A DNA stretch of 64,000 nt from Paenibacillus sp. FSL M7-0420 (GTDB lineage: Bacteria; Bacillota; Bacilli; Paenibacillales; Paenibacillaceae): assembly GCF_038002345.1 (NCBI RefSeq), contig NZ_JBBOCJ010000001.1, positions 6,076,001 to 6,140,000 of the forward strand. The letters are read 5' to 3'. Made by a program: the position numbers and the translations under genes. How positions within the stretch are numbered: position 1 is the first letter of the stretch; each line of letters begins with the position of its first letter. The notes beneath the pieces are model-generated. The model searched no databases. It was given only the letters and a program-made list of their open reading frames with translations, and was not told where the DNA came from. This document shows, in pieces, positions 1 through 64,000 of this stretch.

Positions 1-48
1 TACTATAAGTGAAGTTTGATAAACTTACATTTAAGGGAGTTCGGAAAC

Positions 49-522
49 ATGGGCAGCAACAAAAAAGAAGCTTTAATTTTCACCAGTATGATGTGTTTTT
101 GCATGGTCGTCTTTATGTCTTTCTATAATGTAATTATTTCTAACGGATTCAACAGCAGGCTGTTCACGGATGTGGCTGTGGGCTTGCTCCCGGCACTTGC
201 CGTTGCCCTGTTCTGCGATATTGTGGTGGTTGGCAGAATTGCCAAGGGGCTGGCCTTCAAAATAGTGAAGCCTTCCGCCTCCCAGATCCGCAAAGTGCTG
301 ACGATCTCGTGCTTCATGGTCTGCGGCATGGTCATTCTCATGTCTCTATACGGCACACTAGCACACTTCGGATTCGGGGACAACTTCTTTCGTCATTACT
401 TCTCCATTCTGGGGCTTAATTTCATCTGCGCCCTGCCGCTCCAGCTGCTGGTGGCCGGTCCGCTGACCCGGTTCCTGTTCAGCCGGATGTTTCCGGTTCC
501 TACGGCAGCACCGGGCGTCTAA
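49..522 (+). CDS. DUF2798-like membrane protein with internal duplication
   Basis: The protein is about 157 residues and has four hydrophobic segments. Two halves of about 65 residues resemble each other: each opens with a basic segment and a helix containing an MSFY or MSLY motif, followed by a second helix ending in basic residues. This duplicated two-helix layout is what I associate with the DUF2798 family, whose function is unknown. An upstream TTG at 16 is in frame, but the ATG at 49 has AAGGGAG at 33-39 at good spacing, so I start there. The gene stands alone. A membrane location is clear from sequence; a transport role would be a guess. Confidence 0.75.
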   Translation: MGSNKKEALIFTSMMCFCMVVFMSFYNVIISNGFNSRLFTDVAVGLLPALAVALFCDIVVVGRIAKGLAFKIVKPSASQIRKVLTISCFMVCGMVILMSLYGTLAHFGFGDNFFRHYFSILGLNFICALPLQLLVAGPLTRFLFSRMFPVPTAAPGV

Positions 523-557
523 GGCTGGCGTGGACCGGTGCCGCGTTCCCGCCATAC

Positions 558-608
558 CAAAAAGGGTGTTCAGCCAGCCATGATCTCATGGCTGTGCGGA
601 ACACCCTT
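558..608 (-). terminator. Rho-independent terminator, minus strand
   Basis: Outer arms AAGGGTGTTC (562-571) and GAACACCCTT (599-608) enclose an inner perfect stem, CAGCCATGA (575-583) against TCATGGCTG (586-594). The A-run at 558-563 becomes a T-run on the minus strand. It would end transcripts arriving from the GH32 remnant. Confidence 0.7.
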
Positions 609-629
609 GTCCGGGATTCATTCTATTGA

Positions 630-781
630 TTATTTATTCCATGAAAGACAGGTCTCGCCGGACTGATCTCTGTGCAGGGTTAGAGTGTCTTCAGCAGCAG
701 AGTAGATGAGTTCAGTATACTCAGTAGCTGTATGATGAATAATAAGACCGAATTCTTCCGCTTCAATCCGTGTCATGAAGT
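630..781 (-). pseudogene. GH32 (sucrose-6-phosphate hydrolase type) internal fragment
   Basis: About 50 codons on the minus strand read like the start of the C-terminal beta-sandwich of family GH32 enzymes. The visible pattern is an acidic EAEEFGL stretch, then a TELIYS strand, then LTLHRDQSGE, which matches the family's usual LxLDRxxSG. The fragment is broken at both ends. The catalytic five-bladed propeller is missing upstream, where the frame runs into antisense of a LacI fragment near 781, and the frame stops soon after the SGE motif. It cannot encode an enzyme. It belongs to a composite scar with the two plus-strand fragments that follow. Family assignment is by motif only. Confidence 0.55.
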
Positions 782-903
782 CACTTAAGAACAGAGGAAT
801 CAAGGTGCCGGAGCAGGTAGCGGTCTGCGGCTTCGACGATGCCTCGGAATCCCGGATCATCGAACCCCATCTGACAACGGTTCATATTTGGCCGATCTGG
901 TAA
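781..903 (+). pseudogene. LacI-family regulator fragment (effector-domain piece)
   Basis: The plus frame from 781 encodes GIKVPEQVAVCGFDDASES followed by a PHLTTVH motif. This is the characteristic late part of the LacI effector-binding domain (VPEDVAVIGFDD ... PxLTTV). There is no DNA-binding domain and no C-terminus: the frame leaves homology near 885, where fructokinase-like sequence begins in another frame, and stops at 901-903. Together with the neighbouring GH32 and fructokinase pieces it suggests that a sucrose-type regulator once stood here. It is not functional. Confidence 0.65.
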
Positions 904-1286
904 AGGTCAGCGACGAGGAGCTGCAGCTGATTACAAGCGAAGCGGACCGTGATGCCGCCCTTGATATGCTGCATGAATGGGGTGCCGGAGCAGTAGCCGT
1001 TACTCTGGGCAGAGACGGCACCCTGATCTCCTCCCTGGACTCACGGTTGCTGATTCCGAGCATCACCGTGAAGTCCATCGATTCCACCGGTGCCGGCGAT
1101 GCCTTCATCGGTGCGCTGCTCTGCCGGATCAGCCAACTGGCCCATCCGGCAGACTTCACCCGCAGCGCGGAGCTGCAGCAAGAATTCGTCACCTTCGCCA
1201 ACCGGGTGGGGGCGATGGTCTGCACCAAGGTCGGGGCGATTGCCGCGCTGCCGACACTGGACGAGGTCCAGGAGTTTGCAGGGTAA
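886..1286 (+). pseudogene. Fructokinase (PfkB family) C-terminal half
   Basis: The frame from the TTG at 888 gives about 132 residues matching the second half of PfkB-family sugar kinases. An ADLVKVSDEEL segment comes first. It is followed by VTLGRDGTL and the family signature DSTGAGDAF, which holds the catalytic Asp and anion hole. The N-terminal sugar-binding half of roughly 180 residues is absent and the join follows directly on the LacI fragment. No Shine-Dalgarno site precedes the TTG. I read it as a decayed fructokinase of a lost sucrose operon. A truncated protein could still be made, but activity is unlikely. Confidence 0.7.
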
Positions 1287-1355
1287 GCTGCGGAGTTGCT
1301 GCTAAACCAATCTTTACCTGCTGTTTTCATCACAGACAGGGGAGCATGGCACGTA

Positions 1356-1378
1356 ATATGATAAGCACATTATCATAT
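1356..1378. promoter_or_regulatory. Perfect 9-bp palindrome upstream of the 1400 gene
   Basis: ATATGATAA (1356-1364) and TTATCATAT (1370-1378) are exact reverse complements around a 5-base centre. The palindrome ends just before the Shine-Dalgarno site of the next gene. The position suits an operator or a small leader hairpin; no regulator can be named. Confidence 0.35.
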
Positions 1379-1399
1379 GGTTGAAGGAGCAGCTTTTGC

Positions 1400-2098
1400 A
1401 TGACGATGAAACAAGAATTCGATAATCTCATGGCGTTTGCCAAGGATTTAATCAATGAGAATCTCGGCTTTTATTATGATATCAATTATGGTTATTTCCA
1501 GCCCGAGACCCACCCGATTGTGGACTTCATCCGGCTCATCGGCAGACGTATTCAGAGCCAGCTCATGCTGATGCCCGCGCTCTACGGGGAGGTCGACCAG
1601 ATGGAGCGGATGTTCTCGGACAACCTGTTCTTTGATGAATGGGCCGAGGTGACGCTGGATGGACGGAGCTTCCACTTCCTGATGCGGCAGATTGACAACA
1701 GCAGCAGAATCATCAACCTGGCACGTGACCTGGTCTTCCCCTCCCCCTGGATTCCCCGCAAGCTGCGCGACAGTCTGATCCGCATCGGTGAAGGTACCCT
1801 GAACGGAAGCTGGCGGCAGGATAAGGATCATCAGGTTACCCTCTGGCTCCCTCTTGGCATCTCCTTCGTGGAAGGCTCAGGGCATCATTCCATAACAGCG
1901 GGGATCGCCAAGGGCGAAGGGGAGCTCTACCCCACCTCAGTGTATGACATCAGCCTCATCTACGATCACGTGTATACCGACGGCAGGTATTACTACAGAA
2001 CGCATGACCATTCGATTATCTCCGAGGTTCATTTCGTGGAATGCGCCGCCATCTTTGAGATCGGCCGGATCATGGCAGCGCAGAAGATTATTTTCTGA
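1400..2098 (+). CDS. Uncharacterised cytoplasmic protein (DUF6710-like)
   Basis: The protein has 232 residues, no signal peptide and no membrane segment. AAGGAGC stands 9 bases before the ATG. The C-terminal half has a run of conserved-looking motifs: GHHSITAGIAKGEGEL, then VYDISLIYDHVYTDG, then a His-rich stretch. This resembles a Firmicute family I recall as DUF6710, but the match is from memory and I assign no activity. Clustered His and Asp residues in this half could form a metal or catalytic site; that is inference. The gene is monocistronic, preceded by a palindrome and followed by the repeat region that received the IS. Confidence 0.6.
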   Translation: MTMKQEFDNLMAFAKDLINENLGFYYDINYGYFQPETHPIVDFIRLIGRRIQSQLMLMPALYGEVDQMERMFSDNLFFDEWAEVTLDGRSFHFLMRQIDNSSRIINLARDLVFPSPWIPRKLRDSLIRIGEGTLNGSWRQDKDHQVTLWLPLGISFVEGSGHHSITAGIAKGEGELYPTSVYDISLIYDHVYTDGRYYYRTHDHSIISEVHFVECAAIFEIGRIMAAQKIIF

Positions 2099-2220
2099 AG
2101 GACGACATCCGTTTCAGCAAGTGCAGCTCAAACAAATCACCCTGACGGGTGAACGATGTTAAATGCCTTATGCCGCTCTTAAGAGGCTCTTCACTATTCT
2201 CCCTCCGGCCGCTTTTAAGG

Positions 2221-2242
2221 AGCAGTAATGTTGCTCTTTTTG
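2221..2242 (+). repeat. TTGTTGCA/GCAGGATT repeat, unit A, left half
   Basis: AGCAGTAATGTTGCTC leads into TTTTTG at the left edge of the IS. The right half (GCAGGATTCCTC, from 3497) lies on the other side of it. Joined without the IS and one copy of its target duplication, the unit closely matches the intact unit at 3631-3665. Confidence 0.55.
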
Positions 2243-3486
2243 TAAGCGTGTTGATTTCCCAAAAAAAGGGACAAAAAAGGCCGCCATTTCGGGTAATGGT
2301 AAGTACGACCAAACCAAACCGAAATGAGGCGACCTCATGAATAATAATACCCCATTCTTAGCCGTATTCAAACAAGTATTAACTCCAGAAGAAGTTGAAA
2401 TGGTGACCGGGCAAACCGAGGACTACGAGGATACCGGAACCAAAATGACCGTTGGTGTGTTGTTCGATTACTTTATCCAAGCCTGCTACCACCAATGGGA
2501 TGGCTTTCGTCAAAGTGCCCGCGTGGGCTCGAACTTCGATTTGCCTAAGGTTCATTACTCCACTCTTTCGGGCAAAGCCGGTGAAGTTCCTTACGATATC
2601 TTCAAACGTTTGTTTCAACTGCTTGTCCAGAAATGTAACCGGCAAACCCGTCGGCACCTAAATCTGCCTAAAGATCTTCTACTGATTGACTCTACGACGG
2701 TTACGGCGGCAAACTCCCGCATGTCTTGGGCTCCGTATAAAAAATTCAGAGGAGGCATCAAGCTGCATGTCGCTCTTTCGCATGGACAGCATTCACCCAT
2801 GAAGGTGGTCGAATCGATTGCCCGGCGCAATGACGCTCCATTTGGAGAAGTCTTGGCCCATAAGGACTACATTTTAGTTCAGGATCGGGCGTATGGAAAA
2901 ATCGGTCGATTGGATCAATATGTGCAGCAAGGTCAGTCCTTTGTGGTTCGTCTGAAAGACAATCTCCATTTGGTGATGCCGCGAAAGCTTCAACGACCGG
3001 CGGAGGGAGACACCAAAATTGTACGCGATATCACCTGTTATATTGGTCAAGGCAAACACCAATCCGCCCACCGCCACCGCGTCGTTGAATTTGAAAATGA
3101 CCGGGGTGAAGTGGTACGAATTGTGACCGATTTGAGAAAAGAGTCCGCTCATGTGATTGCTGAAATTTACAAAGCACGCTGGGAGATTGAAGTCTTTTTC
3201 CGCTGGGTGAAACAGCATCTGAATGTCCCTTGTCTATTTGGAACCACCGAAAATGCAGTATATAGCCAATTGTTTGTGGCCCTTACCGCGTATGTGCTTC
3301 TGAAATACATTTTTGATGAAATTCATCCGAAGGTACCGGTCTTCGCTGAGCTGACTCTTTGGGAATTTATGCAGCACTGGCGTATATTTAATCTTCCGCT
3401 GGAGTGGCAGGCTCAGTTTAATCTGCTCAGGCGTAAAGAACATTTAGGTGTTTTTGTCATCCCATAATATGGGTAATCAACACGCC
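2243..3486 (+). mobile_element. IS4-family insertion sequence, about 1.24 kb, intact
   Basis: The element is bounded by imperfect inverted repeats that share the core GCGTGTTGATT: TAAGCGTGTTGATTTCCC at the left and its near complement GGGTAATCAACACGCC at 3471-3486. An 11-bp direct repeat TGCTCTTTTTG occurs immediately outside each end (2232-2242 and 3487-3497), as expected for IS4-family target duplications of 9-12 bp. The single transposase frame is uninterrupted. The undamaged target duplication suggests a fairly recent insertion. The exact ends are uncertain by one or two bases because the two termini are offset. Confidence 0.8.
2337..3467 (+). CDS. IS4-family DDE transposase
   Basis: The 376-residue protein has the expected IS4 layout. 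The first catalytic Asp is in LLLIDSTTV (about D118), the second in ILVQDRAYG (about D183), and the third residue is in the Y-(2)-R-(3)-E-(6)-K signature YKARWEIEVFFRWVK (Y278, R281, E285, K292). All are present, so it should be active for cut-and-paste transposition. The length is normal for the family. Transcription probably starts from within the IS, because about 95 bases separate the left terminus from the start. Codon use and AT content differ from neighbouring genes, consistent with acquisition. Confidence 0.9.
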   Translation: MNNNTPFLAVFKQVLTPEEVEMVTGQTEDYEDTGTKMTVGVLFDYFIQACYHQWDGFRQSARVGSNFDLPKVHYSTLSGKAGEVPYDIFKRLFQLLVQKCNRQTRRHLNLPKDLLLIDSTTVTAANSRMSWAPYKKFRGGIKLHVALSHGQHSPMKVVESIARRNDAPFGEVLAHKDYILVQDRAYGKIGRLDQYVQQGQSFVVRLKDNLHLVMPRKLQRPAEGDTKIVRDITCYIGQGKHQSAHRHRVVEFENDRGEVVRIVTDLRKESAHVIAEIYKARWEIEVFFRWVKQHLNVPCLFGTTENAVYSQLFVALTAYVLLKYIFDEIHPKVPVFAELTLWEFMQHWRIFNLPLEWQAQFNLLRRKEHLGVFVIP

Positions 3487-3496
3487 TGCTCTTTTT

Positions 3497-3976
3497 GCAG
3501 GATTCCTCTATACCTTTTACGGGTTGAAGTACATTGTTGCATGATTTGCACAAATTTCGGTGTTTAGAGCAAGTTAGCGCTGAATTTGTTGCATTTCGTG
3601 CAGGATTTCAGCATTGACCGCTTCTTTGGGGCAGTATTGTTGCATTTTTGGCAGGATTCCTCTTAAAATGTTACTGCCTATGATGCATGGGGCCCTTCCC
3701 TCCGCGCAGCGGCACCCATTGTATTCAGTTTTTCTGTGAAAATACGTCTCTTGCGATAAACGCACGGCCTACGTGGCGCTCCCGGTCCCATTGTGTTCGG
3801 TTTTAAGCATACCCTCAGCCTTCAGTCACATTCAGCATCAAAGTCATTCTACGAATCATTCAAAGAACTCTTATCCACAAATTTACACACCCTTTTCCAC
3901 AGCAGAAGGAAGCTATAGTTTCCTATACAAGCACAAAAGCCGCGAACCCGCCCAAATCGGACGGTTCACGGCTTAT
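3497..3976. repeat. Intergenic stretch with four TTGTTGCA repeats and two CATTGTATTCGGTTTT motifs
   Basis: No gene is visible here. The right half of the IS-split unit A is followed by unit B (3530-3562), unit C (3578-3612) and unit D (3631-3665). They share TTGTTGCA, a 5-8 base gap, then TGCA or GCAGGATTYC. Unit C is itself a hairpin (GCTGAA/TTCAGC arms and inner TGCA/TGCA). Farther on, CCATTGTATTCAGTTTTTC (near 3714) and CCATTGTGTTCGGTTTT (near 3788) match the core of the 51-bp repeat at 58080-58283. Confidence 0.6.
3934..3974 (-). terminator. Terminator of the LacI-family repressor gene
   Basis: On the minus strand AGCCGTGAACC pairs with GGTTCGCGGCT, followed by TTTTG. It lies directly after the repressor stop codon. 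Confidence 0.6.
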
Positions 3977-4948
3977 TCAAGTAGTAGCTCTCTGTACGAG
4001 CTGGAATTCAAGCTGCTGCTGCCTGGCTTCTGTTCCCCCCAGCTTGCCGAGAATCAGATAGAGCGCATTCTGGGCCTGTGCGGCAATCGGATTATCAATC
4101 GAGGTGATTCCCAGCGTATGGGCCAGCTCCGTATTGTCGAATCCAACAATCGCCAGCTCCTCCGGCACCTTCACCTTAAGCCTGCGGGCCTCGCTCAGTA
4201 TCCCTGCCGCTACCATATCATTGGCGCAGAGGATGGCATTCGGAGGCCCGCCAGGAATCAGCAGCAGCCTGCGGATCAGCTCCTCACCCTGCCGGATGGA
4301 GTGGATGCCCGTCTGTGACCAGTCCGGGTTAACCGTCAGAGCGTGTGTGCGGGCTGCATCCTGATACGCCTGTATCCGCCCGGAGGTATTCATACTGGTC
4401 GGCCTGCCCCAGGCATTGGCAATCCGCGTATACCCCCGTCCGATCACATGCTCAAGCCCCAGCATGTACCCGTCATATTGATTCATGGCGACACTCTGAA
4501 TCTCCGGAAGCTCCATCCGCTGCCAGGACACAATTGGCCCGTATTTGCAATAGGAGCCAAGGAGCGCCTGATCGTTGACGCAGGTGCTGATCACCAGCGC
4601 ATCGACTCTTTTGCGCCGCATATCCTCGAAGGCTTGCAGCTCTTTGGCCGGATCGCCCCCTGAGGTATAGATGATCGTCTGATATCCGTGCCGGCTCGCA
4701 GTCTCCACGAAGCTGTTCAGAAAAGGCAGCATCACCTCGTTGATCCCCTCCGTCACCATCCCGATCTGCATCGTCTGTCCTCTGGACAAGGAAATGGCAT
4801 TGCCGTTCGGCACATAGTCCAGCTCTTCCATAATCTTCAGGATGCTCTCCCGCGTCGCTTGACTTACATGGGGAGAACGATTCAGTACTCTTGATACCGT
4901 AGCCTTGGAGAATCCCGACAATTTGGCGATTTGATCCAGATTCGACAT
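3977..4948 (-). CDS. LacI-family transcriptional repressor of the adjacent phospho-beta-glucosidase
   Basis: The 323-residue protein begins with a LacI helix-turn-helix and hinge helix (residues 1-55; DQIAKLSGFSKATVSRVLN). A periplasmic-binding-protein-like effector domain follows, with the late motif VPEELAIVGFDNTELA. Length is standard. It is divergent from the GH1 phospho-beta-glucosidase gene. The shared intergenic region holds TGTAACGCGTTACA inside the glucosidase promoter, so repression of that gene, relieved by a beta-glucoside-derived sugar, is the natural inference. The inducer cannot be read from sequence. The start ATG has AGGAG upstream. Confidence 0.88.
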   Translation of the reverse strand: MSNLDQIAKLSGFSKATVSRVLNRSPHVSQATRESILKIMEELDYVPNGNAISLSRGQTMQIGMVTEGINEVMLPFLNSFVETASRHGYQTIIYTSGGDPAKELQAFEDMRRKRVDALVISTCVNDQALLGSYCKYGPIVSWQRMELPEIQSVAMNQYDGYMLGLEHVIGRGYTRIANAWGRPTSMNTSGRIQAYQDAARTHALTVNPDWSQTGIHSIRQGEELIRRLLLIPGGPPNAILCANDMVAAGILSEARRLKVKVPEELAIVGFDNTELAHTLGITSIDNPIAAQAQNALYLILGKLGGTEARQQQLEFQLVQRATT

Positions 4949-4989
4949 GATGGCACTCCTTACATAAATTCTGATCTTTTAAATAATAC

Positions 4990-5018
4990 TTGACATGTAA
5001 CGCGTTACAACATTTAGC
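4990..5018 (+). promoter_or_regulatory. Promoter with embedded LacI-type operator
   Basis: TTGACA (4990-4995) is a consensus -35 box. The perfect 14-bp palindrome TGTAACGCGTTACA (4996-5009) fills the spacer, and a weak TTTAGC-like -10 follows at 17 bases. Binding there would block RNA polymerase. The centre is GC rather than the CG of CcpA cre sites, favouring the adjacent LacI protein as ligand. Confidence 0.7.
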
Positions 5019-5043
5019 ATGGAATTATGGGACATATTAATAG

Positions 5044-6507
<1,464 letters not shown>

Positions 6508-6524
6508 AATAGCCAGACAATACA

Positions 6525-6572
6525 GGTTGTCCCGAAAAGCCATAAAAAGCTGATTGGGACAGCCTTTTTTTT
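6525..6572 (+). terminator. Terminator of the phospho-beta-glucosidase gene
   Basis: GGTTGTCCC pairs with GGGACAGCC (one G-T pair), followed by eight T residues. Confidence 0.85.
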
Positions 6573-6692
6573 AAAATTGTAGGAATGGTAGCGACAGCGC
6601 CCCATTCCGCCGTTCTTTGCCTGCCCCCTCCCCCCAATAACTGAAGATATCAATTTCAGTTGAATAAGCCATTAACAAAAAGCTGGGAAGGA

Positions 6693-6819
6693 GCGGAGGG
6701 GAAATTTGGAACTGTAGGAGCGATAGCGACCGCCTTTATGTTTGGATTTCTACCGCGCCCAGCGGGTTCAATCAGGAAATCCAAACATAACAGCGGCCGA
6801 AAGTCCAAATGTTCACCGC
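6693..6819 (+). repeat. Palindromic repeat element, copy 1 (covarying hairpin)
   Basis: This 127-bp non-coding element folds as nested stems: GCGG/CCGC at the ends (6693-6696, 6816-6819), ATTTGGA/TCCAAAT (6704-6710, 6804-6810), CCGC/GCGG (6730-6733, 6793-6796), and a perfect 15-bp central stem TTATGTTTGGATTTC/GAAATCCAAACATAA (6736-6750, 6776-6790) with an inner CCGC/GCGG loop stem. A second copy sits at 60899-61026 on the minus strand. The flanks are nearly identical but the central stem differs by compensatory pairs. Homology extends about 20 bases further 5'. The stretch at 6582-6609 may be a degenerate third copy. The region 6573-6900 holds no gene. Confidence 0.8.
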
Positions 6820-6960
6820 AGTCGACGAGTTTAAGCTTTGTGTTACTACCCTTCCATCTCAGATTTATATCTTCAGTCAGCTCCTTTACCATTTTGAAAC
6901 TAATTGCCCGAAAGGTTAGGATATACTAGCCACAGATGAATCCTAAGGAGCGTAACTGCA

Positions 6961-8433
6961 ATGAACAAATATACCTTCGGCCTCAGCAGCCTCTTATTCT
7001 TAAGCCTGATCGCCTCCGGCTGTGGTACCATGAAGACGCCAAGCGATCTGCTTCAAGCCCCGGCACAGGGGAATAGCGACGGCAATCTTACCGGAATCGT
7101 CAAATCCTTTCTACCGGCCAACGCGCATTTAACGGTTCCCATCCACTCGGAATCCGGCAGTGCGATTCAATTACAGGATCTGGACAAGGACCGGCAGGAG
7201 GAGCTTCTGGCCTTCTACAAGACAGAGAAAACCGATTACGAGATCAATACCCTCCTCCTCTCACAGCAGAACGGCAAGTGGACCAAGCTGGCTAACCTTA
7301 CCGGGGTAGGCAGCGAATTGAATGAAGTGTCCTTCACAGATGTTACCGGTGACGGAGCGGAGGAGCTGCTGCTCGGATACGGCGGCGGGGAGGGCTTAAA
7401 CAAAGAGCTGGCGGTCTACAGCCTAAGCGGCGGCAAGCTGACCGAGCTGCTTAAGCAGCCTTACGACCAGCTGGTCCTTGGCGATCTGACCGGAAGCGGG
7501 CATACCGACATTGCCTTGCTTCAGAGTACCTACACAACAGATAACATCCGTGAGACCCATCTCCTGTTGCTCCGGCTCAAGGACGGTACGCTGCAAACCT
7601 TATCTGACCAGAAGCTCGATGGTAATGTCATCGAAGCCCAGTTCGGCAAGGCGTCCCCTACCCGGGACGCAATCGTCATCGATGCCGCCATTGGCGCACA
7701 TGCTTCCTATACTTCACTGCTAACTTGGGAAAAAGACAGGTTTACTGATATACTGGCAACAGATGATTATCAGCGTACCGCGCTCGCTGCAAGCAAGGAT
7801 CTGGTGCTATCTCCGCCAGCCGTCTCTCCTGACCTGCTTGGCAGCAGCAGTATTGCAATTAAGGACTACCCGCAGTCCAGCCTGGATGTGAATAATGACG
7901 GGATCTTGGAATTCGGCTTCCTGGTGCCGCCAGCCGGTACGGAGAGCATGGCTCCCTTGGCGACCCCATTCATCACCAAATATTATCAGTGGAACGGACA
8001 GACCGGCCTGACCTTCGTGCAGGAGCAGTTCGACCGCTGGGGCTTCAACTTCCGTATTCCCAAGTCCTGGGCGGGCCAGATCCTGCTGGAGGTTCCGGGA
8101 GAATCACCCCAGCCCTGGGAGAAGCTCCAGTTCAGCTACAAGAATGCCGGGTCTGCTGTGAAGGCTCCGCTGCTGGAGCTTCGCCTGCTGACAAAGAAAG
8201 CCTGGGCTGCCGCAGAAGTCCAGCTGAAGGCTGAGAATAGAGAGTATAAGCTGCTGTATGAGCAGGGGAACTCTAACAATGACACGGAGCCTACCCTATT
8301 CGTTGCCGTAATGCCCGCAGCGGATGCCGCCGGCAAGCTGCAGGGGGCCGATCTGCAGAATTATAATCAGCTGAAGCTGACACTGGATGAAGTCGTTCAG
8401 CTGGCCGGCATACCCCAGAAGCCGCGGCAATAA
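6961..8433 (+). CDS. Secreted lipoprotein with FG-GAP/VCBS-like repeats
   Basis: The 490-residue protein starts with a lipoprotein signal peptide (residues 1-21) whose lipobox LIASGC places the lipidated Cys at about residue 21. Several segments have the D-x-D/N-x-D-G calcium-loop style of FG-GAP or VCBS repeats (LQDLDKDRQEELLAF, FTDVTGDGAEELLLGYG, LDVNNDGILEFGF), suggesting a beta-propeller-like surface domain. AAGGAG precedes the ATG and TATACT at 6922-6927 could be its -10 box. It is followed after 15 bases by a response regulator and a sensor kinase, so it may be a sensory partner or co-regulated surface protein. The ligand is unknown. Confidence 0.75.
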   Translation: MNKYTFGLSSLLFLSLIASGCGTMKTPSDLLQAPAQGNSDGNLTGIVKSFLPANAHLTVPIHSESGSAIQLQDLDKDRQEELLAFYKTEKTDYEINTLLLSQQNGKWTKLANLTGVGSELNEVSFTDVTGDGAEELLLGYGGGEGLNKELAVYSLSGGKLTELLKQPYDQLVLGDLTGSGHTDIALLQSTYTTDNIRETHLLLLRLKDGTLQTLSDQKLDGNVIEAQFGKASPTRDAIVIDAAIGAHASYTSLLTWEKDRFTDILATDDYQRTALAASKDLVLSPPAVSPDLLGSSSIAIKDYPQSSLDVNNDGILEFGFLVPPAGTESMAPLATPFITKYYQWNGQTGLTFVQEQFDRWGFNFRIPKSWAGQILLEVPGESPQPWEKLQFSYKNAGSAVKAPLLELRLLTKKAWAAAEVQLKAENREYKLLYEQGNSNNDTEPTLFVAVMPAADAAGKLQGADLQNYNQLKLTLDEVVQLAGIPQKPRQ

Positions 8434-8448
8434 GAAGGAGAGCTGTTC

Positions 8449-9135
8449 ATGAAAGTGCTGATACTGGAAGATGAGAAGCCTATCCGTGATCTGCTGTGCA
8501 TCAACCTTAAGCGGGCAGGCTTCGAGATCGCGGAGGCTTCTACCGGTGAAGAGGCGCTGCGCATTGCAAGAGAGCAGAGGGATTTTGACATCGCGATTCT
8601 CGACCTGATGCTGCCCGGACTTAGCGGGTTCGAAGTGTGCACCCTTCTGCGGACACACTTCCCCCGGCTGGGAATCATTATGCTCACCGCCAAAAGCCAG
8701 GAAATCGACAAGGTCATGGGCCTGGAATCCGGCGCAGATGACTATGTGGTCAAGCCCTTCAGTCCGGTGGAGCTGGTCGCCCGGGTGCGCTCTCTCTACC
8801 GCAGGATGTATCCGGGAGAAGCGCTGCCGCAGGAGAATCTCATCGAGCTTCCGCCTTTTACCCTAATGCTGGATGAACGGAAATTATTGAAGGACGGGCA
8901 GGATATCCCGCTGACCCCGACCGAGTTCATGATCGTTAAGCTGCTGATGGAACAGCCGAACAAGGCCATGAACCGGGATGATATTCTGACAGCCGTATGG
9001 GGGCAGTACTTCATGGGAGATCTTAAAATAGTAGATGTGAATATCAGCCGAATCCGCCAGAAGATCGGACAGGAGTCCTCCGGGCCGCAGTTCCTCGAGA
9101 CCGTGTGGGGATTCGGATATATTTGGAGGGGCTAA
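8449..9135 (+). CDS. OmpR-family response regulator
   Basis: The protein has 228 residues. A receiver domain (1-120) carries the acidic pair ED at residues 8-9, phospho-acceptor D52 in AILDLMLPG, the switch Thr in MLTAKS and Lys in VVKPFSP. A winged-helix DNA-binding domain (130-228) ends with the typical TVWGFGYIW. AAGGAGAG stands before the ATG. It lies between the lipoprotein gene and its cognate kinase in an apparent three-gene operon. Target genes cannot be read from the window. Confidence 0.9.
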   Translation: MKVLILEDEKPIRDLLCINLKRAGFEIAEASTGEEALRIAREQRDFDIAILDLMLPGLSGFEVCTLLRTHFPRLGIIMLTAKSQEIDKVMGLESGADDYVVKPFSPVELVARVRSLYRRMYPGEALPQENLIELPPFTLMLDERKLLKDGQDIPLTPTEFMIVKLLMEQPNKAMNRDDILTAVWGQYFMGDLKIVDVNISRIRQKIGQESSGPQFLETVWGFGYIWRG

Positions 9136-9137
9136 TT

Positions 9138-10556
9138 GTGCTGAAGGGAATCAGGTCCAGACTTATCGTCTATATTACCCTTATGCTGCTCCTGATCGTG
9201 CTGCTGCTGGAGGGAGTGTTCATCGCTGCTGTCCACTATTATTATCTGGGCAGTGCGATGGAGACATTGAATACAAGGGCCACGACTTCAGCGACCTTTT
9301 TCAATAAGTATCTGGAGAGTTATAGCTTGAATGAACGGGCGCGTTATATTCTGGAGAATCTCTCCCCTGAGGAGAGCAGTAAGGTGGAGGTGCTGAGTCC
9401 AGCCGGGCATGTGGTCATTAATTCCTTCGGCTTCTCCAGTAGAGAGCAGGTGAGTACCCCTGATGTGAGAGCAGCCCTGGCCAACGGCAAAGGAAGCTTT
9501 CAGAGCATCAAGCCAGTGAACGGGGAACGAATTATGGCAGTCTCTATCGCGCTGAAGGAGTCGGGGAGCACGATGGGCTTGCTGCGCTACTCGGTTTCAG
9601 CAGAGCCTCTATATAACGTTATTCTCAAAATTGCGCTGAATGCAGCCATCGTCGGGCTGCTCGTCATTGGATTCGGCTTCATGCTCAGCCTGATTATCGC
9701 CAAACGGATCGTAGGGCCGATCCAGCAGCTGACCGGGGTCGCCAAGGAAATGGCCACCGGTAATTTTGCCGTCCGGGCAAAGAGACGGTATGACGATGAA
9801 GTCGGCACCCTTGCGGTAACGCTGAATTATATGTCGGAGGAGATCCTCAAGAGCGAGAAGCTCAAATATGATTTCATCTCCTCCGTCACTCATGAGCTGC
9901 GGACCCCGCTTACCTCCATCAAAGGCTGGGGGGAGACCCTGCTGGTTGGTGATCTATCGGATAAACAGGAGACCCTGCAGGGTCTTGAGGTTATGACCGG
10001 GGAGACAGACCGGCTGATCGGCCTGGTGGAGGATCTGCTGGACTTCTCCAAATTCCAGGCCGGAGAGATCCGCATTGTGCGCCAGCCGTATGATCTTAGA
10101 GGCCTGCTGGAGGATCTGCTGCTGCAGTTCAGATACCGGGGGCAGACGAAGCAGATCCGCCTCTACGCCGATCTTCCCGATCAGCCGCTGCCGGTGGACG
10201 GTGATTTTAACCGGTTGAAGCAGGTGTTTGTCAATTTGCTGGATAATGCCTTCAAGTTCACCCCTGCGGAGGGCGAGGTCCGCCTTACAGCCGTACTCGA
10301 AGGCGAGCGGATACTCGTCACAGTCGCCGACAACGGCGAAGGTATCGAGACTGAGGATCTGGCACAGCTTGGCACCAAATTCTTCAAAGGCCGCTCCCGC
10401 CAGTCCGGAAGCGGCCTGGGCCTCGCCATCTGCAAAGAAATTATCGAGCTGCATGACGGGCAGCTGCGAATCGAGAGCGAATTCACCAAGGGAACCACAG
10501 TAATTGTAGAGCTGCCGCGTTACGAGGTGGAGCAGCATTTTGCCTCACCAGTGTAG
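9138..10556 (+). CDS. Membrane sensor histidine kinase
   Basis: About 472 residues. The order is transmembrane helix 1 (residues 9-32), an extracytoplasmic sensor of about 130 residues, transmembrane helix 2 (165-188), a HAMP linker, a dimerisation domain with the phospho-acceptor His in SSVTHELRTPLTS (H252), and an ATPase domain with the N box NLLDNAFKF, G1 DNGEGI and G2 GSGLGLAI. All catalytic motifs are present. I choose the GTG at 9138, because GGAGGGG precedes it and it begins two bases after the response regulator stop; an ATG at 9105 would overlap deeply. It should phosphorylate the regulator upstream. Confidence 0.9.
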   Translation: MLKGIRSRLIVYITLMLLLIVLLLEGVFIAAVHYYYLGSAMETLNTRATTSATFFNKYLESYSLNERARYILENLSPEESSKVEVLSPAGHVVINSFGFSSREQVSTPDVRAALANGKGSFQSIKPVNGERIMAVSIALKESGSTMGLLRYSVSAEPLYNVILKIALNAAIVGLLVIGFGFMLSLIIAKRIVGPIQQLTGVAKEMATGNFAVRAKRRYDDEVGTLAVTLNYMSEEILKSEKLKYDFISSVTHELRTPLTSIKGWGETLLVGDLSDKQETLQGLEVMTGETDRLIGLVEDLLDFSKFQAGEIRIVRQPYDLRGLLEDLLLQFRYRGQTKQIRLYADLPDQPLPVDGDFNRLKQVFVNLLDNAFKFTPAEGEVRLTAVLEGERILVTVADNGEGIETEDLAQLGTKFFKGRSRQSGSGLGLAICKEIIELHDGQLRIESEFTKGTTVIVELPRYEVEQHFASPV

Positions 10557-10585
10557 CTCTAGCTCTGTATCCCGCTGTGCTTCTA

Positions 10586-11056
10586 TTACTCTACCCGGGC
10601 TTGTCCGCTCCCTCGCGCGATTTCCACAACTGGCTTAGTCTCTATAGAGACGTTACCGGCCACGGCTCTGGAGATCATACAGGATTCTTCAGCCTTATGT
10701 GCCAGCCGCTCTGCCATCTTCAGCTGCGCCGGTGCCGCACCAGCCTGGAGCACAATGCTAGGCTTGTGAACAATCTTTTCGTACGTGAACACATTATTCG
10801 TGACATCTACTGTCGCTTCAGACGCCAGGGTCAGCTCCTCTGGAACAATCTCCGAACGCTCCAGCATTGCGGCCAGGGTAATCAGGTAACAGGTCGCTGC
10901 TGCACCCAGCAGCATCTCATCCGGGTTCGTGCCGGTTCCCGGTCCGCCCATCTCCTGCGGAATCGATATAACCGTCCGCAGTCCGCCCGCATCAATATGC
11001 CCTTCGCTGTTCCGTCCTCCATTCCATACCGCCTTCAGGTGAAAAGGATGCTTCAT
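10586..11056 (-). CDS. OsmC-family peroxiredoxin-like protein
   Basis: The 156-residue protein matches the OsmC/Ohr fold by its two redox cysteines, in AAATCYLITLA and in EESCMISRAV, spaced as in the family, and by the PDEMLLGAA motif before the first. Such proteins reduce organic hydroperoxides using the Cys pair. The catalytic Arg position cannot be judged safely. It is convergent with the histidine kinase gene, with about 30 bases between them and no strong terminator in view. AGGACGGAG lies upstream of the ATG. Confidence 0.8.
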   Translation of the reverse strand: MKHPFHLKAVWNGGRNSEGHIDAGGLRTVISIPQEMGGPGTGTNPDEMLLGAAATCYLITLAAMLERSEIVPEELTLASEATVDVTNNVFTYEKIVHKPSIVLQAGAAPAQLKMAERLAHKAEESCMISRAVAGNVSIETKPVVEIARGSGQARVE

Positions 11057-11119
11057 CTCACTCCGTCCTTTCTTTTCTTCATATCAAATAAGTACTATTA
11101 TCTTGTGTCACTCCTGGGG

Positions 11120-11821
11120 CTAGATACGCCCGATCCGTCTGGTCTCCAGCCGCTGGTCTGCCTGCCTATACACATGGCAAGTCATCTCCGTCAGATTCAC
11201 CAGCCCAAGCGACCTTTCTTCAAGTATCGGGTAGGTATTAGACCCCAGATCGCAGTTCATCCTGACGCCGTCACCATAGATCCGTTCAACCGGCGTATGC
11301 CCGTGAATCACCGGCCTGCCATTCGTTAAGGCCAGGAGCGCTTCACGCGGCTGGCGGTAGAATTCATATTCTGTCATCCATAGAATCTCCCGGCTCTGCT
11401 CCTCCAGAGTCTGCTCTGTATACAGTCCGGCATGTGTATATACATATTCATCATCCTCAAAATACAGCGGCAAAGAATAGGCCCATTCCATCAGCTCCTG
11501 CCGTTGTTCCGGGTCGGGATAAGCCTGCTTCAGGCTCGCCAGCGTCTCGCGCCCGCCATGGCTCAGCCAAAGCTTGTCTCCGCTTTTTATATAATCCCCC
11601 ATCATTTCTTCATGATTGCCAATCAGCGCATGGACCTGGCCCGGATGCCGCTCTGTAAGCTGCTTAAGGTAAACAAGCACTCCGGCCGAGTCCTTGCCCC
11701 GGTTGATCATATCTCCGCCGATGACCAGCTGGTCCTGCGCCCAGTTCATTCCAGAGTGCCGGAGCAGAAGCTCCAGACCCGTCTTATCGCCATGGATATC
11801 CGTTATGAAGAATTTGCGCAT
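11120..11821 (-). CDS. Metallophosphoesterase of the Ser/Thr phosphatase (PrpE/ApaH-like) type
   Basis: The 233-residue cytoplasmic protein carries the full calcineurin-type metal set: DIHGD near the start, GGDMINRG, GNHEEMM and a C-terminal HGHTPV. This order and the short length match bacterial PPP-type phosphatases such as PrpE, or symmetrical dinucleoside tetraphosphatases. Substrate, phosphoprotein or dinucleotide, cannot be decided from sequence. It is read in the same direction as the DUF421 gene upstream, 34 bases away, so the two may share a transcript. Confidence 0.8.
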   Translation of the reverse strand: MRKFFITDIHGDKTGLELLLRHSGMNWAQDQLVIGGDMINRGKDSAGVLVYLKQLTERHPGQVHALIGNHEEMMGDYIKSGDKLWLSHGGRETLASLKQAYPDPEQRQELMEWAYSLPLYFEDDEYVYTHAGLYTEQTLEEQSREILWMTEYEFYRQPREALLALTNGRPVIHGHTPVERIYGDGVRMNCDLGSNTYPILEERSLGLVNLTEMTCHVYRQADQRLETRRIGRI

Positions 11822-11854
11822 GAACTCCCTCCTTCTACAGCATCCAGTCTATCT

Positions 11855-12439
11855 TTATTGCAGTTTAATCTCGTCAAAAAGCCCAGTCTGCGGATCAGGC
11901 TGATCCAGGTGTCCAGCCTCGTTCGCTGGACCGCTTCCGCCCAGATATTTAGCAAAGAGCACCTCGATCTGGGCCATAGTGGCCGGCTTTGCGGAATCCT
12001 GCAGTTCATATCCGAGCTGGCCGTTGGGCTCAATCGTCGCTGTTTTGACATCGCTGAGCCTGGAGATGCCCTGTCCCCGCAGGCTCATCTCCAGCTCATC
12101 GACGGTTAATCTCAGCTTCCGCAGATTCTTAGGCTGAAGCTGTCCCTCCGCAATAACAATAACCGCAGGCCCCTTGATCAGCCGCTCCAGAGCACCCCAG
12201 CGGACCTGCAGCCATTCCACTACAATTAACACTATGATGAATACGGCTGCTGCAACTATGGTAATCAGAATACTATGATCGGCGATCGGCTGCACAATAA
12301 TCGTCCCAATTGAGATCATGGCGATCGTCGTAGGAATCGTCATCTGCGAGATCGATTTGCGGCCGGCCAGCCGCAGCACCAGCATCCCGACAATGATCAG
12401 CACCAGCGCCTTCCAGATTTCGCTCCAGATTTCATGCAT
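11855..12439 (-). CDS. DUF421 (YetF-like) membrane protein
   Basis: About 194 residues. Three hydrophobic segments occupy residues 1-85, including the LRLAGRKSISQMT motif typical of YetF-family proteins. A soluble C-terminal domain follows, with the conserved GPAVIVIAEGQL and LRLTVDELEMSLRGQGI segments. The family's function is not established; some members are linked to spore or envelope physiology. The open frame extends upstream, but AAGGAGA sits just before the ATG at 12439, which begins MHEIWSEIW, so I start there. Confidence 0.85.
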   Translation of the reverse strand: MHEIWSEIWKALVLIIVGMLVLRLAGRKSISQMTIPTTIAMISIGTIIVQPIADHSILITIVAAAVFIIVLIVVEWLQVRWGALERLIKGPAVIVIAEGQLQPKNLRKLRLTVDELEMSLRGQGISRLSDVKTATIEPNGQLGYELQDSAKPATMAQIEVLFAKYLGGSGPANEAGHLDQPDPQTGLFDEIKLQ

Positions 12440-12503
12440 CGCTCCGTCTCCTTTTGATAGTAGATAGGCTAGCTTTTGTCTTACAGGAGGCGAATATGCA
12501 TCT

Positions 12504-13302
12504 CTAGAGAATCGGAGCCCGGCACACGCCCGCCGGAATCCCCAACCGGTTGTAATGCTGTTTGATGTTGACAAGCGCATGGCCGCTGAACACCTGCGCC
12601 ACTATGTCCTCCAAAGGTCCAGCCTCCACCTGCTCCTTCCGCAGCAGACGCTCCACCGCGCTCTTGATCTCCAAGGGGTACAGATTTCCGGCCACACTGG
12701 AGAGACCATTGCAAGGGCCTGCGGCGAAATTCTCCACAAGCCTCATATCCCCTGCTGCAAAAAGAATGAACCCCTCCGGATACTCTACTCCCACATGCCG
12801 CTGCAAATCGCCTGTTTCTTTGTAGCCTACAATATTCGGGTGGCGGCGGATTAACGTGTACAGCGACTCCGGCGCCAGATCGAATCCGGTCCGGCCGGGA
12901 TTATTATACAGCGCTACCGGCTTGCTCGTATGGCTAAGCAACTCCTCCACATAAGCAACCGCCTGTTGCTGCGTAGGCCGGATGTATGGCGGGAAGCCAA
13001 TCATAATGGCATCGATTACCGATGTCTCCAGCGCCTGAACCAGCGTTACCGCGTCCCGGGTTCTGATGGCAGAAGCCCCGAACACCAGCTCTATCCCCTG
13101 GAAGCGCTGCTGATTGAAGTACTCAATGATCTCCAATTCTCTCTCCGATACTCAGCGAATGCTGCTCGCCAGTGCTTCCCGAGATCAGCAGCGATTCGAT
13201 ACCGTTCTGCTTCTGGTAGGCGACAATGGCTTCGAATCCTTCTACATTCAGACCCTCATCACTGTGAAAAGGTGTAGGGATCGCTACATTTAATCTTTTC
13301 AT
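12504..13302 (-). pseudogene. DapA/N-acetylneuraminate-lyase family gene with a frameshift
   Basis: Two frames together make one DapA-superfamily aldolase of about 277 residues. The first (start 13302, with AAGGAGTG) contains the phosphate/carboxylate motif GSTGEQHSL and breaks after SIGER. The second resumes with LEIIEYFN. It carries YNNPGRTG, with the catalytic Tyr region, and the Schiff-base Lys in NIVGYKETGD. The break lies in a short GA repeat near 13136-13150: one extra GA would restore GERELEIIEYF. So this is a recent two-base contraction, a phase-variable tract or a sequencing error. If restored, it would cleave or condense 2-keto acids; the substrate is unknown. Confidence 0.8.
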
Positions 13303-13351
13303 ATTACACTCCTTTTGGAATAGACCTCGCATCTTCTAACTCCAATGTAAC

Positions 13352-13392
13352 AAAAAATCCTGATGAATCAAGAAATACTTGATCATCAGGAT
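13352..13392 (-). terminator. Terminator of the secreted-protein gene
   Basis: On the minus strand TCCTGATGATCAAG pairs with CTTGATTCATCAGGA (one bulged base), followed by TTTTTTG. A near copy lies at 16762-16801 behind the decayed duplicate. Confidence 0.8.
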
Positions 13393-13424
13393 AAATTCAG
13401 TTCTATAGCAACACGGCTTCCCGC

Positions 13425-14516
13425 TTACTTAGCCTTACCGGCAGGCTCATAGATCAGACAACGCAGCTGTTTACCCGGATAGCGTAATTCCGCATTATAT
13501 TTGCTGCCGTCTTCCAGCAACACATCCACGGCCACCATCCCGCGTTTATTGTTTACCTTGGTGTTCGTCAGATACGCCTTCACTATCTTTCTTTTCTCTC
13601 CCTGCTTGTCCTTAACAATCCGGGTAGCTTCCTTTATCCAGCTGTCATCCTTCTTCATGGCAGCCGCTGCTGCCGCGTCGATCGGGGTTCTTTTTATAAT
13701 AGAGTTAAAAGCTGTTGTATCTACCACCACCCCGGTGTCAGGATCGATCTGTACACTATATTGCCAGTATTCCTGACCTTGTCCAAGCAGAGTAAGCGAC
13801 TTATATGGTGCAGAATGAACCGACCAAAATGAGGGGATGCCATAACCCGGTTCATGCAGCATAACATTTGTTTGCAGCTTGGAGATATCGGCATCGAACA
13901 GCTTGCGCACACTTTCAGCCGCCCGTGCCTGTACTTCAGTCTTGCTGAATTTCTCCGGTACGGCCACGGCAGGAGCAGTTATATTACGTTTGGATGACAG
14001 AAGATTAAGCCGGTAGTACCAGTCAATCATTTGCAGCAGCTCTTCATCCGTCCAGGTGCGCTCCGGTTGATGATACGTATTGGTCTTTATATCGAGATAC
14101 AATTCTCCTTGACCCGCCTCTAGCGGCAAAGGCTTCTGCGGCCGCACACCATCATATACATACTTATCCTCCAGCACCCGCCTGCGGTTAATCTCCGCAT
14201 CGCTCATCGCCCGGCCTGAAATATGGGGATCGCCTGGGAGCTCTAGATAGTCGTAGATTTGCTGGATTTGTTCCTCTGTCATCTGCTTCAGCAGCAGATC
14301 ATCATTCACGGTAGATACCGGCACGGGTGCCTCCACCTTCAGTACAGGAACATCGCTTCCTGCCGGACTTGCCTTAGCACTGACCTGAGCTGCCGTACTG
14401 TACTTCGCGACGACTGCTGAGTTCGCCAGACTGGGGACAAGGAGTCCGCTGAATGCGAACATACCGCCTGAGCATAGGACAACTGCCATAGTAACAGACC
14501 ACTTTTTCTTGTTCAA
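13425..14516 (-). CDS. Secreted protein with PepSY/YcdB-like region
   Basis: About 363 residues with a basic N-terminus, a hydrophobic signal or anchor (residues 8-32) and a likely cleavage after SLANSA. The middle and C-terminal parts have a YcdB/PepSY-like pattern: KTEVQARAAESVRKLF, then a YWQYSVQIDPDTGVVVD strand pair. Such modules are found in extracytoplasmic propeptides and inhibitors, but I cannot assign a role. GGAGGT lies 8 bases before a TTG at 14516; the ATG at 14531 has no ribosome site and would include that GGAGGT, so I prefer the TTG. The kinase and regulator genes lie directly upstream on the same strand. Confidence 0.65.
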   Translation of the reverse strand: MNKKKWSVTMAVVLCSGGMFAFSGLLVPSLANSAVVAKYSTAAQVSAKASPAGSDVPVLKVEAPVPVSTVNDDLLLKQMTEEQIQQIYDYLELPGDPHISGRAMSDAEINRRRVLEDKYVYDGVRPQKPLPLEAGQGELYLDIKTNTYHQPERTWTDEELLQMIDWYYRLNLLSSKRNITAPAVAVPEKFSKTEVQARAAESVRKLFDADISKLQTNVMLHEPGYGIPSFWSVHSAPYKSLTLLGQGQEYWQYSVQIDPDTGVVVDTTAFNSIIKRTPIDAAAAAAMKKDDSWIKEATRIVKDKQGEKRKIVKAYLTNTKVNNKRGMVAVDVLLEDGSKYNAELRYPGKQLRCLIYEPAGKAK

Positions 14517-14575
14517 TTGTATTACCTCCATCAGGATTCAGGATATTAACTCTATCCATAGCTTAATCCCGGGAT

Positions 14576-14613
14576 ATTATAGAGTAGAGGAGCAGTTGTT
14601 ATGGAGTTGTAAA
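14576..14613 (-). promoter_or_regulatory. Promoter with TTTACA-N5-ATAACA direct repeat
   Basis: On the minus strand TTTACA (14608-14613) and ATAACA (14597-14602) are spaced 11 bases start to start, the pattern bound by OmpR/PhoB-type regulators. TATAAT at 14576-14581 is a perfect -10 box with no good -35, so the direct repeat overlaps the -35 region as in an activated promoter. The same arrangement is preserved in the decayed copy at 16970-17007. The response regulator encoded at 15975-16634 is the obvious candidate. Confidence 0.55.
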
Positions 14614-14619
14614 ATAGCT

Positions 14620-15972
14620 TCACACAGTAGAGCTTAAAAAAAGCCGGATGCTCGTCCCCTCACCCGGAGCAGATAGCAGCTCAATTCTGGCATGATGCGC
14701 TTCAGCAATCTGGCGGCATAGAGAGAGACCCAGACCTGCATGGCCATAGGACCGCGAACGTGAAGGATCTGCACGGTAGAACGGCTCAAATGCCCGCCTG
14801 CTCTGCTCTTCTGTCAATCCACTCCCGCTGTCCTGTACTTCAAGCACCCCTGCTCCGTCCTGCTGATAGGCCAGCACACGGATCGTATGCCCTGGCCGGG
14901 ACACCGGAATCGCATTCTCGATCAGATTCACCAGCAAAGCTGCCAGAAGATCAGCATCTCCCCATACGGCAGGAATGGAGCTATTCAGCTCCAGCAGTAA
15001 TCCGTTATCTGTTACCCTCTGCTGTTCGGTCTGGGCCACTGTGTCGAATAGCGAAGCCACGTCTACCTCTGCCAGCATCAGCGGCTGATGCCGCAGAACG
15101 GACAGATCCAGCAGTTTGAAGGCCAGATTCTTCAGCCTCACGGTCTCACTAAGAATATAATGGCCCGCCTTGACCTGATCCTCCTGATCTATGTTAGCTG
15201 TGGTCAGCAGCTCCGCGAATCCCTGTATACTGGTCAGCGGTGTCCGCAGCTCATGAGCCAGATTATCGACCATCCGCTGCTTATCCTCAGCCATGCCTGC
15301 GAGATCGCTCATCCGCTGCTCGATCACTGAAGCCATTCGGTTGAAGTTTACGGCCAGCTCCCCGAATTCATCCCTGCTGTTCAGCTCCACACGGTTGGAA
15401 TAATCGCCTTCGGCTATCGTCTTCGTTGTCTCCGACAACAGCTTGAGCGGCTTGGTCAGATGCCGGATCAGAAGATAGAGCAACCCCACGAGGAGCGGAC
15501 CGACAATCCAGTTAATCATCACAAAAAAACGGTTAAGCTCCTCCTGCTGAGCGTACAGCCCGCTGATATCGCGCTTGTATACCAGCTCCAAATGTTGATA
15601 GGGAGCAGGGAGCGGCATCGCTAACGTCATGATATGTTCTTCCTGTGCTGCACGCTGTTCTTTCTCACCAGGATAGAGCAGCAGTCCATCATCCCGCAGC
15701 TCCAGCTCTATCCCCTGCTTACGGTAGTGTTCTCCATAGGACTTAGCCACACTGACCAGCAGTGCCGGGGTAAGAGAGACGCCTCTTGCCCGAATGGAAT
15801 CCAGATTCTCATAGATATTATTCGTAATTAGCAGCTGTTCGCTGGCCGCACGTTTGCTCTCACTGGCCATGTTCAGCTGCCAGCTTTTTTTCATTACCAT
15901 CACGACACTTACATCAAGTGCCGCTATAAACAGCACCAGGACAGCAAGGAGAATCTTATGCCAGAACCGCAT
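14620..15972 (-). CDS. Membrane sensor histidine kinase
   Basis: The 450-residue kinase has a transmembrane helix at residues 7-27, an extracytoplasmic loop of about 120 residues, a second helix (148-170), a HAMP linker, the phospho-acceptor His in NLAHELRTPLTS (H240) and an ATPase domain with NLIENAIPVS, DSGSGL and HAGLGLSL motifs. It follows its response regulator by two bases. The secreted-protein promoter begins within about ten bases of its stop codon, suggesting that the pair controls the secreted-protein gene. The signal is unknown. Confidence 0.88.
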   Translation of the reverse strand: MRFWHKILLAVLVLFIAALDVSVVMVMKKSWQLNMASESKRAASEQLLITNNIYENLDSIRARGVSLTPALLVSVAKSYGEHYRKQGIELELRDDGLLLYPGEKEQRAAQEEHIMTLAMPLPAPYQHLELVYKRDISGLYAQQEELNRFFVMINWIVGPLLVGLLYLLIRHLTKPLKLLSETTKTIAEGDYSNRVELNSRDEFGELAVNFNRMASVIEQRMSDLAGMAEDKQRMVDNLAHELRTPLTSIQGFAELLTTANIDQEDQVKAGHYILSETVRLKNLAFKLLDLSVLRHQPLMLAEVDVASLFDTVAQTEQQRVTDNGLLLELNSSIPAVWGDADLLAALLVNLIENAIPVSRPGHTIRVLAYQQDGAGVLEVQDSGSGLTEEQSRRAFEPFYRADPSRSRSYGHAGLGLSLCRQIAEAHHARIELLSAPGEGTSIRLFLSSTV

Positions 15973-15974
15973 GG

Positions 15975-16634
15975 CTAGACCTGAACTTCCAGCCGGTAGC
16001 CCAGCTTGAACACGGTTTTGATCTGTTCTTCCCAGCCCAGCTTTTTGCGCAGCTGCCGGATATGTACATCCACGGTACGGGTATCACCGGCATAATCATA
16101 GCCCCAAGCCAGCTCCAGCAGCTTCTCTCTGGAAAGAGCAATATTCCGGTTGCGAATCAACACTTCAAGCAGCTCGAATTCTCTGGCCGTCAGATCCACC
16201 AGCAGCTGTTCCACCCACACCTGACGCTCCTTGAACCGGACTTCAACCTCATCGCATACAAAAGCAGAGGCAGCCTGCTCATTCCTCCGCAGCACAACAT
16301 TAATCCGGGCCAGCAGCTCCAGAATCTCAAAGGGCTTGATAATATAATCATCCGCACCCAGCTCGAAGCCCCTGATCCGGTCTGAGAGTGCATTCCGGGC
16401 CGTAATCAGAATGACCGGAATTTTAAGCGGAGCAATCTGCTGCATCACCCCGAACCCGTCCAGACCGGGAAGCATGACATCCAGCAGGACGAGATCCGCC
16501 CGTTCCTTCTCCAGCAATTCCGCAACCTCTGAGCCGGTATAGGCTTTGGAATACGTATGTCCCACCAGCTTAAGGTTCATAGTTATTAAATCATTAATCG
16601 CCTGTTCATCCTCAACAACAAGTATATGAGCCAT
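15975..16634 (-). CDS. OmpR-family response regulator
   Basis: The 219-residue protein has a receiver domain with ED at residues 8-10, phospho-acceptor D52 in LVLLDVMLPG, the ITAR switch and IIKPFE Lys, then a winged helix (125-219) with the RTVDVHIRQLRKKLG recognition region. It is first in an operon with the kinase. Its likely operator is the TTTACA-N5-ATAACA repeat found upstream of both the intact (14597-14613) and decayed (16991-17007) secreted-protein copies that flank the two-component genes. Confidence 0.9.
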   Translation of the reverse strand: MAHILVVEDEQAINDLITMNLKLVGHTYSKAYTGSEVAELLEKERADLVLLDVMLPGLDGFGVMQQIAPLKIPVILITARNALSDRIRGFELGADDYIIKPFEILELLARINVVLRRNEQAASAFVCDEVEVRFKERQVWVEQLLVDLTAREFELLEVLIRNRNIALSREKLLELAWGYDYAGDTRTVDVHIRQLRKKLGWEEQIKTVFKLGYRLEVQV

Positions 16635-16761
16635 CTATCGAATATCCTCCTAACTCTGTAGCCACAGGGTACCCGTACACAGGTAACCTAATCTTAATCA
16701 TACCAGATTCCAGAGCATCCATAACCTATAAGCCGAACCTGACCTTACACACCCGCCTGCT

Positions 16762-16801
16762 AAAAAATCCCGACGAATCAAGAACTGCTTGATCGTCAGG
16801 A
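16762..16801 (-). terminator. Terminator-like hairpin behind the decayed duplicate
   Basis: TCCCGACGA-TCAAG arms pair with CTTGAT-CGTCAGGA on the minus strand, followed by TTTTTTA. It is homologous to the hairpin at 13352-13392. Confidence 0.65.
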
Positions 16802-16832
16802 CTAGTTAGTTCATTGAATATAAGCTTCCCGC

Positions 16833-16952
16833 TTATTTTCCCTTATCGGCAGGCTCATCAATAGGCGTTCTTATCGCTGCCAAATTAACTGCTCTCGTAT
16901 CCACAACCACTGTGGGCTCCGGTGCTTTCGGGACGACAACAGTCTCTACCAC
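16833..16952 (-). pseudogene. Decayed duplicate of the secreted-protein gene
   Basis: A 39-codon minus-strand frame reads PTVVVDTRAVN, then IRTPID, then EPADKGK and stop. In the intact gene at 13425 the matching pieces are GVVVDTTAFN, KRTPID and, about 90 codons later, EPAGKAK at the C-terminus. So the region between RTPID and EPA has been deleted, as has everything before VVVD. The terminator hairpin downstream and the promoter with its direct repeat upstream (16970-17007) are also conserved. The whole unit is therefore a shrunken paralog on the far side of the two-component genes. Confidence 0.65.
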
Positions 16953-16969
16953 TACACTACTCTCTACAT

Positions 16970-17007
16970 GTTATAGAGTAGAGTGACAGTTGTTATGGAA
17001 TTGTAAA
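16970..17007 (-). promoter_or_regulatory. Relict promoter with conserved TTTACA-N5-ATAACA repeat
   Basis: TTTACA (17002-17007) and ATAACA (16991-16996) have the same 5-base gap as the intact promoter. TATAAC (16970-16975) stands in the -10 position. The surrounding 35-40 bases are about 85 percent identical to 14576-14613. Confidence 0.5.
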
Positions 17008-17083
17008 AAGAAACGGGGCCTCTCTGCTTCCCTTAACGTTATATCGCGGCTACCCAGGCAGTGTCCAAGCTTTCCCGAAAACA

Positions 17084-17118
17084 CAAAAAAACCACTGTCT
17101 GAGAATCAACAGTGGTCT
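17084..17118 (-). terminator. rRNA operon terminator
   Basis: On the minus strand ACCACTGT pairs with ACAGTGGT, followed by seven T residues, a few bases after the 5S gene. Confidence 0.9.
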
Positions 17119-17122
17119 TGTG

Positions 17123-17240
17123 TGCTTGGCAACGTCCTACTCTCCCAGGACCCTTCGGTCCAAGTACCATCGGCGCTGGAGGGCTTAACGGTCGTGTTCG
17201 GGATGGGTACGTGTGGAACCCCTCCGCTATCGCCACCAAA
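17123..17240 (-). rRNA. rrf: 5S ribosomal RNA
   Basis: The minus strand reads TTTGGTGGCGATAGCGGAG at the 5' end, then the conserved loop with CCCATCCCGAACACGACCGT, ending in GTTGCCAAGC. Length is about 117 nt. Ends are estimated from the terminal helix and could shift by one or two bases. It is last in the 16S-23S-5S operon. Confidence 0.95.
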
Positions 17241-17340
17241 CATGATTTTTGCGCTGCGTGGACATCTGTGAGATCACTCCCGCAAAATATCAATCCTTTA
17301 AAAGGACCTGCAGCTTAAAATCTTTCAGGAATTGATTCCT

Positions 17341-17375
17341 GAAAACTGAATCCGAAACGAATCTGCGTGTTAGAA
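17341..17375 (-). other. 3' arm of the 23S precursor processing stem
   Basis: This 35-base arm just after the 23S 3' end is complementary, with few mismatches, to 20385-20420 before the 5' end. Both contain AAACTG-type ends and CGAAACGAAT. This is the expected duplex cut by RNase III or Mini-III in 23S maturation. Confidence 0.7.
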
Positions 17376-17378
17376 ATT

Positions 17379-20304
<2,926 letters not shown>

Positions 20305-20384
20305 AATGTGTTTTCCCTAAGGAAAATCACGGTAGCAACTAATAACTATTTCCACTTGCTTACACAAGTTTCAGCTAAAAGATG

Positions 20385-20420
20385 TTCTAAAACGCAAATT
20401 CGTTTCGGTATCCAGTTTTC
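20385..20420 (-). other. 5' arm of the 23S precursor processing stem
   Basis: Mate of 17341-17375. The 16S-23S spacer (20305-20596) contains no tRNA gene that I can recognise. Confidence 0.7.
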
Positions 20421-20499
20421 AAGGATCAAGTTGCTGTAAGTTCGGGTCGAACACAACTGTGTCGATCGAAGTTACAGACGGTTGAGAGCTTAAACTCTC

Positions 20500-20527
20500 A
20501 AAACTGACCAACGAGTGAGTATTCGAA
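20500..20527 (-). other. 3' arm of the 16S precursor processing stem
   Basis: It is complementary to 22241-22268 at about 25 of 28 positions, sharing the CAACGAGTGAGTAT core. Together they enclose the 16S gene. Confidence 0.7.
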
Positions 20528-20594
20528 CCCAAGGGTTCTTTGGTGGAAGCAAGCTTCCGATTTGAATGTTTCCGTTGCAGGAAACGATTCTCCA

Positions 20595-22154
<1,560 letters not shown>

Positions 22155-22240
22155 AATTGGTATTTAGAAAGAGCGATTGCTCATTTTGAAACATCTGACG
22201 AGAATTTACATTCTCTCATTTTGGATCTCACCGAAGTGAT

Positions 22241-22268
22241 TTCCGATACTCACTCGTTGTTCAGTTTT
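22241..22268 (-). other. 5' arm of the 16S precursor processing stem
   Basis: Mate of 20500-20527. The leader between promoter and 16S also carries the TTGATCTTTGAAAACTG motif repeated, as TTGATCCTTGAAAACTGG, ahead of 23S (near 20411-20428). Confidence 0.7.
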
Positions 22269-22321
22269 CAAAGATCAAGCTCGTTGTTAGCGCCGCTCAC
22301 CGCGTCACCAGCAACTTTTAT

Positions 22322-22350
22322 AATATAACATGGATCAAACAACTATGCAA
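22322..22350 (-). promoter_or_regulatory. Probable rRNA operon promoter
   Basis: TTGCAT (22345-22350) and TATATT (22322-22327) are spaced 17 bases on the minus strand, about 170 bases before 16S. The -35 box begins only a few bases after the stop codon of the upstream gene, with no terminator between. Additional promoters farther upstream cannot be excluded. Confidence 0.5.
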
Positions 22351-22353
22351 CTA

Positions 22354-23238
22354 TTATTTCAAAAGTTCTTGCTGAAGCAATACCATCAGCTCTTCCGCAG
22401 TATCCCAAACCAGCGGACGTATCTCCTGAAGATGGATCCTTAATGTATCTGCCTCGTCGCTTCTGACCGTCCAGATTACCGGAATGTTCAGCCCAAGCGC
22501 ATAGCCCGCTGCCAGATACACCTCAGATGACTGGCCTGTGAGGTCCGCAATAACCAGCTTGCTGTCCGCCACAGGCACCAGCGAATTCGCGGCTTCATTC
22601 TTGCTGGCAAGCAAACGTGGGAAATAGCCAATCTGCTCGATTTTGGCCCACAGCTTGTCCTGCCATTCCGCCTGCAGCTTCTCATCATCCGGCAGAAGAA
22701 CCAGACATTGTTGTAAAATCCGGCCGCCTGCGTTTGCAGAAGCTTCCTCCCACCCCATAGGGGTCAAAGAGAAGTTCATACCTTCCCGGACTAACAGATT
22801 CTCATTTTGCAGCCTGTCAATAATATAGACCAGCTCCTGCAGATTGGGAGAATACGTCAGATTGTAGCTGCGGGACAGGGGATGAATCACTACGGGCTCC
22901 CCGGGGCCACTAGAATGCCTATACAGATACTGCAACAGCCGGTCCCCTTTATCCTCAGCCGTTACCGGAATACCCGGGGCATTCACAATATCCTCCAGAT
23001 CGCTGAACGCAAGGATCACCTTCTCGCCACAATCTGTCTTTTCACGGATATAACCTGAGATCAGATGCAGCATGTCCCGCTTCTGCTGGAACGAGAGCGC
23101 CAGAATTGATTCATAGCTATCTCTAAGCAGACCGTAGCTTCCGCCAGGAGAGCAGGAGCAGTCGATATACTGATCGTACTCACCGTCTGCTGTAATGCGG
23201 ACAATCTGATCGCAGAATGCACAATGTTTCTTTTGCAT
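22354..23238 (-). CDS. Zinc-finger / winged-helix / TIR-like (nucleoside deoxyribosyltransferase-like) protein
   Basis: About 294 residues. The N-terminus has CxxC (C6, C9) and CxC (C27, C29), a probable zinc knuckle. A central winged-helix-like segment (about 130-175) contains LVYIIDRLQNENLLV and FSLTPMGWEEA. The C-terminal 110 residues carry DSKLVIADLTGQSSEVYLAAGYALG, typical of the family that unites nucleoside 2-deoxyribosyltransferases and TIR-like domains, with the Glu in the expected catalytic position. Such domains bind or cleave nucleosides or NAD. The role is unknown. AGAGGTG precedes the ATG at 23238; a GTG at 23247 is also in frame. It lies directly upstream of the rRNA promoter. 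Confidence 0.6.
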   Translation of the reverse strand: MQKKHCAFCDQIVRITADGEYDQYIDCSCSPGGSYGLLRDSYESILALSFQQKRDMLHLISGYIREKTDCGEKVILAFSDLEDIVNAPGIPVTAEDKGDRLLQYLYRHSSGPGEPVVIHPLSRSYNLTYSPNLQELVYIIDRLQNENLLVREGMNFSLTPMGWEEASANAGGRILQQCLVLLPDDEKLQAEWQDKLWAKIEQIGYFPRLLASKNEAANSLVPVADSKLVIADLTGQSSEVYLAAGYALGLNIPVIWTVRSDEADTLRIHLQEIRPLVWDTAEELMVLLQQELLK

Positions 23239-23394
23239 AATCTTCACCTCTTCAGAATAGCAGTCCCCCTACCTTACCAAGAATGTATTGAAAAGTGGAC
23301 CGGAAATTCCTTCCTCCCCGACAGCTTGACATGCCTGATTTCGGAAGTACACCAAGGAGATTGCCGAATCGGAGCGTTCAGAGTTCACCACATT

Positions 23395-24165
23395 TTAATT
23401 AAACTGCCAGCAGCTCAAGCTTAGATTACCATACTGATAACTCCGGTGAAGCAGCTGCGCATTACGCCCCGGGTCTCCCGCTCCCATAGCGATGAACAGC
23501 GGAATAAAGTGCTCACTCGTTGGGACCGCCATCTCCGCATAAGGAGCAAGCTCCTCGTATTGGAACAGCGCTTCTGTATCCCATGCTTCCACCTTCTCCT
23601 GAATCCAATGATCGAACTGCTCGGCCCACCCGTTGATCTCATCCGAATTCCAGTTCAACCTCCGCAGATTATGAACGGTTCCCCCGCTGGCGATGATAAG
23701 CACATCCTGTTCACGCAACGCCGCCAGCGCCTTGCCGATTTCATACTGCTGCGCATTAGGCAGATCACGATTCACAGACATCGCCACAACCGGAATATCC
23801 GCCTCCGGATAGAGCAGCTTCAGCACAGCCCATGCCCCGTGATCGAGTCCTCTTTGTTCATCCCTGACATTCTCCACACCGCCCGAAGTCAAAAGCTTCT
23901 GAATCTGCTCCACGAGAGCCGGATCGCCATGTGCCGGATACGTCATCTGGTACAGCTCGTCCTGGAACCCGCCAAAGTCATAAATGGTATCATACGTTGC
24001 CGCCGCGCCCACGGACTGCACGGATTCCTCCCAATGAGCCGAGAAGAGAACGATGGCTTTCGGTTTAGGCATGTGGTCCTTGAACTCTTTCAGCAGCTTG
24101 GTGTAGGCATTATCTTCAAGAACAATAGATGGAGCTCCGTGTGCAAAAAAATAGGAAGGCATCAT
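23395..24165 (-). CDS. Class III extradiol (LigB/DODA-type) dioxygenase
   Basis: The 256-residue protein has the signature histidines of the LigB-like family: FAHGAPS near the N-terminus, LFSAHWEE, GLDHGAWAVL and ASGGTVHNLR, with VPTSEHFIPL near the C-terminus. Length fits the short DOPA-4,5-dioxygenase-like (YgiD) branch. It should use a single non-haem metal to cleave a catechol-type ring; the true substrate is unknown. The esterase gene ends seven bases before this ATG, so the two form an operon divergent from an XRE-cupin regulator. Confidence 0.85.
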   Translation of the reverse strand: MMPSYFFAHGAPSIVLEDNAYTKLLKEFKDHMPKPKAIVLFSAHWEESVQSVGAAATYDTIYDFGGFQDELYQMTYPAHGDPALVEQIQKLLTSGGVENVRDEQRGLDHGAWAVLKLLYPEADIPVVAMSVNRDLPNAQQYEIGKALAALREQDVLIIASGGTVHNLRRLNWNSDEINGWAEQFDHWIQEKVEAWDTEALFQYEELAPYAEMAVPTSEHFIPLFIAMGAGDPGRNAQLLHRSYQYGNLSLSCWQFN

Positions 24166-24171
24166 CGATTA

Positions 24172-24831
24172 TCACTCCTTATTAATGGTTAATCCGGCAT
24201 CCTGCTTGAGCCATTGCAAGAAATCACACTGGTTCTCTTCAGATACGCCATGGTCGGACGGATAGAGTCTGAAGGTCAACCGTTCGGTTTGCCCCTCCAG
24301 ATAGGCGGCAGTCTCATGTCCAATGCGCACCGGGAACACCGAATCGTATTCACCATGCGAAGCGAAGACAGACACGTTCTTAAGGCTACGGAGCTTATAC
24401 TCCATTTTCACAAAATCAGGAATATATCCATTCAGTGCGACAATCCCCTTCAGCTGCTCCCCCATCGTAAGCGCAAGCGTCATGGACAGAATGGCCCCTT
24501 GGCTGAAGCCGAGCAAATAACATCTGTCCGGATCGACCGGATACTGCTGCGTTGCATAGTGAATGAAGGCCTCAAGATCGCTGACAGCTTGGTCAAACAT
24601 CTCACGGATGGGGTTGCCCAGGCTTTTCAAATCATAATATTGATACCCCGTACCCAGCGGCAGATTCCCGCGAACCCCGATAATAATGAACTCCTTAGCC
24701 AGCGGGGCCACCAGACCGAACATATTGCGCTCATTAGAGCCCTTGCCGTGAAAAGTAAAGATCACCGGGTACTTCCTGCCTTGCTCAAGCCCATCCGGTA
24801 AATGAATATTATATGAATACTTAGGGTTCAT
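24172..24831 (-). CDS. Alpha/beta hydrolase, phospholipase/carboxylesterase family
   Basis: About 219 residues. FTFHGKGSNE forms the oxyanion region. The nucleophile is in the elbow LGFSQGA, the acid in HGEYDSVFP, and the His in PSDHGVSEE. This order and size match the YpfH/carboxylesterase family that hydrolyses short acyl or aryl esters. An ATG at 24846 is in frame, but GGAGGA lies between it and the ATG at 24831, so I use the latter. It is first in an operon with a ring-cleaving dioxygenase, so both may act on aromatic compounds; that is inference. Confidence 0.8.
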   Translation of the reverse strand: MNPKYSYNIHLPDGLEQGRKYPVIFTFHGKGSNERNMFGLVAPLAKEFIIIGVRGNLPLGTGYQYYDLKSLGNPIREMFDQAVSDLEAFIHYATQQYPVDPDRCYLLGFSQGAILSMTLALTMGEQLKGIVALNGYIPDFVKMEYKLRSLKNVSVFASHGEYDSVFPVRIGHETAAYLEGQTERLTFRLYPSDHGVSEENQCDFLQWLKQDAGLTINKE

Positions 24832-24917
24832 CTTATCTTCCTCCATACTGAAGATCCTCGTTTAAATATTAGTTATAATAATATATTTTCTATATGAGTA
24901 ATTTAACGCAACCCACA

Positions 24918-24947
24918 TTGACTTGTCAATCATTAAATTGTTAATAT
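24918..24947 (+). promoter_or_regulatory. Probable promoter of the XRE-cupin regulator
   Basis: TTGACT (24918-24923) and TAATAT (24942-24947) are spaced 18 bases, about 45 bases before the start codon. The AT-rich divergent region (24832-24990) likely also holds the esterase promoter, which I could not place. Confidence 0.45.
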
Positions 24948-24990
24948 GAAAATAAGTTTAGTATTACAAATATTACGAAGGTGTGATCCT

Positions 24991-25542
24991 ATGGATATCG
25001 GTGCTACAATACGGGCAATCCGCAAGCGGAAAAATATCACCATCGCGCAAATATGCGACACTACCGGCCTCTCCCAAGGCTTCATGAGCCAGGTCGAAAC
25101 CAATAAGACCTCACCTTCCATCGCTACACTGGAGAATATCGCCCAGGCTCTGAAGGTTCCGCTTGCTTATTTGCTGCTTAAAAAGGAAGAGCGCATGCAG
25201 ATTGTCCGCAAGGATGAACGGAGAATCACCACCAGCGGCGCAGCTGAGCTAAAAGTCGAACACCTCAGCTCCACCCAAAATGTACGGATGTCGATCGTCG
25301 AGTTCCCTCCCGGTGCCATGATCGGCGATGCCCCCCATGCGCATGAAGGACAGGAGGTCCATGTCGTCATTAAAGGGACTATCTATGCGCAGCAAGGGGA
25401 AGACGGAGCCGAATTTACCGAAGGTGATTCCTTTAGCTGGAATGCCTGCACCCCCCATTCCGTCAAAAATACCGGAGAAGACACCGCGATTGTGCTGATC
25501 TCCATCTACACAGAAAGCGAAAACGGACAGGATGTCCTCTGA
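24991..25542 (+). CDS. XRE-family regulator with C-terminal cupin domain
   Basis: The protein has 183 residues. A helix-turn-helix of the XRE type (residues 5-62; TIAQICDTTGLSQGFMSQVE) is followed by a cupin sensor domain (about 100-175) with PHAHEGQEVHVVIKG and TPHSVKNTGE histidine motifs. This architecture is typical of PuuR-like small-molecule regulators. It is divergent from the esterase-dioxygenase operon, so control of that operon is likely. AAGGTG precedes the ATG at 24991; the upstream ATG at 24946 lacks a ribosome site. Confidence 0.88.
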   Translation: MDIGATIRAIRKRKNITIAQICDTTGLSQGFMSQVETNKTSPSIATLENIAQALKVPLAYLLLKKEERMQIVRKDERRITTSGAAELKVEHLSSTQNVRMSIVEFPPGAMIGDAPHAHEGQEVHVVIKGTIYAQQGEDGAEFTEGDSFSWNACTPHSVKNTGEDTAIVLISIYTESENGQDVL

Positions 25543-25550
25543 ACATTCAA

Positions 25551-25593
25551 AAGCCCGTACTCTGACCGGATAGGCGGAGTGCGGGCTTCTTTT
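25551..25593. terminator. Bidirectional terminator
   Basis: AAGCCCGTACTC pairs with GAGTGCGGGCTT, followed by CTTTTAA on the plus strand. It separates the convergent regulator and S51 peptidase genes. Confidence 0.75.
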
Positions 25594-25595
25594 AA

Positions 25596-26324
25596 TCACA
25601 TATTCACTATCTCATTATATTCAGCATGCTTCTCAATCTCCGTCACGATCATCTGCTGATTGATCTTTTGTATCTTATAGGCCTTGGCCTGTTCTCTGGA
25701 AGAGATCACTTTATACCCATCATCTTTATAAATAATGGCGCAGTGATTCTCAATGGCTATGCCAGTTGTATCCATTCCCTTAACCATTTCCAAGAAATCT
25801 GCCTCGCGGTTGTCTTCATTATAATGAGGACAGTGAATCCCTGGTAAGATCCCCATCGCCTGCAATTTGATATAGATCCATTCTCCATTAGTATCGAACG
25901 CCTCTGTGTCACTATGACCGTATTCGTACCAGCAGATCGAACCCGCACTCATACCTGACAGCACAACCCCCGAGGCGTACGCCTGCTTCAGCAAAGTATC
26001 CACACCATGCTCCCGCCAGATGTCCAGCATCTTCCTCGTATTACCGCCACCCACATAGATTAAATCGGCGGATAAAATCATATTTTCTATTTCTTCTGAT
26101 GCATATGTATTTTTCGTCAGCAGCAAATGCTGGACCTCACACCCTAACCGGTCACCATATACTAATTGAAAAGAGTCACAATACCCTTCCGCATCCATAC
26201 TGGCTGTAGGGATGAACAATGCTTTGGGATTCCTTTTATTCGTTAAACCTACAATCGTTTGATCGATTGCCAAAGTCTCTAATTCGCTAATCTCTCCTCC
26301 GCCAATCGCCACAATAATCCCCAT
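25596..26324 (-). CDS. Peptidase S51 family protein (dipeptidase E/cyanophycinase-like)
   Basis: About 242 residues. The nucleophile elbow is LSGMSAGSICW, where Ser replaces the Cys of class I amidotransferases, as in S51 peptidases. The IYVGGGNTRKM loop and a His in GIHCPHYNED complete the expected site. Members cleave Asp-containing dipeptides or related amides in the cytoplasm. AGGAG stands 8 bases before the ATG at 26324; an ATG at 26330 and a GTG at 26333 are alternatives. Physiological substrate unknown. Confidence 0.82.
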   Translation of the reverse strand: MGIIVAIGGGEISELETLAIDQTIVGLTNKRNPKALFIPTASMDAEGYCDSFQLVYGDRLGCEVQHLLLTKNTYASEEIENMILSADLIYVGGGNTRKMLDIWREHGVDTLLKQAYASGVVLSGMSAGSICWYEYGHSDTEAFDTNGEWIYIKLQAMGILPGIHCPHYNEDNREADFLEMVKGMDTTGIAIENHCAIIYKDDGYKVISSREQAKAYKIQKINQQMIVTEIEKHAEYNEIVNM

Positions 26325-26370
26325 ATTCATCACTCCTATTCATAGTATTGAAGCTGAAAAAGAATACAAA

Positions 26371-26412
26371 AAAGCCCCGGATGCATTACGTCTTATTCAG
26401 ACACACCGGGAC
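26371..26412 (-). terminator. Terminator after the TrmH-family methyltransferase gene
   Basis: On the minus strand AGTCCCGG pairs with CCGGGGCT, followed by a TTTTTT run. Confidence 0.65.
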
Positions 26413-26429
26413 TGACTCTGTTGTGAAAG

Positions 26430-27236
26430 TTATATAGGTTGGTTAAGATAATTCCCCCGCTGCCGCATCCCCTCAAACAGCAGGATTGTTGCGGCCATTG
26501 CCGCATTCAGCGATTCGGCGCGGCCGGCCATCGGGATGAGGATGCTTTTATCGACCATTGCGGCCGTCTCCGGGGAGATCCCCTGTCCTTCGCTGCCGAT
26601 CAGCAGCCACTGGCTGCCGTGAAAATCATGGGTGTAGCAGGAATCCTCGCCCGTCAGCGAAGTGCTGACCAGCAGCGTACCACGCTCCCGTGCCTGGGGC
26701 AGAATCGTGCCGAGCTCTCCCTCCACTACCGGGAGATGGAACATCGAGCCCATCGTGGACCGGATGGTCTTGGGATTGAAGAGGTCGGCGCAGCCCTGGC
26801 CGAGGATCACGCCGTCCGCGCCCGCCGCATCCGCGCTGCGGATGATGGTGCCTACATTGCCGGGGTCCTGGACCCCGTCCAGCACCACAACCAGGCTGTC
26901 CGGCTTCGCCAGAATGGCCTCTATCCCCTTCTGCTCCTTCCGCACAATGGCGAACACCGGCTGCGGTGTGCCTGTGCTGCTGCACTTGGCAACCACCGCC
27001 GCTGACACACCGATGACCTCCATACCCTGTACGGCCTGAAGCAGCGGCTTCAGCTCAGACGGCATCCCTTTATCGAGGTCGTACGCTAGGCATTCCACAT
27101 CCGCTTCGGCTTGCAACGCCTCCTGCACTAGATGAATGCCTTCTACGATATATTTGCCGGACCGGTCACGGTGCTTCTTCTCCTGCAGTCCGGCCCATTC
27201 CTTCACCCGCGTGTTCTGCGGCGACATAATTTCCAT
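26430..27236 (-). CDS. TrmH/SpoU-family RNA 2'-O-methyltransferase (YsgA-like)
   Basis: The 268-residue protein starts with an L7Ae-like RNA-binding region (residues 1-95). The SpoU knot domain follows, with motif 1 DGVQDPGNVGTIIRSADAAG, motif 2 LLIGSEGQGIS and motif 3 IPMAGRAESLNAAMAATILL. All SAM-binding knot motifs are present. It should methylate a ribose in rRNA or tRNA; the site is not inferable. It lies 31 bases upstream on the transcript from nothing else obvious and follows the ktrA-like gene on the same strand. Confidence 0.88.
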   Translation of the reverse strand: MEIMSPQNTRVKEWAGLQEKKHRDRSGKYIVEGIHLVQEALQAEADVECLAYDLDKGMPSELKPLLQAVQGMEVIGVSAAVVAKCSSTGTPQPVFAIVRKEQKGIEAILAKPDSLVVVLDGVQDPGNVGTIIRSADAAGADGVILGQGCADLFNPKTIRSTMGSMFHLPVVEGELGTILPQARERGTLLVSTSLTGEDSCYTHDFHGSQWLLIGSEGQGISPETAAMVDKSILIPMAGRAESLNAAMAATILLFEGMRQRGNYLNQPI

Positions 27237-27267
27237 AGGGTCCTACCTTTCTGTTGCTTACAGATTC

Positions 27268-27927
27268 CTATTGATAAGCCATTTCCAGCTTCGTCAGGTT
27301 ATCCTTCCGTCCGACAATGACAAGGACATCACCCTCGGTCAGGCGATCCTCCGCTCTGGGAGAGATATTCATTTCCTCGCCCTTACGGATCGCCATAACA
27401 TTGCACCCATATTTGGCGCGTATGTCAAGCTCCTGCAGGTTCTTGCCCAGCATCGGTCCTGAGACCTTCATGTCGAGAATGCTGTACTCCGGTGACAGCT
27501 CGATGTAATCGAGGATGTTCGGAGAAGCGAGATGATGCGCCACCCGCATCCCCATGTCCCGCTCCGGGTAGATCACCTTATCTGCTCCGATTTTACCCAG
27601 CACCTTGCCGTGCAGCTCGCTTTTGGCTTTGGCGATAATCGCAGGTACGCCCAGATCCTTCAAGATCAGCGTTGTCAGAATGCTGGCCTGAATATCCTCA
27701 CCGATGGCAACTACCACCACATCGAAGTTACGGATGCCAAGCGCACGCAGCGCCTCTTCATCCGTGGAATCCGCAGATACGGCATGGGTCACAATATTGG
27801 AGATTTCCTGGGTGCGCTGTTCATCCGCATCAATGGCCAGCACCTCATAGCCCATCCCGCTGAGCGCCTTGGCCACACTTGAACCGAAGCGGCCCATGCC
27901 GATGATGGCATACTGTTTTTTTGCCAT
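27268..27927 (-). CDS. ktrA: Potassium-uptake regulatory subunit (KtrA/TrkA family)
   Basis: About 219 residues. An RCK_N Rossmann domain (residues 1-135) begins YAIIGMGRFGSSVAKAL and contains the acidic AIDADE that reads the NAD/ATP ribose. An RCK_C domain (140-219) follows, with the GDVLVIVGRKDNL ending. This is the usual length for KtrA or KtrC, the cytoplasmic gating ring of the Ktr potassium transporter. The membrane subunit is not in the window, as is common for ktrC-type loci, so the A versus C assignment is open. GGGAGGGA precedes the ATG at 27927. Confidence 0.85.
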   Translation of the reverse strand: MAKKQYAIIGMGRFGSSVAKALSGMGYEVLAIDADEQRTQEISNIVTHAVSADSTDEEALRALGIRNFDVVVVAIGEDIQASILTTLILKDLGVPAIIAKAKSELHGKVLGKIGADKVIYPERDMGMRVAHHLASPNILDYIELSPEYSILDMKVSGPMLGKNLQELDIRAKYGCNVMAIRKGEEMNISPRAEDRLTEGDVLVIVGRKDNLTKLEMAYQ

Positions 27928-27991
27928 TAAGCCTTGTCCCTCCCGCACGTATAATACATCTCACACAGTATAGCATAAGCCGTTATAAACT

Positions 27992-28022
27992 TGAATGTTC
28001 AGCGCTCCCGCAGGGCACCTTA
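27992..28022 (+). promoter_or_regulatory. Possible sigma-G-type promoter of sspI
   Basis: TGAATG (27992-27997) and CACCTTA (28016-28022), 18 bases apart, resemble the forespore sigma-G boxes TGMATA and CATNMTA. Each box has mismatches and the site lies about 100 bases before the start, so this is tentative. Confidence 0.3.
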
Positions 28023-28119
28023 TAAGAAGGCTGCTTACCTGACTAAGCCCTGCTTTCGAAGTCAGTTTTGCGATGCTATTTAGGAAGCAGATGCTCACAA
28101 AACTTTAAGGAGGCCGATT

Positions 28120-28356
28120 ATGCCAGTCACCCTTGATTTGCGCCAGGCCATCATTCACAAGGTGCACGGCCAGTCCGAAGAAGGTCTGCGGGAGGTCATT
28201 GAGAATTCCGTAGACGGGCCGGAAGCCGCGCTTCCCGGACTGGGTGTCGTCTTTGAGATGATCTGGAAGGACCTCGACCCTGCGAAGCAGGACCGGGTTC
28301 TCTCTATGCTGCACAGACATCTGGACAAGCTTACCCCAGGGTCCATCACCTCCTAG
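28120..28356 (+). CDS. sspI: Small acid-soluble spore protein, SspI family
   Basis: The 78-residue protein matches SspI along its length: LDLRQAIIHKVHGQS at the N-terminus, ALPGLGVVFEMIWK in the middle and a helical C-terminus. SspI is a minor spore core protein made in the forespore. AAGGAGG lies before the ATG. It is monocistronic with its own terminator, as in Bacillus. Its presence shows that the organism forms endospores. Confidence 0.88.
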   Translation: MPVTLDLRQAIIHKVHGQSEEGLREVIENSVDGPEAALPGLGVVFEMIWKDLDPAKQDRVLSMLHRHLDKLTPGSITS

Positions 28357-28373
28357 AGGAGGCCCATCCCGTC

Positions 28374-28426
28374 AAAAACCTCCGCACCCCACCATGCTGC
28401 TGCACAGGTGGAGCCGGAGGTTTTTT
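28374..28426. terminator. Bidirectional terminator between sspI and prfC
   Basis: AAAAACCTCCG pairs with CGGAGGTTTTTT, with an inner CCACC/GGTGG stem. A- and T-runs flank both sides, so it serves the convergent genes. Confidence 0.85.
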
Positions 28427-28478
28427 ATAGCCTAATCGTACATATGCTTAACTACTCATCCTGCTTCTATTACACCCT

Positions 28479-30065
28479 TCAAGGCGCAGTCTCCAGGAAC
28501 TTCGCGGTCGGATTCTTCTCCATCGCGGTCCGCATGGCGTATTCGTTCTCGAACAGCACTACGTAATTACCCTTCTTGTCCGTAACCAGAGTGGAGTTGA
28601 TCCGGAACTTACTGGCATCCGGCTTGTTCTCATCCACGATCCAGCGTGCGAACTGGTAGCTCATACGCTGCAGCTGCACATCCACGCCATACTCACCCTT
28701 CATACGGTATTCGAACACCTCGAACTGCAGTTGTCCGACTACACCCAGCAGAATGTCATCGAAGTTGACGGTACGGAACACCTGGATCATGCCCTCTTCA
28801 GTCAGCTGGTCAATCCCCTTCTGGAATTGCTTCGACTTCAGCGCATTCTTAATGGTGACTTTGGAGAAAATCTCCGGCGAGAAGGTCGGTAGCTCATCGA
28901 ATTCAATATCTCCGGCCTGGCTGAGCGTGTCGCCAATCCGGAAGATGCCCGGGTCGAACAGACCGATAATATCCCCCGGATACGCCTCTTCCACAATGTC
29001 CCGGTCCTGGGCAAGGAACTGCTGCGGCTGGGAGAGCTTGATGTCCTTGCCGGCACGCACATGCTTCACACTCATTCCACGCTGGAACTTGCCGGACACG
29101 ATACGCAGGAAGGCGATGCGGTCACGGTGTGCGGGATTCATGTTCGCCTGGATTTTGAATACATAGCCGGTGAATTTCTCATTCGTCGGTTCTACAGCAC
29201 CAGCTGTACTGCGGCGTGGTTCAGGCTTCGGTGCAAGCTCCAGGAAATTATCCAGGAACGTCTGTACACCGAAGTTGTTGATAGCACTGCCGAAGAATAC
29301 CGGAGTAATCTCCCCGCGCAGCACCTTCTCATAGTCAAACGGATCGCCCGCTACATCCAGCAGCTCCAGATCCGCGCATAGCTGATCATGCAGGTACTCC
29401 CCCGCCATCTCCCGGATAATCGGGTCGCGGTAGCTCTCCACCTTCTGTACTTTAATTACAGAATGGTCATCACCCTGGAACAGTTCGACCTGATTCTTCA
29501 TCCGGTCATACACGCCGCACAGCTCACGGCCCATCCCAATCGGCCAGTTCATCGGCACCGAGCGGATGCCCAGCACATTCTCCAGCTCCTCCATCAGATC
29601 AAACGGGCTGCGGCCTTCACGGTCCAGCTTATTAATGAAGGTGAAGATCGGAATGCCGCGCTTCGCGCAGACCTGGAACAGCTTGATTGTCTGTGTCTCC
29701 ACACCCTTGGCTACGTCGATCAGCATGACCGCGCTATCAGCCGCAGTGAGCGTACGATAGGTGTCTTCACTGAAATCCTGGTGACCCGGAGTATCCAGAA
29801 TGTTCACCCGGTGGTCCAGGTAATCAAACTGCATCACAGAGGACGTAACCGAGATTCCGCGCTGCTTCTCAATTTCCATCCAGTCACTGGTGGCGTGCTT
29901 GCTTGCCTTACGGGCTTTGACTGTACCTGCCAGACGGATGGCACCTCCGAAGAGCAGCAGTTTCTCTGTCAGTGTAGTTTTACCCGCATCCGGGTGGGAA
30001 ATAATCGCAAAGGTTCTGCGTTTGTCTACTTCACTCTGAAGCTTATGGTCCGTTGCTTTATTCAT
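28479..30065 (-). CDS. prfC: Peptide chain release factor 3 (GTPase)
   Basis: The 528-residue translational GTPase has G1 SHPDAGKTTL, G2 RGISVTSS, G3 DTPGHQDF and G4 INKLDRE. An RF3-specific middle domain and the C-terminal domain follow. Length is normal. It recycles RF1/RF2 from ribosomes after peptide release. No neighbour shares its transcript: terminators lie on both sides. AAGGGA precedes the ATG. Confidence 0.95.
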   Translation of the reverse strand: MNKATDHKLQSEVDKRRTFAIISHPDAGKTTLTEKLLLFGGAIRLAGTVKARKASKHATSDWMEIEKQRGISVTSSVMQFDYLDHRVNILDTPGHQDFSEDTYRTLTAADSAVMLIDVAKGVETQTIKLFQVCAKRGIPIFTFINKLDREGRSPFDLMEELENVLGIRSVPMNWPIGMGRELCGVYDRMKNQVELFQGDDHSVIKVQKVESYRDPIIREMAGEYLHDQLCADLELLDVAGDPFDYEKVLRGEITPVFFGSAINNFGVQTFLDNFLELAPKPEPRRSTAGAVEPTNEKFTGYVFKIQANMNPAHRDRIAFLRIVSGKFQRGMSVKHVRAGKDIKLSQPQQFLAQDRDIVEEAYPGDIIGLFDPGIFRIGDTLSQAGDIEFDELPTFSPEIFSKVTIKNALKSKQFQKGIDQLTEEGMIQVFRTVNFDDILLGVVGQLQFEVFEYRMKGEYGVDVQLQRMSYQFARWIVDENKPDASKFRINSTLVTDKKGNYVVLFENEYAMRTAMEKNPTAKFLETAP

Positions 30066-30337
30066 TGCACATATCCCTTCATCTATAAATTCATGCTTAC
30101 TTCTGCCTCTATTGCCGGATCAATCAAATCGGACTATTCATGGATTCAGATCCTTTCCTTAGAGATTCAACGTCTATTTCTTGAACGTAACGTTTACCAT
30201 GTATAGGATCATCTATAGCGCTAGGCTTAGAAATCTTTATGTTGAAAGCATCCTTCTCAGTATAGCAAAATCCGGCAGAGATTATCTACAAAAAAGCGCC
30301 TGTAGTGAAATATCTTGTAATATAAATTCACGTTCAG
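30066..30337. other. Intergenic region with no recognised gene
   Basis: Between the prfC start and the zwf terminator I see AT-rich sequence consistent with prfC promoter and leader, but no clear -35/-10 pair, no structured RNA and no coding frame that I can support. Confidence 0.4.
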
Positions 30338-30373
30338 CAAAAAGATCCCCCCGCAACGAGATGCAGGAGGATC
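30338..30373 (-). terminator. zwf terminator
   Basis: On the minus strand GATCCTCCTGCA pairs with TGCGGGGGGATC (G-T pairs), followed by TTTTTG. Confidence 0.8.
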
Positions 30374-30395
30374 TGGAACAGTTCTTCTTCAGGGA

Positions 30396-31946
30396 CTAGC
30401 GGTTAACCTGCCAGACCACATTGTCTTCATCCTGGCCGTTGACCGGCCACCAGTGGAAGCCTTCTCCGGCAAGCAATTGGTCGGCTTCAACCGGACCCCA
30501 GGAGCCCGCAGGATAGGAAGCCAAGTCGTTGCTCTCTTCCTTCCACGCCTTGACAATCCGGTCCACGAAGGACCAGGCCGAGGACACTTCATCCCAGCGG
30601 GTGAAGTAGGTGGAATCGCCGCGTGCAGCATCATGCAACAGACGCTCATACGCCTCCGGCGAGTTGATGCCGATCATGCAGCTCTGGCAGAAATCCATGG
30701 CCAGCGGCTGAATCTCGGATTCTGAGCCCGGCTTCTTCGCATTGATCTTCACGTAGATGCCTTCCATCGGATTGACACGGATGACGAGCAGGTTCGGCTC
30801 GAGCTTGTGCTTCTGGCCCAAGTAGACGTTGGTCGGCATTCCTTTGAACTCTACAACCACTTCGGTGGTCTTCACAGGCAGGCGTTTGCCGGTACGGATA
30901 TAGAAAGGAACTCCAGCCCAGCGGAAGTTATCCACGAACACACGGGCTGCGAAATACGTCTCTGTATTCGATTCCGGGTCCACTTTGTCTTCCTGGCGGT
31001 AAGCCGGAAGCGTCTTGCCTTTGTAGAGACCTTGAGTGTATTGGCCGCGAACTACATTCTCACGGACTTCATCAGCGGTGGCGTAAGGACGCAGCGAACG
31101 TAGAACCTTCACCTTCTCATCACGGATATCTTCAGCCAGCAGACGGCTAGGCGGTTCCATAGCGATCATCGTCAGCAGCTGCAAAATATGGTTCTGGCCC
31201 ATATCGCGCAACGCCCCCGCATGATCGTAATACCCGCCGCGTTCTTCCACGCCCACCGTCTCGCCGAGTGTAATCTGAATGTTGGCGATATGCTTGTTGT
31301 TCCACAATGGCTCAAAGAAGGCATTGGCGAACCGGATCACTTCAATATTCTGAACCATTTCCTTACCCAGGTAGTGGTCAATCCGGTAGATCTCCTCTTC
31401 CTTGAAGACTTGGCGGATCTGTTCGTTCAGTTCCTCAGCGGATTCGAGATTGTAGCCGAACGGCTTCTCGATGACCAGACGGTTCCAGCCTCTGGCCTGC
31501 AGCATCCCGCCTGCCTTGAGGTTGAAGGATACGCTGCCGAACAGCTCAGGCGCAAGCGCCAGATAGAACATGCGGTTGCCCGGAATATGGAACTTCTCTT
31601 CCAGCCGCTCCGTCTGCTCATTCAGCTCACGGAAGCCGTCAATATTATTGATGTCGAGTGACTTGTATTCAAAATGCTGTACGAACTCGTTCCATTCCGC
31701 AGCATCACCTGCCTGATAACGGCAGAATTCGCGGATGGATTCCTTCACATCTTCCCGGAATTCATCCTGGGTGCGGGGACGCCGAGCCACGCCAATGACC
31801 GCAAAATCTTGGGTCAGCTTGCCTTCACGGTACAAACTGTAAATCGCCGGAAAAAGCTTACGCCGGGCCAGATCTCCGGTTGCCCCGAAGATAAAGAATA
31901 CAGCACCGGGTGTATGCAGTGCATCAAGGGTTTGATTTTCAGCCAT
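30396..31946 (-). CDS. zwf: Glucose-6-phosphate 1-dehydrogenase
   Basis: The 516-residue enzyme has the NADP-binding motif FGATGDLARRKLFPA near the N-terminus, the conserved EKPFG and the active-site signature RIDHYLGKEMVQN (around residue 195) with the catalytic His and substrate Lys. It catalyses the first step of the oxidative pentose phosphate pathway. GAGGAG stands before the ATG. The 275 bases upstream of it hold no gene. It is monocistronic here, without gnd or pgl next to it. Confidence 0.96.
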   Translation of the reverse strand: MAENQTLDALHTPGAVFFIFGATGDLARRKLFPAIYSLYREGKLTQDFAVIGVARRPRTQDEFREDVKESIREFCRYQAGDAAEWNEFVQHFEYKSLDINNIDGFRELNEQTERLEEKFHIPGNRMFYLALAPELFGSVSFNLKAGGMLQARGWNRLVIEKPFGYNLESAEELNEQIRQVFKEEEIYRIDHYLGKEMVQNIEVIRFANAFFEPLWNNKHIANIQITLGETVGVEERGGYYDHAGALRDMGQNHILQLLTMIAMEPPSRLLAEDIRDEKVKVLRSLRPYATADEVRENVVRGQYTQGLYKGKTLPAYRQEDKVDPESNTETYFAARVFVDNFRWAGVPFYIRTGKRLPVKTTEVVVEFKGMPTNVYLGQKHKLEPNLLVIRVNPMEGIYVKINAKKPGSESEIQPLAMDFCQSCMIGINSPEAYERLLHDAARGDSTYFTRWDEVSSAWSFVDRIVKAWKEESNDLASYPAGSWGPVEADQLLAGEGFHWWPVNGQDEDNVVWQVNR

Positions 31947-32221
31947 GGCTCCTCATCTCTCTGTATGTAATATAGTTGACATTCATTCTCATCGCCTGGT
32001 ATGAAACAACATACGACTATAGGCGTGATGTCATTTTATCATAATTGCACGGAGGATGCCATCACATTCCTGACAGTTTTTCTCGGGATTTCGCACTTTT
32101 CCATTACTCTTTCTTATGCCTTCACCGGATTACGCTTATATTCCTAGCATCTCACATCTTTTCTTGCCAAGGAAGTACACCACCATTATAACGTCACAAC
32201 ATACATCCAACAATTCAAAGC

Positions 32222-33049
32222 CTAATATTCTATAGTAATAAGAGGGAGTCCGATTGTCACCCTATTGCTGTTATCCTTGTCATTTTTATGTACAGCCATT
32301 TGCATGCCAATCTTATGGTCACCGCTGTTCACGAACCGTTTGATACCTGGAACCGCATAGGATCGGCTGATCGTGGACACATCCTCATAACTTTCTACTG
32401 CATGCAATCCACTCTTTTCTGCTTTAATAGTACCTTCAATTGCTGTAATTGCCTCCCCAGGTGATTCCAACGACGAGGCTGTGCCCTGTAAAGATGCGTT
32501 CCATTCTGGCGTGATTCCAGCCGCCATCATCAGTTTACCCGTTTTCTCTGCCGCATCCTGAGACCATTCTGCCTTCAGCGGATTCTGGGTTTCGAAGGTT
32601 ACAAACACATAACTTCCACCCTGTTCCAGATTAGTCCAGAGCATGGATAGCTTGCTGAAATCACCTTGGGAAGCAGCGGCTCTATACGTCATATACCCAT
32701 CCTTATCACTTCTGGCAACCTTTCCGAGACCAAGCTGTTCTGCCAGCATGGTGGCATTCTCTTCCGATTCATCGCTATCCCCGCTGTATTGTCCCTGCCA
32801 TTTAAGGACAACACGTAACGTTGTACCTGGAACTATTACCTCTTGCCCAACTGATGATAACAGAGACAACGACTCCGGCAGACCGGCAAAAACTGAAGAT
32901 TCAGAATCAGTAGCTGATGATACTATGGCTGTGAGCTGTTTATCTCCACTACGGAATCCGGCCAGCATAAACAAAGTTAGACAAAGACAAAACATCAGCA
33001 GTGCCAGCTTCCCTTTATTTTGACTGCAACCCCGATCATTCTGCTTCAT
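32222..33049 (-). CDS. YwmB-like exported protein (DUF1779, TATA-box-binding-like fold)
   Basis: The 275-residue protein has a basic start and one hydrophobic segment (residues 14-32), a signal or anchor. The C-terminal region (GDHKIGMQMAVH, then RVTIGLPLITIEY) matches the end of YwmB-family proteins, where an (I/V)GxPLIxxEY strand is conserved. The family function is unknown; in Bacillus ywmB neighbours cell-envelope genes. Here it stands alone between zwf and the PadR remnant. AGAGGAAG precedes the ATG. Confidence 0.65.
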   Translation of the reverse strand: MKQNDRGCSQNKGKLALLMFCLCLTLFMLAGFRSGDKQLTAIVSSATDSESSVFAGLPESLSLLSSVGQEVIVPGTTLRVVLKWQGQYSGDSDESEENATMLAEQLGLGKVARSDKDGYMTYRAAASQGDFSKLSMLWTNLEQGGSYVFVTFETQNPLKAEWSQDAAEKTGKLMMAAGITPEWNASLQGTASSLESPGEAITAIEGTIKAEKSGLHAVESYEDVSTISRSYAVPGIKRFVNSGDHKIGMQMAVHKNDKDNSNRVTIGLPLITIEY

Positions 33050-33239
33050 CTATTCATCTTCCTCTCACTGACTCTAGCAATCTACTACATAGGATAGCCA
33101 GAAACAGTAGAGGGTATACGCAGAAAACACATTTTTGTTAATAAAGATTGAGGACTGCTGATCAGCCATTGTTGGGTTTTGATACCGCTAGATATACCTT
33201 CCATGTTAACCTGTAAATAAACAAAGATTAGCTCGATAG

Positions 33240-33410
33240 TTTTCAAGTTCTGGGAAAGGCTGGATCGAGATCCACACCAATAATATTCAAAACAACAAAA
33301 AACAATACATAATTACAGAGGCTGGAAAGGAAAGTGCATTGTTAGAATTAAAAAGACTTCATTCACTCTACCAGTTAGGACTTCAAACTATTGAGGAGGC
33401 TGAAACATGA
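33240..33410 (+). pseudogene. C-terminal remnant of a PadR-family regulator
   Basis: An open frame with no start codon runs from just after a TAG at 33237 to a TGA at 33408-33410. It encodes GWIEI, then QYIITEAGKESALLELKRL, then LYQLGLQTIEEAE. The YxITEAGK wing and the following dimerisation helix are hallmarks of PadR regulators. The N-terminal winged-helix core is missing. The stop overlaps the start of the DUF2812 gene in ATGA, the coupled arrangement normal for PadR-DUF2812 operons. So the regulator was lost from an otherwise intact pair. Confidence 0.65.
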
Positions 33411-34060
33411 AAAAAAGTGTCTTTAAAGTCTTTATTAATGCTCTCGAAAGTCAGGAAAAATGGCTTAATTCTATGGTAGGTGATGGCTGGCGGCTGGTTC
33501 AGGTTCGAGGGTGCTTTTACAGTTTTGAAACCTGCCATCCGAGAGAGTATGTTTACAGAATACAGTTTGTAGCCGATCAGTCTATTCAGCAGTTGGACCA
33601 ATATAAAGAATATTTAGATGACTTAGGTTTAACTCATTTTTCTCAGAGCTTGAACATCGGGAAGTTTGCGATAGGCAATAAGCGTTGGCGTCCCTATGGG
33701 AAAGGAGCTACTTCATTTGCAGGTTTGCCTGGAAACATTAATTCCGAGCTATTGATTCTGGAAAAAAAGAACGACGGAACTCCCTTAAATATTTTCACTG
33801 AACGAACGGAAGCGATTCAGTATTACACCAAAATAAGGAATGCCTTTGCTATTGCCTCAATTCTTCTTGCACTCACCTTTTTCGTAAGCAATCCTTCACT
33901 TTATTCCCTTATCGCAGATTTATATGAAAACGGCACTGCGGATTGGCGGATTTTTTTAAAATTTTTAATCTTCCTCCTACTTGTGCCTTTCTGCTGGACT
34001 GTGTTTACCTTCACCCGTAAAATAATAAACATCAAGCATGAGAGTCATACATACGAATAG
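33407..34060 (+). CDS. DUF2812 membrane protein
   Basis: The 217-residue protein opens with the DUF2812 pattern: FKVFINALESQEKWLNSMVGDGW, CFYSFE and PREYVYRIQF (residues 5-55). Two transmembrane helices lie near residues 145-165 and 182-203. GAGGAGG stands 8 bases before the ATG. DUF2812 proteins are commonly translated with an upstream PadR regulator, and here only that regulator's 3' end remains. The gene is AT-rich compared with neighbours. Function unknown, perhaps envelope stress or an anti-regulator. Confidence 0.75.
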   Translation: MKKSVFKVFINALESQEKWLNSMVGDGWRLVQVRGCFYSFETCHPREYVYRIQFVADQSIQQLDQYKEYLDDLGLTHFSQSLNIGKFAIGNKRWRPYGKGATSFAGLPGNINSELLILEKKNDGTPLNIFTERTEAIQYYTKIRNAFAIASILLALTFFVSNPSLYSLIADLYENGTADWRIFLKFLIFLLLVPFCWTVFTFTRKIINIKHESHTYE

Positions 34061-34078
34061 CTTTATCATAAATAAAAA

Positions 34079-34115
34079 AACAGACCACGGTATCTTGAGC
34101 ATACCTGGTCTGTTA
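34079..34115 (-). terminator. Terminator of the liaFSR operon (bidirectional)
   Basis: AACAGACCA-CGGTAT pairs with ATACC-TGGTCTGTT. Seven A residues on the left give a T-run on the minus strand, after the LiaR stop. Confidence 0.8.
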
Positions 34116-34155
34116 ATAAATTCCTATTGTTATAGTAAGTAAACTCCTACTTAGC

Positions 34156-34815
34156 TTACTCCGCCAGTCCATTCTTATATGCATAAATAGCCGCCTGGGT
34201 CCGGTCTTCAACCCCCAGCTTGGCAAGAACATTCGTGACATGGAATTTCACCGTCTTGATTCCAATAATTAATTGATCGGCAATATCCTGGTTGGATTTG
34301 CCCTGGGCTAACAGCTTCAGCACTTCCATCTCGCGTTCAGTAAGCTCTTTGTAAGCCGGTGCCTCTCCTCTTGCATTGGAACGGAACCGGTTCATCATCT
34401 TGGAAGCCACCTGCGACTCCAGCACGGACTGGCCTCTGGCGGCTGCCCGGATCGCATCAGCGACTTCGCTGGCCCGTGAGGTCTTAAGCAGGTAACTGAA
34501 GGCTCCCGCTTCAATCACCGGATACATCTTCTCATCATCTAAATAACTGGTCAACACAATCACCTTGCAATCCGGGTACAGCTTCAGCAGCTGTCTAGTC
34601 GTCTCGATTCCGTCCATGCCGTCCATGACCAGATCCATCAGCACCACATCCGGTGTATACTCCTGGGCCAGACGGATGCCCTCTTCGCCGCTTCCGGCTT
34701 CACCTACGACCTCGATTCCATCCTCGGTGCCAAGCACCGCAGCAAGTCCGATCCGGACCATCTCATGATCGTCTACAAGCAGGACCTTGATTGCTTCCGC
34801 TTCATCTATCTCCAT
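34156..34815 (-). CDS. liaR: LiaR-like NarL/LuxR-family response regulator
   Basis: About 219 residues. The receiver has DDH at residues 15-17 and phospho-acceptor D61 in VVLMDLVMDG. The LuxR-type helix-turn-helix is LTEREMEVLKLLAQGKSNQDIA near residue 150. It follows a LiaS-type kinase and a LiaF-type protein, the order of the Bacillus cell-envelope stress system. The frame opens at 34839, but AGGAGGG lies between that ATG and the one at 34815, which also avoids overlap with the kinase. It probably activates the PspA/LiaI genes upstream. Confidence 0.88.
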   Translation of the reverse strand: MEIDEAEAIKVLLVDDHEMVRIGLAAVLGTEDGIEVVGEAGSGEEGIRLAQEYTPDVVLMDLVMDGMDGIETTRQLLKLYPDCKVIVLTSYLDDEKMYPVIEAGAFSYLLKTSRASEVADAIRAAARGQSVLESQVASKMMNRFRSNARGEAPAYKELTEREMEVLKLLAQGKSNQDIADQLIIGIKTVKFHVTNVLAKLGVEDRTQAAIYAYKNGLAE

Positions 34816-34831
34816 GGTTACAACTGCCCTC

Positions 34832-35866
34832 CTATTCATTGACTACCGGTACGGTAATATCGATCCGCATTCCTTTGCCGGGGGCGGTGATGAACTGGAT
34901 CGAGCCCCCGATCTCTGTGATCCGCTCCTGCATATTCGACAGCCCGTAGGATGTCTGTTTGCTGTCATCCATCTCGAAGCCGATTCCGTCATCACGCAGC
35001 GTCAGCCGGACGGTGTCGCCGCGGCGGTGCAGGCGGATCTCCATCTTCTCCGCTTTGGCATGGCGCAGCGTATTGGAGATCGCCTCCTGCACAATACGGA
35101 ATAAATGATTCTCCACGCCCTTCAGCAGCTGTACGCCCTGATCCATCTCGAACACAATATCAATCGGCACCTTGATCTTCAGTTCCTTAATCAGCTCCTG
35201 GAGACCTTCCTCCAGCCCCTTGCCTTCCAGATACACAGGTCTTAGATGCAGCAGCAGTGCCCTCATCTCCGACTGGGCTACTGCTGACATCTCCTCGATC
35301 AGCGCGATTTGCCGCTGTGCCTTGTCGAAGTCCTTCTCCAGGGTCCGGCCTACTGCCGTTGCCGTCATGGAGATGGCGAACAGCTGCTGTGATACCGCAT
35401 CATGCAGCTCCCGTGCCAGCCGCTGCCGCTCCTCGATAATTGCCGTAACCCGCGCCTGCTCGGCAAGCTTCGCATTATTGGTGGAGAGCCGCTGCAGCGT
35501 GTTCACCTGATTCTCCCATTTGCCGCTGATCCGCCCGAGCTGTTCCCCGAGCCGCCCCAGCTCATCATTGCCGAGGTCCGGCATGGCCGGGGTGAGATTG
35601 CCTTTCTCCCAGGCGACCAGGGTGGCCCGCAGTAATTCCAGCTTGCGCTTGCTGCGGAAGCCCTGATAGAAGCCGTACCCGATTCCGAAAGCTAGCGGCA
35701 GCAGAATCAGCGTCAATCCTGTCCTTACGCCAATCCGCCAATCCTCGAACGGCCGTAGTAGCCCATATGTATACATAATATATGCAATAACGAGCAGCAT
35801 GAACAGAGAGAACAGAGCTCCCTCACCCATACTGCGCGTTACCATGTTACTGCTTTTTTTGTCCAT
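34832..35866 (-). CDS. liaS: LiaS-like sensor histidine kinase
   Basis: The 344-residue kinase has two transmembrane helices (residues 17-34 and 48-70) with a short extracellular loop, a HAMP-like linker and a HisKA_3 domain with the phospho-acceptor in RLARELHDAVSQQ (H155). An ATPase domain follows, with EAISNTLRHAKA, DDGIGF and GLSNMQERI. The small loop fits intramembrane sensing of envelope damage, as in LiaS. It lies between liaF and liaR on one transcript. Confidence 0.88.
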   Translation of the reverse strand: MDKKSSNMVTRSMGEGALFSLFMLLVIAYIMYTYGLLRPFEDWRIGVRTGLTLILLPLAFGIGYGFYQGFRSKRKLELLRATLVAWEKGNLTPAMPDLGNDELGRLGEQLGRISGKWENQVNTLQRLSTNNAKLAEQARVTAIIEERQRLARELHDAVSQQLFAISMTATAVGRTLEKDFDKAQRQIALIEEMSAVAQSEMRALLLHLRPVYLEGKGLEEGLQELIKELKIKVPIDIVFEMDQGVQLLKGVENHLFRIVQEAISNTLRHAKAEKMEIRLHRRGDTVRLTLRDDGIGFEMDDSKQTSYGLSNMQERITEIGGSIQFITAPGKGMRIDITVPVVNE

Positions 35867-35904
35867 GCCGGGAGCTCTCCCTTCTCTCTTGGTCTAACAT
35901 ACTC

Positions 35905-36552
35905 TTAGGGGAAGCGTATGTCCAGATCCCCCATCAGATAAGAAATGTTAAACTTCACTTTATGCTCGCAGCTGTCATAGTTAGGTGACTTCCAGTTCAG
36001 CCGGTTCAGCATCCCCGTATCGCGGTTACTGCCGGTCTCAATCGAGCCGAACAGCACGAATGCCTCAATCTCCACCCCGTAATCCTCAGACAGCAGGATA
36101 TCCACATCACCAAAAATCCCCTGATACAGCATAATCGTCTCCTGCTCTTCCGCCATGGCCAGGGAAAGATCCACATCCACCTCACCCAGCACATGCCAGG
36201 CGCTCAGGCTGCGCAGCACCCAAGGCGAGAGATCCCAGTCGAATCGGGAAGAAAAGCTTTGCTTCTGCACAAACCCCGCCTTGCGCTGCATTCTTTTCGA
36301 TTTGACAAAGAACATCCCCAGCGAAAGCAGGCAGATGCCAAGCACCAGCAGCAAATGATCCAGCAGCAGCAGTACCGCTCCGACTCCCATTAGCTTATAG
36401 CCTTGCTTGACCCTGCCCGACGTCGTCCGGTAGATTCCCAGCAGCAGGAACAGGAGTGCGACAATGGAGAAGAAGCCGAGCCATTTGCCAAATATCATCA
36501 AGCAGCCTACACCAATCAATCCGATGGCAATCAAACGGTTCCGTTTATCCAT
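35905..36552 (-). CDS. liaF: LiaF-like inhibitor of the envelope-stress kinase
   Basis: About 215 residues. Three or four transmembrane helices fill residues 5-85 and a cytoplasmic beta-rich domain follows, with the LiaF signatures WHVLGEVDVDLSLA, GIFGDVDILLSEDYGVEI and YLMGDLDIRFP at the C-terminus. LiaF holds LiaS inactive without stress. GGAGGTG precedes the ATG at 36552, though the frame opens earlier. It heads liaFSR, separated by a hairpin (36664-36703) from the pspA genes. Confidence 0.88.
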   Translation of the reverse strand: MDKRNRLIAIGLIGVGCLMIFGKWLGFFSIVALLFLLLGIYRTTSGRVKQGYKLMGVGAVLLLLDHLLLVLGICLLSLGMFFVKSKRMQRKAGFVQKQSFSSRFDWDLSPWVLRSLSAWHVLGEVDVDLSLAMAEEQETIMLYQGIFGDVDILLSEDYGVEIEAFVLFGSIETGSNRDTGMLNRLNWKSPNYDSCEHKVKFNISYLMGDLDIRFP

Positions 36553-36663
36553 TTCCGCACCTCCTGCGCAGCATATCAATTCTTATATTTGAAGCAAAAC
36601 TGACCTCATAAGCATTAGCTGAAATATCGCGAAGCTACATCTTCAACATACTGCATCCGCTAC

Positions 36664-36703
36664 AAAAGCCATACCGGTATGGAGAATCCATACCGTATGG
36701 CTT
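36664..36703 (-). terminator. Hairpin between pspA and liaF (partial terminator)
   Basis: AGCCATACGGTATGG pairs with CCATACCGGTATGGCT on the minus strand, followed by TTTTG. The short T-run suggests partial read-through, keeping liaFSR at a lower level than the upstream genes. Confidence 0.6.
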
Positions 36704-36749
36704 TACCTTGATCAGCATATCATATCCGGCTGTTCTTTAGGAACAGGGA

Positions 36750-37457
36750 TTATTGTTCTTTTTTATTCAAAGGAGGGGCTGCAGGAGTTGAGTTCAGCTT
36801 GTTCTTGAGTGCGGCAAGCTGCTCCTCCACTTTCAGTTCCTTCTCAGGATCTACCGGCTTAGCATATGCGGTTGCCGAAGGACTATACGGAGCGCGCATG
36901 ACATCTGCTTCCGCTTCAAGCTGCATGATCTTTTCTTCCATACGGTGGAAGCCAAGGGAGGCACTTCCGCTTTCGATGGAATGTACGCTGCTGATCTGGG
37001 ACATTTGCTTCTTGGCCTTAGCCATCTGAGCGCGGGATACCAGTTCATTGCGTTTGTTGCGCATTTTGTAGAACTCATCCTTCATATCATGAAGCTGCTG
37101 CACCAGTTCCTTGGCCTGTACTTCAGCCTGTGCGTGAAGCTCGCCATACTCGGTAAACTTCTGGTCGAAGTAGATCTTCTCTTCCAGCAGCTTACGGGTA
37201 ACTTCCTCCTGCCCGTTCTTCAGCGCAAGCTCAGCCTGTGCCCCGCGTTGTCCGGCTACCTTGGCAGCTTCGTCCACACGTTGTTTCATACGGCGTTCAT
37301 TAGCCATCTGCTTCGCTACCGTTACTTCAGCCTCATGAATCTCAGCCTCCATATCGCGCAGATACTGATTCAGCATCACAATCGGGTCCTCTACCTTATC
37401 CAACATATCGTTTACCGACGCCTTAGTCATATCTTTAATCCGTTTGAATACTCCCAT
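36750..37457 (-). CDS. PspA/IM30-family protein (LiaH-like), first paralog
   Basis: The 235-residue protein is mostly coiled coil (about 25-190), with the amphipathic N-terminus [17 protein letters not shown] and the [14 protein letters not shown] motif of PspA/IM30. A proline-rich tail replaces the Vipp1 extension. Such proteins form membrane-bound ring or rod assemblies that protect damaged membranes. It lies three bases from a PspC gene and in one cluster with a second PspA paralog and LiaFSR. Confidence 0.9.
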
Positions 37458-37460
37458 AAT

Positions 37461-37940
37461 TTACACTTCTCCCTTCTCGTATTTAGCAAGTTTTTGTTTG
37501 AGCTCTTCCACTTCTTTTTGCAGTGCCTTCTTCTCGATATCCTTCATCATGGCATCCAGGCCAGAATCGGGAGCTGTGTGAGCACTTGCCTTGTCATAGC
37601 TGGGATTGTAGCCCGGCTGTCCGCCATAGGGGCCATATCCCTGAGGTCCTTGGTGAGGAGCCTGTGGTCCGCGGCCATATTCAGGTCCACCGGAGTAGGG
37701 TCCGCCGTACGGGCCACCCGGCCCACCGGGTCCGGGACCGAAGGGATTGTACTGGTTAGGCTCCTTGGCAATCACCATTGCTGCGATAAAGTATACGAGG
37801 ATTGTAGCTCCACCGCTAAATGGAATACTGATCACCAGCAGAATCCGGAACAGTGTAGAGTCAATGCCGAGAGTCTCGGACAATCCGCCTGCCAGCCCAG
37901 TCATTACTTTGTCTCTTGTTGAACGATACAATCGGGTCAT
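37461..37940 (-). CDS. PspC-domain membrane protein with Gly/Pro/Tyr-rich linker
   Basis: About 159 residues. A PspC domain (1-60) contains RLYRSTRDKVMTGLAGGLSETLG and one long hydrophobic helix. A linker of about 70 residues is rich in Gly, Pro and Tyr (GPGGPGGPYGGPYSGG type). The last 35 residues form a coiled coil (KDIEKKALQKEVEELKQKLAKYEKG) that could bind the PspA coiled coils on either side. AAGGAG precedes the ATG at 37940, which also avoids overlap with the upstream pspA paralog. The low-complexity linker between membrane and coil is unusual for PspC proteins. Confidence 0.85.
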   Translation of the reverse strand: MTRLYRSTRDKVMTGLAGGLSETLGIDSTLFRILLVISIPFSGGATILVYFIAAMVIAKEPNQYNPFGPGPGGPGGPYGGPYSGGPEYGRGPQAPHQGPQGYGPYGGQPGYNPSYDKASAHTAPDSGLDAMMKDIEKKALQKEVEELKQKLAKYEKGEV

Positions 37941-37944
37941 ACTA

Positions 37945-38625
37945 CTACTCCTTTCTGCCATCATTGTTCAGCTTCTCCTTTAGACGGGCCATTTCTCTTT
38001 CGAGTACGGTTGCCACGGTCTCTCCGGCCTGCACCGCATATTCCTGTCCCATCCGGCGCAAGTCGCTCAGGCTTTTGGCTTCAAGCTCCCAATCGTTCAT
38101 CTTGTCTTCCAGACGACCGAACATTTTGGGAACATCTCCGCCGCCGCCATAAGCACCGGCTCTTTGATTCATGCGCTGCTGCAGCCGCAGCGACTCCATC
38201 CGTGCTGCATAGAACTGGCGTTTGCTGTATACCGTCTGATACTCCATTTTGAGCTCGTTCAGCTGGGATTCCAGTTCGAAAAGTGATTGCTGGCTCGTCT
38301 CCAGCAGCCCGCTGTATTGCTCCAGCTTTTCCTCATGGATAATTTTCTCCTGCAATGCCAGCTTGGCCAGATGATCTTCGCCTGCCTTGAGTGCGAGGAG
38401 CGCCTGCTCTTCACGTTTGTTCCTCATGGCGGTGGCCTGATTCACCTGCTGCTGCAATTGCTTCGTATGAGAAGCGTACTGCTGGTACAGCCGTTCGGCC
38501 TCCCCGATCTCTTCACGGGTTGAATGTAGAAATTGATCAATCAGCTTCACCGGATCTTGGCTCTGCTCCAGGCGTTCATTCAAGTTGGCTACGGTGATGT
38601 CCCTCATTCTGCGAAAAACACTCAT
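37945..38625 (-). CDS. PspA/IM30-family protein, second paralog
   Basis: The 226-residue protein shows the PspA pattern: MSVFRRMRDITVANLNERLEQSQDPVKLIDQFL at the N-terminus, described here as an amphipathic helix (1-20) and DPVKLIDQF motif, then a continuous coiled coil to residue 215. It differs clearly from the paralog at 36750, for instance by a GAYGGGG insert near residue 155. Two divergent IM30 proteins around one PspC gene suggest a hetero-assembly. It lies 47 bases downstream of the LiaI-like gene. Confidence 0.88.
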   Translation of the reverse strand: MSVFRRMRDITVANLNERLEQSQDPVKLIDQFLHSTREEIGEAERLYQQYASHTKQLQQQVNQATAMRNKREEQALLALKAGEDHLAKLALQEKIIHEEKLEQYSGLLETSQQSLFELESQLNELKMEYQTVYSKRQFYAARMESLRLQQRMNQRAGAYGGGGDVPKMFGRLEDKMNDWELEAKSLSDLRRMGQEYAVQAGETVATVLEREMARLKEKLNNDGRKE

Positions 38626-38672
38626 GATTTCCTGCTCCCTCCCTGCTTCTTAATAAGTATGGACTGTGTGTA

Positions 38673-38975
38673 TTAGTATGTTCTGCTTTGTTTGCCCCTC
38701 AGTACCGAGATGCCCCACACTACCAGAGCAATACCCAGCAGCGGACCGATAATCCAGGAAAGCTTGGAGATCAGGGACATGACACCGATGAACAGCACCA
38801 CCCAGCCGATAATCTTGCGGCCGCTCTTAATTCCGTAGTATCCGAGCACAACCAGCACTGCCGGGAACAGGATACCGAAGATTCCTGAAATCAAGTGAGG
38901 CAGAATGCCAAGCAGCATTACCGCTCCGATTACAATCAGCGCAATCGCAAGTCCGTTACCTTTGTTTCTTTGCAT
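38673..38975 (-). CDS. LiaI-like small membrane protein
   Basis: The 100-residue protein consists of three or four hydrophobic segments with Gly-rich turns (IALIVIGAVMLLGILPHLI, IFGILFPAVLVVLGYYGI, VVLFIGVMSLI, LGIALVVWGISVL). This resembles LiaI/LiaF transmembrane domains. In Bacillus, LiaI anchors LiaH at the membrane. Here the gene is first in the pspA-pspC-pspA cluster, so it probably anchors one or both PspA proteins. A promoter should lie at 38976-39050; TAGAAT near 39020 is a possible -10. Confidence 0.75.
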   Translation of the reverse strand: MQRNKGNGLAIALIVIGAVMLLGILPHLISGIFGILFPAVLVVLGYYGIKSGRKIIGWVVLFIGVMSLISKLSWIIGPLLGIALVVWGISVLRGKQSRTY

Positions 38976-39161
38976 TTGTTATCACCGCCTTTCGCTGCTC
39001 TCTTTCTTATACCCTTATTCTAGGGCAATCCCGCATCTTTCAAAACAGACTGTGGACGGTTTTATGTACTGGACCTTAGTCGGGGATGGTTGCAGGACTG
39101 GGGAGGTCTAGCCAATGCCCGTCGGTCGAAGGGCTGCATGCACATGGGGTAAAGGCATACC

Positions 39162-39193
39162 AAAAAGCCGGATGCTCTGTTAGAGTACCGGCT
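39162..39193 (-). terminator. Terminator of the DMT transporter gene
   Basis: On the minus strand AGCCGGTACTCT pairs with GAGCATCCGGCT, followed by TTTTTGG. Confidence 0.8.
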
Positions 39194-39211
39194 GTTGATA
39201 CGTCCTTACTA

Positions 39212-40183
39212 TTAGTGTATCGGCCGCTGCTGCGGTTGTATATCAAGCGCTGCTTGAGTAGCCGCCGGCTGTGGCTTACTACGGAAAAGAGTTACCAAAA
39301 CCACAGCCCCGATAATGATCACGGCTGCGATCAGGGTGTTCAGGGTAAGCTGTTCGCCTACCAGCAGCCAGCCAAGCAGCACAGCGACTACCGGATTAAC
39401 GAAGGCATACGTGGAGACGAGGGTGGCGTCAGCATTCTTAAGCAGCCAGATATAGGCTGTGTAGCCGACAATGGAGCCGAAGGTGATCAGGTAGGCCAGT
39501 GCCAGGTACGAGCGCATAGAAATGCCGGAGATATGAAGTCTGGACCAGTCGCCGGTAAAATAAGAGAAAATCACCAGCAGCGCGCCTCCCGTTAGCATCT
39601 GCGCCGCTGTCGCCATCAAGGGTGAACCCGGCATGGTCGCGCTTCGGGAATACATGGACCCTGCTGCCCAGCTTATGGAAGCTGCCAGCACGGTAATAAT
39701 TCCGATCAGATCGGTAGCGGTCCCCGTCTCTCCCTTCCCCGGCTGGAAGACCAGTACGGCGATACCGAGCAGTCCAAGAACGATTCCTGCGATAACTCCG
39801 GTATTCGGCCGTTTGCCGCCGCGCCCAAGCCAGCCCATCAGCATCATCCAGACAGGCACTGCCGCCACGATGAGCGAAGCGATGGAGGAAGAGACTCTTT
39901 GCTCTGCCCAGGCCACAACCCCGTTGCCCCCAAGCAGCAGCAAGGCGCCGACAATCGCGGAGGATCGCCATTCACGCTTTACCGGACGTTTCGCTCCGCT
40001 TACTCTGGCAATGAGGTACAGGACCACACCTGCCGTGAAAAAGCGGACCCCTGCCATCAGAAAAGGCGGTATGGTCTCGATGGCAATCTTCATGCCGACA
40101 TAGGTGCCTCCCCAAAATAAATACACAAATAAGAGCGCTATTCCCACCACGTACACCGGGTTAGCTTGTGCTTTCGATTTCAT
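39212..40183 (-). CDS. EamA/DMT-family transporter
   Basis: About 323 residues with ten hydrophobic helices in two EamA repeats (residues 5-140 and 160-300). The first begins ALLFVYLFWGGTYVGMKIAIE and the second GIITVLAASISWAAGSMYSR. Such proteins export amino acids or metabolites. The substrate cannot be inferred. The frame opens at a TTG at 40207, but the ATG at 40183 is more likely. A GbsR-like regulator lies upstream on the same strand about 195 bases away. Confidence 0.85.
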   Translation of the reverse strand: MKSKAQANPVYVVGIALLFVYLFWGGTYVGMKIAIETIPPFLMAGVRFFTAGVVLYLIARVSGAKRPVKREWRSSAIVGALLLLGGNGVVAWAEQRVSSSIASLIVAAVPVWMMLMGWLGRGGKRPNTGVIAGIVLGLLGIAVLVFQPGKGETGTATDLIGIITVLAASISWAAGSMYSRSATMPGSPLMATAAQMLTGGALLVIFSYFTGDWSRLHISGISMRSYLALAYLITFGSIVGYTAYIWLLKNADATLVSTYAFVNPVVAVLLGWLLVGEQLTLNTLIAAVIIIGAVVLVTLFRSKPQPAATQAALDIQPQQRPIH

Positions 40184-40377
40184 CCCGTCTCGTCCCTTCT
40201 TCCCCAAAAATAGATATGCCGCCGGTCCGGCGGCATCTGCCCGAATATGTAATTGCCTTCTACTATCCTCATTCTATAACATAATCACTCCAATATATTA
40301 CTAAATGGTATAAATCTGAGTTCAGAAGGATGAATTAACAGCGTTAACATCAGCTAAGTCCCATTCGCGCCAATCAG

Positions 40378-40950
40378 CTACTCCGTCTTCTCTCCTCCCG
40401 GCAGCCCGCCGCCGAATATCGCTCCCTCCGCAAGCCCCGACACGAACCGCTGCAGCCAGGCATAGTACTCGGCCGCATGCTTCAGCTTCTCCAGATCTCT
40501 GAGGCAGGCCTGCCGCTCCTCTTCGGGTGTGTCTGCTGCATGGGCCAGTGCCTGGAGGCCCGGGACCCCAGCTCCCATCGCTTCCTGCATCATATCGATC
40601 TCCCGCTGAAGCTTCAGGGTGAAGAAGTTCCGGAAGGCCTCGAAGAAGTCCGTCTCCGCTGCGTACAGCTCCTTCCGCTCACGCTTCTCCGGAAGCTTCG
40701 TGACCATCCGGGAGGCGATCAGGGAGCGGACTCCGTAGCTCATATTGCTTTTACTCATATTCATGACCTGCTTCATTTCCTCCAGCGTCATCGGCTTGTC
40801 CTCGAAGAACATCACTCCGTACAGCTGGCCGAAGGAATAATTCGCTCCATATAAATCCATGGTCTGGGCTATGGCATCGATCACCGGGCCGAGCAGCTGC
40901 TCCCGGGGCGAACGGTGCGGATGTTCTTCGCCGAATGCGGCCTGCTTCAT
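40378..40950 (-). CDS. GbsR-like (MarR-type) transcriptional regulator
   Basis: About 190 residues with an N-terminal winged helix (15-100): YGANYSFGQLYGVMFFEDKPMTLEEM, then the recognition region NMSKSNMSYGVRSLIASRMV. A helical dimerisation tail follows. This matches the GbsR subgroup, which responds to choline or glycine betaine in Bacillus. GAGGTG stands 7 bases before the ATG at 40950. It is divergent from the Ugp-like ABC operon and upstream of an exporter gene; which of these it controls is not shown. Confidence 0.78.
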   Translation of the reverse strand: MKQAAFGEEHPHRSPREQLLGPVIDAIAQTMDLYGANYSFGQLYGVMFFEDKPMTLEEMKQVMNMSKSNMSYGVRSLIASRMVTKLPEKRERKELYAAETDFFEAFRNFFTLKLQREIDMMQEAMGAGVPGLQALAHAADTPEEERQACLRDLEKLKHAAEYYAWLQRFVSGLAEGAIFGGGLPGGEKTE

Positions 40951-41173
40951 CAGGTGGCACCTCATTTTCACATAGAATCGTTCTCTCTACCTTACACAAT
41001 ACCGCAGCTTTACGGCAATCATCCTACAAATTTTACAGAAAATCCGAACGGGCTTTACGCCCGCTTAACCACAAGCCTGCCTCATGAGTGTACAATTTTT
41101 TTTGAACAGAGGAACTGTCCTCTGCATTATACCGCATCAACCAATGTGGAGGAAATGGAGAATATGGACGAAA

Positions 41174-42055
41174 ATGACACGTTCAAAGTTATTCAGCGGC
41201 TTGAAGCCCGTGCTGTTCACTCTGCCGGCCATGATCTCGTTCGCCGTGTTCTGGCTCGCGCCGCTGCTGTATGTGCTGTATCTCAGCTTCACGGAATGGG
41301 ATTTCATGAGCCCGGAGAAAACCTTTGTCGGCTGGCAGAATTATACCGATCTGCTCAGCAACCCCGCTTTTTACAAAGCGCTAAGGGTGACCGTTCTCTT
41401 CTGTCTCGGCAGTGTGCTGCCGGTGATCCTGCTCGGACTGGGTCTGGCCCTCCTCATGAACAGAAAGCTGAAGGGCTCAGCCCTCTATCAGATCCTGCTG
41501 TTCTCGCCTTGGGTGACGCCGACCGTCGCTGTGTCTATCGTCTGGTCCTGGATCTATCAGCCTGAAGCCGGACTTGCCAATGCGGTGCTGAACTTCTTCG
41601 GTCTGGACTCCATCGGCTGGCTGCAGGACCCCAAATGGGCATTAACCGGCGTCCTGCTGGTCACGATCTGGAAGTCGGTCGGCTGGGCAATGATCTTCTA
41701 TCTGGTGGCGCTGCGCAATGTGCCTTCCGACCTGCTGGAAGCCGGGGAGCTGGACGGGGCAAGCCCGGTGCAGAAGTTCCTGCGGATTACATGGCCGCTG
41801 ATCTCGCCGACTACTCTTTTCTTATTCGTGGTGCAGTTAGTCTCGGCACTTCAGGCCTATGACCAGATTAATGTCCTGACCCAGGGCGGCCCGTCCGGCT
41901 CCACCCGCACTCTGCTCTATCTGTATTATCAGTCCGCCTTCGAATCGTTCCAGATCGGAGAGGCTTCTTCCGTAGCTGTCGTTCTGGTCTTGATCTGCAT
42001 GCTGCTGTCGGTCCTCTCTTTCGGGATCAGCAAGCGGACCACTCATTATCAATAG
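41174..42055 (+). CDS. ABC sugar/glycerophosphate permease (MalF/UgpA-like)
   Basis: About 293 residues with six transmembrane helices (first at LFTLPAMISFAVFWLAPLLY). The permease EAA loop is ELDGASPVQKFLRITWPLISP, which docks the ATPase. The frame extends upstream to 41084, but that part is not membrane-like; the ATG at 41174 best fits family length, although its ribosome site is poor. It is the first gene of an operon with a second permease, a binding lipoprotein, a HAD hydrolase and a phosphoesterase. No ATPase is in the operon, so a shared MsmX-type ATPase is inferred. Confidence 0.85.
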   Translation: MTRSKLFSGLKPVLFTLPAMISFAVFWLAPLLYVLYLSFTEWDFMSPEKTFVGWQNYTDLLSNPAFYKALRVTVLFCLGSVLPVILLGLGLALLMNRKLKGSALYQILLFSPWVTPTVAVSIVWSWIYQPEAGLANAVLNFFGLDSIGWLQDPKWALTGVLLVTIWKSVGWAMIFYLVALRNVPSDLLEAGELDGASPVQKFLRITWPLISPTTLFLFVVQLVSALQAYDQINVLTQGGPSGSTRTLLYLYYQSAFESFQIGEASSVAVVLVLICMLLSVLSFGISKRTTHYQ

Positions 42056-42091
42056 AAGCTTTACCATCAGCCCTTAAGGAGGTCTCACCGC

Positions 42092-42934
42092 TTGCCTATA
42101 TTCACACGTATCAGTAGGCTGGTCCGCCAGATTTTTTTCGCCGTGCTTGCTCTTCTGATGGCCTTCCCGTTCTATTGGATGGTTACGAGTGCCCTCAAGA
42201 CCAATGATGAGATCTGGCGCTCTCCGCCCACACTCTGGCCTGAGGTGCCGCTGTGGGGCAACTTCGCCGCTGCCTGGAACGAGGCGCCATTCGCCAGATA
42301 TATGGGTAACAGTATCTTCGTCGCTGTCTCCATTGTCCTCCTGCAGACAATCAATTCCGGGATGATGGCTTATGCGCTGACGCATATGAAATTCCGCCTG
42401 AAGGGCGTTTTTGCCGGAGTGATTCTGTTCGGTTATATGGTTCCTGCAACGGCAGTCTACCTGCCCGGATACCTGGTCCTCTCCGAGTTACACTTGCTGA
42501 ACTCCTATGCGGGCCTGATTCTCTCCAACTGTGTGAGTATATTCTCGATCTTCCTGATTAGGCAGGCCTTCCTTCAAGTCTCGCATGAGCTGGTGGAGGC
42601 CGGTGAAGTGGACGGTGCCTCGCATATGCGGATTCTATGGACGATCCTTGTGCCGGTCACAAGATCTTCATTCGCCGTACTGGCGCTGATTACCTTCATT
42701 GACCAGTACAACAATTACTTCTGGCCGATGCTCATTACGAAGGACCCCAGCCTGCAGCTGGTCTCGGCCGGTCTGCGCAGCTTCTTCGTGGAAGGAGGTG
42801 CTTACGGACTGAAATGGCCGCTCATCATGGCCGCCAGCGCCTTCACGATTGCCCCGCTGCTGCTAATCTTCCTGCTGGCGCAGAAAACGATAATGCAAAG
42901 TGTCAACATGACCGCAGGCTCAAGTAAAGGCTAA
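42092..42934 (+). CDS. ABC sugar/glycerophosphate permease (MalG/UgpE-like)
   Basis: The 280-residue protein has six transmembrane helices, the first at FFAVLALLMAFPFYWMVTSAL, and the EAA loop EVDGASHMRILWTILVPVTR. The start is TTG with AAGGAGGTC 8 bases before it. It pairs with the permease 37 bases upstream. The FPFYWMVTSALKTNDEI motif is typical of the MalG/UgpE branch of CUT1 importers. Confidence 0.88.
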   Translation: MPIFTRISRLVRQIFFAVLALLMAFPFYWMVTSALKTNDEIWRSPPTLWPEVPLWGNFAAAWNEAPFARYMGNSIFVAVSIVLLQTINSGMMAYALTHMKFRLKGVFAGVILFGYMVPATAVYLPGYLVLSELHLLNSYAGLILSNCVSIFSIFLIRQAFLQVSHELVEAGEVDGASHMRILWTILVPVTRSSFAVLALITFIDQYNNYFWPMLITKDPSLQLVSAGLRSFFVEGGAYGLKWPLIMAASAFTIAPLLLIFLLAQKTIMQSVNMTAGSSKG

Positions 42935-42968
42935 ACCCTAAACTTCAATACCCAAGAGGAGAATGATG

Positions 42969-44318
42969 ATGAACGTATTCAAAAGGTTGTCCGCAGTATC
43001 CATGATCGCCGGACTCTCCGTGCTCACCGCTTGCGGCGGAAATGCCGCTCCCGACAATGCAGTCACAGCGGACGGAGCAACCGCCGCAGTCCCTGCTGCC
43101 AATGCCGCTCCGGCTGGAGGCGCACCGGTCACGATTGAATTCTGGTATGGGCTCGGCGGCAAGCTGGGTGAAAATATGGAATCGCTCATTCAGAAATTCA
43201 ACGCCTCCCAGCAGGAGGTCATCGTCAAGGGGATCGTGCAGGGGGATTATACAGAGACCGAACAGAAGCTTCAGGCAGCGATTGCTGCCGGGCAGGTCCC
43301 GGCGGCGGTCCTCTCCTCCAATATCGATTGGGCGCGCAAGGGTTATTACGCCCCGATGGATGAGCTGATTGCCGGGCAGCCGGACTTCAACAAAGAGGAT
43401 TTCGTCCAGACCTTCCTGAACCAGGGCCAGGTGGACGGCAAGCAGTATTTCCTCCCGATGTATGGATCGACCCAGGTGATGTACTACCGTAAGGATGCTT
43501 TTGCGAAAAGCGGCATAGACGCCAGCCAGATTAAGACCTGGGAAGACCTCGCTGCGGCCGCGAAAAAGATGACCGTCTCCGAAGGCGGCAAAACCACCTT
43601 CTACGGCTGGGAACCGATGTGGGGCTCCGGCAATATGATTGATGCCGCTCTCAGCAAAGGAGGCAGTATTCTTAGTGAGGACGGCACCAAGGTCACGATT
43701 GATTCCCCGGAGTGGATCGACACCTGGGAGTTCTTCCGCAAAGCAATTCATGAGGACAAGACGATGCGCATTCATTCGGGCGGACAAGGCTGGGAGTACT
43801 GGTACAAGACCATTGACGATGTGATGAAAGGCCAGGCGGCCGGATACACCGGTTCGAGCGGCGATCAGGGCGACCTTGATTTCAGCGTCGTCTCCGCTAT
43901 GGAGCAACCGGGCTGGGCCGGAGCTGGGGAAGGCAAACCTGTCGCTGGAGCGAGTATGGCCGGTATTCCTGCCAAAGCCGGAGACGCCGAGAAGCAGGCA
44001 GCGATGAAATGGCTGGCCTACTTCACGAACTCCGAGAATACGGCCTTCTGGTCCATCAACACCGGATATATTAGCGTCCGCCAGTCTGCGCTGGAAGATC
44101 CGGCATTCGTCGCCTTCAGTAAGAGCAATCCGCAGATCAATATTCCATTGCAGCAGGCGGCTCATGCTTCCGCTCCGTTCCAGGACCCGACCGGCGGCAA
44201 GATCAACGATGCCTTGACCATCGCTGCGGATAAGGTGCAGATTGAGAATATTCCGGCAGCCGAGGCGCTGAAGGAAGCGCAGCAGACGGCTCAGGCGGCA
44301 CTGGATAAACTGAAGTAG
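42969..44318 (+). CDS. ABC substrate-binding lipoprotein (UgpB-like)
   Basis: About 449 residues. The signal peptide ends in the lipobox VLTAC. The mature part has EFWYGLGGKLGENMESLIQKFNAS and a GDYTETEQKLQAAIAAGQVPA segment, which follow the UgpB pattern (FW-x3-G-x-LG ... FN ... G-x-Y). Substrate is therefore probably glycerol 3-phosphate, a glycerophosphodiester or a related sugar. Of three consecutive ATGs, the third (42969) has the best spacing to AGAGGAG. Next come a HAD phosphatase and a phosphoesterase, which fits uptake of a phosphorylated compound. Confidence 0.82.
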   Translation: MNVFKRLSAVSMIAGLSVLTACGGNAAPDNAVTADGATAAVPAANAAPAGGAPVTIEFWYGLGGKLGENMESLIQKFNASQQEVIVKGIVQGDYTETEQKLQAAIAAGQVPAAVLSSNIDWARKGYYAPMDELIAGQPDFNKEDFVQTFLNQGQVDGKQYFLPMYGSTQVMYYRKDAFAKSGIDASQIKTWEDLAAAAKKMTVSEGGKTTFYGWEPMWGSGNMIDAALSKGGSILSEDGTKVTIDSPEWIDTWEFFRKAIHEDKTMRIHSGGQGWEYWYKTIDDVMKGQAAGYTGSSGDQGDLDFSVVSAMEQPGWAGAGEGKPVAGASMAGIPAKAGDAEKQAAMKWLAYFTNSENTAFWSINTGYISVRQSALEDPAFVAFSKSNPQINIPLQQAAHASAPFQDPTGGKINDALTIAADKVQIENIPAAEALKEAQQTAQAALDKLK

Positions 44319-44358
44319 AATTGCTGAACAAATTTCTATTAATAAAGGGGGACGCTGC

Positions 44359-45243
44359 GTGATTGAGCTTAACACTCCGCAAGGAAACTATCCCGTATCG
44401 GCCATCCTGTTCGACAAGGATGGAACCTTACTACAGTTCGTATCCCTCTGGGGGAGCTGGGCCGAATGCTTCCTGGACCAGTTCAACCTTCAGCTGGAGC
44501 AGCGCGGCCTCAAGTTCCCTGTGCAGCATCTGGCTTCCCTGCTGGGAACGGTTCATGACGCTGAGGGGAAGATTACAGATTATGACCGTAATGGCCCTCT
44601 CGCCATGGGTACGATGAGCGATCTGTATGCCATTCTGTCCTGGCAGGGTTATTCTCTCGGCCTATCCTGGGCCGGAGCGGTCGAACTGGTGGACTCCTGT
44701 CGGAATGCAGCGGATGCGATGCTGGAGCAGAGCCGTCCGGTCCGTCCTCTTCCCGGGCTGGTGCCCTTTCTGGACGCGTGCGCAGCCCAGGGCATACCTA
44801 TGGCCGTAGTGACTGCCGATGAAACGGCGGCAGCAGAGAGTCATCTGCGCTGGCTGGGCATCCGCCAGTATTTCACCGCCGTGATCGGCACCGATCAGGT
44901 GGAGCAGGGCAAGCCCTTCCCCGACATGGCGCTGCTTGCCTGCCAGCGGCTCGGGGTATCTCCGGCTGAAGCCGCCGTGATCGGCGATACGAACGGAGAT
45001 ATGCGGATGGCGAAGGCAGCGGGCGCTGCCGCTGCCATTGGGCTTGCCGGCGGAATTACCGCCGGGCTGGCGGCTTCAGCTGCGGCGGCAGGACCGGCCG
45101 CAAATGCGGGCGGGGACTGGCAGGCGGCGGCAAACCGGGTTATTGCGGCGGCGGACACGCGGGCTGCCGGGACTCTTTTGCCGGATGCAGATTGTATCGT
45201 GTCTTCTTATGCAGAGCTTGACGTACGAAGGATAGCACGATGA
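44359..45243 (+). CDS. HAD-superfamily hydrolase (phosphatase-like)
   Basis: The 294-residue protein has HAD motif I ILFDKDGTLLQF, motif II VVTADE, motif III Lys in QGKPFPDM and motif IV GDTNGDMRMAKAAGA. The helical cap lies between residues 20 and 110. A long Ala/Gly-rich stretch (AAAIGLAGGITAGLAASAAAAG...) near residues 220-255 interrupts the usual C-terminus and is odd. The start is GTG with a GGGGG site. Its place in a Ugp-like import operon suggests that it dephosphorylates the imported product. Confidence 0.82.
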   Translation: MIELNTPQGNYPVSAILFDKDGTLLQFVSLWGSWAECFLDQFNLQLEQRGLKFPVQHLASLLGTVHDAEGKITDYDRNGPLAMGTMSDLYAILSWQGYSLGLSWAGAVELVDSCRNAADAMLEQSRPVRPLPGLVPFLDACAAQGIPMAVVTADETAAAESHLRWLGIRQYFTAVIGTDQVEQGKPFPDMALLACQRLGVSPAEAAVIGDTNGDMRMAKAAGAAAAIGLAGGITAGLAASAAAAGPAANAGGDWQAAANRVIAAADTRAAGTLLPDADCIVSSYAELDVRRIAR

Positions 45244-45301
45244 AGGCCGAAGGGGCATTAGCCTAACGATTATAAAATATTTCAAGGAGGCTTCGCTTGC
45301 T

Positions 45302-46183
45302 ATGAATACATCTTCCATACCCGGCGTTACTGAACCGCTGCTGACGTTCCAGATTATCACCGATACCCATGTCACCGCCGATCCGGAACACGAGTACAAC
45401 CAGAACTTCGGGCGGGCATTGCAGGATTTGGCCTTACACGCACAGGGCAGCAGCGGCATCATGCATATTGGAGATATTACGAACAATGGCTTCCCGGAGG
45501 AGTATGAGGAGGTCCAGCGTATTCTTGAACAGCATCAGGCTTCGCTGCCGCAGCTTCGTTACACTCTGGGCAACCATGACGTCGGCCTCGGCCATTGGGA
45601 TTCCCGTCTTGCGATGTATACTTCCCGCATGGGGATGCCGGGTCCTTATCATGATCACTGGATCGGCGGGTATCATTTCATCTTCCTGGGTACTGAGGAA
45701 GGGCTGCAGACATTCTGCAATCTATCCGACGGACAGCTCCAGTGGCTGGACCGGAAGCTTGGGGAACAGGCGGCAGCTTCCGCGCAGGATCAGCCCGTCT
45801 TCCTCTTCCTGCACCAGCCGCTGAAGGATACGGTAGCCGGTTCGCTGGAATCTCAGGAATGGTACGGGGTCACTCAGGATCAGGAGCTGCGTACTATTCT
45901 GTCGCGGCACCCGCAGACCCTGCTGTTCACCGGGCATACCCACTGGGAGCTGGAGGTCGGCAATACTATGTATCCAGGCAACGGACAGACCGCCACGATG
46001 TTCAATGCAGCTTCTGTAGCCTACCTCTGGACGGATGCAGATGAGCACAAGAGCGGCAGCCAGGGCTATTATATAGAAGTCTATGCTGATAAAGTGCTCG
46101 TGCGGGGACGGGACTTCACTACAGGGACCTGGATTGAAGCAGCGCAATATGAGGTGGCGTATCCCGTTAACGCTCTACGGTAA
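45302..46183 (+). CDS. Calcineurin-like metallophosphoesterase
   Basis: The 293-residue protein has no signal peptide and carries the metal motifs ITDTHV, GDITNNG, TLGNHDVG, FLHQPL and TGHTHWE in the correct order. This is the class that includes glycerophosphodiesterase GpdQ and cAMP phosphodiesterases. The Asp to Thr-Asp-Thr-His start fits GpdQ-like enzymes. As the last gene of a Ugp-like ABC operon with a HAD phosphatase, it likely cleaves an imported phosphodiester in the cytoplasm. AAGGAGG precedes the ATG. Confidence 0.83.
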   Translation: MNTSSIPGVTEPLLTFQIITDTHVTADPEHEYNQNFGRALQDLALHAQGSSGIMHIGDITNNGFPEEYEEVQRILEQHQASLPQLRYTLGNHDVGLGHWDSRLAMYTSRMGMPGPYHDHWIGGYHFIFLGTEEGLQTFCNLSDGQLQWLDRKLGEQAAASAQDQPVFLFLHQPLKDTVAGSLESQEWYGVTQDQELRTILSRHPQTLLFTGHTHWELEVGNTMYPGNGQTATMFNAASVAYLWTDADEHKSGSQGYYIEVYADKVLVRGRDFTTGTWIEAAQYEVAYPVNALR

Positions 46184-46233
46184 ATTAGGGAATCATTGAT
46201 GTATCAAGCAGGAGCAATGTGCTTCCTGCGCAA

Positions 46234-46270
46234 CAAAAAACGGCCCTCTCTCCCAAGAGAAGGCCGTTTC
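46234..46270. terminator. Bidirectional terminator
   Basis: AACGGCC-TCTCTT pairs with AGAGAGGGCCGTT; the minus strand continues TTTTTTG. It serves metQ and, less strongly, the phosphoesterase operon on the plus strand. Confidence 0.8.
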
Positions 46271-46274
46271 TCTT

Positions 46275-47123
46275 CTATTTAAAAGCAGGCAGCGCGATGT
46301 CCGCGTAATTATCCTCCAGGAACTTCTTCACTTCCGGGCCGCTGATCGCCTTCGCCAGCTTCTGGATGGCCTCGGAATCCTTGTTGTCCTCACGGGCAAC
46401 GAGGGTGATGGTGAAGGCTGAATCTTCACGCTCGGTGATCAGCGCATCCTTCTTCGGAGTCAGACCCAGCGGGCTGGCATAGGCCGGCGTCATCGCTACC
46501 AGATCTGCATCATCCAGCATCCGGGCCAGCATCAGCAGATCAACTTCCTCGAACTTATAGTTCTTCGGATTGGCAGTAATGTCAGCTTGGGTAGCCTGAA
46601 TTCCTACCCCATCCTTCAGCGTAATCAATCCGGCATCTGCGAACATTTGCAGGGAGCGTCCAATATTCGAAGGATCATTCGCCATCACGAGCGTTGCTCC
46701 CTCGGGCAGATCGGCAATATTCTTGAAGCGTTTGGAGTACCCGCCGTAGATGGCATCATATACAGGCTGAACCGGCACCAGCTTTGCCCCTTTGCTGGCA
46801 TTGAACTGTTCCATGTACGGGACATGCTGGAAGAAGTTCGCATCCACCTCTTTGTTCGCCAGTGCTTCGTTCGGCTGCACATTATCAGACAGCACGACAA
46901 CCTCCATATCCACGCCTTCTTCCTTCAGAATTGGCTTCACAATATCGAGGATATCCGTCATTGGCGGAATCAGCGAGGCTACCTTGATCTTCACAGGTCC
47001 GGTGCTGGTTGCCGCCGGTGTCTTTTCCGCTTCTTTGCTGTTGCCGCAGCCTGCAAGTGCAAGCGTCAATACAAGCAGTACCAGTGTAAACGTGGTGGTC
47101 ATTCTTCTTCCTGTTCTCTTCAT
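46275..47123 (-). CDS. metQ: Methionine-binding lipoprotein
   Basis: About 282 residues. The signal peptide ends in the lipobox LALAGC. The mature part is NlpA/MetQ-like: PMTDILDIVKPILKEEG, ANFFQHVPYMEQFN, and ANDPSNIGRSLQ with the ligand-binding Asn/Asp set. It should bind D- or L-methionine outside the cell. It is last in the metN-metI-metQ transcript. The frame opens at a TTG at 47135; I use the ATG at 47123. Confidence 0.9.
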   Translation of the reverse strand: MKRTGRRMTTTFTLVLLVLTLALAGCGNSKEAEKTPAATSTGPVKIKVASLIPPMTDILDIVKPILKEEGVDMEVVVLSDNVQPNEALANKEVDANFFQHVPYMEQFNASKGAKLVPVQPVYDAIYGGYSKRFKNIADLPEGATLVMANDPSNIGRSLQMFADAGLITLKDGVGIQATQADITANPKNYKFEEVDLLMLARMLDDADLVAMTPAYASPLGLTPKKDALITEREDSAFTITLVAREDNKDSEAIQKLAKAISGPEVKKFLEDNYADIALPAFK

Positions 47124-47157
47124 GATATCTCTCAAGCCCCCATTATTGTATAGTATT

Positions 47158-47820
47158 CTAGCGTTTGTCCAGCAGTCTGGCTATCGTGCTTCCCGTGAAC
47201 TGGATGAGCTGCACCAGCACAATCATCACGAGAATGGCGTAGATCATCACCTCGGTCTCGAAGCGCTGATACCCGTAACGGATGGCGAAATCGCCCACCC
47301 CGCCGCCGCCGACAACCCCCATTACGGTTGAAAAAGAAATGAAGCTGATCGTAGACGCCGTGAGTCCCAGCACCAGCCCTGAACGGGCCTCTACATATAG
47401 AAATTTGAAGATGATTCCCAGCTTGGATGCTCCCATCGACAATGCCGCTTCAATCGTTCCCCGAGGAACCTCCAGCAGTGATTGCTCTACCAGCCGTGAG
47501 TAATAAGCAATGGCAACGATGGACAGCGGCACCGTGGCCGCCAGTGTGCCAATCGACGTACCTACGACCAGCCGCGTGAACGGAATCAGCGCCACCACCA
47601 GCAGCAGGAACGGAAACGAACGGATGACATTGACAATGCTGTTCAGCACCAGAGACAGCCCTCTATTCTCATACAACTGGCCTTTGCGGCAAAAATACAG
47701 CAGTGTCCCCAGCGGAAGCCCCACCAGCAGTGCAGCGCCTATGGCAATGCCGACCATGACAAAGGTCTCGCCGATAGACTGCCACATCTGATCCTGGTAT
47801 TTCAGCATACTCTCAAACAT
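47158..47820 (-). CDS. metI: Methionine ABC transporter permease
   Basis: The 220-residue protein has five transmembrane helices and the EAA-type loop EAALSMGASKLGIIFKFLYVEA, with GVVGGGGVGDFAIRYGY near the C-terminus as in MetI. Its start overlaps the metN stop by eight bases, indicating translational coupling. Confidence 0.92.
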   Translation of the reverse strand: MFESMLKYQDQMWQSIGETFVMVGIAIGAALLVGLPLGTLLYFCRKGQLYENRGLSLVLNSIVNVIRSFPFLLLVVALIPFTRLVVGTSIGTLAATVPLSIVAIAYYSRLVEQSLLEVPRGTIEAALSMGASKLGIIFKFLYVEARSGLVLGLTASTISFISFSTVMGVVGGGGVGDFAIRYGYQRFETEVMIYAILVMIVLVQLIQFTGSTIARLLDKR

Positions 47821-48574
47821 GGGCCTCCCCCGTTCTGCCGGTGATCCGCTCCCGGAAGGAGCCTGAATGCTTTGCCGGCGGAAGGAAGCCGCCCTCGCCG
47901 CGGGAGAAGGAATCTACGATCCGTCCGCCCTCCATGACGGATACCTCGGAACAGATGCTCCGCACAACGTCCAGCTCATGGGTAACGATCACGATGGTTA
48001 CGCCCAGGGAAGCATTGATATGGCGCAGCACCTCCAGAATATCCGCCGTGGTGCCCGGATCAAGCGCAGATGTCGGTTCATCGCACAGCAGCAGCTTCGG
48101 ATTGTTCGCCAGTGCGCGGGCAATCGCTACCCGCTGACGCTGTCCGCCGCTGAGCTGGGCCGGATATTGCCCGGCCTTGTCCGCAAGGCCGACGAATTGC
48201 AGACATTCCTCCACCCGCTTCATCCGCCCTGCACGCGGCACTCCGGCAAGTTCCAGAGAGATCGCCACATTCCGGCTGACAGTGGCATTGCCGATCAGAT
48301 TGAAATGCTGAAAGATCATACCGATTCTCTGCCGCTGCCGGCGCAGCTCCTTGTCCGGCAGCTCCGTAAGCCGTTGCCCGTCAACCGTAACCGTTCCCTT
48401 ATCGGGCCGTTCCAGCAGATTGATCAGCCGCAGTAGCGTGGATTTACCCGCGCCGCTGGTGCCAATAATACCGTGAATGGCACCCGCCTGGACTTCAAGC
48501 GATACCTGATCGACAGCCGTATAAGGGCCGTCCTTCAGAGTGAAGCTCTTGCTAACCTGACTCAGCGAAAGAAT
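47813..48574 (-). CDS. metN: Methionine ABC transporter ATPase, without a canonical start codon
   Basis: The frame encodes Walker A GTSGAGKST, Q-loop MIFQHFN, signature LSGGQRQR and Walker B LLLCDEPTS. The N-terminal strands (LSLSQVSKSFTLKDG) are homologous from their first residue, yet the frame from a TAA near 48629 contains no ATG, GTG or TTG until the internal ATG at 48319, which would remove Walker A. GGGAGGG lies six bases before an ATT at 48572-48574. So initiation is at a rare AUU, or one G was lost from an ATG-ATT start. The protein has about 253 residues and lacks the C-terminal NIL domain. Confidence 0.82.
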   Translation of the reverse strand: MLSLSQVSKSFTLKDGPYTAVDQVSLEVQAGAIHGIIGTSGAGKSTLLRLINLLERPDKGTVTVDGQRLTELPDKELRRQRQRIGMIFQHFNLIGNATVSRNVAISLELAGVPRAGRMKRVEECLQFVGLADKAGQYPAQLSGGQRQRVAIARALANNPKLLLCDEPTSALDPGTTADILEVLRHINASLGVTIVIVTHELDVVRSICSEVSVMEGGRIVDSFSRGEGGFLPPAKHSGSFRERITGRTGEAHV

Positions 48575-48638
48575 ATGAAGCCCTCCCTTACAGACTGCCT
48601 GAACGTACTCTCTGAACTTCAGGACTTATTGTACTATA

Positions 48639-48679
48639 ATTATTTAAAATCTGTTTCATTAAAAATCTCTTTAAATAAT
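48639..48679 (-). promoter_or_regulatory. 10-bp inverted repeat upstream of metN
   Basis: ATTATTTAAA (48639-48648) and TTTAAATAAT (48670-48679) are exact complements around a 21-base loop, 65-105 bases before metN. It may be an operator. No S-box riboswitch features are present in 48575-48800, where one would be expected for a methionine transporter. I see no gene in this stretch. Confidence 0.3.
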
Positions 48680-48803
48680 AAGGTATTTCTTACGCTGTGT
48701 CATCATTTTTTTCAAAACAATTGCTAAGTCCTTGGAAGAGCAGAGCATTATAAGGATGCTCGGGGCTCTATGAGATTATTCAAGAGACGCAGAATCATAG
48801 CAC

Positions 48804-48842
48804 AAAAACGGGTGCGGCCCCTGGTAGGACTGCACCCGTTTT
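48804..48842 (-). terminator. Terminator of the LplABC-type operon
   Basis: On the minus strand ACGGGTGCA pairs with GCACCCGT across a 17-base loop, followed by TTTTTG. Confidence 0.8.
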
Positions 48843-48879
48843 GCTATTTTGCATACATAAGTCTATTCGCTCTGAACGC

Positions 48880-49842
48880 TTATTCTTTCACACTGCCGAC
48901 ATTGAGGCCCACTACGAAATACTTCTGCATGAACGGATACACCAGCAGTATAGGTACAGAGGCGACCACGGTGATAGCTGCCCGGATTGAAATCGGCGTG
49001 ACCATCGCCCGTGCTGAATTCTGATCCATCCCCACCCCGTTGGTTACGGTAGGATTCCCGTTAGAGTTCATCGTTGAAGACAGCAGCTTCATCAGCTCAT
49101 ACTGCAGTGTACTCAGATGCTGCTTGGAGGAGGTGTAGATGAAAGCGTCGAACCAGGCATTCCAGGCTCCGACCGCCACGAACAGTGCAATGGTCGCCAG
49201 CACCGGCTTACAGAGTGGGAAGACCACCCGCATGAAGATTTTGAAATCCCCGGCTCCGTCGATTCTGGCCGATTCCATCAGACTCTCCGGTATAGTCCCG
49301 ATGTAAGTGCGGATGACGATCATGTTGAACGCGCTGATCATCGATGGAATAACATAGACCCAGAAGCTGTTCAGCAGGCCCAGGTCCTTAATCAGGAAGT
49401 AGTTCGGGATCAGACCTGCGCTGAAATACATCGTCAGCACGAAGACTACAGTAATAAACTTACGGAATACGTACTCCCTGCGGCTTAAGGTATACGCCAG
49501 CATGGTGGTCAGAAAAATATTAAGCAATGTAGAAATCACTGTACGTGCCACTGAAATCAGGAAAGCATCAAAAATCGTTCCGGTGGCAAAGATCGCTTTA
49601 TAATTCTGAACGGTCCATTCTCTTGGCCATAAATAAATACCGCCGCGGATCGTATCATTCCCTTCATTAAATGAAACAGCAATCGTATTGATAAATGGAT
49701 ATAAAGTCACAACCACCAGACAGACCATGAAGACCGTATTGAAGGAAGTGAACAAAAACGGTTCAAGTCTGCCGGTGCCCAGATTTCTTTTCGCCGTAAA
49801 GCCTGCTTTGTGCCCAGGGCTAATCTGCCGGTTATCCGCCAT
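48880..49842 (-). CDS. ABC sugar permease, YtcP/LplC type
   Basis: The 320-residue protein has six transmembrane helices and the EAA loop ESARIDGAGDFKIFMRVVFPLCKP. The ending YFVVGLNVGSVKE is the typical C-terminus of YtcP-type permeases for oligosaccharides or uronates. Its ATG overlaps the upstream permease stop (TAATG). It has no ATPase partner in the operon, as is normal for this subfamily, which shares MsmX. Confidence 0.9.
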   Translation of the reverse strand: MADNRQISPGHKAGFTAKRNLGTGRLEPFLFTSFNTVFMVCLVVVTLYPFINTIAVSFNEGNDTIRGGIYLWPREWTVQNYKAIFATGTIFDAFLISVARTVISTLLNIFLTTMLAYTLSRREYVFRKFITVVFVLTMYFSAGLIPNYFLIKDLGLLNSFWVYVIPSMISAFNMIVIRTYIGTIPESLMESARIDGAGDFKIFMRVVFPLCKPVLATIALFVAVGAWNAWFDAFIYTSSKQHLSTLQYELMKLLSSTMNSNGNPTVTNGVGMDQNSARAMVTPISIRAAITVVASVPILLVYPFMQKYFVVGLNVGSVKE

Positions 49843-50816
49843 TATAACAACCTCTCTTCCCCAAGCCGCTTGGAAATCCCGTTAGCCATAAGCAGCAATG
49901 TCACGCTGACCACCGTTTTGAAAATCCCGCCAGCGGTTGCGAGTGAATAATTCCCTTGTGCAAGTCCGTATTTAAGCACGAAAATATCTATCGTTTCGGC
50001 CCAGTCTACTACCAGTCCGTTGCCGAGCAGGTATTGCACTTCAAAGCCTGCTTCCAGCACATGTCCTATGGACATAATCATCAGAATAACAATGGTTGCC
50101 TTGATGCCAGGCAGGGTTACGTGCATCATTTTCTTATAACGGTTCGCACCGTCAATCTCTGCAGCCTCATACAGGGCAGGGTCAATGGAAGCGATGGCTG
50201 CCAGATAAATAATGGTATTCCAGCCTACTTCCTTCCACACATGTGAAGCCCCTACGATTCCCCAGAAATATTTGCCTTCACTGAGCCACAGAATCGGCTC
50301 CTTAATCAGATGCAGCTTCATCAGAACGATATTTACAATCCCGTCATTGATGGACAGCGAGGTCGCCACAATACCGGTAACGATAATCCACGACAGGAAA
50401 TGGGGCAGATAAGAGATCGTCTGCACGGTTCTTTTCCAGAATACTTTCTTAATCTCGTTAAGCAGCAGGGCCAGCACGATGGCTGTAACGAAGCCGAGGA
50501 TCAGATTGATAACCCCCATGGCCAGCGTATTGCGCAGGACACGAATGAAGTTATCATCGGTGAACAAAAACTTGAACTGCTTCAGTCCCACCCATTCCTG
50601 CTCGCCGAAGGACTTGGCCGGTCTGTAGTTCTGGAACGCCATGGTCCAGCCCCACACAGGAACGTAGGCAAAAAGGATAATGTAGAGCATTAAAGGCACA
50701 GACATCCAGATCAGCTGATTCTGATTCTTAATCACACGCCAGGTAATCGGCTGCTTTTTCCTCTTGTTCTTCTTCGGACGCCGGACGCCAGTATCTATTT
50801 CTAAGGTCTCATCCAT
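49842..50816 (-). CDS. ABC sugar permease, LplB/YteP type
   Basis: The 324-residue protein starts with a basic cytoplasmic stretch (RRPKKNKRKKQ), then six transmembrane helices. The EAA loop is EAAEIDGANRYKKMMHVTLPGIKA. It has the family motif WGWTMAFQNYRPAKSF after helix 1. It lies between the binding protein and its partner permease. A strong GC hairpin (50854-50876) in front of it probably lowers permease expression relative to the binding protein. Confidence 0.9.
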   Translation of the reverse strand: MDETLEIDTGVRRPKKNKRKKQPITWRVIKNQNQLIWMSVPLMLYIILFAYVPVWGWTMAFQNYRPAKSFGEQEWVGLKQFKFLFTDDNFIRVLRNTLAMGVINLILGFVTAIVLALLLNEIKKVFWKRTVQTISYLPHFLSWIIVTGIVATSLSINDGIVNIVLMKLHLIKEPILWLSEGKYFWGIVGASHVWKEVGWNTIIYLAAIASIDPALYEAAEIDGANRYKKMMHVTLPGIKATIVILMIMSIGHVLEAGFEVQYLLGNGLVVDWAETIDIFVLKYGLAQGNYSLATAGGIFKTVVSVTLLLMANGISKRLGEERLL

Positions 50817-50853
50817 ATTCGTTGTCTCCTACTCCATCAAATTAATGTAAGGC

Positions 50854-50876
50854 GGAAGGCCGGTTGACGGCCTTCC
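50854..50876 (-). other. Intra-operon hairpin between binding protein and permeases
   Basis: GGAAGGCCG pairs perfectly with CGGCCTTCC around a five-base loop. No T-run follows, so it is more likely an mRNA-stabilising or attenuating hairpin than a full terminator. Confidence 0.55.
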
Positions 50877-50906
50877 ACCTTCTAAAACCCGGTACCAGAC
50901 CTTACA

Positions 50907-52607
50907 TTATTTACTCCAGTTCTCAATTCTCCACTTAATCTGCTCATTGATCTTGTCTTCGTAAGCCTTCACATTGGCTTTCTCGATTTGTTCCGTATAA
51001 TCGGTCCATACGGAATCGAATTCGGCCGGCTTGGCAAGAATGGCTTTCGGCAGGAACTTGGTCTGCAGCTCATTTAGCTTGGTACTGGCGATTTTGGCAT
51101 CCGAGCCTTCAATCAGATCGATGGACCAGGCAGGATAATAAACAGGGTTTGGCGGCGGATCGCTGAAGAAGTCAACGTAGGAATTGAAGCCATAGGCATC
51201 CAGAACTTCCTTATCGTACGGCTTCAGACCTGCTTTGTATTCTTCCGGCTGTGCAGCGGCATCCGTGGAGTTGCCGTCGCTGTAGCTTCCTTCGGTCTTA
51301 GGCAGATATTCGAATAATGATTTGGCCTTGTTGGCCAGCTGCCAGGTGGCATCGGCTGCATCATCACGCTGCTTCTGGGTTCTCATGAATCTGCCGTTCT
51401 CAACAATATAATCCTCGCCTTCTACACCCCAGGAGAACAGCTTCTGCCACTTCTCATCCATCAGGGTGTCGAGCAGCTTGATAATCTTTACCGGATCTTT
51501 GGCATTAATGCTGATGCCGAAGCCATTGTTAAGATTGAGCACCGCAAGATCGCGGTAGTGGTCTTTGGTCGACTCATCGTATACCAGCGGAAGACCTACA
51601 TAAGTGCGTTCAATTTTATTCTGAGTCGTCAGTGAATCCTCAGCAGCGTTGAAGTTCCAGTGCTGGTCGAACATCCCCAGAACGGTTCCGCTGGACAACT
51701 TTGCCATATACTGGTCGTAGTTCTGCACGAAGGTTTCTTTATCGATAATGCCCTTCTCGTTCATCTCATTCAGCTTCTTATAGTACTGCTTGGCATAATC
51801 CTTATTGGCAAATACCTCGGCTACGCCGTCCTTCACGACTACGCCGCCATCATTCGGATGTCCGATCAGATGCTGCGGAGCGTTGAACAGGCCCCAGTTT
51901 TTCCAGTCATAGTTCAGAATTTCGAACCCGATGGTCGGGCTTCCGTCAATTTTCGGATACTTTGCTTTATATTGCTCAATCAGGTCAAAGTACTGATCCA
52001 GTGTCTTAACCTTCGGATAATTGAATTCCTTAAGCACTGCTTTTTGAATCCAGAAGGCCGGTCCCGAATACCATGAGCTGTTGACCTTACCGTTATATAC
52101 ACCGTAGTTAGGCAGAATATAAATATGTCCGTCATTCGGGTCCTTCATCATGTTCCAATATTCTGCATAATGCGCTTTCAAATTCGGCGCATGCTCTTCG
52201 ATCAGGTCTTCAAGCGGGATATAAGCCCCTGCTGCTGTAAGCTTGGTGCTCCCGGTCATAAGATCCGGATAATCCTGACCGGCAATCATAACGCCCAGCT
52301 TCTGGTTAATGTCGCCTGCTAAGAATTCCATATCGAAGCTGGCACCGGTCTCCTCTTTGATCTTCTTGTAGATCTTGTTGTCCGGTGTCGGCTGTTGCCC
52401 GGCTACTCCGATAAATGCGCTAACCTTGAACGGTTCAACCTTTCCTCCCGTGTTAGCTGAAGCAGAATCCGCTGCTGTAGTTGCCTTTGCTTTGTCAGTT
52501 GCAGCAGCATTCTTGTCGTTGCCCCCGCCGCAGCCTGACAGTGCGAAGCTAAGCGTTAACAGCGCAACCAGGGAATACTTAAACGTCACTTTCGACTTGC
52601 CCCCCAT
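50907..52607 (-). CDS. Extracellular sugar-binding lipoprotein (LplA/YtcQ type)
   Basis: The 566-residue protein has a lipoprotein signal with the lipobox ALSGC, then a Ser/Ala/Thr-rich linker and a large bilobal binding domain typical of type-1 extracellular solute-binding proteins of the LplA family. GGAGGTG precedes the ATG. A cre-like site and a TATAAT box lie just upstream. It belongs to an operon with LplB/YtcP permeases, downstream of YesM/YesN regulators. Ligands in this family are oligosaccharides or polysaccharide fragments; which one is not inferable. Confidence 0.88.
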   Translation of the reverse strand: MGGKSKVTFKYSLVALLTLSFALSGCGGGNDKNAAATDKAKATTAADSASANTGGKVEPFKVSAFIGVAGQQPTPDNKIYKKIKEETGASFDMEFLAGDINQKLGVMIAGQDYPDLMTGSTKLTAAGAYIPLEDLIEEHAPNLKAHYAEYWNMMKDPNDGHIYILPNYGVYNGKVNSSWYSGPAFWIQKAVLKEFNYPKVKTLDQYFDLIEQYKAKYPKIDGSPTIGFEILNYDWKNWGLFNAPQHLIGHPNDGGVVVKDGVAEVFANKDYAKQYYKKLNEMNEKGIIDKETFVQNYDQYMAKLSSGTVLGMFDQHWNFNAAEDSLTTQNKIERTYVGLPLVYDESTKDHYRDLAVLNLNNGFGISINAKDPVKIIKLLDTLMDEKWQKLFSWGVEGEDYIVENGRFMRTQKQRDDAADATWQLANKAKSLFEYLPKTEGSYSDGNSTDAAAQPEEYKAGLKPYDKEVLDAYGFNSYVDFFSDPPPNPVYYPAWSIDLIEGSDAKIASTKLNELQTKFLPKAILAKPAEFDSVWTDYTEQIEKANVKAYEDKINEQIKWRIENWSK

Positions 52608-52637
52608 AAAGCACCTCCATAGTGTTTGTCTTTAATT

Positions 52638-52664
52638 TGTAAGCACTTACACAAGTAAATTATA
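52638..52664 (-). promoter_or_regulatory. Promoter of the sugar-binding protein with CcpA cre-like site
   Basis: TATAAT (52659-52664) is a good -10 box without a matching -35, suggesting an activator, probably one of the YesN-type regulators. Just downstream, TGTAAGTGCTTACA (52638-52651) fits the cre pattern except for TG in place of central CG, so catabolite repression is plausible. Confidence 0.5.
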
Positions 52665-52718
52665 GAGGTGAACTGTCCGCTAAAATACGACCGAACTAAA
52701 GGTGTACCCCCGAAAATT

Positions 52719-54269
52719 TTAGAACTTGGCATGCCGGTACTCATTCGGGCCCATGTGCAGCTCCTTCTCGAACCGCTTCAGAAACTGTCCGTAATTGGCG
52801 TAACCGACACGTTCGGCAATCTCTGAGAGCTTCAGCCTGCTCCCGCGCAGGAGCTCAGCCGCAGCCTGAATCCGCAGATGATGCAGCTGCTCATTGAAGG
52901 TCATCCCGTTCTTCTTAATCAATAATTGCCCCAGGTATACCGGATGCAGGAAGAAGATCTCGGCCAGCTTCTGAATGCTCAGGCTCTCCTGATAATGCTC
53001 CCCGATGTATTGGTTGATCTCCCGGACAATCCCATGCGATTTATAATTCTGCTCTTGCACCAGCAGATCTATGGCCTTCCCGCCGTAGGACAATAAGCGG
53101 CTAAGCAGCCCGCTCAGCGGGGTCATCGCCTGCTGAATCTCTGATACCTCAACACCCGAGGCCACTCCGCCCTCCTCGCCTGCGGCTTCTGCCCCGGGTG
53201 CGAGTGCGAATATCCAGTACATGAGGTGGATTACGAATTTGCGTACTACCTCCGGCGCCACCTGCTGTTCCCGGAAGCTGCGGGCCGCCGCCTCCAGCGC
53301 CTCGCGGTAGCCGTCCGCGTCCAGGAGATTCACGCAGTCCAGCAGGGCATCCATCAGCCCGATATGATCATAGTGATAACTGAAGGGCTTGTCCTGTACC
53401 GCGCTGTAAGCCAGCACCCCTGCCTGCTCCGGCTCGTAAAAGAAATGGAGCAACGTCTCTTTGGCCCGGCCATAACTGCCCTCTATGGACCATAAGGAGT
53501 CCTCCGGGGTTCCCAGCGCGATGTGAATCTTCCCTCTCCCGTACTCGCGCAGCAGGATATCCAGCACTTCAGCTATTCCGCCTTCTTCCCCGCTGCCTGC
53601 CGTCATGCCGTACACGATCCCGAGCAACCCTGCTTCCAGATCGATCGTCACGAGTGCCTGATATCCGGCCAGCAGGGAGACTATGCGGCTCCGTACCTCT
53701 GTGTACAGCTCCGGGACCGTCCGGATCAGGCAAATATTCCACGAAGGACTCTCCTTGAAGCCGGGCAGAGTCTCCAGCCATTCCATAAGCTCGGGTTCTC
53801 CCTTTTTGCCATGAAGCAGCCCCTTGATTAAGGTTGCCGCCTCTTCTCCGGAAGCGGTCTCATGGATTCTTCTGCGGTTCGCCTCCTGCTCCAGCTCCAG
53901 GCGGATCTCCCGCAGCTCCTCGGCAGCTTCCTCCGGGAAGACCGGCTTCAACAGATAGTGATTGATTCCGTAGCTGATGGCCGTGCGGGCGTATTCAAAC
54001 TCACTGTAGCCGCTCAGAATGACGAACTTCGTCGAATCCGTCCCCTCCTGCCGCCATTCCCCGATCATCTCCAGACCATTCATCAGCGGCATATGGATAT
54101 CGGTTATGACCAGATCCGGCTGAAGCTGCTTCATCATCTGCAGCCCCTCCCGGCCGTTGCCGCAGGTTCCGCACAGCTCGAAGCCCAGCTCCTGCCAATC
54201 GATCCACATCTCCATCCCTTCCAGAGCGCTCGGCTCATCATCGATTAATAATACTTTGTATTTCATCAT
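52719..54269 (-). CDS. YesN-type AraC-family response regulator
   Basis: The 516-residue protein has a receiver domain with DDE at residues 10-12 and phospho-acceptor D57 in LVITDIHMPLMNG. A long variable linker follows, then an AraC double helix-turn-helix (about 415-516) with AELLRGSRLKLSEIAERVGYANYGQFLKRFEKE. Its ATG directly follows the TAG of the YesM kinase, so they are co-translated. It probably activates the sugar-uptake promoter 110 bases downstream. Confidence 0.9.
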   Translation of the reverse strand: MMKYKVLLIDDEPSALEGMEMWIDWQELGFELCGTCGNGREGLQMMKQLQPDLVITDIHMPLMNGLEMIGEWRQEGTDSTKFVILSGYSEFEYARTAISYGINHYLLKPVFPEEAAEELREIRLELEQEANRRRIHETASGEEAATLIKGLLHGKKGEPELMEWLETLPGFKESPSWNICLIRTVPELYTEVRSRIVSLLAGYQALVTIDLEAGLLGIVYGMTAGSGEEGGIAEVLDILLREYGRGKIHIALGTPEDSLWSIEGSYGRAKETLLHFFYEPEQAGVLAYSAVQDKPFSYHYDHIGLMDALLDCVNLLDADGYREALEAAARSFREQQVAPEVVRKFVIHLMYWIFALAPGAEAAGEEGGVASGVEVSEIQQAMTPLSGLLSRLLSYGGKAIDLLVQEQNYKSHGIVREINQYIGEHYQESLSIQKLAEIFFLHPVYLGQLLIKKNGMTFNEQLHHLRIQAAAELLRGSRLKLSEIAERVGYANYGQFLKRFEKELHMGPNEYRHAKF

Positions 54270-56093
54270 CTATACCTCTCTTTCCATAGAGTAATTATTC
54301 TCAAGCAGCTTCAGGGGAATGCCAAAGGTCACTACCGTTCCCTGACCCGGCGTACTGGATATCTCGAAGCGCACCTGATCTGCGTAATTCAGCTCCAGCC
54401 TGCGGTATACATTGCGGATACCGATGTTGGTCCCGGAATAATCCTCCTTGCGGACCGCAAACATCAGCTCCTTCAGCTTCTCCGGCTCCATACCTTTACC
54501 ATTATCAGATACTGTAATCTGCAGCCTGTTATCCAGCACGGCCGCAGCCACCTTGATGACCCCCAGCCCCTCAATCGTCTGCAGGCCATGCTTGCAGGAA
54601 TTCTCGACCAGCGGCTGCATGCTCAGCTTCGGTATTTTATAATCCAGGGACTGCTCATCGATCTCAAAGGTATAGTCGAATTTATCCCTGAACCTGAATT
54701 TCTCAATCCGCAGATACATGTCGATAAATGCGATCTCCTCGCGCACCGGCACCAGATCCTCCTTCCAGCTCAGCAGTCTGCGCAGTAGCTTCGACAGGCT
54801 TTTCACAATATCGGTGACATCGTTATATTTATTCTTGGTGCAGACCACCAGAATCGCATTCAGCGTATTGAACAGGAAGTGGGGGTTCATCTGGCTCTGC
54901 AGGAAATTCAGCTCCGCCCTGACGCGCTCCATCTCCAGGTTCTTGCTCTGGATCTCCAGCTTGTACACATCGTTGATCAGGGAGTGAATTCTGGAGGTCA
55001 TCCGGTTAAAATTGTGGATTAGCCCGCCGATCTCATCCCGGCCCTCATCGATGGCGATCAGCTCGAACTTCTCGTTCGTCACCTTCTGCATATGCCGGGA
55101 CAGGCGTTTCACCCGGTAGTTGTAGGAGCGCAGCATGATATATATGAATATGCTAGTCAAAAGAGTAAGTGTGGTGGCTAGGCCCGCTGCGTACAGCCGG
55201 ATATCGAGAACCGCCTGGGAGATCCGCTCCCCCTGCGTAATTCCGACAATCCGCCAGCCTTTGAGATAATTCGCCGTCCCTACAGCCATTACCCGAACCC
55301 CTTCGCTCTCGTCCTGACTGTCCCCCCACTGATCGAATACCGGATAGGGATCATCCGTAATGTGCTGATAGCCGCTGTCCGCTGACATCACGATCTTGTT
55401 CTCCCCATTGATCAGATAGAGGCTCAGGTAATCCCGTTCCCGGACGATAATGTCATAGATCTCACTGAGGTCCAGATCGATCCGCAGCACCTTCTCATAG
55501 TTGTTCAGATTACGGTAATTGTCCATGGTCTCAATAATGCTGAGCGTCGGGGTGGATGAAGCCAGATTCTTGTTCTCCATGATCCGGTAAGCAGCAACAT
55601 AGACCTGGGTAGTGGCCTTCTTGGCCTGCCGGTACCAGTCACTGAACCATACTTTATCGTTCATTACCTGATAATTCCCCCCGGATACAACCGTCTGATT
55701 GTTCGTGAATATACTGATTCGTTCCAACTGGTTATTGACAGGCATATAGCTGTTCATCCGGTCTCTCAATTGTTCGTTGAACATACTGTAGAATTCGATA
55801 GAGTCCGTATAGGTCCGGTCCAGCATCTCGTACAGATTCTTATCCGCAGCCAGCGTGTAGCCGACAGAGACTCCCCCTTCAATAAAATCATGAATGTCCT
55901 TCCGCGCCCGCTCCATGGAAATCTCCAGATTCTGCTGCTCCCTCGATTTGATGAGATCAGTAATCCGCTCCAGGAATACCAGATTCAGCACCATGATCGG
56001 CAGGAGCACACCCACAATGTAGATGAGATAGAACTTGTAGCTTAGTGGAATATCATTGACGATCGTGCCGAATTTAAACCGTTTTGTCGCCAT
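54270..56093 (-). CDS. YesM-type sensor histidine kinase
   Basis: The 607-residue protein has a transmembrane helix at about 20-42, a large extracellular Cache-like domain (to about 285), a second helix (about 288-312), HAMP, and the LytS/YesM-type kinase core with phospho-acceptor His in QSQMNPHFLFNTLNA. The ATPase domain has SMQPLVENSCKHG, DNGKGM and GIGIRNVYRRL-like motifs. It senses an external carbohydrate or its binding protein in known systems. It is flanked by YesN-type regulators on both sides. Confidence 0.9.
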   Translation of the reverse strand: MATKRFKFGTIVNDIPLSYKFYLIYIVGVLLPIMVLNLVFLERITDLIKSREQQNLEISMERARKDIHDFIEGGVSVGYTLAADKNLYEMLDRTYTDSIEFYSMFNEQLRDRMNSYMPVNNQLERISIFTNNQTVVSGGNYQVMNDKVWFSDWYRQAKKATTQVYVAAYRIMENKNLASSTPTLSIIETMDNYRNLNNYEKVLRIDLDLSEIYDIIVRERDYLSLYLINGENKIVMSADSGYQHITDDPYPVFDQWGDSQDESEGVRVMAVGTANYLKGWRIVGITQGERISQAVLDIRLYAAGLATTLTLLTSIFIYIMLRSYNYRVKRLSRHMQKVTNEKFELIAIDEGRDEIGGLIHNFNRMTSRIHSLINDVYKLEIQSKNLEMERVRAELNFLQSQMNPHFLFNTLNAILVVCTKNKYNDVTDIVKSLSKLLRRLLSWKEDLVPVREEIAFIDMYLRIEKFRFRDKFDYTFEIDEQSLDYKIPKLSMQPLVENSCKHGLQTIEGLGVIKVAAAVLDNRLQITVSDNGKGMEPEKLKELMFAVRKEDYSGTNIGIRNVYRRLELNYADQVRFEISSTPGQGTVVTFGIPLKLLENNYSMEREV

Positions 56094-56173
56094 CCCTCAC
56101 ACACACCCGGCTTTCTTAAGATTTCGGTATCTGAGTAACCTTCGAAGCCACAGCCCCACTTTGTGGGGTTATT

Positions 56174-57721
56174 TTAGAGCTGTTTATTGTTGTGGGCATT
56201 CTTGTACACCGAAGGTGATGAACCCACCTTATTCTTGAACTTGTCGATGAAATAATCGGTATTGGAAAAGCCCACCTGCACCGCGATATCTGATATCTTG
56301 AGCTGGGTGCGCTTGAGCAGGCTTTTGGCCGCTTCGATCCGCTTCTCATTCAGATAATCGCTGAAGCTGCGCCCCGTCTCCTTGCGGAACAGCTGGCCCA
56401 GATAGGCTGAATTCATATGAAACTGCCTGGCGAGGTCCTGGAGCTGCAGCTTGCTGCGGAATTCCAGATCTACGTATTGGATCACATTATAGATGGTGTT
56501 CCCCTCATTATTGGCCCGCAGCTCGGTGAGGTACGCTGAGGTCTCCAGGCAGAACCTGTCGACATACAGGCTAAGCTTGTAATAGTCCGTGAGTCCGCCC
56601 AAGTTGCCGTACTCCTTGTGCATCGCACACATGATCTGGTCGGGGTCTCCCTGCATCTCGGCAATACTCCGGCATAAGGTCATCTCCAGATGGGCTACCT
56701 CAGCCTGTGCAGCATCAATACTCACCCTCTTGGCGGTCATGGCTGCGAAGGCTTCCCTGGCAGCGGCCCGGATTCTCTCAGGCACGCCTTCCTTCACCTC
56801 ATCCAGCACACGCGTAAAGTGCCCGTCAGTGAATTCGGGAGACAAGCGGGCCGTACGCAGATCGTTGTAGTAGAAAATTCCGCCCCGCTCCTTCCGGTAT
56901 TTAAGCCCCCAGACCTCAAGCGTCTGGGTGTACAGCTCCTGGACGGCGCGCAGGCCGTTCCCCCGGCCGCTGATCATTACAGCCACCGGTACCCCCAGCT
57001 TCGCTGACTGCACCTTCTGCACCTGAGCGGCTGCTGCCTCCAGCGCTTCCGTGGACAGTCCGGCTGAGCGAATCAGAAGCCCGGCCCTTCCGGCCGGGTC
57101 CTGGAAGACATAGCCCAGGTGATCCGGGAAGCCTTCGGTATCCCCTTCATTCAGGCTCACCGTACCTGAACCTGATATGGCAGCAGCAAGTATGCATTGC
57201 AGCTCTGTATCAGGCTGAAGCCCCAGCAGACCGCAGGCGGCGTGCTCCAGCTCCTCACTCCAATCCCCCTGGACACAACGGCTGATCAGATTATGCACCA
57301 GAATATTATGCTTCTTCCGCTCCTCTAGTCTGGAAGCGGTTTCATAACGGATAATAGCTCGGATCTTCCCGAGCAGCTCCTCGATCTCCTCATCATCCAC
57401 CGGCTTCAGCAGGTAGCCGTCCACCTTGTGGCGCAGCGCAGTCCGGGCATAGTTGAAATCGTCATATCCGCTCAGGATCACGAACCGGGGCGGCGGGTCC
57501 ACCGTCTCCTTCACGGCCGCAATCAGCTCCAGACCGCTCATCACCGGAAGATTGATATCCGTCAGCAGCAGATCCGGCCTGTGCTCCCGGATCAGCCGCA
57601 GCGCCTCCCCGGCGCTAAGCGCTTCAGCGCATACCTCGAATCCGCACTTTTCCCAGTCCACCATCGTCCGGAGTCCTTCCAGAACCCAGGGTTCATCGTC
57701 CACAATCATGACTTTCAGCAT
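56174..57721 (-). CDS. Second YesN-type AraC-family response regulator
   Basis: The 515-residue protein has a receiver with DDE at residues 8-10 and D55 in LLLTDINLPVMSG, a long linker, and an AraC double helix-turn-helix (about 410-515) with KSLLKRTQLKISDIAVQVGFSNTDYFIDKFKNK. It is first in the regulator-kinase-regulator series, 80 bases before the kinase, with a small CCCCAC/GTGGGG hairpin between. It is clearly paralogous to, but diverged from, the regulator at 52719. GGGGAG precedes the ATG. Confidence 0.9.
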   Translation of the reverse strand: MLKVMIVDDEPWVLEGLRTMVDWEKCGFEVCAEALSAGEALRLIREHRPDLLLTDINLPVMSGLELIAAVKETVDPPPRFVILSGYDDFNYARTALRHKVDGYLLKPVDDEEIEELLGKIRAIIRYETASRLEERKKHNILVHNLISRCVQGDWSEELEHAACGLLGLQPDTELQCILAAAISGSGTVSLNEGDTEGFPDHLGYVFQDPAGRAGLLIRSAGLSTEALEAAAAQVQKVQSAKLGVPVAVMISGRGNGLRAVQELYTQTLEVWGLKYRKERGGIFYYNDLRTARLSPEFTDGHFTRVLDEVKEGVPERIRAAAREAFAAMTAKRVSIDAAQAEVAHLEMTLCRSIAEMQGDPDQIMCAMHKEYGNLGGLTDYYKLSLYVDRFCLETSAYLTELRANNEGNTIYNVIQYVDLEFRSKLQLQDLARQFHMNSAYLGQLFRKETGRSFSDYLNEKRIEAAKSLLKRTQLKISDIAVQVGFSNTDYFIDKFKNKVGSSPSVYKNAHNNKQL

Positions 57722-57837
57722 GAGCTCCGCTCCCCTCTACATAATCAAAATTTGGTAAGTAATAGAATTACAAGTAATGCTAACATACAAGTTTAATCCT
57801 GTGAATGTTAACTTGAGCGAGGCTTTCTTTAACCTAA

Positions 57838-57883
57838 ACAGGGAAGTCCGCAGCCAGTATGGTTTGGCTGTAGACTTCCCTGT
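57838..57883. other. Long perfect hairpin in the regulator-upstream region
   Basis: ACAGGGAAGTC pairs with GACTTCCCTGT and an inner CAGCCA pairs with TGGCTG. There is no clear T-run on either side, so a terminator role is unproven. It precedes the minus-strand YesN-type gene by about 115 bases. Confidence 0.45.
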
Positions 57884-57904
57884 TATCAACTTACCTTCTT
57901 AACG

Positions 57905-58359
57905 GCCTATTGTATTCGGTTTTTCACATACATTCGGCAATCTTTCCTTCCCATACAAGTGGAAACGGCATTGCTGTCCTTTTTAAGGACGGTACCGTTT
58001 CGGCGAGAAATAGAAGGAAAATTTGTAGGGGGAAACCTATAAATTCTTATATTTCGAGAACAAAATGTCTGCGGCATCCCCATTGTAATCGGTTTTTCGA
58101 CCATATTCGGCCCACGCGCCTCTGCCGCACCGAATGTGATCGGTTTTTCGACCATATTCGGCCCACGCGCCTCTGCCGCACCGAATGTGGTCGGTTTTTC
58201 GACCATATCCGGCCCAGACGCCTCTGCCGTGCCGAATGTGGTCGGTTTTTCGACTACATTTAGCCCAGATGCTCACGCGCTGCCCATTTTGTCCGGTGAA
58301 ATCAGCGAAGTACATAAGACACTTCCACATCGGACGCAAATCATCATTTCCTAATCAAC
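57905..58359. repeat. 51-bp tandem repeat array and related single copies
   Basis: The unit (17 codons long, so all frames stay open) runs CGAATGTGATCGGTTTTTCG, then a CCATATTCGGCCC part, then ACGCGCCTCTGCCGCAC. Units are at 58080-58130, 58131-58181, 58182-58232 and a diverged one at 58233-58283. A separate copy of the core, CTATTGTATTCGGTTTTTC, is at 57906-57924, and two more cores lie near 3714 and 3788. There are no unique spacers, so it is not CRISPR. No gene is supported between 57722 and 58455. Confidence 0.75.
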
Positions 58360-58420
58360 AAAAAAGCCACTCAATCGCACCGGATGTTTTCCCCTTGGAT
58401 ACATCCGGTGCGAGGCGACT
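58360..58420 (-). terminator. Terminator of the nucleoside operon
   Basis: TCGCACCGGATG pairs with CATCCGGTGCGA, extended by AGTCGCC-type outer pairing, and is followed by TTTTTTG on the minus strand. Confidence 0.8.
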
Positions 58421-58455
58421 TCATAAAAAGCGCTCAAATATAATTAGTATCTGTA

Positions 58456-59859
58456 TTATCCCTGTTTCGCTTCTCCCAGCTCCGCCCGCAGCTTCAGAAA
58501 CACCTGATAGCTCCGCTCGGCGACCTCAGAAATGGCGATCGGGTGGAAGCCCGGCAGATCCGCATACAACAGGTCGTTGAGCGGTGCGGTCCACTTAACC
58601 GGCAGCTTGGCTGCACCCAGCTTCGCTCCCATAATGGAGCCGACGGTGGCCCCGTTGCAGTCGGTATCCATTCCGGCCGATACGGAGGTGACCACCGCTT
58701 TCTCGAAGTCATCGCCGCCGTAGATCAGCGAGGCGGCCACAATGGCAGCGTTGTTGTTCGTATGCACCGGGTCGTAATGGCTGAACTCGTTCCAGAGAGT
58801 GCTGACCAGCTCACGCTCACTGCCTGCCTGCTGTGCAATTTCTACGCCCCGCAGCACATCCTTAGCCAGTCTGCTCGTCTGTGGAATCTCGCTCAGGCCG
58901 ATCTGCACAATCTCCTGGTTGCTGAGGCCTGCGAAAGCTGCTGAGATCATCGCGGCATTGAACATCTCGCCGTAGATCCCGTTCTTCACATGCGAGAAGG
59001 AGGCATCCCGCCAGCCCAGCTCTGCCGCTAATTCGGGATGTCCGGCCGCTCCATAAGCCAGGGCATCCGCGCGGATCGCCGCACCAATCCATTCCCGGTA
59101 CGGATTCAGATGCATCCGTACCCGCTCCTGCCGCAGCGGCCAATCCGCCGGCTTCTCCCCGTGAAGATGGGAGGTCTCCTGAGCAAAGTTCATATAGCTC
59201 TGCGTTTCCGCCGTGCAGACCTGACTGTAGGTCAGATGCCCGTGCCACAGTTTGCCGATATCCCAGGAATCCCAATTCAGCCCTTTTTGCTCCAGCAGGA
59301 TCAGGCCAAGCACTGTATAACGGATATCATCATCGCTCTCCATGAAGCTGATCTTCTCACGCGTGCTGGTGAATGACCAGTCGCTTAAGCCGAGGCCGTA
59401 TTCCTCGCGTGCCGTGGAATGCTCAGGAGTATAACCTGTAATCGGCCAGGCATCCGCACCGCGGAACCACAGCTCGATATTCTCCCAGCCGGTCCGGCCA
59501 TCCTTGCCGTACAGATAGTCCCAATATTCCAGCGGCTTGCCCAGCGCGCAGCCTACACTCCGCCCGAGCCAGGCCCCGTAGAACCTGTCTCTCCACTGGT
59601 CCGGCGTCCAATCCACCGCAAGCTTGCGCGGACCTTCCGGACGGAGCTGCCTGATTCCCGCCAGATCCGAAGGCTCCTTATAAGGAAAATCAGCGGATAC
59701 TGGAAATGCCATCAGCTCCCGGTATACCTCCATCAGCTTGTCCTCATCGCTCCCGGCCGCATCCAGCTTCTCCGCCAAACTGCCCGGCTGGCAGCCTTCC
59801 TCGATCCGCTGCTGCAGCTCGAACCTTACCGTCTCCTGCAGACGTTCCCAGCCCGCCAT
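58456..59859 (-). CDS. ADP-ribosylglycohydrolase-family protein
   Basis: The 467-residue cytoplasmic protein has an N-terminal extension of about 85 residues, then a DraG/ARH fold: FYGAWLGRSVGCALGKPLE, the first Mg-binding motif ESDDDIRYT, NNNAAIVAASLIYGG and the second metal motif SAGMDTDCNGATVGSIMGAKLG. Family enzymes cleave ADP-ribose N-glycosidic or related bonds. It begins three bases after a nucleoside hydrolase in a nucleoside-import operon. So its substrate is more likely a small ribosylated compound than a modified protein; that is inference. Confidence 0.85.
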   Translation of the reverse strand: MAGWERLQETVRFELQQRIEEGCQPGSLAEKLDAAGSDEDKLMEVYRELMAFPVSADFPYKEPSDLAGIRQLRPEGPRKLAVDWTPDQWRDRFYGAWLGRSVGCALGKPLEYWDYLYGKDGRTGWENIELWFRGADAWPITGYTPEHSTAREEYGLGLSDWSFTSTREKISFMESDDDIRYTVLGLILLEQKGLNWDSWDIGKLWHGHLTYSQVCTAETQSYMNFAQETSHLHGEKPADWPLRQERVRMHLNPYREWIGAAIRADALAYGAAGHPELAAELGWRDASFSHVKNGIYGEMFNAAMISAAFAGLSNQEIVQIGLSEIPQTSRLAKDVLRGVEIAQQAGSERELVSTLWNEFSHYDPVHTNNNAAIVAASLIYGGDDFEKAVVTSVSAGMDTDCNGATVGSIMGAKLGAAKLPVKWTAPLNDLLYADLPGFHPIAISEVAERSYQVFLKLRAELGEAKQG

Positions 59860-59862
59860 CCG

Positions 59863-60819
59863 TTAGGATTCTCCTGCCGGAGACCCCAGCTGCCGGTCTA
59901 AACGTTCCAACGAATCGAACAGCAGCTTGATGAAGGCTTCGCGGTCTACACCAAGCAGTACCTCCGTATTCGCAGGCTGGTCCGGCTTCTTGCGGCGGTC
60001 CGCCACAGTCATGCCGCGGGTAAGCTTGCCTTCAGTCTCTACTGTTACATACAGGTGCTCGGATTCGAACAGCTCCGGGTGCAGCAGCCAGGCAATGGCG
60101 CAAGGGTCATGCAGCGCATTGCCGACAAAGCCCATTTTCTTCCCGTAGATCGAATAGAAATCTAGCAGCTCACCGACCATGACGGACACGGGACCGCGCG
60201 TCTTCAGCTCCTGAATCTCCTCTTCGAAGATCGCCGCTTTATCTGTCACATCCAATCCGCTCATGACAATCGGAATGCCGGATTCGAAAACGATCCGCGC
60301 CGCCTCCGGGTCTACATAAATATTGAACTCCGCTGTCCGGGTCACATTGCCGTAAGCCAGTCCGCCGCCCATTAGCGAGATCTTCTCGATCCGCTCCTTC
60401 ACTTCCGGGTAAGCGGTAATTAGCAGAGCGATATTCGTCAGCGGGGCGGTAGGCACCAGAGTGATTTTCTCATCTGAGGCGCGGATAATCTCCAGCATGA
60501 ATTCTACTGCGCCCTGCTCTACGGGCTTGAACTTGCTCGCCGGCAGCGCCGGGCCATCCATGCCAGACTCCCCGTGGGCTTCCTCTCCGGTTACAAGCTT
60601 GCCCAGCAGCGGCGCCGCAGCGCCTTTGGCTACCGGAATGTCTGCATTTACAAAGCTGAGAATCTTAAGCGCATTGTCGGTGATTTTATCCAGAATCTGG
60701 TTGCCGCCAACGGTTGTAATCCCCCGGATATCCAGCTCTCCCGGATGTGCCAGCGCAAGCAGAATGGCAATCGCGTCGTCATGCCCCGGATCGCAGTCAA
60801 TAATGATAGGTGTTGGCAT
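59863..60819 (-). CDS. Inosine/uridine-preferring nucleoside hydrolase
   Basis: The 318-residue enzyme begins with the calcium and catalytic motif IIIDCDPGHDDAIAI. It has LVPTAPLTNIALLI, GGGLAYGNVTRTAEFNIYVDPEAA and a NALHDPCAIAWLL His-Asp pair, the complete IunH site. It splits nucleosides to base and ribose in the cytoplasm. It lies between a nucleoside-type permease pair and an ADP-ribosylglycohydrolase on one strand. The specific base cannot be read from sequence. Confidence 0.92.
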   Translation of the reverse strand: MPTPIIIDCDPGHDDAIAILLALAHPGELDIRGITTVGGNQILDKITDNALKILSFVNADIPVAKGAAAPLLGKLVTGEEAHGESGMDGPALPASKFKPVEQGAVEFMLEIIRASDEKITLVPTAPLTNIALLITAYPEVKERIEKISLMGGGLAYGNVTRTAEFNIYVDPEAARIVFESGIPIVMSGLDVTDKAAIFEEEIQELKTRGPVSVMVGELLDFYSIYGKKMGFVGNALHDPCAIAWLLHPELFESEHLYVTVETEGKLTRGMTVADRRKKPDQPANTEVLLGVDREAFIKLLFDSLERLDRQLGSPAGES

Positions 60820-60898
60820 CGTTGTCGCTCCCTTTGATTAGTTGTGAATGGCTAGATAAGACGCACTTAAGAGTTGAACTTGAAGCTTGGTCGAAGCT

Positions 60899-61026
60899 GC
60901 GGTGAACATTTGGACTTCCGGCCGCTGTTGTCACCAGATTTCTTGATTTTGAACCGCTCTTCGCGGTAGAAATCCGGTGACAAAGGCGGACGCTATCGCT
61001 CCTACAGTTCCAAATTTCCCCTCCGC
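60899..61026 (-). repeat. Palindromic repeat element, copy 2 (covarying hairpin)
   Basis: This is the minus-strand counterpart of 6693-6819. The central stem is TTGTCACCGGATTTCT (60968-60983) against AGAAATCTGGTGACAA (60928-60943), with one G-T pair. Compared with copy 1, five pairs are changed on both arms so that pairing is kept. The outer stems (GCGG/CCGC, ATTTGGA/TCCAAAT, CCGC/GCGG) and most unpaired bases are identical. It lies within the nucleoside operon between the permease stop and the hydrolase start, in the direction of transcription, and fills the 255-base gap there. Confidence 0.8.
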
Positions 61027-61074
61027 TTCTTTTTGCTTTTCGCTAATTTCTTTCGTGTGCCTTATCTACCTTGT

Positions 61075-62013
61075 TTATTTCGTAACAGTAGCCTTAAGCT
61101 TCTTGTTCTTCTTCCGTGTCTCCGAGATTGCGTAGATAATCAGACCGATCACCGTTGCCACATAAGGCAGCGTAGCGATCAGCTCAGCTGGAATCTTCAG
61201 CACCTGCAGGGCATTGGAGAGCGCGTCCGCTGCGCCGAAGAGCAGCGAGGTCAGCGCTGTGCCCACGGTGGTGCTCCGGCCCATGGATTCAGCAGCGATG
61301 GCAATCCAGCCCCGGCCGGCAATCATATCGCGGGTGAACAGCGACAAGTAGCCCATCGACATATAAGCTCCGCCCAGGCTGGCGAAGAAGCCGCTGAGCA
61401 GTAGCGCGCTGTACTGGATGCGGACCACACTGACGCCCACTGATTGGGCCGCATGCGGATTCTCGCCTACGGAGCGGATTCGCAGCCCAAGCGGTGTACG
61501 GTTGAGCAGATAATAGACTACGAGCACTGACAATATAGAGAAATACGTCAGAATGTGGTGCCCCGACAGAATCGGGCCCAGCACCGGAATATCCTGCAGG
61601 AGCGGAATATCTATACTCGGCAGCACTTTACTCGCCAGGGAGGTGGATGATCCTTTGTCACCGCTCAGCAGATACAGAATAAATACCGTACCGCCGGAAG
61701 CGAACATATTGATCGCCACCCCGCCGAGAATAATGTGGGTCTTGAACTTTAAGGTGAAAAAAGCCAAAATGCCCGCAATCAGCGTTCCCGACAGCACCGC
61801 CCCAAGCAATCCCACCCAGGCGCTCTGCGTATAGGCACTCACGATAACCCCGGCCAGCGCCGAGACCAGCATGATCCCTTCCATCCCGATGTTGATGATT
61901 CCGGCACGGTTCGAGATCAGCGCCCCCAGTGCAGCGAATAGTATCGGCGTGGTTACACGCAGGACAGAGAAGGCAAAATCCGTCGTCAGAATGACATTCA
62001 GCAGACTGTTCAT
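61075..62013 (-). CDS. Nucleoside ABC transporter permease (NupQ/YufQ-like)
   Basis: The 312-residue protein has eight or nine hydrophobic helices and the BPD_transp_2 pattern of nucleoside and ribose permeases: LGALISNRAGIINIGMEGIML near the N-terminus and IAGRGWIAIAAESMGRSTTVG later. These match the BmpA-NupOPQ class. Its ATG overlaps the stop of the partner permease by four bases. Confidence 0.88.
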   Translation of the reverse strand: MNSLLNVILTTDFAFSVLRVTTPILFAALGALISNRAGIINIGMEGIMLVSALAGVIVSAYTQSAWVGLLGAVLSGTLIAGILAFFTLKFKTHIILGGVAINMFASGGTVFILYLLSGDKGSSTSLASKVLPSIDIPLLQDIPVLGPILSGHHILTYFSILSVLVVYYLLNRTPLGLRIRSVGENPHAAQSVGVSVVRIQYSALLLSGFFASLGGAYMSMGYLSLFTRDMIAGRGWIAIAAESMGRSTTVGTALTSLLFGAADALSNALQVLKIPAELIATLPYVATVIGLIIYAISETRKKNKKLKATVTK

Positions 62014-63056
62014 GCTTCCTTCGCCTCCTTCAGCAGCATGCGGTTCTTCCAGAACTTGAGGAACTGCTCAGCGGATATCAGCAGAATAATGACCGCCTGG
62101 ATAATCGAGATCATCTCGGACGGCACATCAGACAGGCGCGACATCATGTCGGCGCCAATACGGATATAGGCCAGGAAGAGCGCCGAGACAATGACGGAGA
62201 ACGGATTATTCTTGGCCAGCATGGCCACCAGTGCACCATCCATACCGTAGCCCGGTAAGGAGGTCCACTGAAACCGGCTGTACATCCCGAGCACCTCCAC
62301 CGAGCCGCCCATACCGGCAATGAAACCGGCGATCAGATGGACCAGAATGATCACCTTGGCCGTCTTCATGCCTGAATAACGGGCGAAGTCCCGGTTAACC
62401 CCGGTCATCCGCAGCTCATAGCCCCATTTGGTCCGGTAGAGGAACAGATGAGCGAGCACAATGAGCACCAGCACAATAATAAGTCCGGTATGAATCCGTG
62501 TCCCGGCAAACAGCTTGCTGAGCTGGGCCGTTTTCTCGAATTTAAAAGAAACGTTGGCAAAGGCCTTGGCATCCCGCAGATGGTAGTTCAGCAGGTACAG
62601 CCCCACCCCAAACAGGATGTTATTGAACATCAGCGAGGTCACCAGCTCATTGGCGTTCCACTTCGCTTTGAGAATACCGGGGATGGCTGAGAGCAGTGCC
62701 CCTACGATCGAGCCCGCAAGAATCGCCACTACCGGATGGAACCAGCTGTTCAGGCTGAGATGAATCGCCAGCGCAGTAGTCACGACACCGGAGAAATAGA
62801 AGATCCCCTCCGCTCCCAGGTTGAACATATTGGCCCGGAACAGCAGGGAGACCGCAAGGCCGGTGAACATCAGCGGAATCGCCATTTCAATGACGTTGCC
62901 GATATGGCCCTTCGTGGACAACGGCTCCCAGAGGAAGATTCCGATTGTCTTCACCGGGTGGTCACTGACCAGCGAGATGATCAGGAACGCGATAATAAGT
63001 GCAATGACGATGACCGCCGCTGTGCGGATCGCCTCGAAATATTTGACTTTAAACAT
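62010..63056 (-). CDS. Nucleoside ABC transporter permease (NupP/YufP-like)
   Basis: About 348 residues with multiple helices and NMFNLGAEGIFYFSGVV and SLPGYGMDGALVAMLAKNNP motifs of the NupP branch. The frame is open to 63176, but the ATG at 63056 has GGAGGG nine bases upstream and starts MFKVKYFEAIRTA, a normal N-terminus. It overlaps the ATPase stop by eight bases. Confidence 0.88.
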   Translation of the reverse strand: MFKVKYFEAIRTAAVIVIALIIAFLIISLVSDHPVKTIGIFLWEPLSTKGHIGNVIEMAIPLMFTGLAVSLLFRANMFNLGAEGIFYFSGVVTTALAIHLSLNSWFHPVVAILAGSIVGALLSAIPGILKAKWNANELVTSLMFNNILFGVGLYLLNYHLRDAKAFANVSFKFEKTAQLSKLFAGTRIHTGLIIVLVLIVLAHLFLYRTKWGYELRMTGVNRDFARYSGMKTAKVIILVHLIAGFIAGMGGSVEVLGMYSRFQWTSLPGYGMDGALVAMLAKNNPFSVIVSALFLAYIRIGADMMSRLSDVPSEMISIIQAVIILLISAEQFLKFWKNRMLLKEAKEA

Positions 63057-64000
63057 GATATGCGGCCCTCCCGGTCTGCTCTTTATCCTGCCGGTTAATG
63101 CCCAGCATGTAGAGCCCCAGCTCTTCCTCACCGACTGCTGACGGATGTTCGAAATAGGCAACAATCTGGCCCTCATACATCACGAGCAGACTGTCACTCA
63201 GCTCCAGAATTTCATTCAAATCCGCTGATACCAGCAGCGTGGCACAGTTCGCCGAGCGCAGCTCCAGCAGCTTCTGGTGGATGAACTGAGCGGCCCCGAT
63301 ATCCACGCCCCGGGTCGGCTGCTCGGCGATCAGCAGCTGCGGATTCGTGGAACACTCCCTGGCTACGACCACCTTCTGCATGTTACCGCCGGACAGCATG
63401 CCGATCGGCTGCTGCGGACCGGAGCACCGCACCTTGAATTCCTCCACCAGCGCAGAGGCCAGCGCAGCAATTCTGGACCCGTGCAGAAATGGCCCTTTAT
63501 TCATATCCTTCTGGCGGTAGCGCGTGGAGATCAGATTGTCAGCAATGCTGGCTTCTCCGGCAGAGCCCTGGCGCATCCGGTCCTCAGGGATATAGGATAC
63601 CCCCAGGTTGCGGATGTCCAGAATATCCAGCTCACGGATATCCTTCCCCTTCACCTGTACCGTCCCGCTGCCGCCAACCCCGCGCAGGCCGCCGGTCAGC
63701 GCCTCGATCAGCTGTGTCTGTCCGTTCCCTTCAACGCCGGCGATGCCGACAATCTGGCCTTCACGGACCGAGAAGCTGAGCTCGGAGAGCAGCGCTTTTC
63801 CCTGGCTGTCTGAGACGCTCAGCCCTTCCACTGTAAGCACCGGCTTACCGTAGGGAAGATCGCTTTTGTCATACTTCAGCACCACATCGCGCCCGACCAT
63901 CAGCCGCGAGATCTCCTGCTCCGTTACTTCTTTGGTCTCGAAGACGCCTTCACTCCGGCCGCCGCGCATGATGGTAATACGGTCACAGATGGCTTTGACC
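63049..64000 (-). CDS. Nucleoside ABC transporter ATPase (NupO-like), partial at window edge
   Basis: Only the C-terminal part is in the window: the frame continues through 64000, reading VKAICDRITIMRGGR, the typical end of the first cassette. The second cassette follows, with a modified Walker A GVEGNGQTQ, signature LSGGNMQKV and ADLNEI in the H-loop region. Degenerate Walker A is usual in this tandem-ATPase family (RbsA/NupO, about 510 residues). A binding lipoprotein gene is expected beyond the right edge. Confidence 0.9.
   Translation of the reverse strand, partial: VKAICDRITIMRGGRSEGVFETKEVTEQEISRLMVGRDVVLKYDKSDLPYGKPVLTVEGLSVSDSQGKALLSELSFSVREGQIVGIAGVEGNGQTQLIEALTGGLRGVGGSGTVQVKGKDIRELDILDIRNLGVSYIPEDRMRQGSAGEASIADNLISTRYRQKDMNKGPFLHGSRIAALASALVEEFKVRCSGPQQPIGMLSGGNMQKVVVARECSTNPQLLIAEQPTRGVDIGAAQFIHQKLLELRSANCATLLVSADLNEILELSDSLLVMYEGQIVAYFEHPSAVGEEELGLYMLGINRQDKEQTGRAAYHV

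Follow-up and report, generated by a model that had tools for sequence, protein, structure and literature searches.

The bcr1-bcr18 repeats of the Bacillus cereus group are dispersed in intergenic regions; according to the excerpt of PMC3446304 used here, bcr1-bcr3 are MITE-like, bcr10 and bcr18 have a conserved secondary structure, and many copies are transcribed in UTRs or operons. The Correia/NEMIS elements of Neisseria and other bacterial MITEs are described, in the part of PMC10969869 consulted, as small and non-autonomous, with terminal inverted repeats and with transcripts predicted to form stem-loops. We liken the Paenibacillus element to both groups by description, not by sequence; with the bcr repeats it shares a dispersed, intergenic and MITE-like character. 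It differs in the block exchange of a paired centre and in its IS630-type ends, neither of which is mentioned for the bcr repeats in the excerpt of PMC3446304, and in a hypervariable paired cassette, which the excerpt of PMC10969869 does not mention for the Correia/NEMIS group.

Based on the analyses below, we propose, with a probability of roughly 0.7, that the element is a non-autonomous IS630-type MITE of approximately 210-240 bp, which forms a long imperfect hairpin and swaps ready-paired cassettes. The literature searched (titles and the starts of abstracts) and Rfam contained no description of the repeat. Over the window, i.e., the whole stretch of 64,000 nucleotides that was analysed, Rfam matched only rRNAs at gathering score, in keeping with the sequence-only reading, which had assigned the element to no named family. 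A complete rRNA set (16S, 23S and 5S) lies on the minus strand at 17124-22158. Between 6600 and 6900, five sub-threshold Rfam matches at E up to 5 were rejected as hairpin-driven chance matches, the best being mir-50 (E 0.00013; 30.7 bits against 43).

The two copies in the window

Both palindrome copies were read directly in the sequence. Copy 1 lies on the plus strand, and its core at 6693..6819 was recovered by sequence, BLAST and a covariance model match. The true element is larger than this 127-bp core: copy 1 reaches at least from the 10-mer ACTGAAGATA (6640-6649) to the inverted copy of the same 10-mer, TATCTTCAGT (6868-6877), and these repeats, together with the orthologous arms, give a probable full extent of 6640..6877, the exact ends being uncertain. 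The central 15-bp stem, a helix in the alignment, consists of a 5′ arm at 6736..6750 (TTATGTTTGGATTTC) and a 3′ arm at 6776..6790 (GAAATCCAAACATAA), with an apical hairpin, CCGC...GCGG, at 6753..6765 (helix 6 of the alignment). Copy 2, on the minus strand, spans TA to TA; the full element occupies 60855..61066 and is flanked by TA at 60853-60854 and 61067-61068, as delimited by empty and filled orthologous sites. Its core, supported by sequence and a covariance model match, is located at 60899..61026, and the arms of its central stem at 60969..60983 (5′ arm, TTGTCACCGGATTTC) and 60928..60942 (3′ arm, GAAATCTGGTGACAA).

Direct comparison confirmed that the two copies differ at stem positions 3, 5, 6, 7 and 8 on both arms and that position 9 becomes a G-T pair. 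That the copies are palindromic and mobile and retain their pairing, as the sequence-only reading had it, is borne out by the alignments and by the empty and filled sites described below. Gene context likewise agrees with its statement that both copies run in the same direction as the flanking genes; copy 2 is located between two co-directional genes.

A small hairpin at 6578-6612 (TTGTAGGAATGGTAGCGACAGCGCCCCATTCCGCC), just upstream of copy 1 and present in relatives too, resembles the element core without the cassette, TAGCGAC being followed directly by CAGCG. The promoter-like site at 6894-6922 is weak, a single match where shuffles give 0.9. An intrinsic terminator function was rejected: copy 2 has no terminator-like site, and the only one at copy 1 is upstream of the element.

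Family, ends and mobility

BLAST with the copy-1 region identified 40 places and one partial place in the own genome (40 of 91 candidates scored). Thirty own-genome copies were aligned with MAFFT without regard to structure (alignment A1), and the covariance model built on the same 30 copies (R1) gave at least 103 own-genome matches with E no higher than 0.01, with 150 out of 2485 candidates scored. Nine were dropped, namely seven opposite-strand matches of kept copies and two weak ones, and 94 copies were used; 92 of these score at least 69 bits and the remaining two 53.7 and 38.4. The covariance-model search that the sequence-only reading had suggested for Paenibacillus genomes thus revealed a large family, with about 94 own-genome copies and matches in 37 of 37 same-genus genomes (43 of 60 genomes overall). 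In an order-wide draw, 83 of the 119 genomes had matches, and these covered 18 of the 34 genera. Named genomes were also scanned with a DNA pattern; among the 80 loci listed, 78 carry a Paenibacillus title and 2 the title 'Bacillus sp. FJAT-27264'.

The own-genome copies were classed by their ends and score. The A and B types both have TATATA ends, while the 'solo' class has other, non-TATATA ends; a further class has some 40 nt of additional sequence in its 5′ arm, and the 'lo' class has a lower score, the common centre and different arms. The 40-nt stretch (GAAAGCTTTCCGCAGGAAAGCTCGCATCGTAAGCAT and variants) was observed at L077, L097, L108, L122, L124 and L126 and at L204, L225, L228, L229 and L230, and it may be present or absent at one locus depending on the species. 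A lower-scoring subfamily (L067, L072, L075, L081, L085, L090, L094, L102, L110, L111, L128, L134, L135, L139, L143, L150 and L153) has the same centre, other arms and no TATATA ends, and several of its members adjoin terminator-like hairpins.

Orthologous regions show mobility. At the copy-2 site, compared over 30 loci with G003 left out because it was not parsed, full elements are present in G000 and G087, one common internal deletion in G088 and G113, a short spacer without element in G115, G101 and G114, fragments in G119 and G063, and other element types in G084, G015, G028 and G031. By flank spacing, of 19 own loci compared with four relatives, at least 12 are empty in one or more of these relatives (L065, L066, L068, L074, L080, L082, L096, L099, L104, L136, L149 and L151); among the matches listed, L063 and L079 are filled in all four relatives, and 5 of the 19 loci are mixed or unclassifiable. 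Alignments of 12 loci showed one TA when the site is empty and a TA on each side when it is filled, most clearly at L096 and L104; L080 and L082 are compatible with TA duplication, the boundary at L082 being ambiguous as its empty site reads TATATAG. TA duplication is a hallmark of the IS630 family. The presence of TA on both sides speaks against an IS200/IS605-type (HUH), REP/PATE-like element without target duplication for the A and B types.

The copies are dispersed, short and free of coding sequence: none of the 94 is overlapped by a coding-like ORF in codon-scored gene calls, a cruder ORF list placing short ORFs over some of them. Terminal inverted repeats, target duplication and empty sites complete the MITE features for the A and B types, the two types that the evidence for the repeats and the duplication covers. 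Since the 'solo' and 'lo' copies have the core without IS630-like ends, the core is not simply IS630-derived.

DDE_3 transposases are present in 49 of 100 genus genomes, and a genome search found none in the own genome. Of 30 DDE_3 loci of relatives, 15 carry TATATA-type inverted ends at both ends, and L408 at one end only. The sequences TATATAGATTGAACT and TATATAAATTGAACT are found at IS ends as well as at B-type element ends. The B-type end, one of the two commonest end types, matches IS630 ends of relatives without a difference over 15 nt; A-type ends are similar only. The one IS locus tested is IS630 (NF033545), with 142.1 bits for its second ORF (cut-off 100) and 97.7 bits, just below the cut-off, for the first. 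The element is therefore like the IS630 family in its TA duplication, its matching ends and partner ORFs that match NF033545, and unlike it in that no coding-like ORF lies over the 94 copies and the hairpin core is absent from the IS loci, no R1 match being found inside or beside the 30 IS630 loci fetched. In the MITE explanation, an IS630 transposase would act in trans, with none in the own genome now, and this lack of an autonomous partner in the own genome counts against the explanation, as does the lack of an R1 match at the IS630 loci. Searching the own genome with an end pattern yielded 22 matches against 3 for the control, and several of the 22 lie away from known copies. An IS630-type transposon with two overlapping frames at L396 (870-2041), for which genome G028 has three equally scoring DDE_3 matches, is perhaps a recently active partner.

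Pairing and exchange of the central cassette

In A1, 97.7% of the cells are paired and 15 of the 43 pairs show two-sided changes. None of 500 shuffles reached the paired percentage, either two-sided-change count or the covariation score, and 2 reached the number of pair types; covariation beyond chance was thus upheld on a structure-blind alignment. When the partner was slid by 1-3 columns, 34-46% of the cells were paired. Two model-fitted alignments, both biased towards the model, gave 97.2% paired with two-sided changes at 35 of 43 pairs (90 own copies) and 94.8% paired with such changes at 34 of 43 pairs (75 distinct matches from the 80 named loci). Pairing with two-sided changes lies far above the controls, and the body of the element retains its pairing through many changes of sequence.

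We collected 223 cassette records by a text pattern that does not require pairing; they contain 51 different 5′ hexamers. Positions 3-8 are fully paired in 160 of the 223, whereas re-dealt 3′ arms gave 22.8 on average and at most 36; all these pairing counts include orthologues and close paralogues, and none is a count of independent events. Diverged arms that do not pair, which the sequence-only reading had named as evidence against its view, do occur: in own copy L105 (= L028), the arms belong to two types and do not pair, and 63 of the 223 cassettes are incompletely paired at positions 3-8.

A main event became apparent at orthologous sites. At the copy-1 site, G000, G087, G063 and G084 have ATGTTTGG/CCAAACAT as their centre, G088, G113, G114, G115 and G086 have GTATACGG/CTGTATAC, G112 has GTCACCGG/CTGGGGAC and G095 has GTTTCCCG/CAGGAAAC; the 5′ part is lost in G101, and the stretch examined contained no element in G119 and G111. 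Between G000 and G088, the 5′ arms of copy 1 are 0.99 identical, the cassettes 0.71 and the 3′ arms 0.83. Thirty-three orthologue comparisons were made at 11 loci, and in 13 of them both arms are at least 0.90 identical. In 9 of these 13, cassette identity is 0.75 or lower, and in 4 the cassette is kept (0.87-1.00). Three of the nine (L229, L230 and L225) differ almost solely by the extra insert, L204 differs by the insert and a few stem changes, and L207, L228, L217, L357 and L358 carry a different stem-loop (three loci: L082, L079 and L141). Conversely, at L079 the cassette is common to G000 and G101 (0.93) and the arms differ (0.80 and 0.70). Because arm and cassette identities vary separately, arms and cassettes behave as exchangeable modules.

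Block exchange of a paired stem-loop accounts for much of the 'compensatory' change. Since the central stem and loop are swapped together between near-identical arms, a difference between paralogues need not represent five compensatory mutations, and the simplest account of the differences at paired positions between the window copies is that they carry different ready-paired cassettes. Recombination between copies or alleles via the conserved sequences flanking the cassette would swap such cassettes, and a swap of this kind would produce the five 'compensatory' changes between the window copies. The earlier choice between selection on an RNA fold and arm-to-arm conversion named two processes that are weighed below, and it missed this replacement of a whole paired block. 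Against the exchange reading stand the 4 comparisons in which the cassette is kept, the 3 with little more than an extra insert, and the failure to find a cassette donor: for 10 own loci, the closest of the other own cassettes is 0.84-0.95 identical. The origin of the cassette diversity still needs fold selection, a templated mutation process, or both. As a caution for other families, the exchange of whole segments that are already paired can produce 'compensatory changes' between paralogues, so that covariation statistics that treat substitutions as independent overstate RNA selection.

Folding strand, orientation and selection

G-U/U-G pairs outnumber A-C/C-A pairs by 250 to 13 in the own copies (120 to 13 without two wobble-majority pairs) and by 199 to 44 in the named loci (111 to 44 without these pairs); in A1, the Watson-Crick-majority pairs alone give 43 to 8, as summed from the table. 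The excess persists in copies pointing against replication (49 to 4), and a replication-strand mutation bias alone is therefore insufficient. At stem position 9, 135 of the 223 cassettes have G-T and 84 have G-C, and the neighbour positions vary. In 15 of the 223 cassettes (e.g., L233, L255, L268, L272 and L292), GA stands opposite GA at stem positions 5-6, replacing two Watson-Crick pairs, which suggests tandem sheared G-A pairs. Judged from the sequences, the conserved G-U, the putative tandem G-A/G-A and the excess of G-U over A-C point to folding of one defined strand. In the mechanism proposed here, the plus strand would have to fold when single-stranded, whether in an RNA or in DNA that is exposed on the lagging-strand template.

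With the origin and terminus set by GC skew, 73 of the 94 copies point with replication (p about 7e-8). The counts with and against replication are 26 to 7 for A, 18 to 1 for B, 13 to 5 each for 'solo' and 'lo', and 3 to 3 for mixed copies. Replication and transcription direction are largely confounded and only partly separable: between co-directional genes that run with replication, 48 copies point with it and 8 against.

One possibility, which we place somewhat short of even odds and which is compatible with MITE identity, is selection at the RNA level, the element residing in mRNAs or forming its own small RNA, with a hairpin that is bound or processed and a fold that is selected. The G-U excess and the covariation would be expected in this case, as would the fixed G-U and the GA opposite GA with its possible sheared pairs. 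Copies between co-directional genes also mostly follow the genes (53 along them, 12 opposite), and the position of copy 2 agrees with this tendency. However, where co-directional genes run against replication, the copies split into 4 that point with replication and 5 that point with the genes, and between convergent or divergent genes 21 of 29 copies still point with replication (p = 0.024, codon-scored calls). A cruder gene context based on ORF length gave 29 of 35 for the latter, and the codon-scored count was relied on. Strict terminator-like sites upstream of the copies are a further point against RNA-level selection, as copies with such a site on the same strand (17 of 94) may sit beyond the upstream transcript; 7 of 94 have one on the opposite strand, and random windows have 7 in 376. 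Downstream, such sites occur on the same strand in 1 of 94 copies and on the opposite strand in 4 of 94.

The orientation bias is what selection on single-stranded DNA would predict, in which a hairpin formed by the plus strand on the lagging-strand template during replication matters for mobility or repair with no RNA involved; we consider this reading tentative and clearly below even odds. Besides the bias in the own genome, including that between convergent or divergent genes, 63 of 90 copies in the relative G087 (90 of 99 matches listed) and 46 of 60 in the relative G101 (60 of 66 matches listed) point with replication, counts that are not independent, as some of these copies also occur in the own genome. 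DNA, too, tolerates G-T pairs and tandem G-A. The confounding of gene and replication direction weakens this reading, and TA on both sides points to the double-strand cut-and-paste route of IS630, in which no single-stranded fold is needed.

The third alternative, in which template switching or hairpin repair copies one arm from the other without selection, is very unlikely: the outer arms of the 18 'solo' copies do pair better with their own partner (mean -25.2 kcal/mol against -14.2 for foreign ones), and the arms beyond the core at L063 and L079 differ between sister species and yet fold into long hairpins, but arm copying would erase the position-9 G-T, the GA/GA and the G-U over A-C excess, and loops change along with stems. 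Because the pairs indicate folding of one defined strand, such copying alone is insufficient, and arm-to-arm conversion as the sole cause, one of the two options of the sequence-only reading, is unsupported. Across the 76 copies in which the own 3′ arm was compared with foreign arms, the own arm is among the best 5% in 11 of 18 'solo', 11 of 33 A, 6 of 19 B and 3 of 6 mixed copies.

The MITE with exchangeable cassettes may also be part of something broader, a diversifying hairpin system across the Paenibacillales, in which a fixed frame holds a hypervariable paired cassette exchanged by recombination, each locus presenting one stem; we regard this as unlikely. If it were true, the variable stem might serve as the surface recognised by an RNA- or ssDNA-binding protein or used in the mobility of the element itself, and the system would be a natural generator of structure-preserving variants. 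The family is in any case large and spread through an order of mostly soil bacteria, with no Rfam match at gathering score. About 100 own copies, many sister genomes in which sites are either empty or filled, and a probable IS630 partner make it directly testable whether selection on bacterial hairpin repeats targets RNA or single-stranded DNA. In Paenibacillus zeisoli, three copies lie within about 1 kb (L287, 6724-7692).
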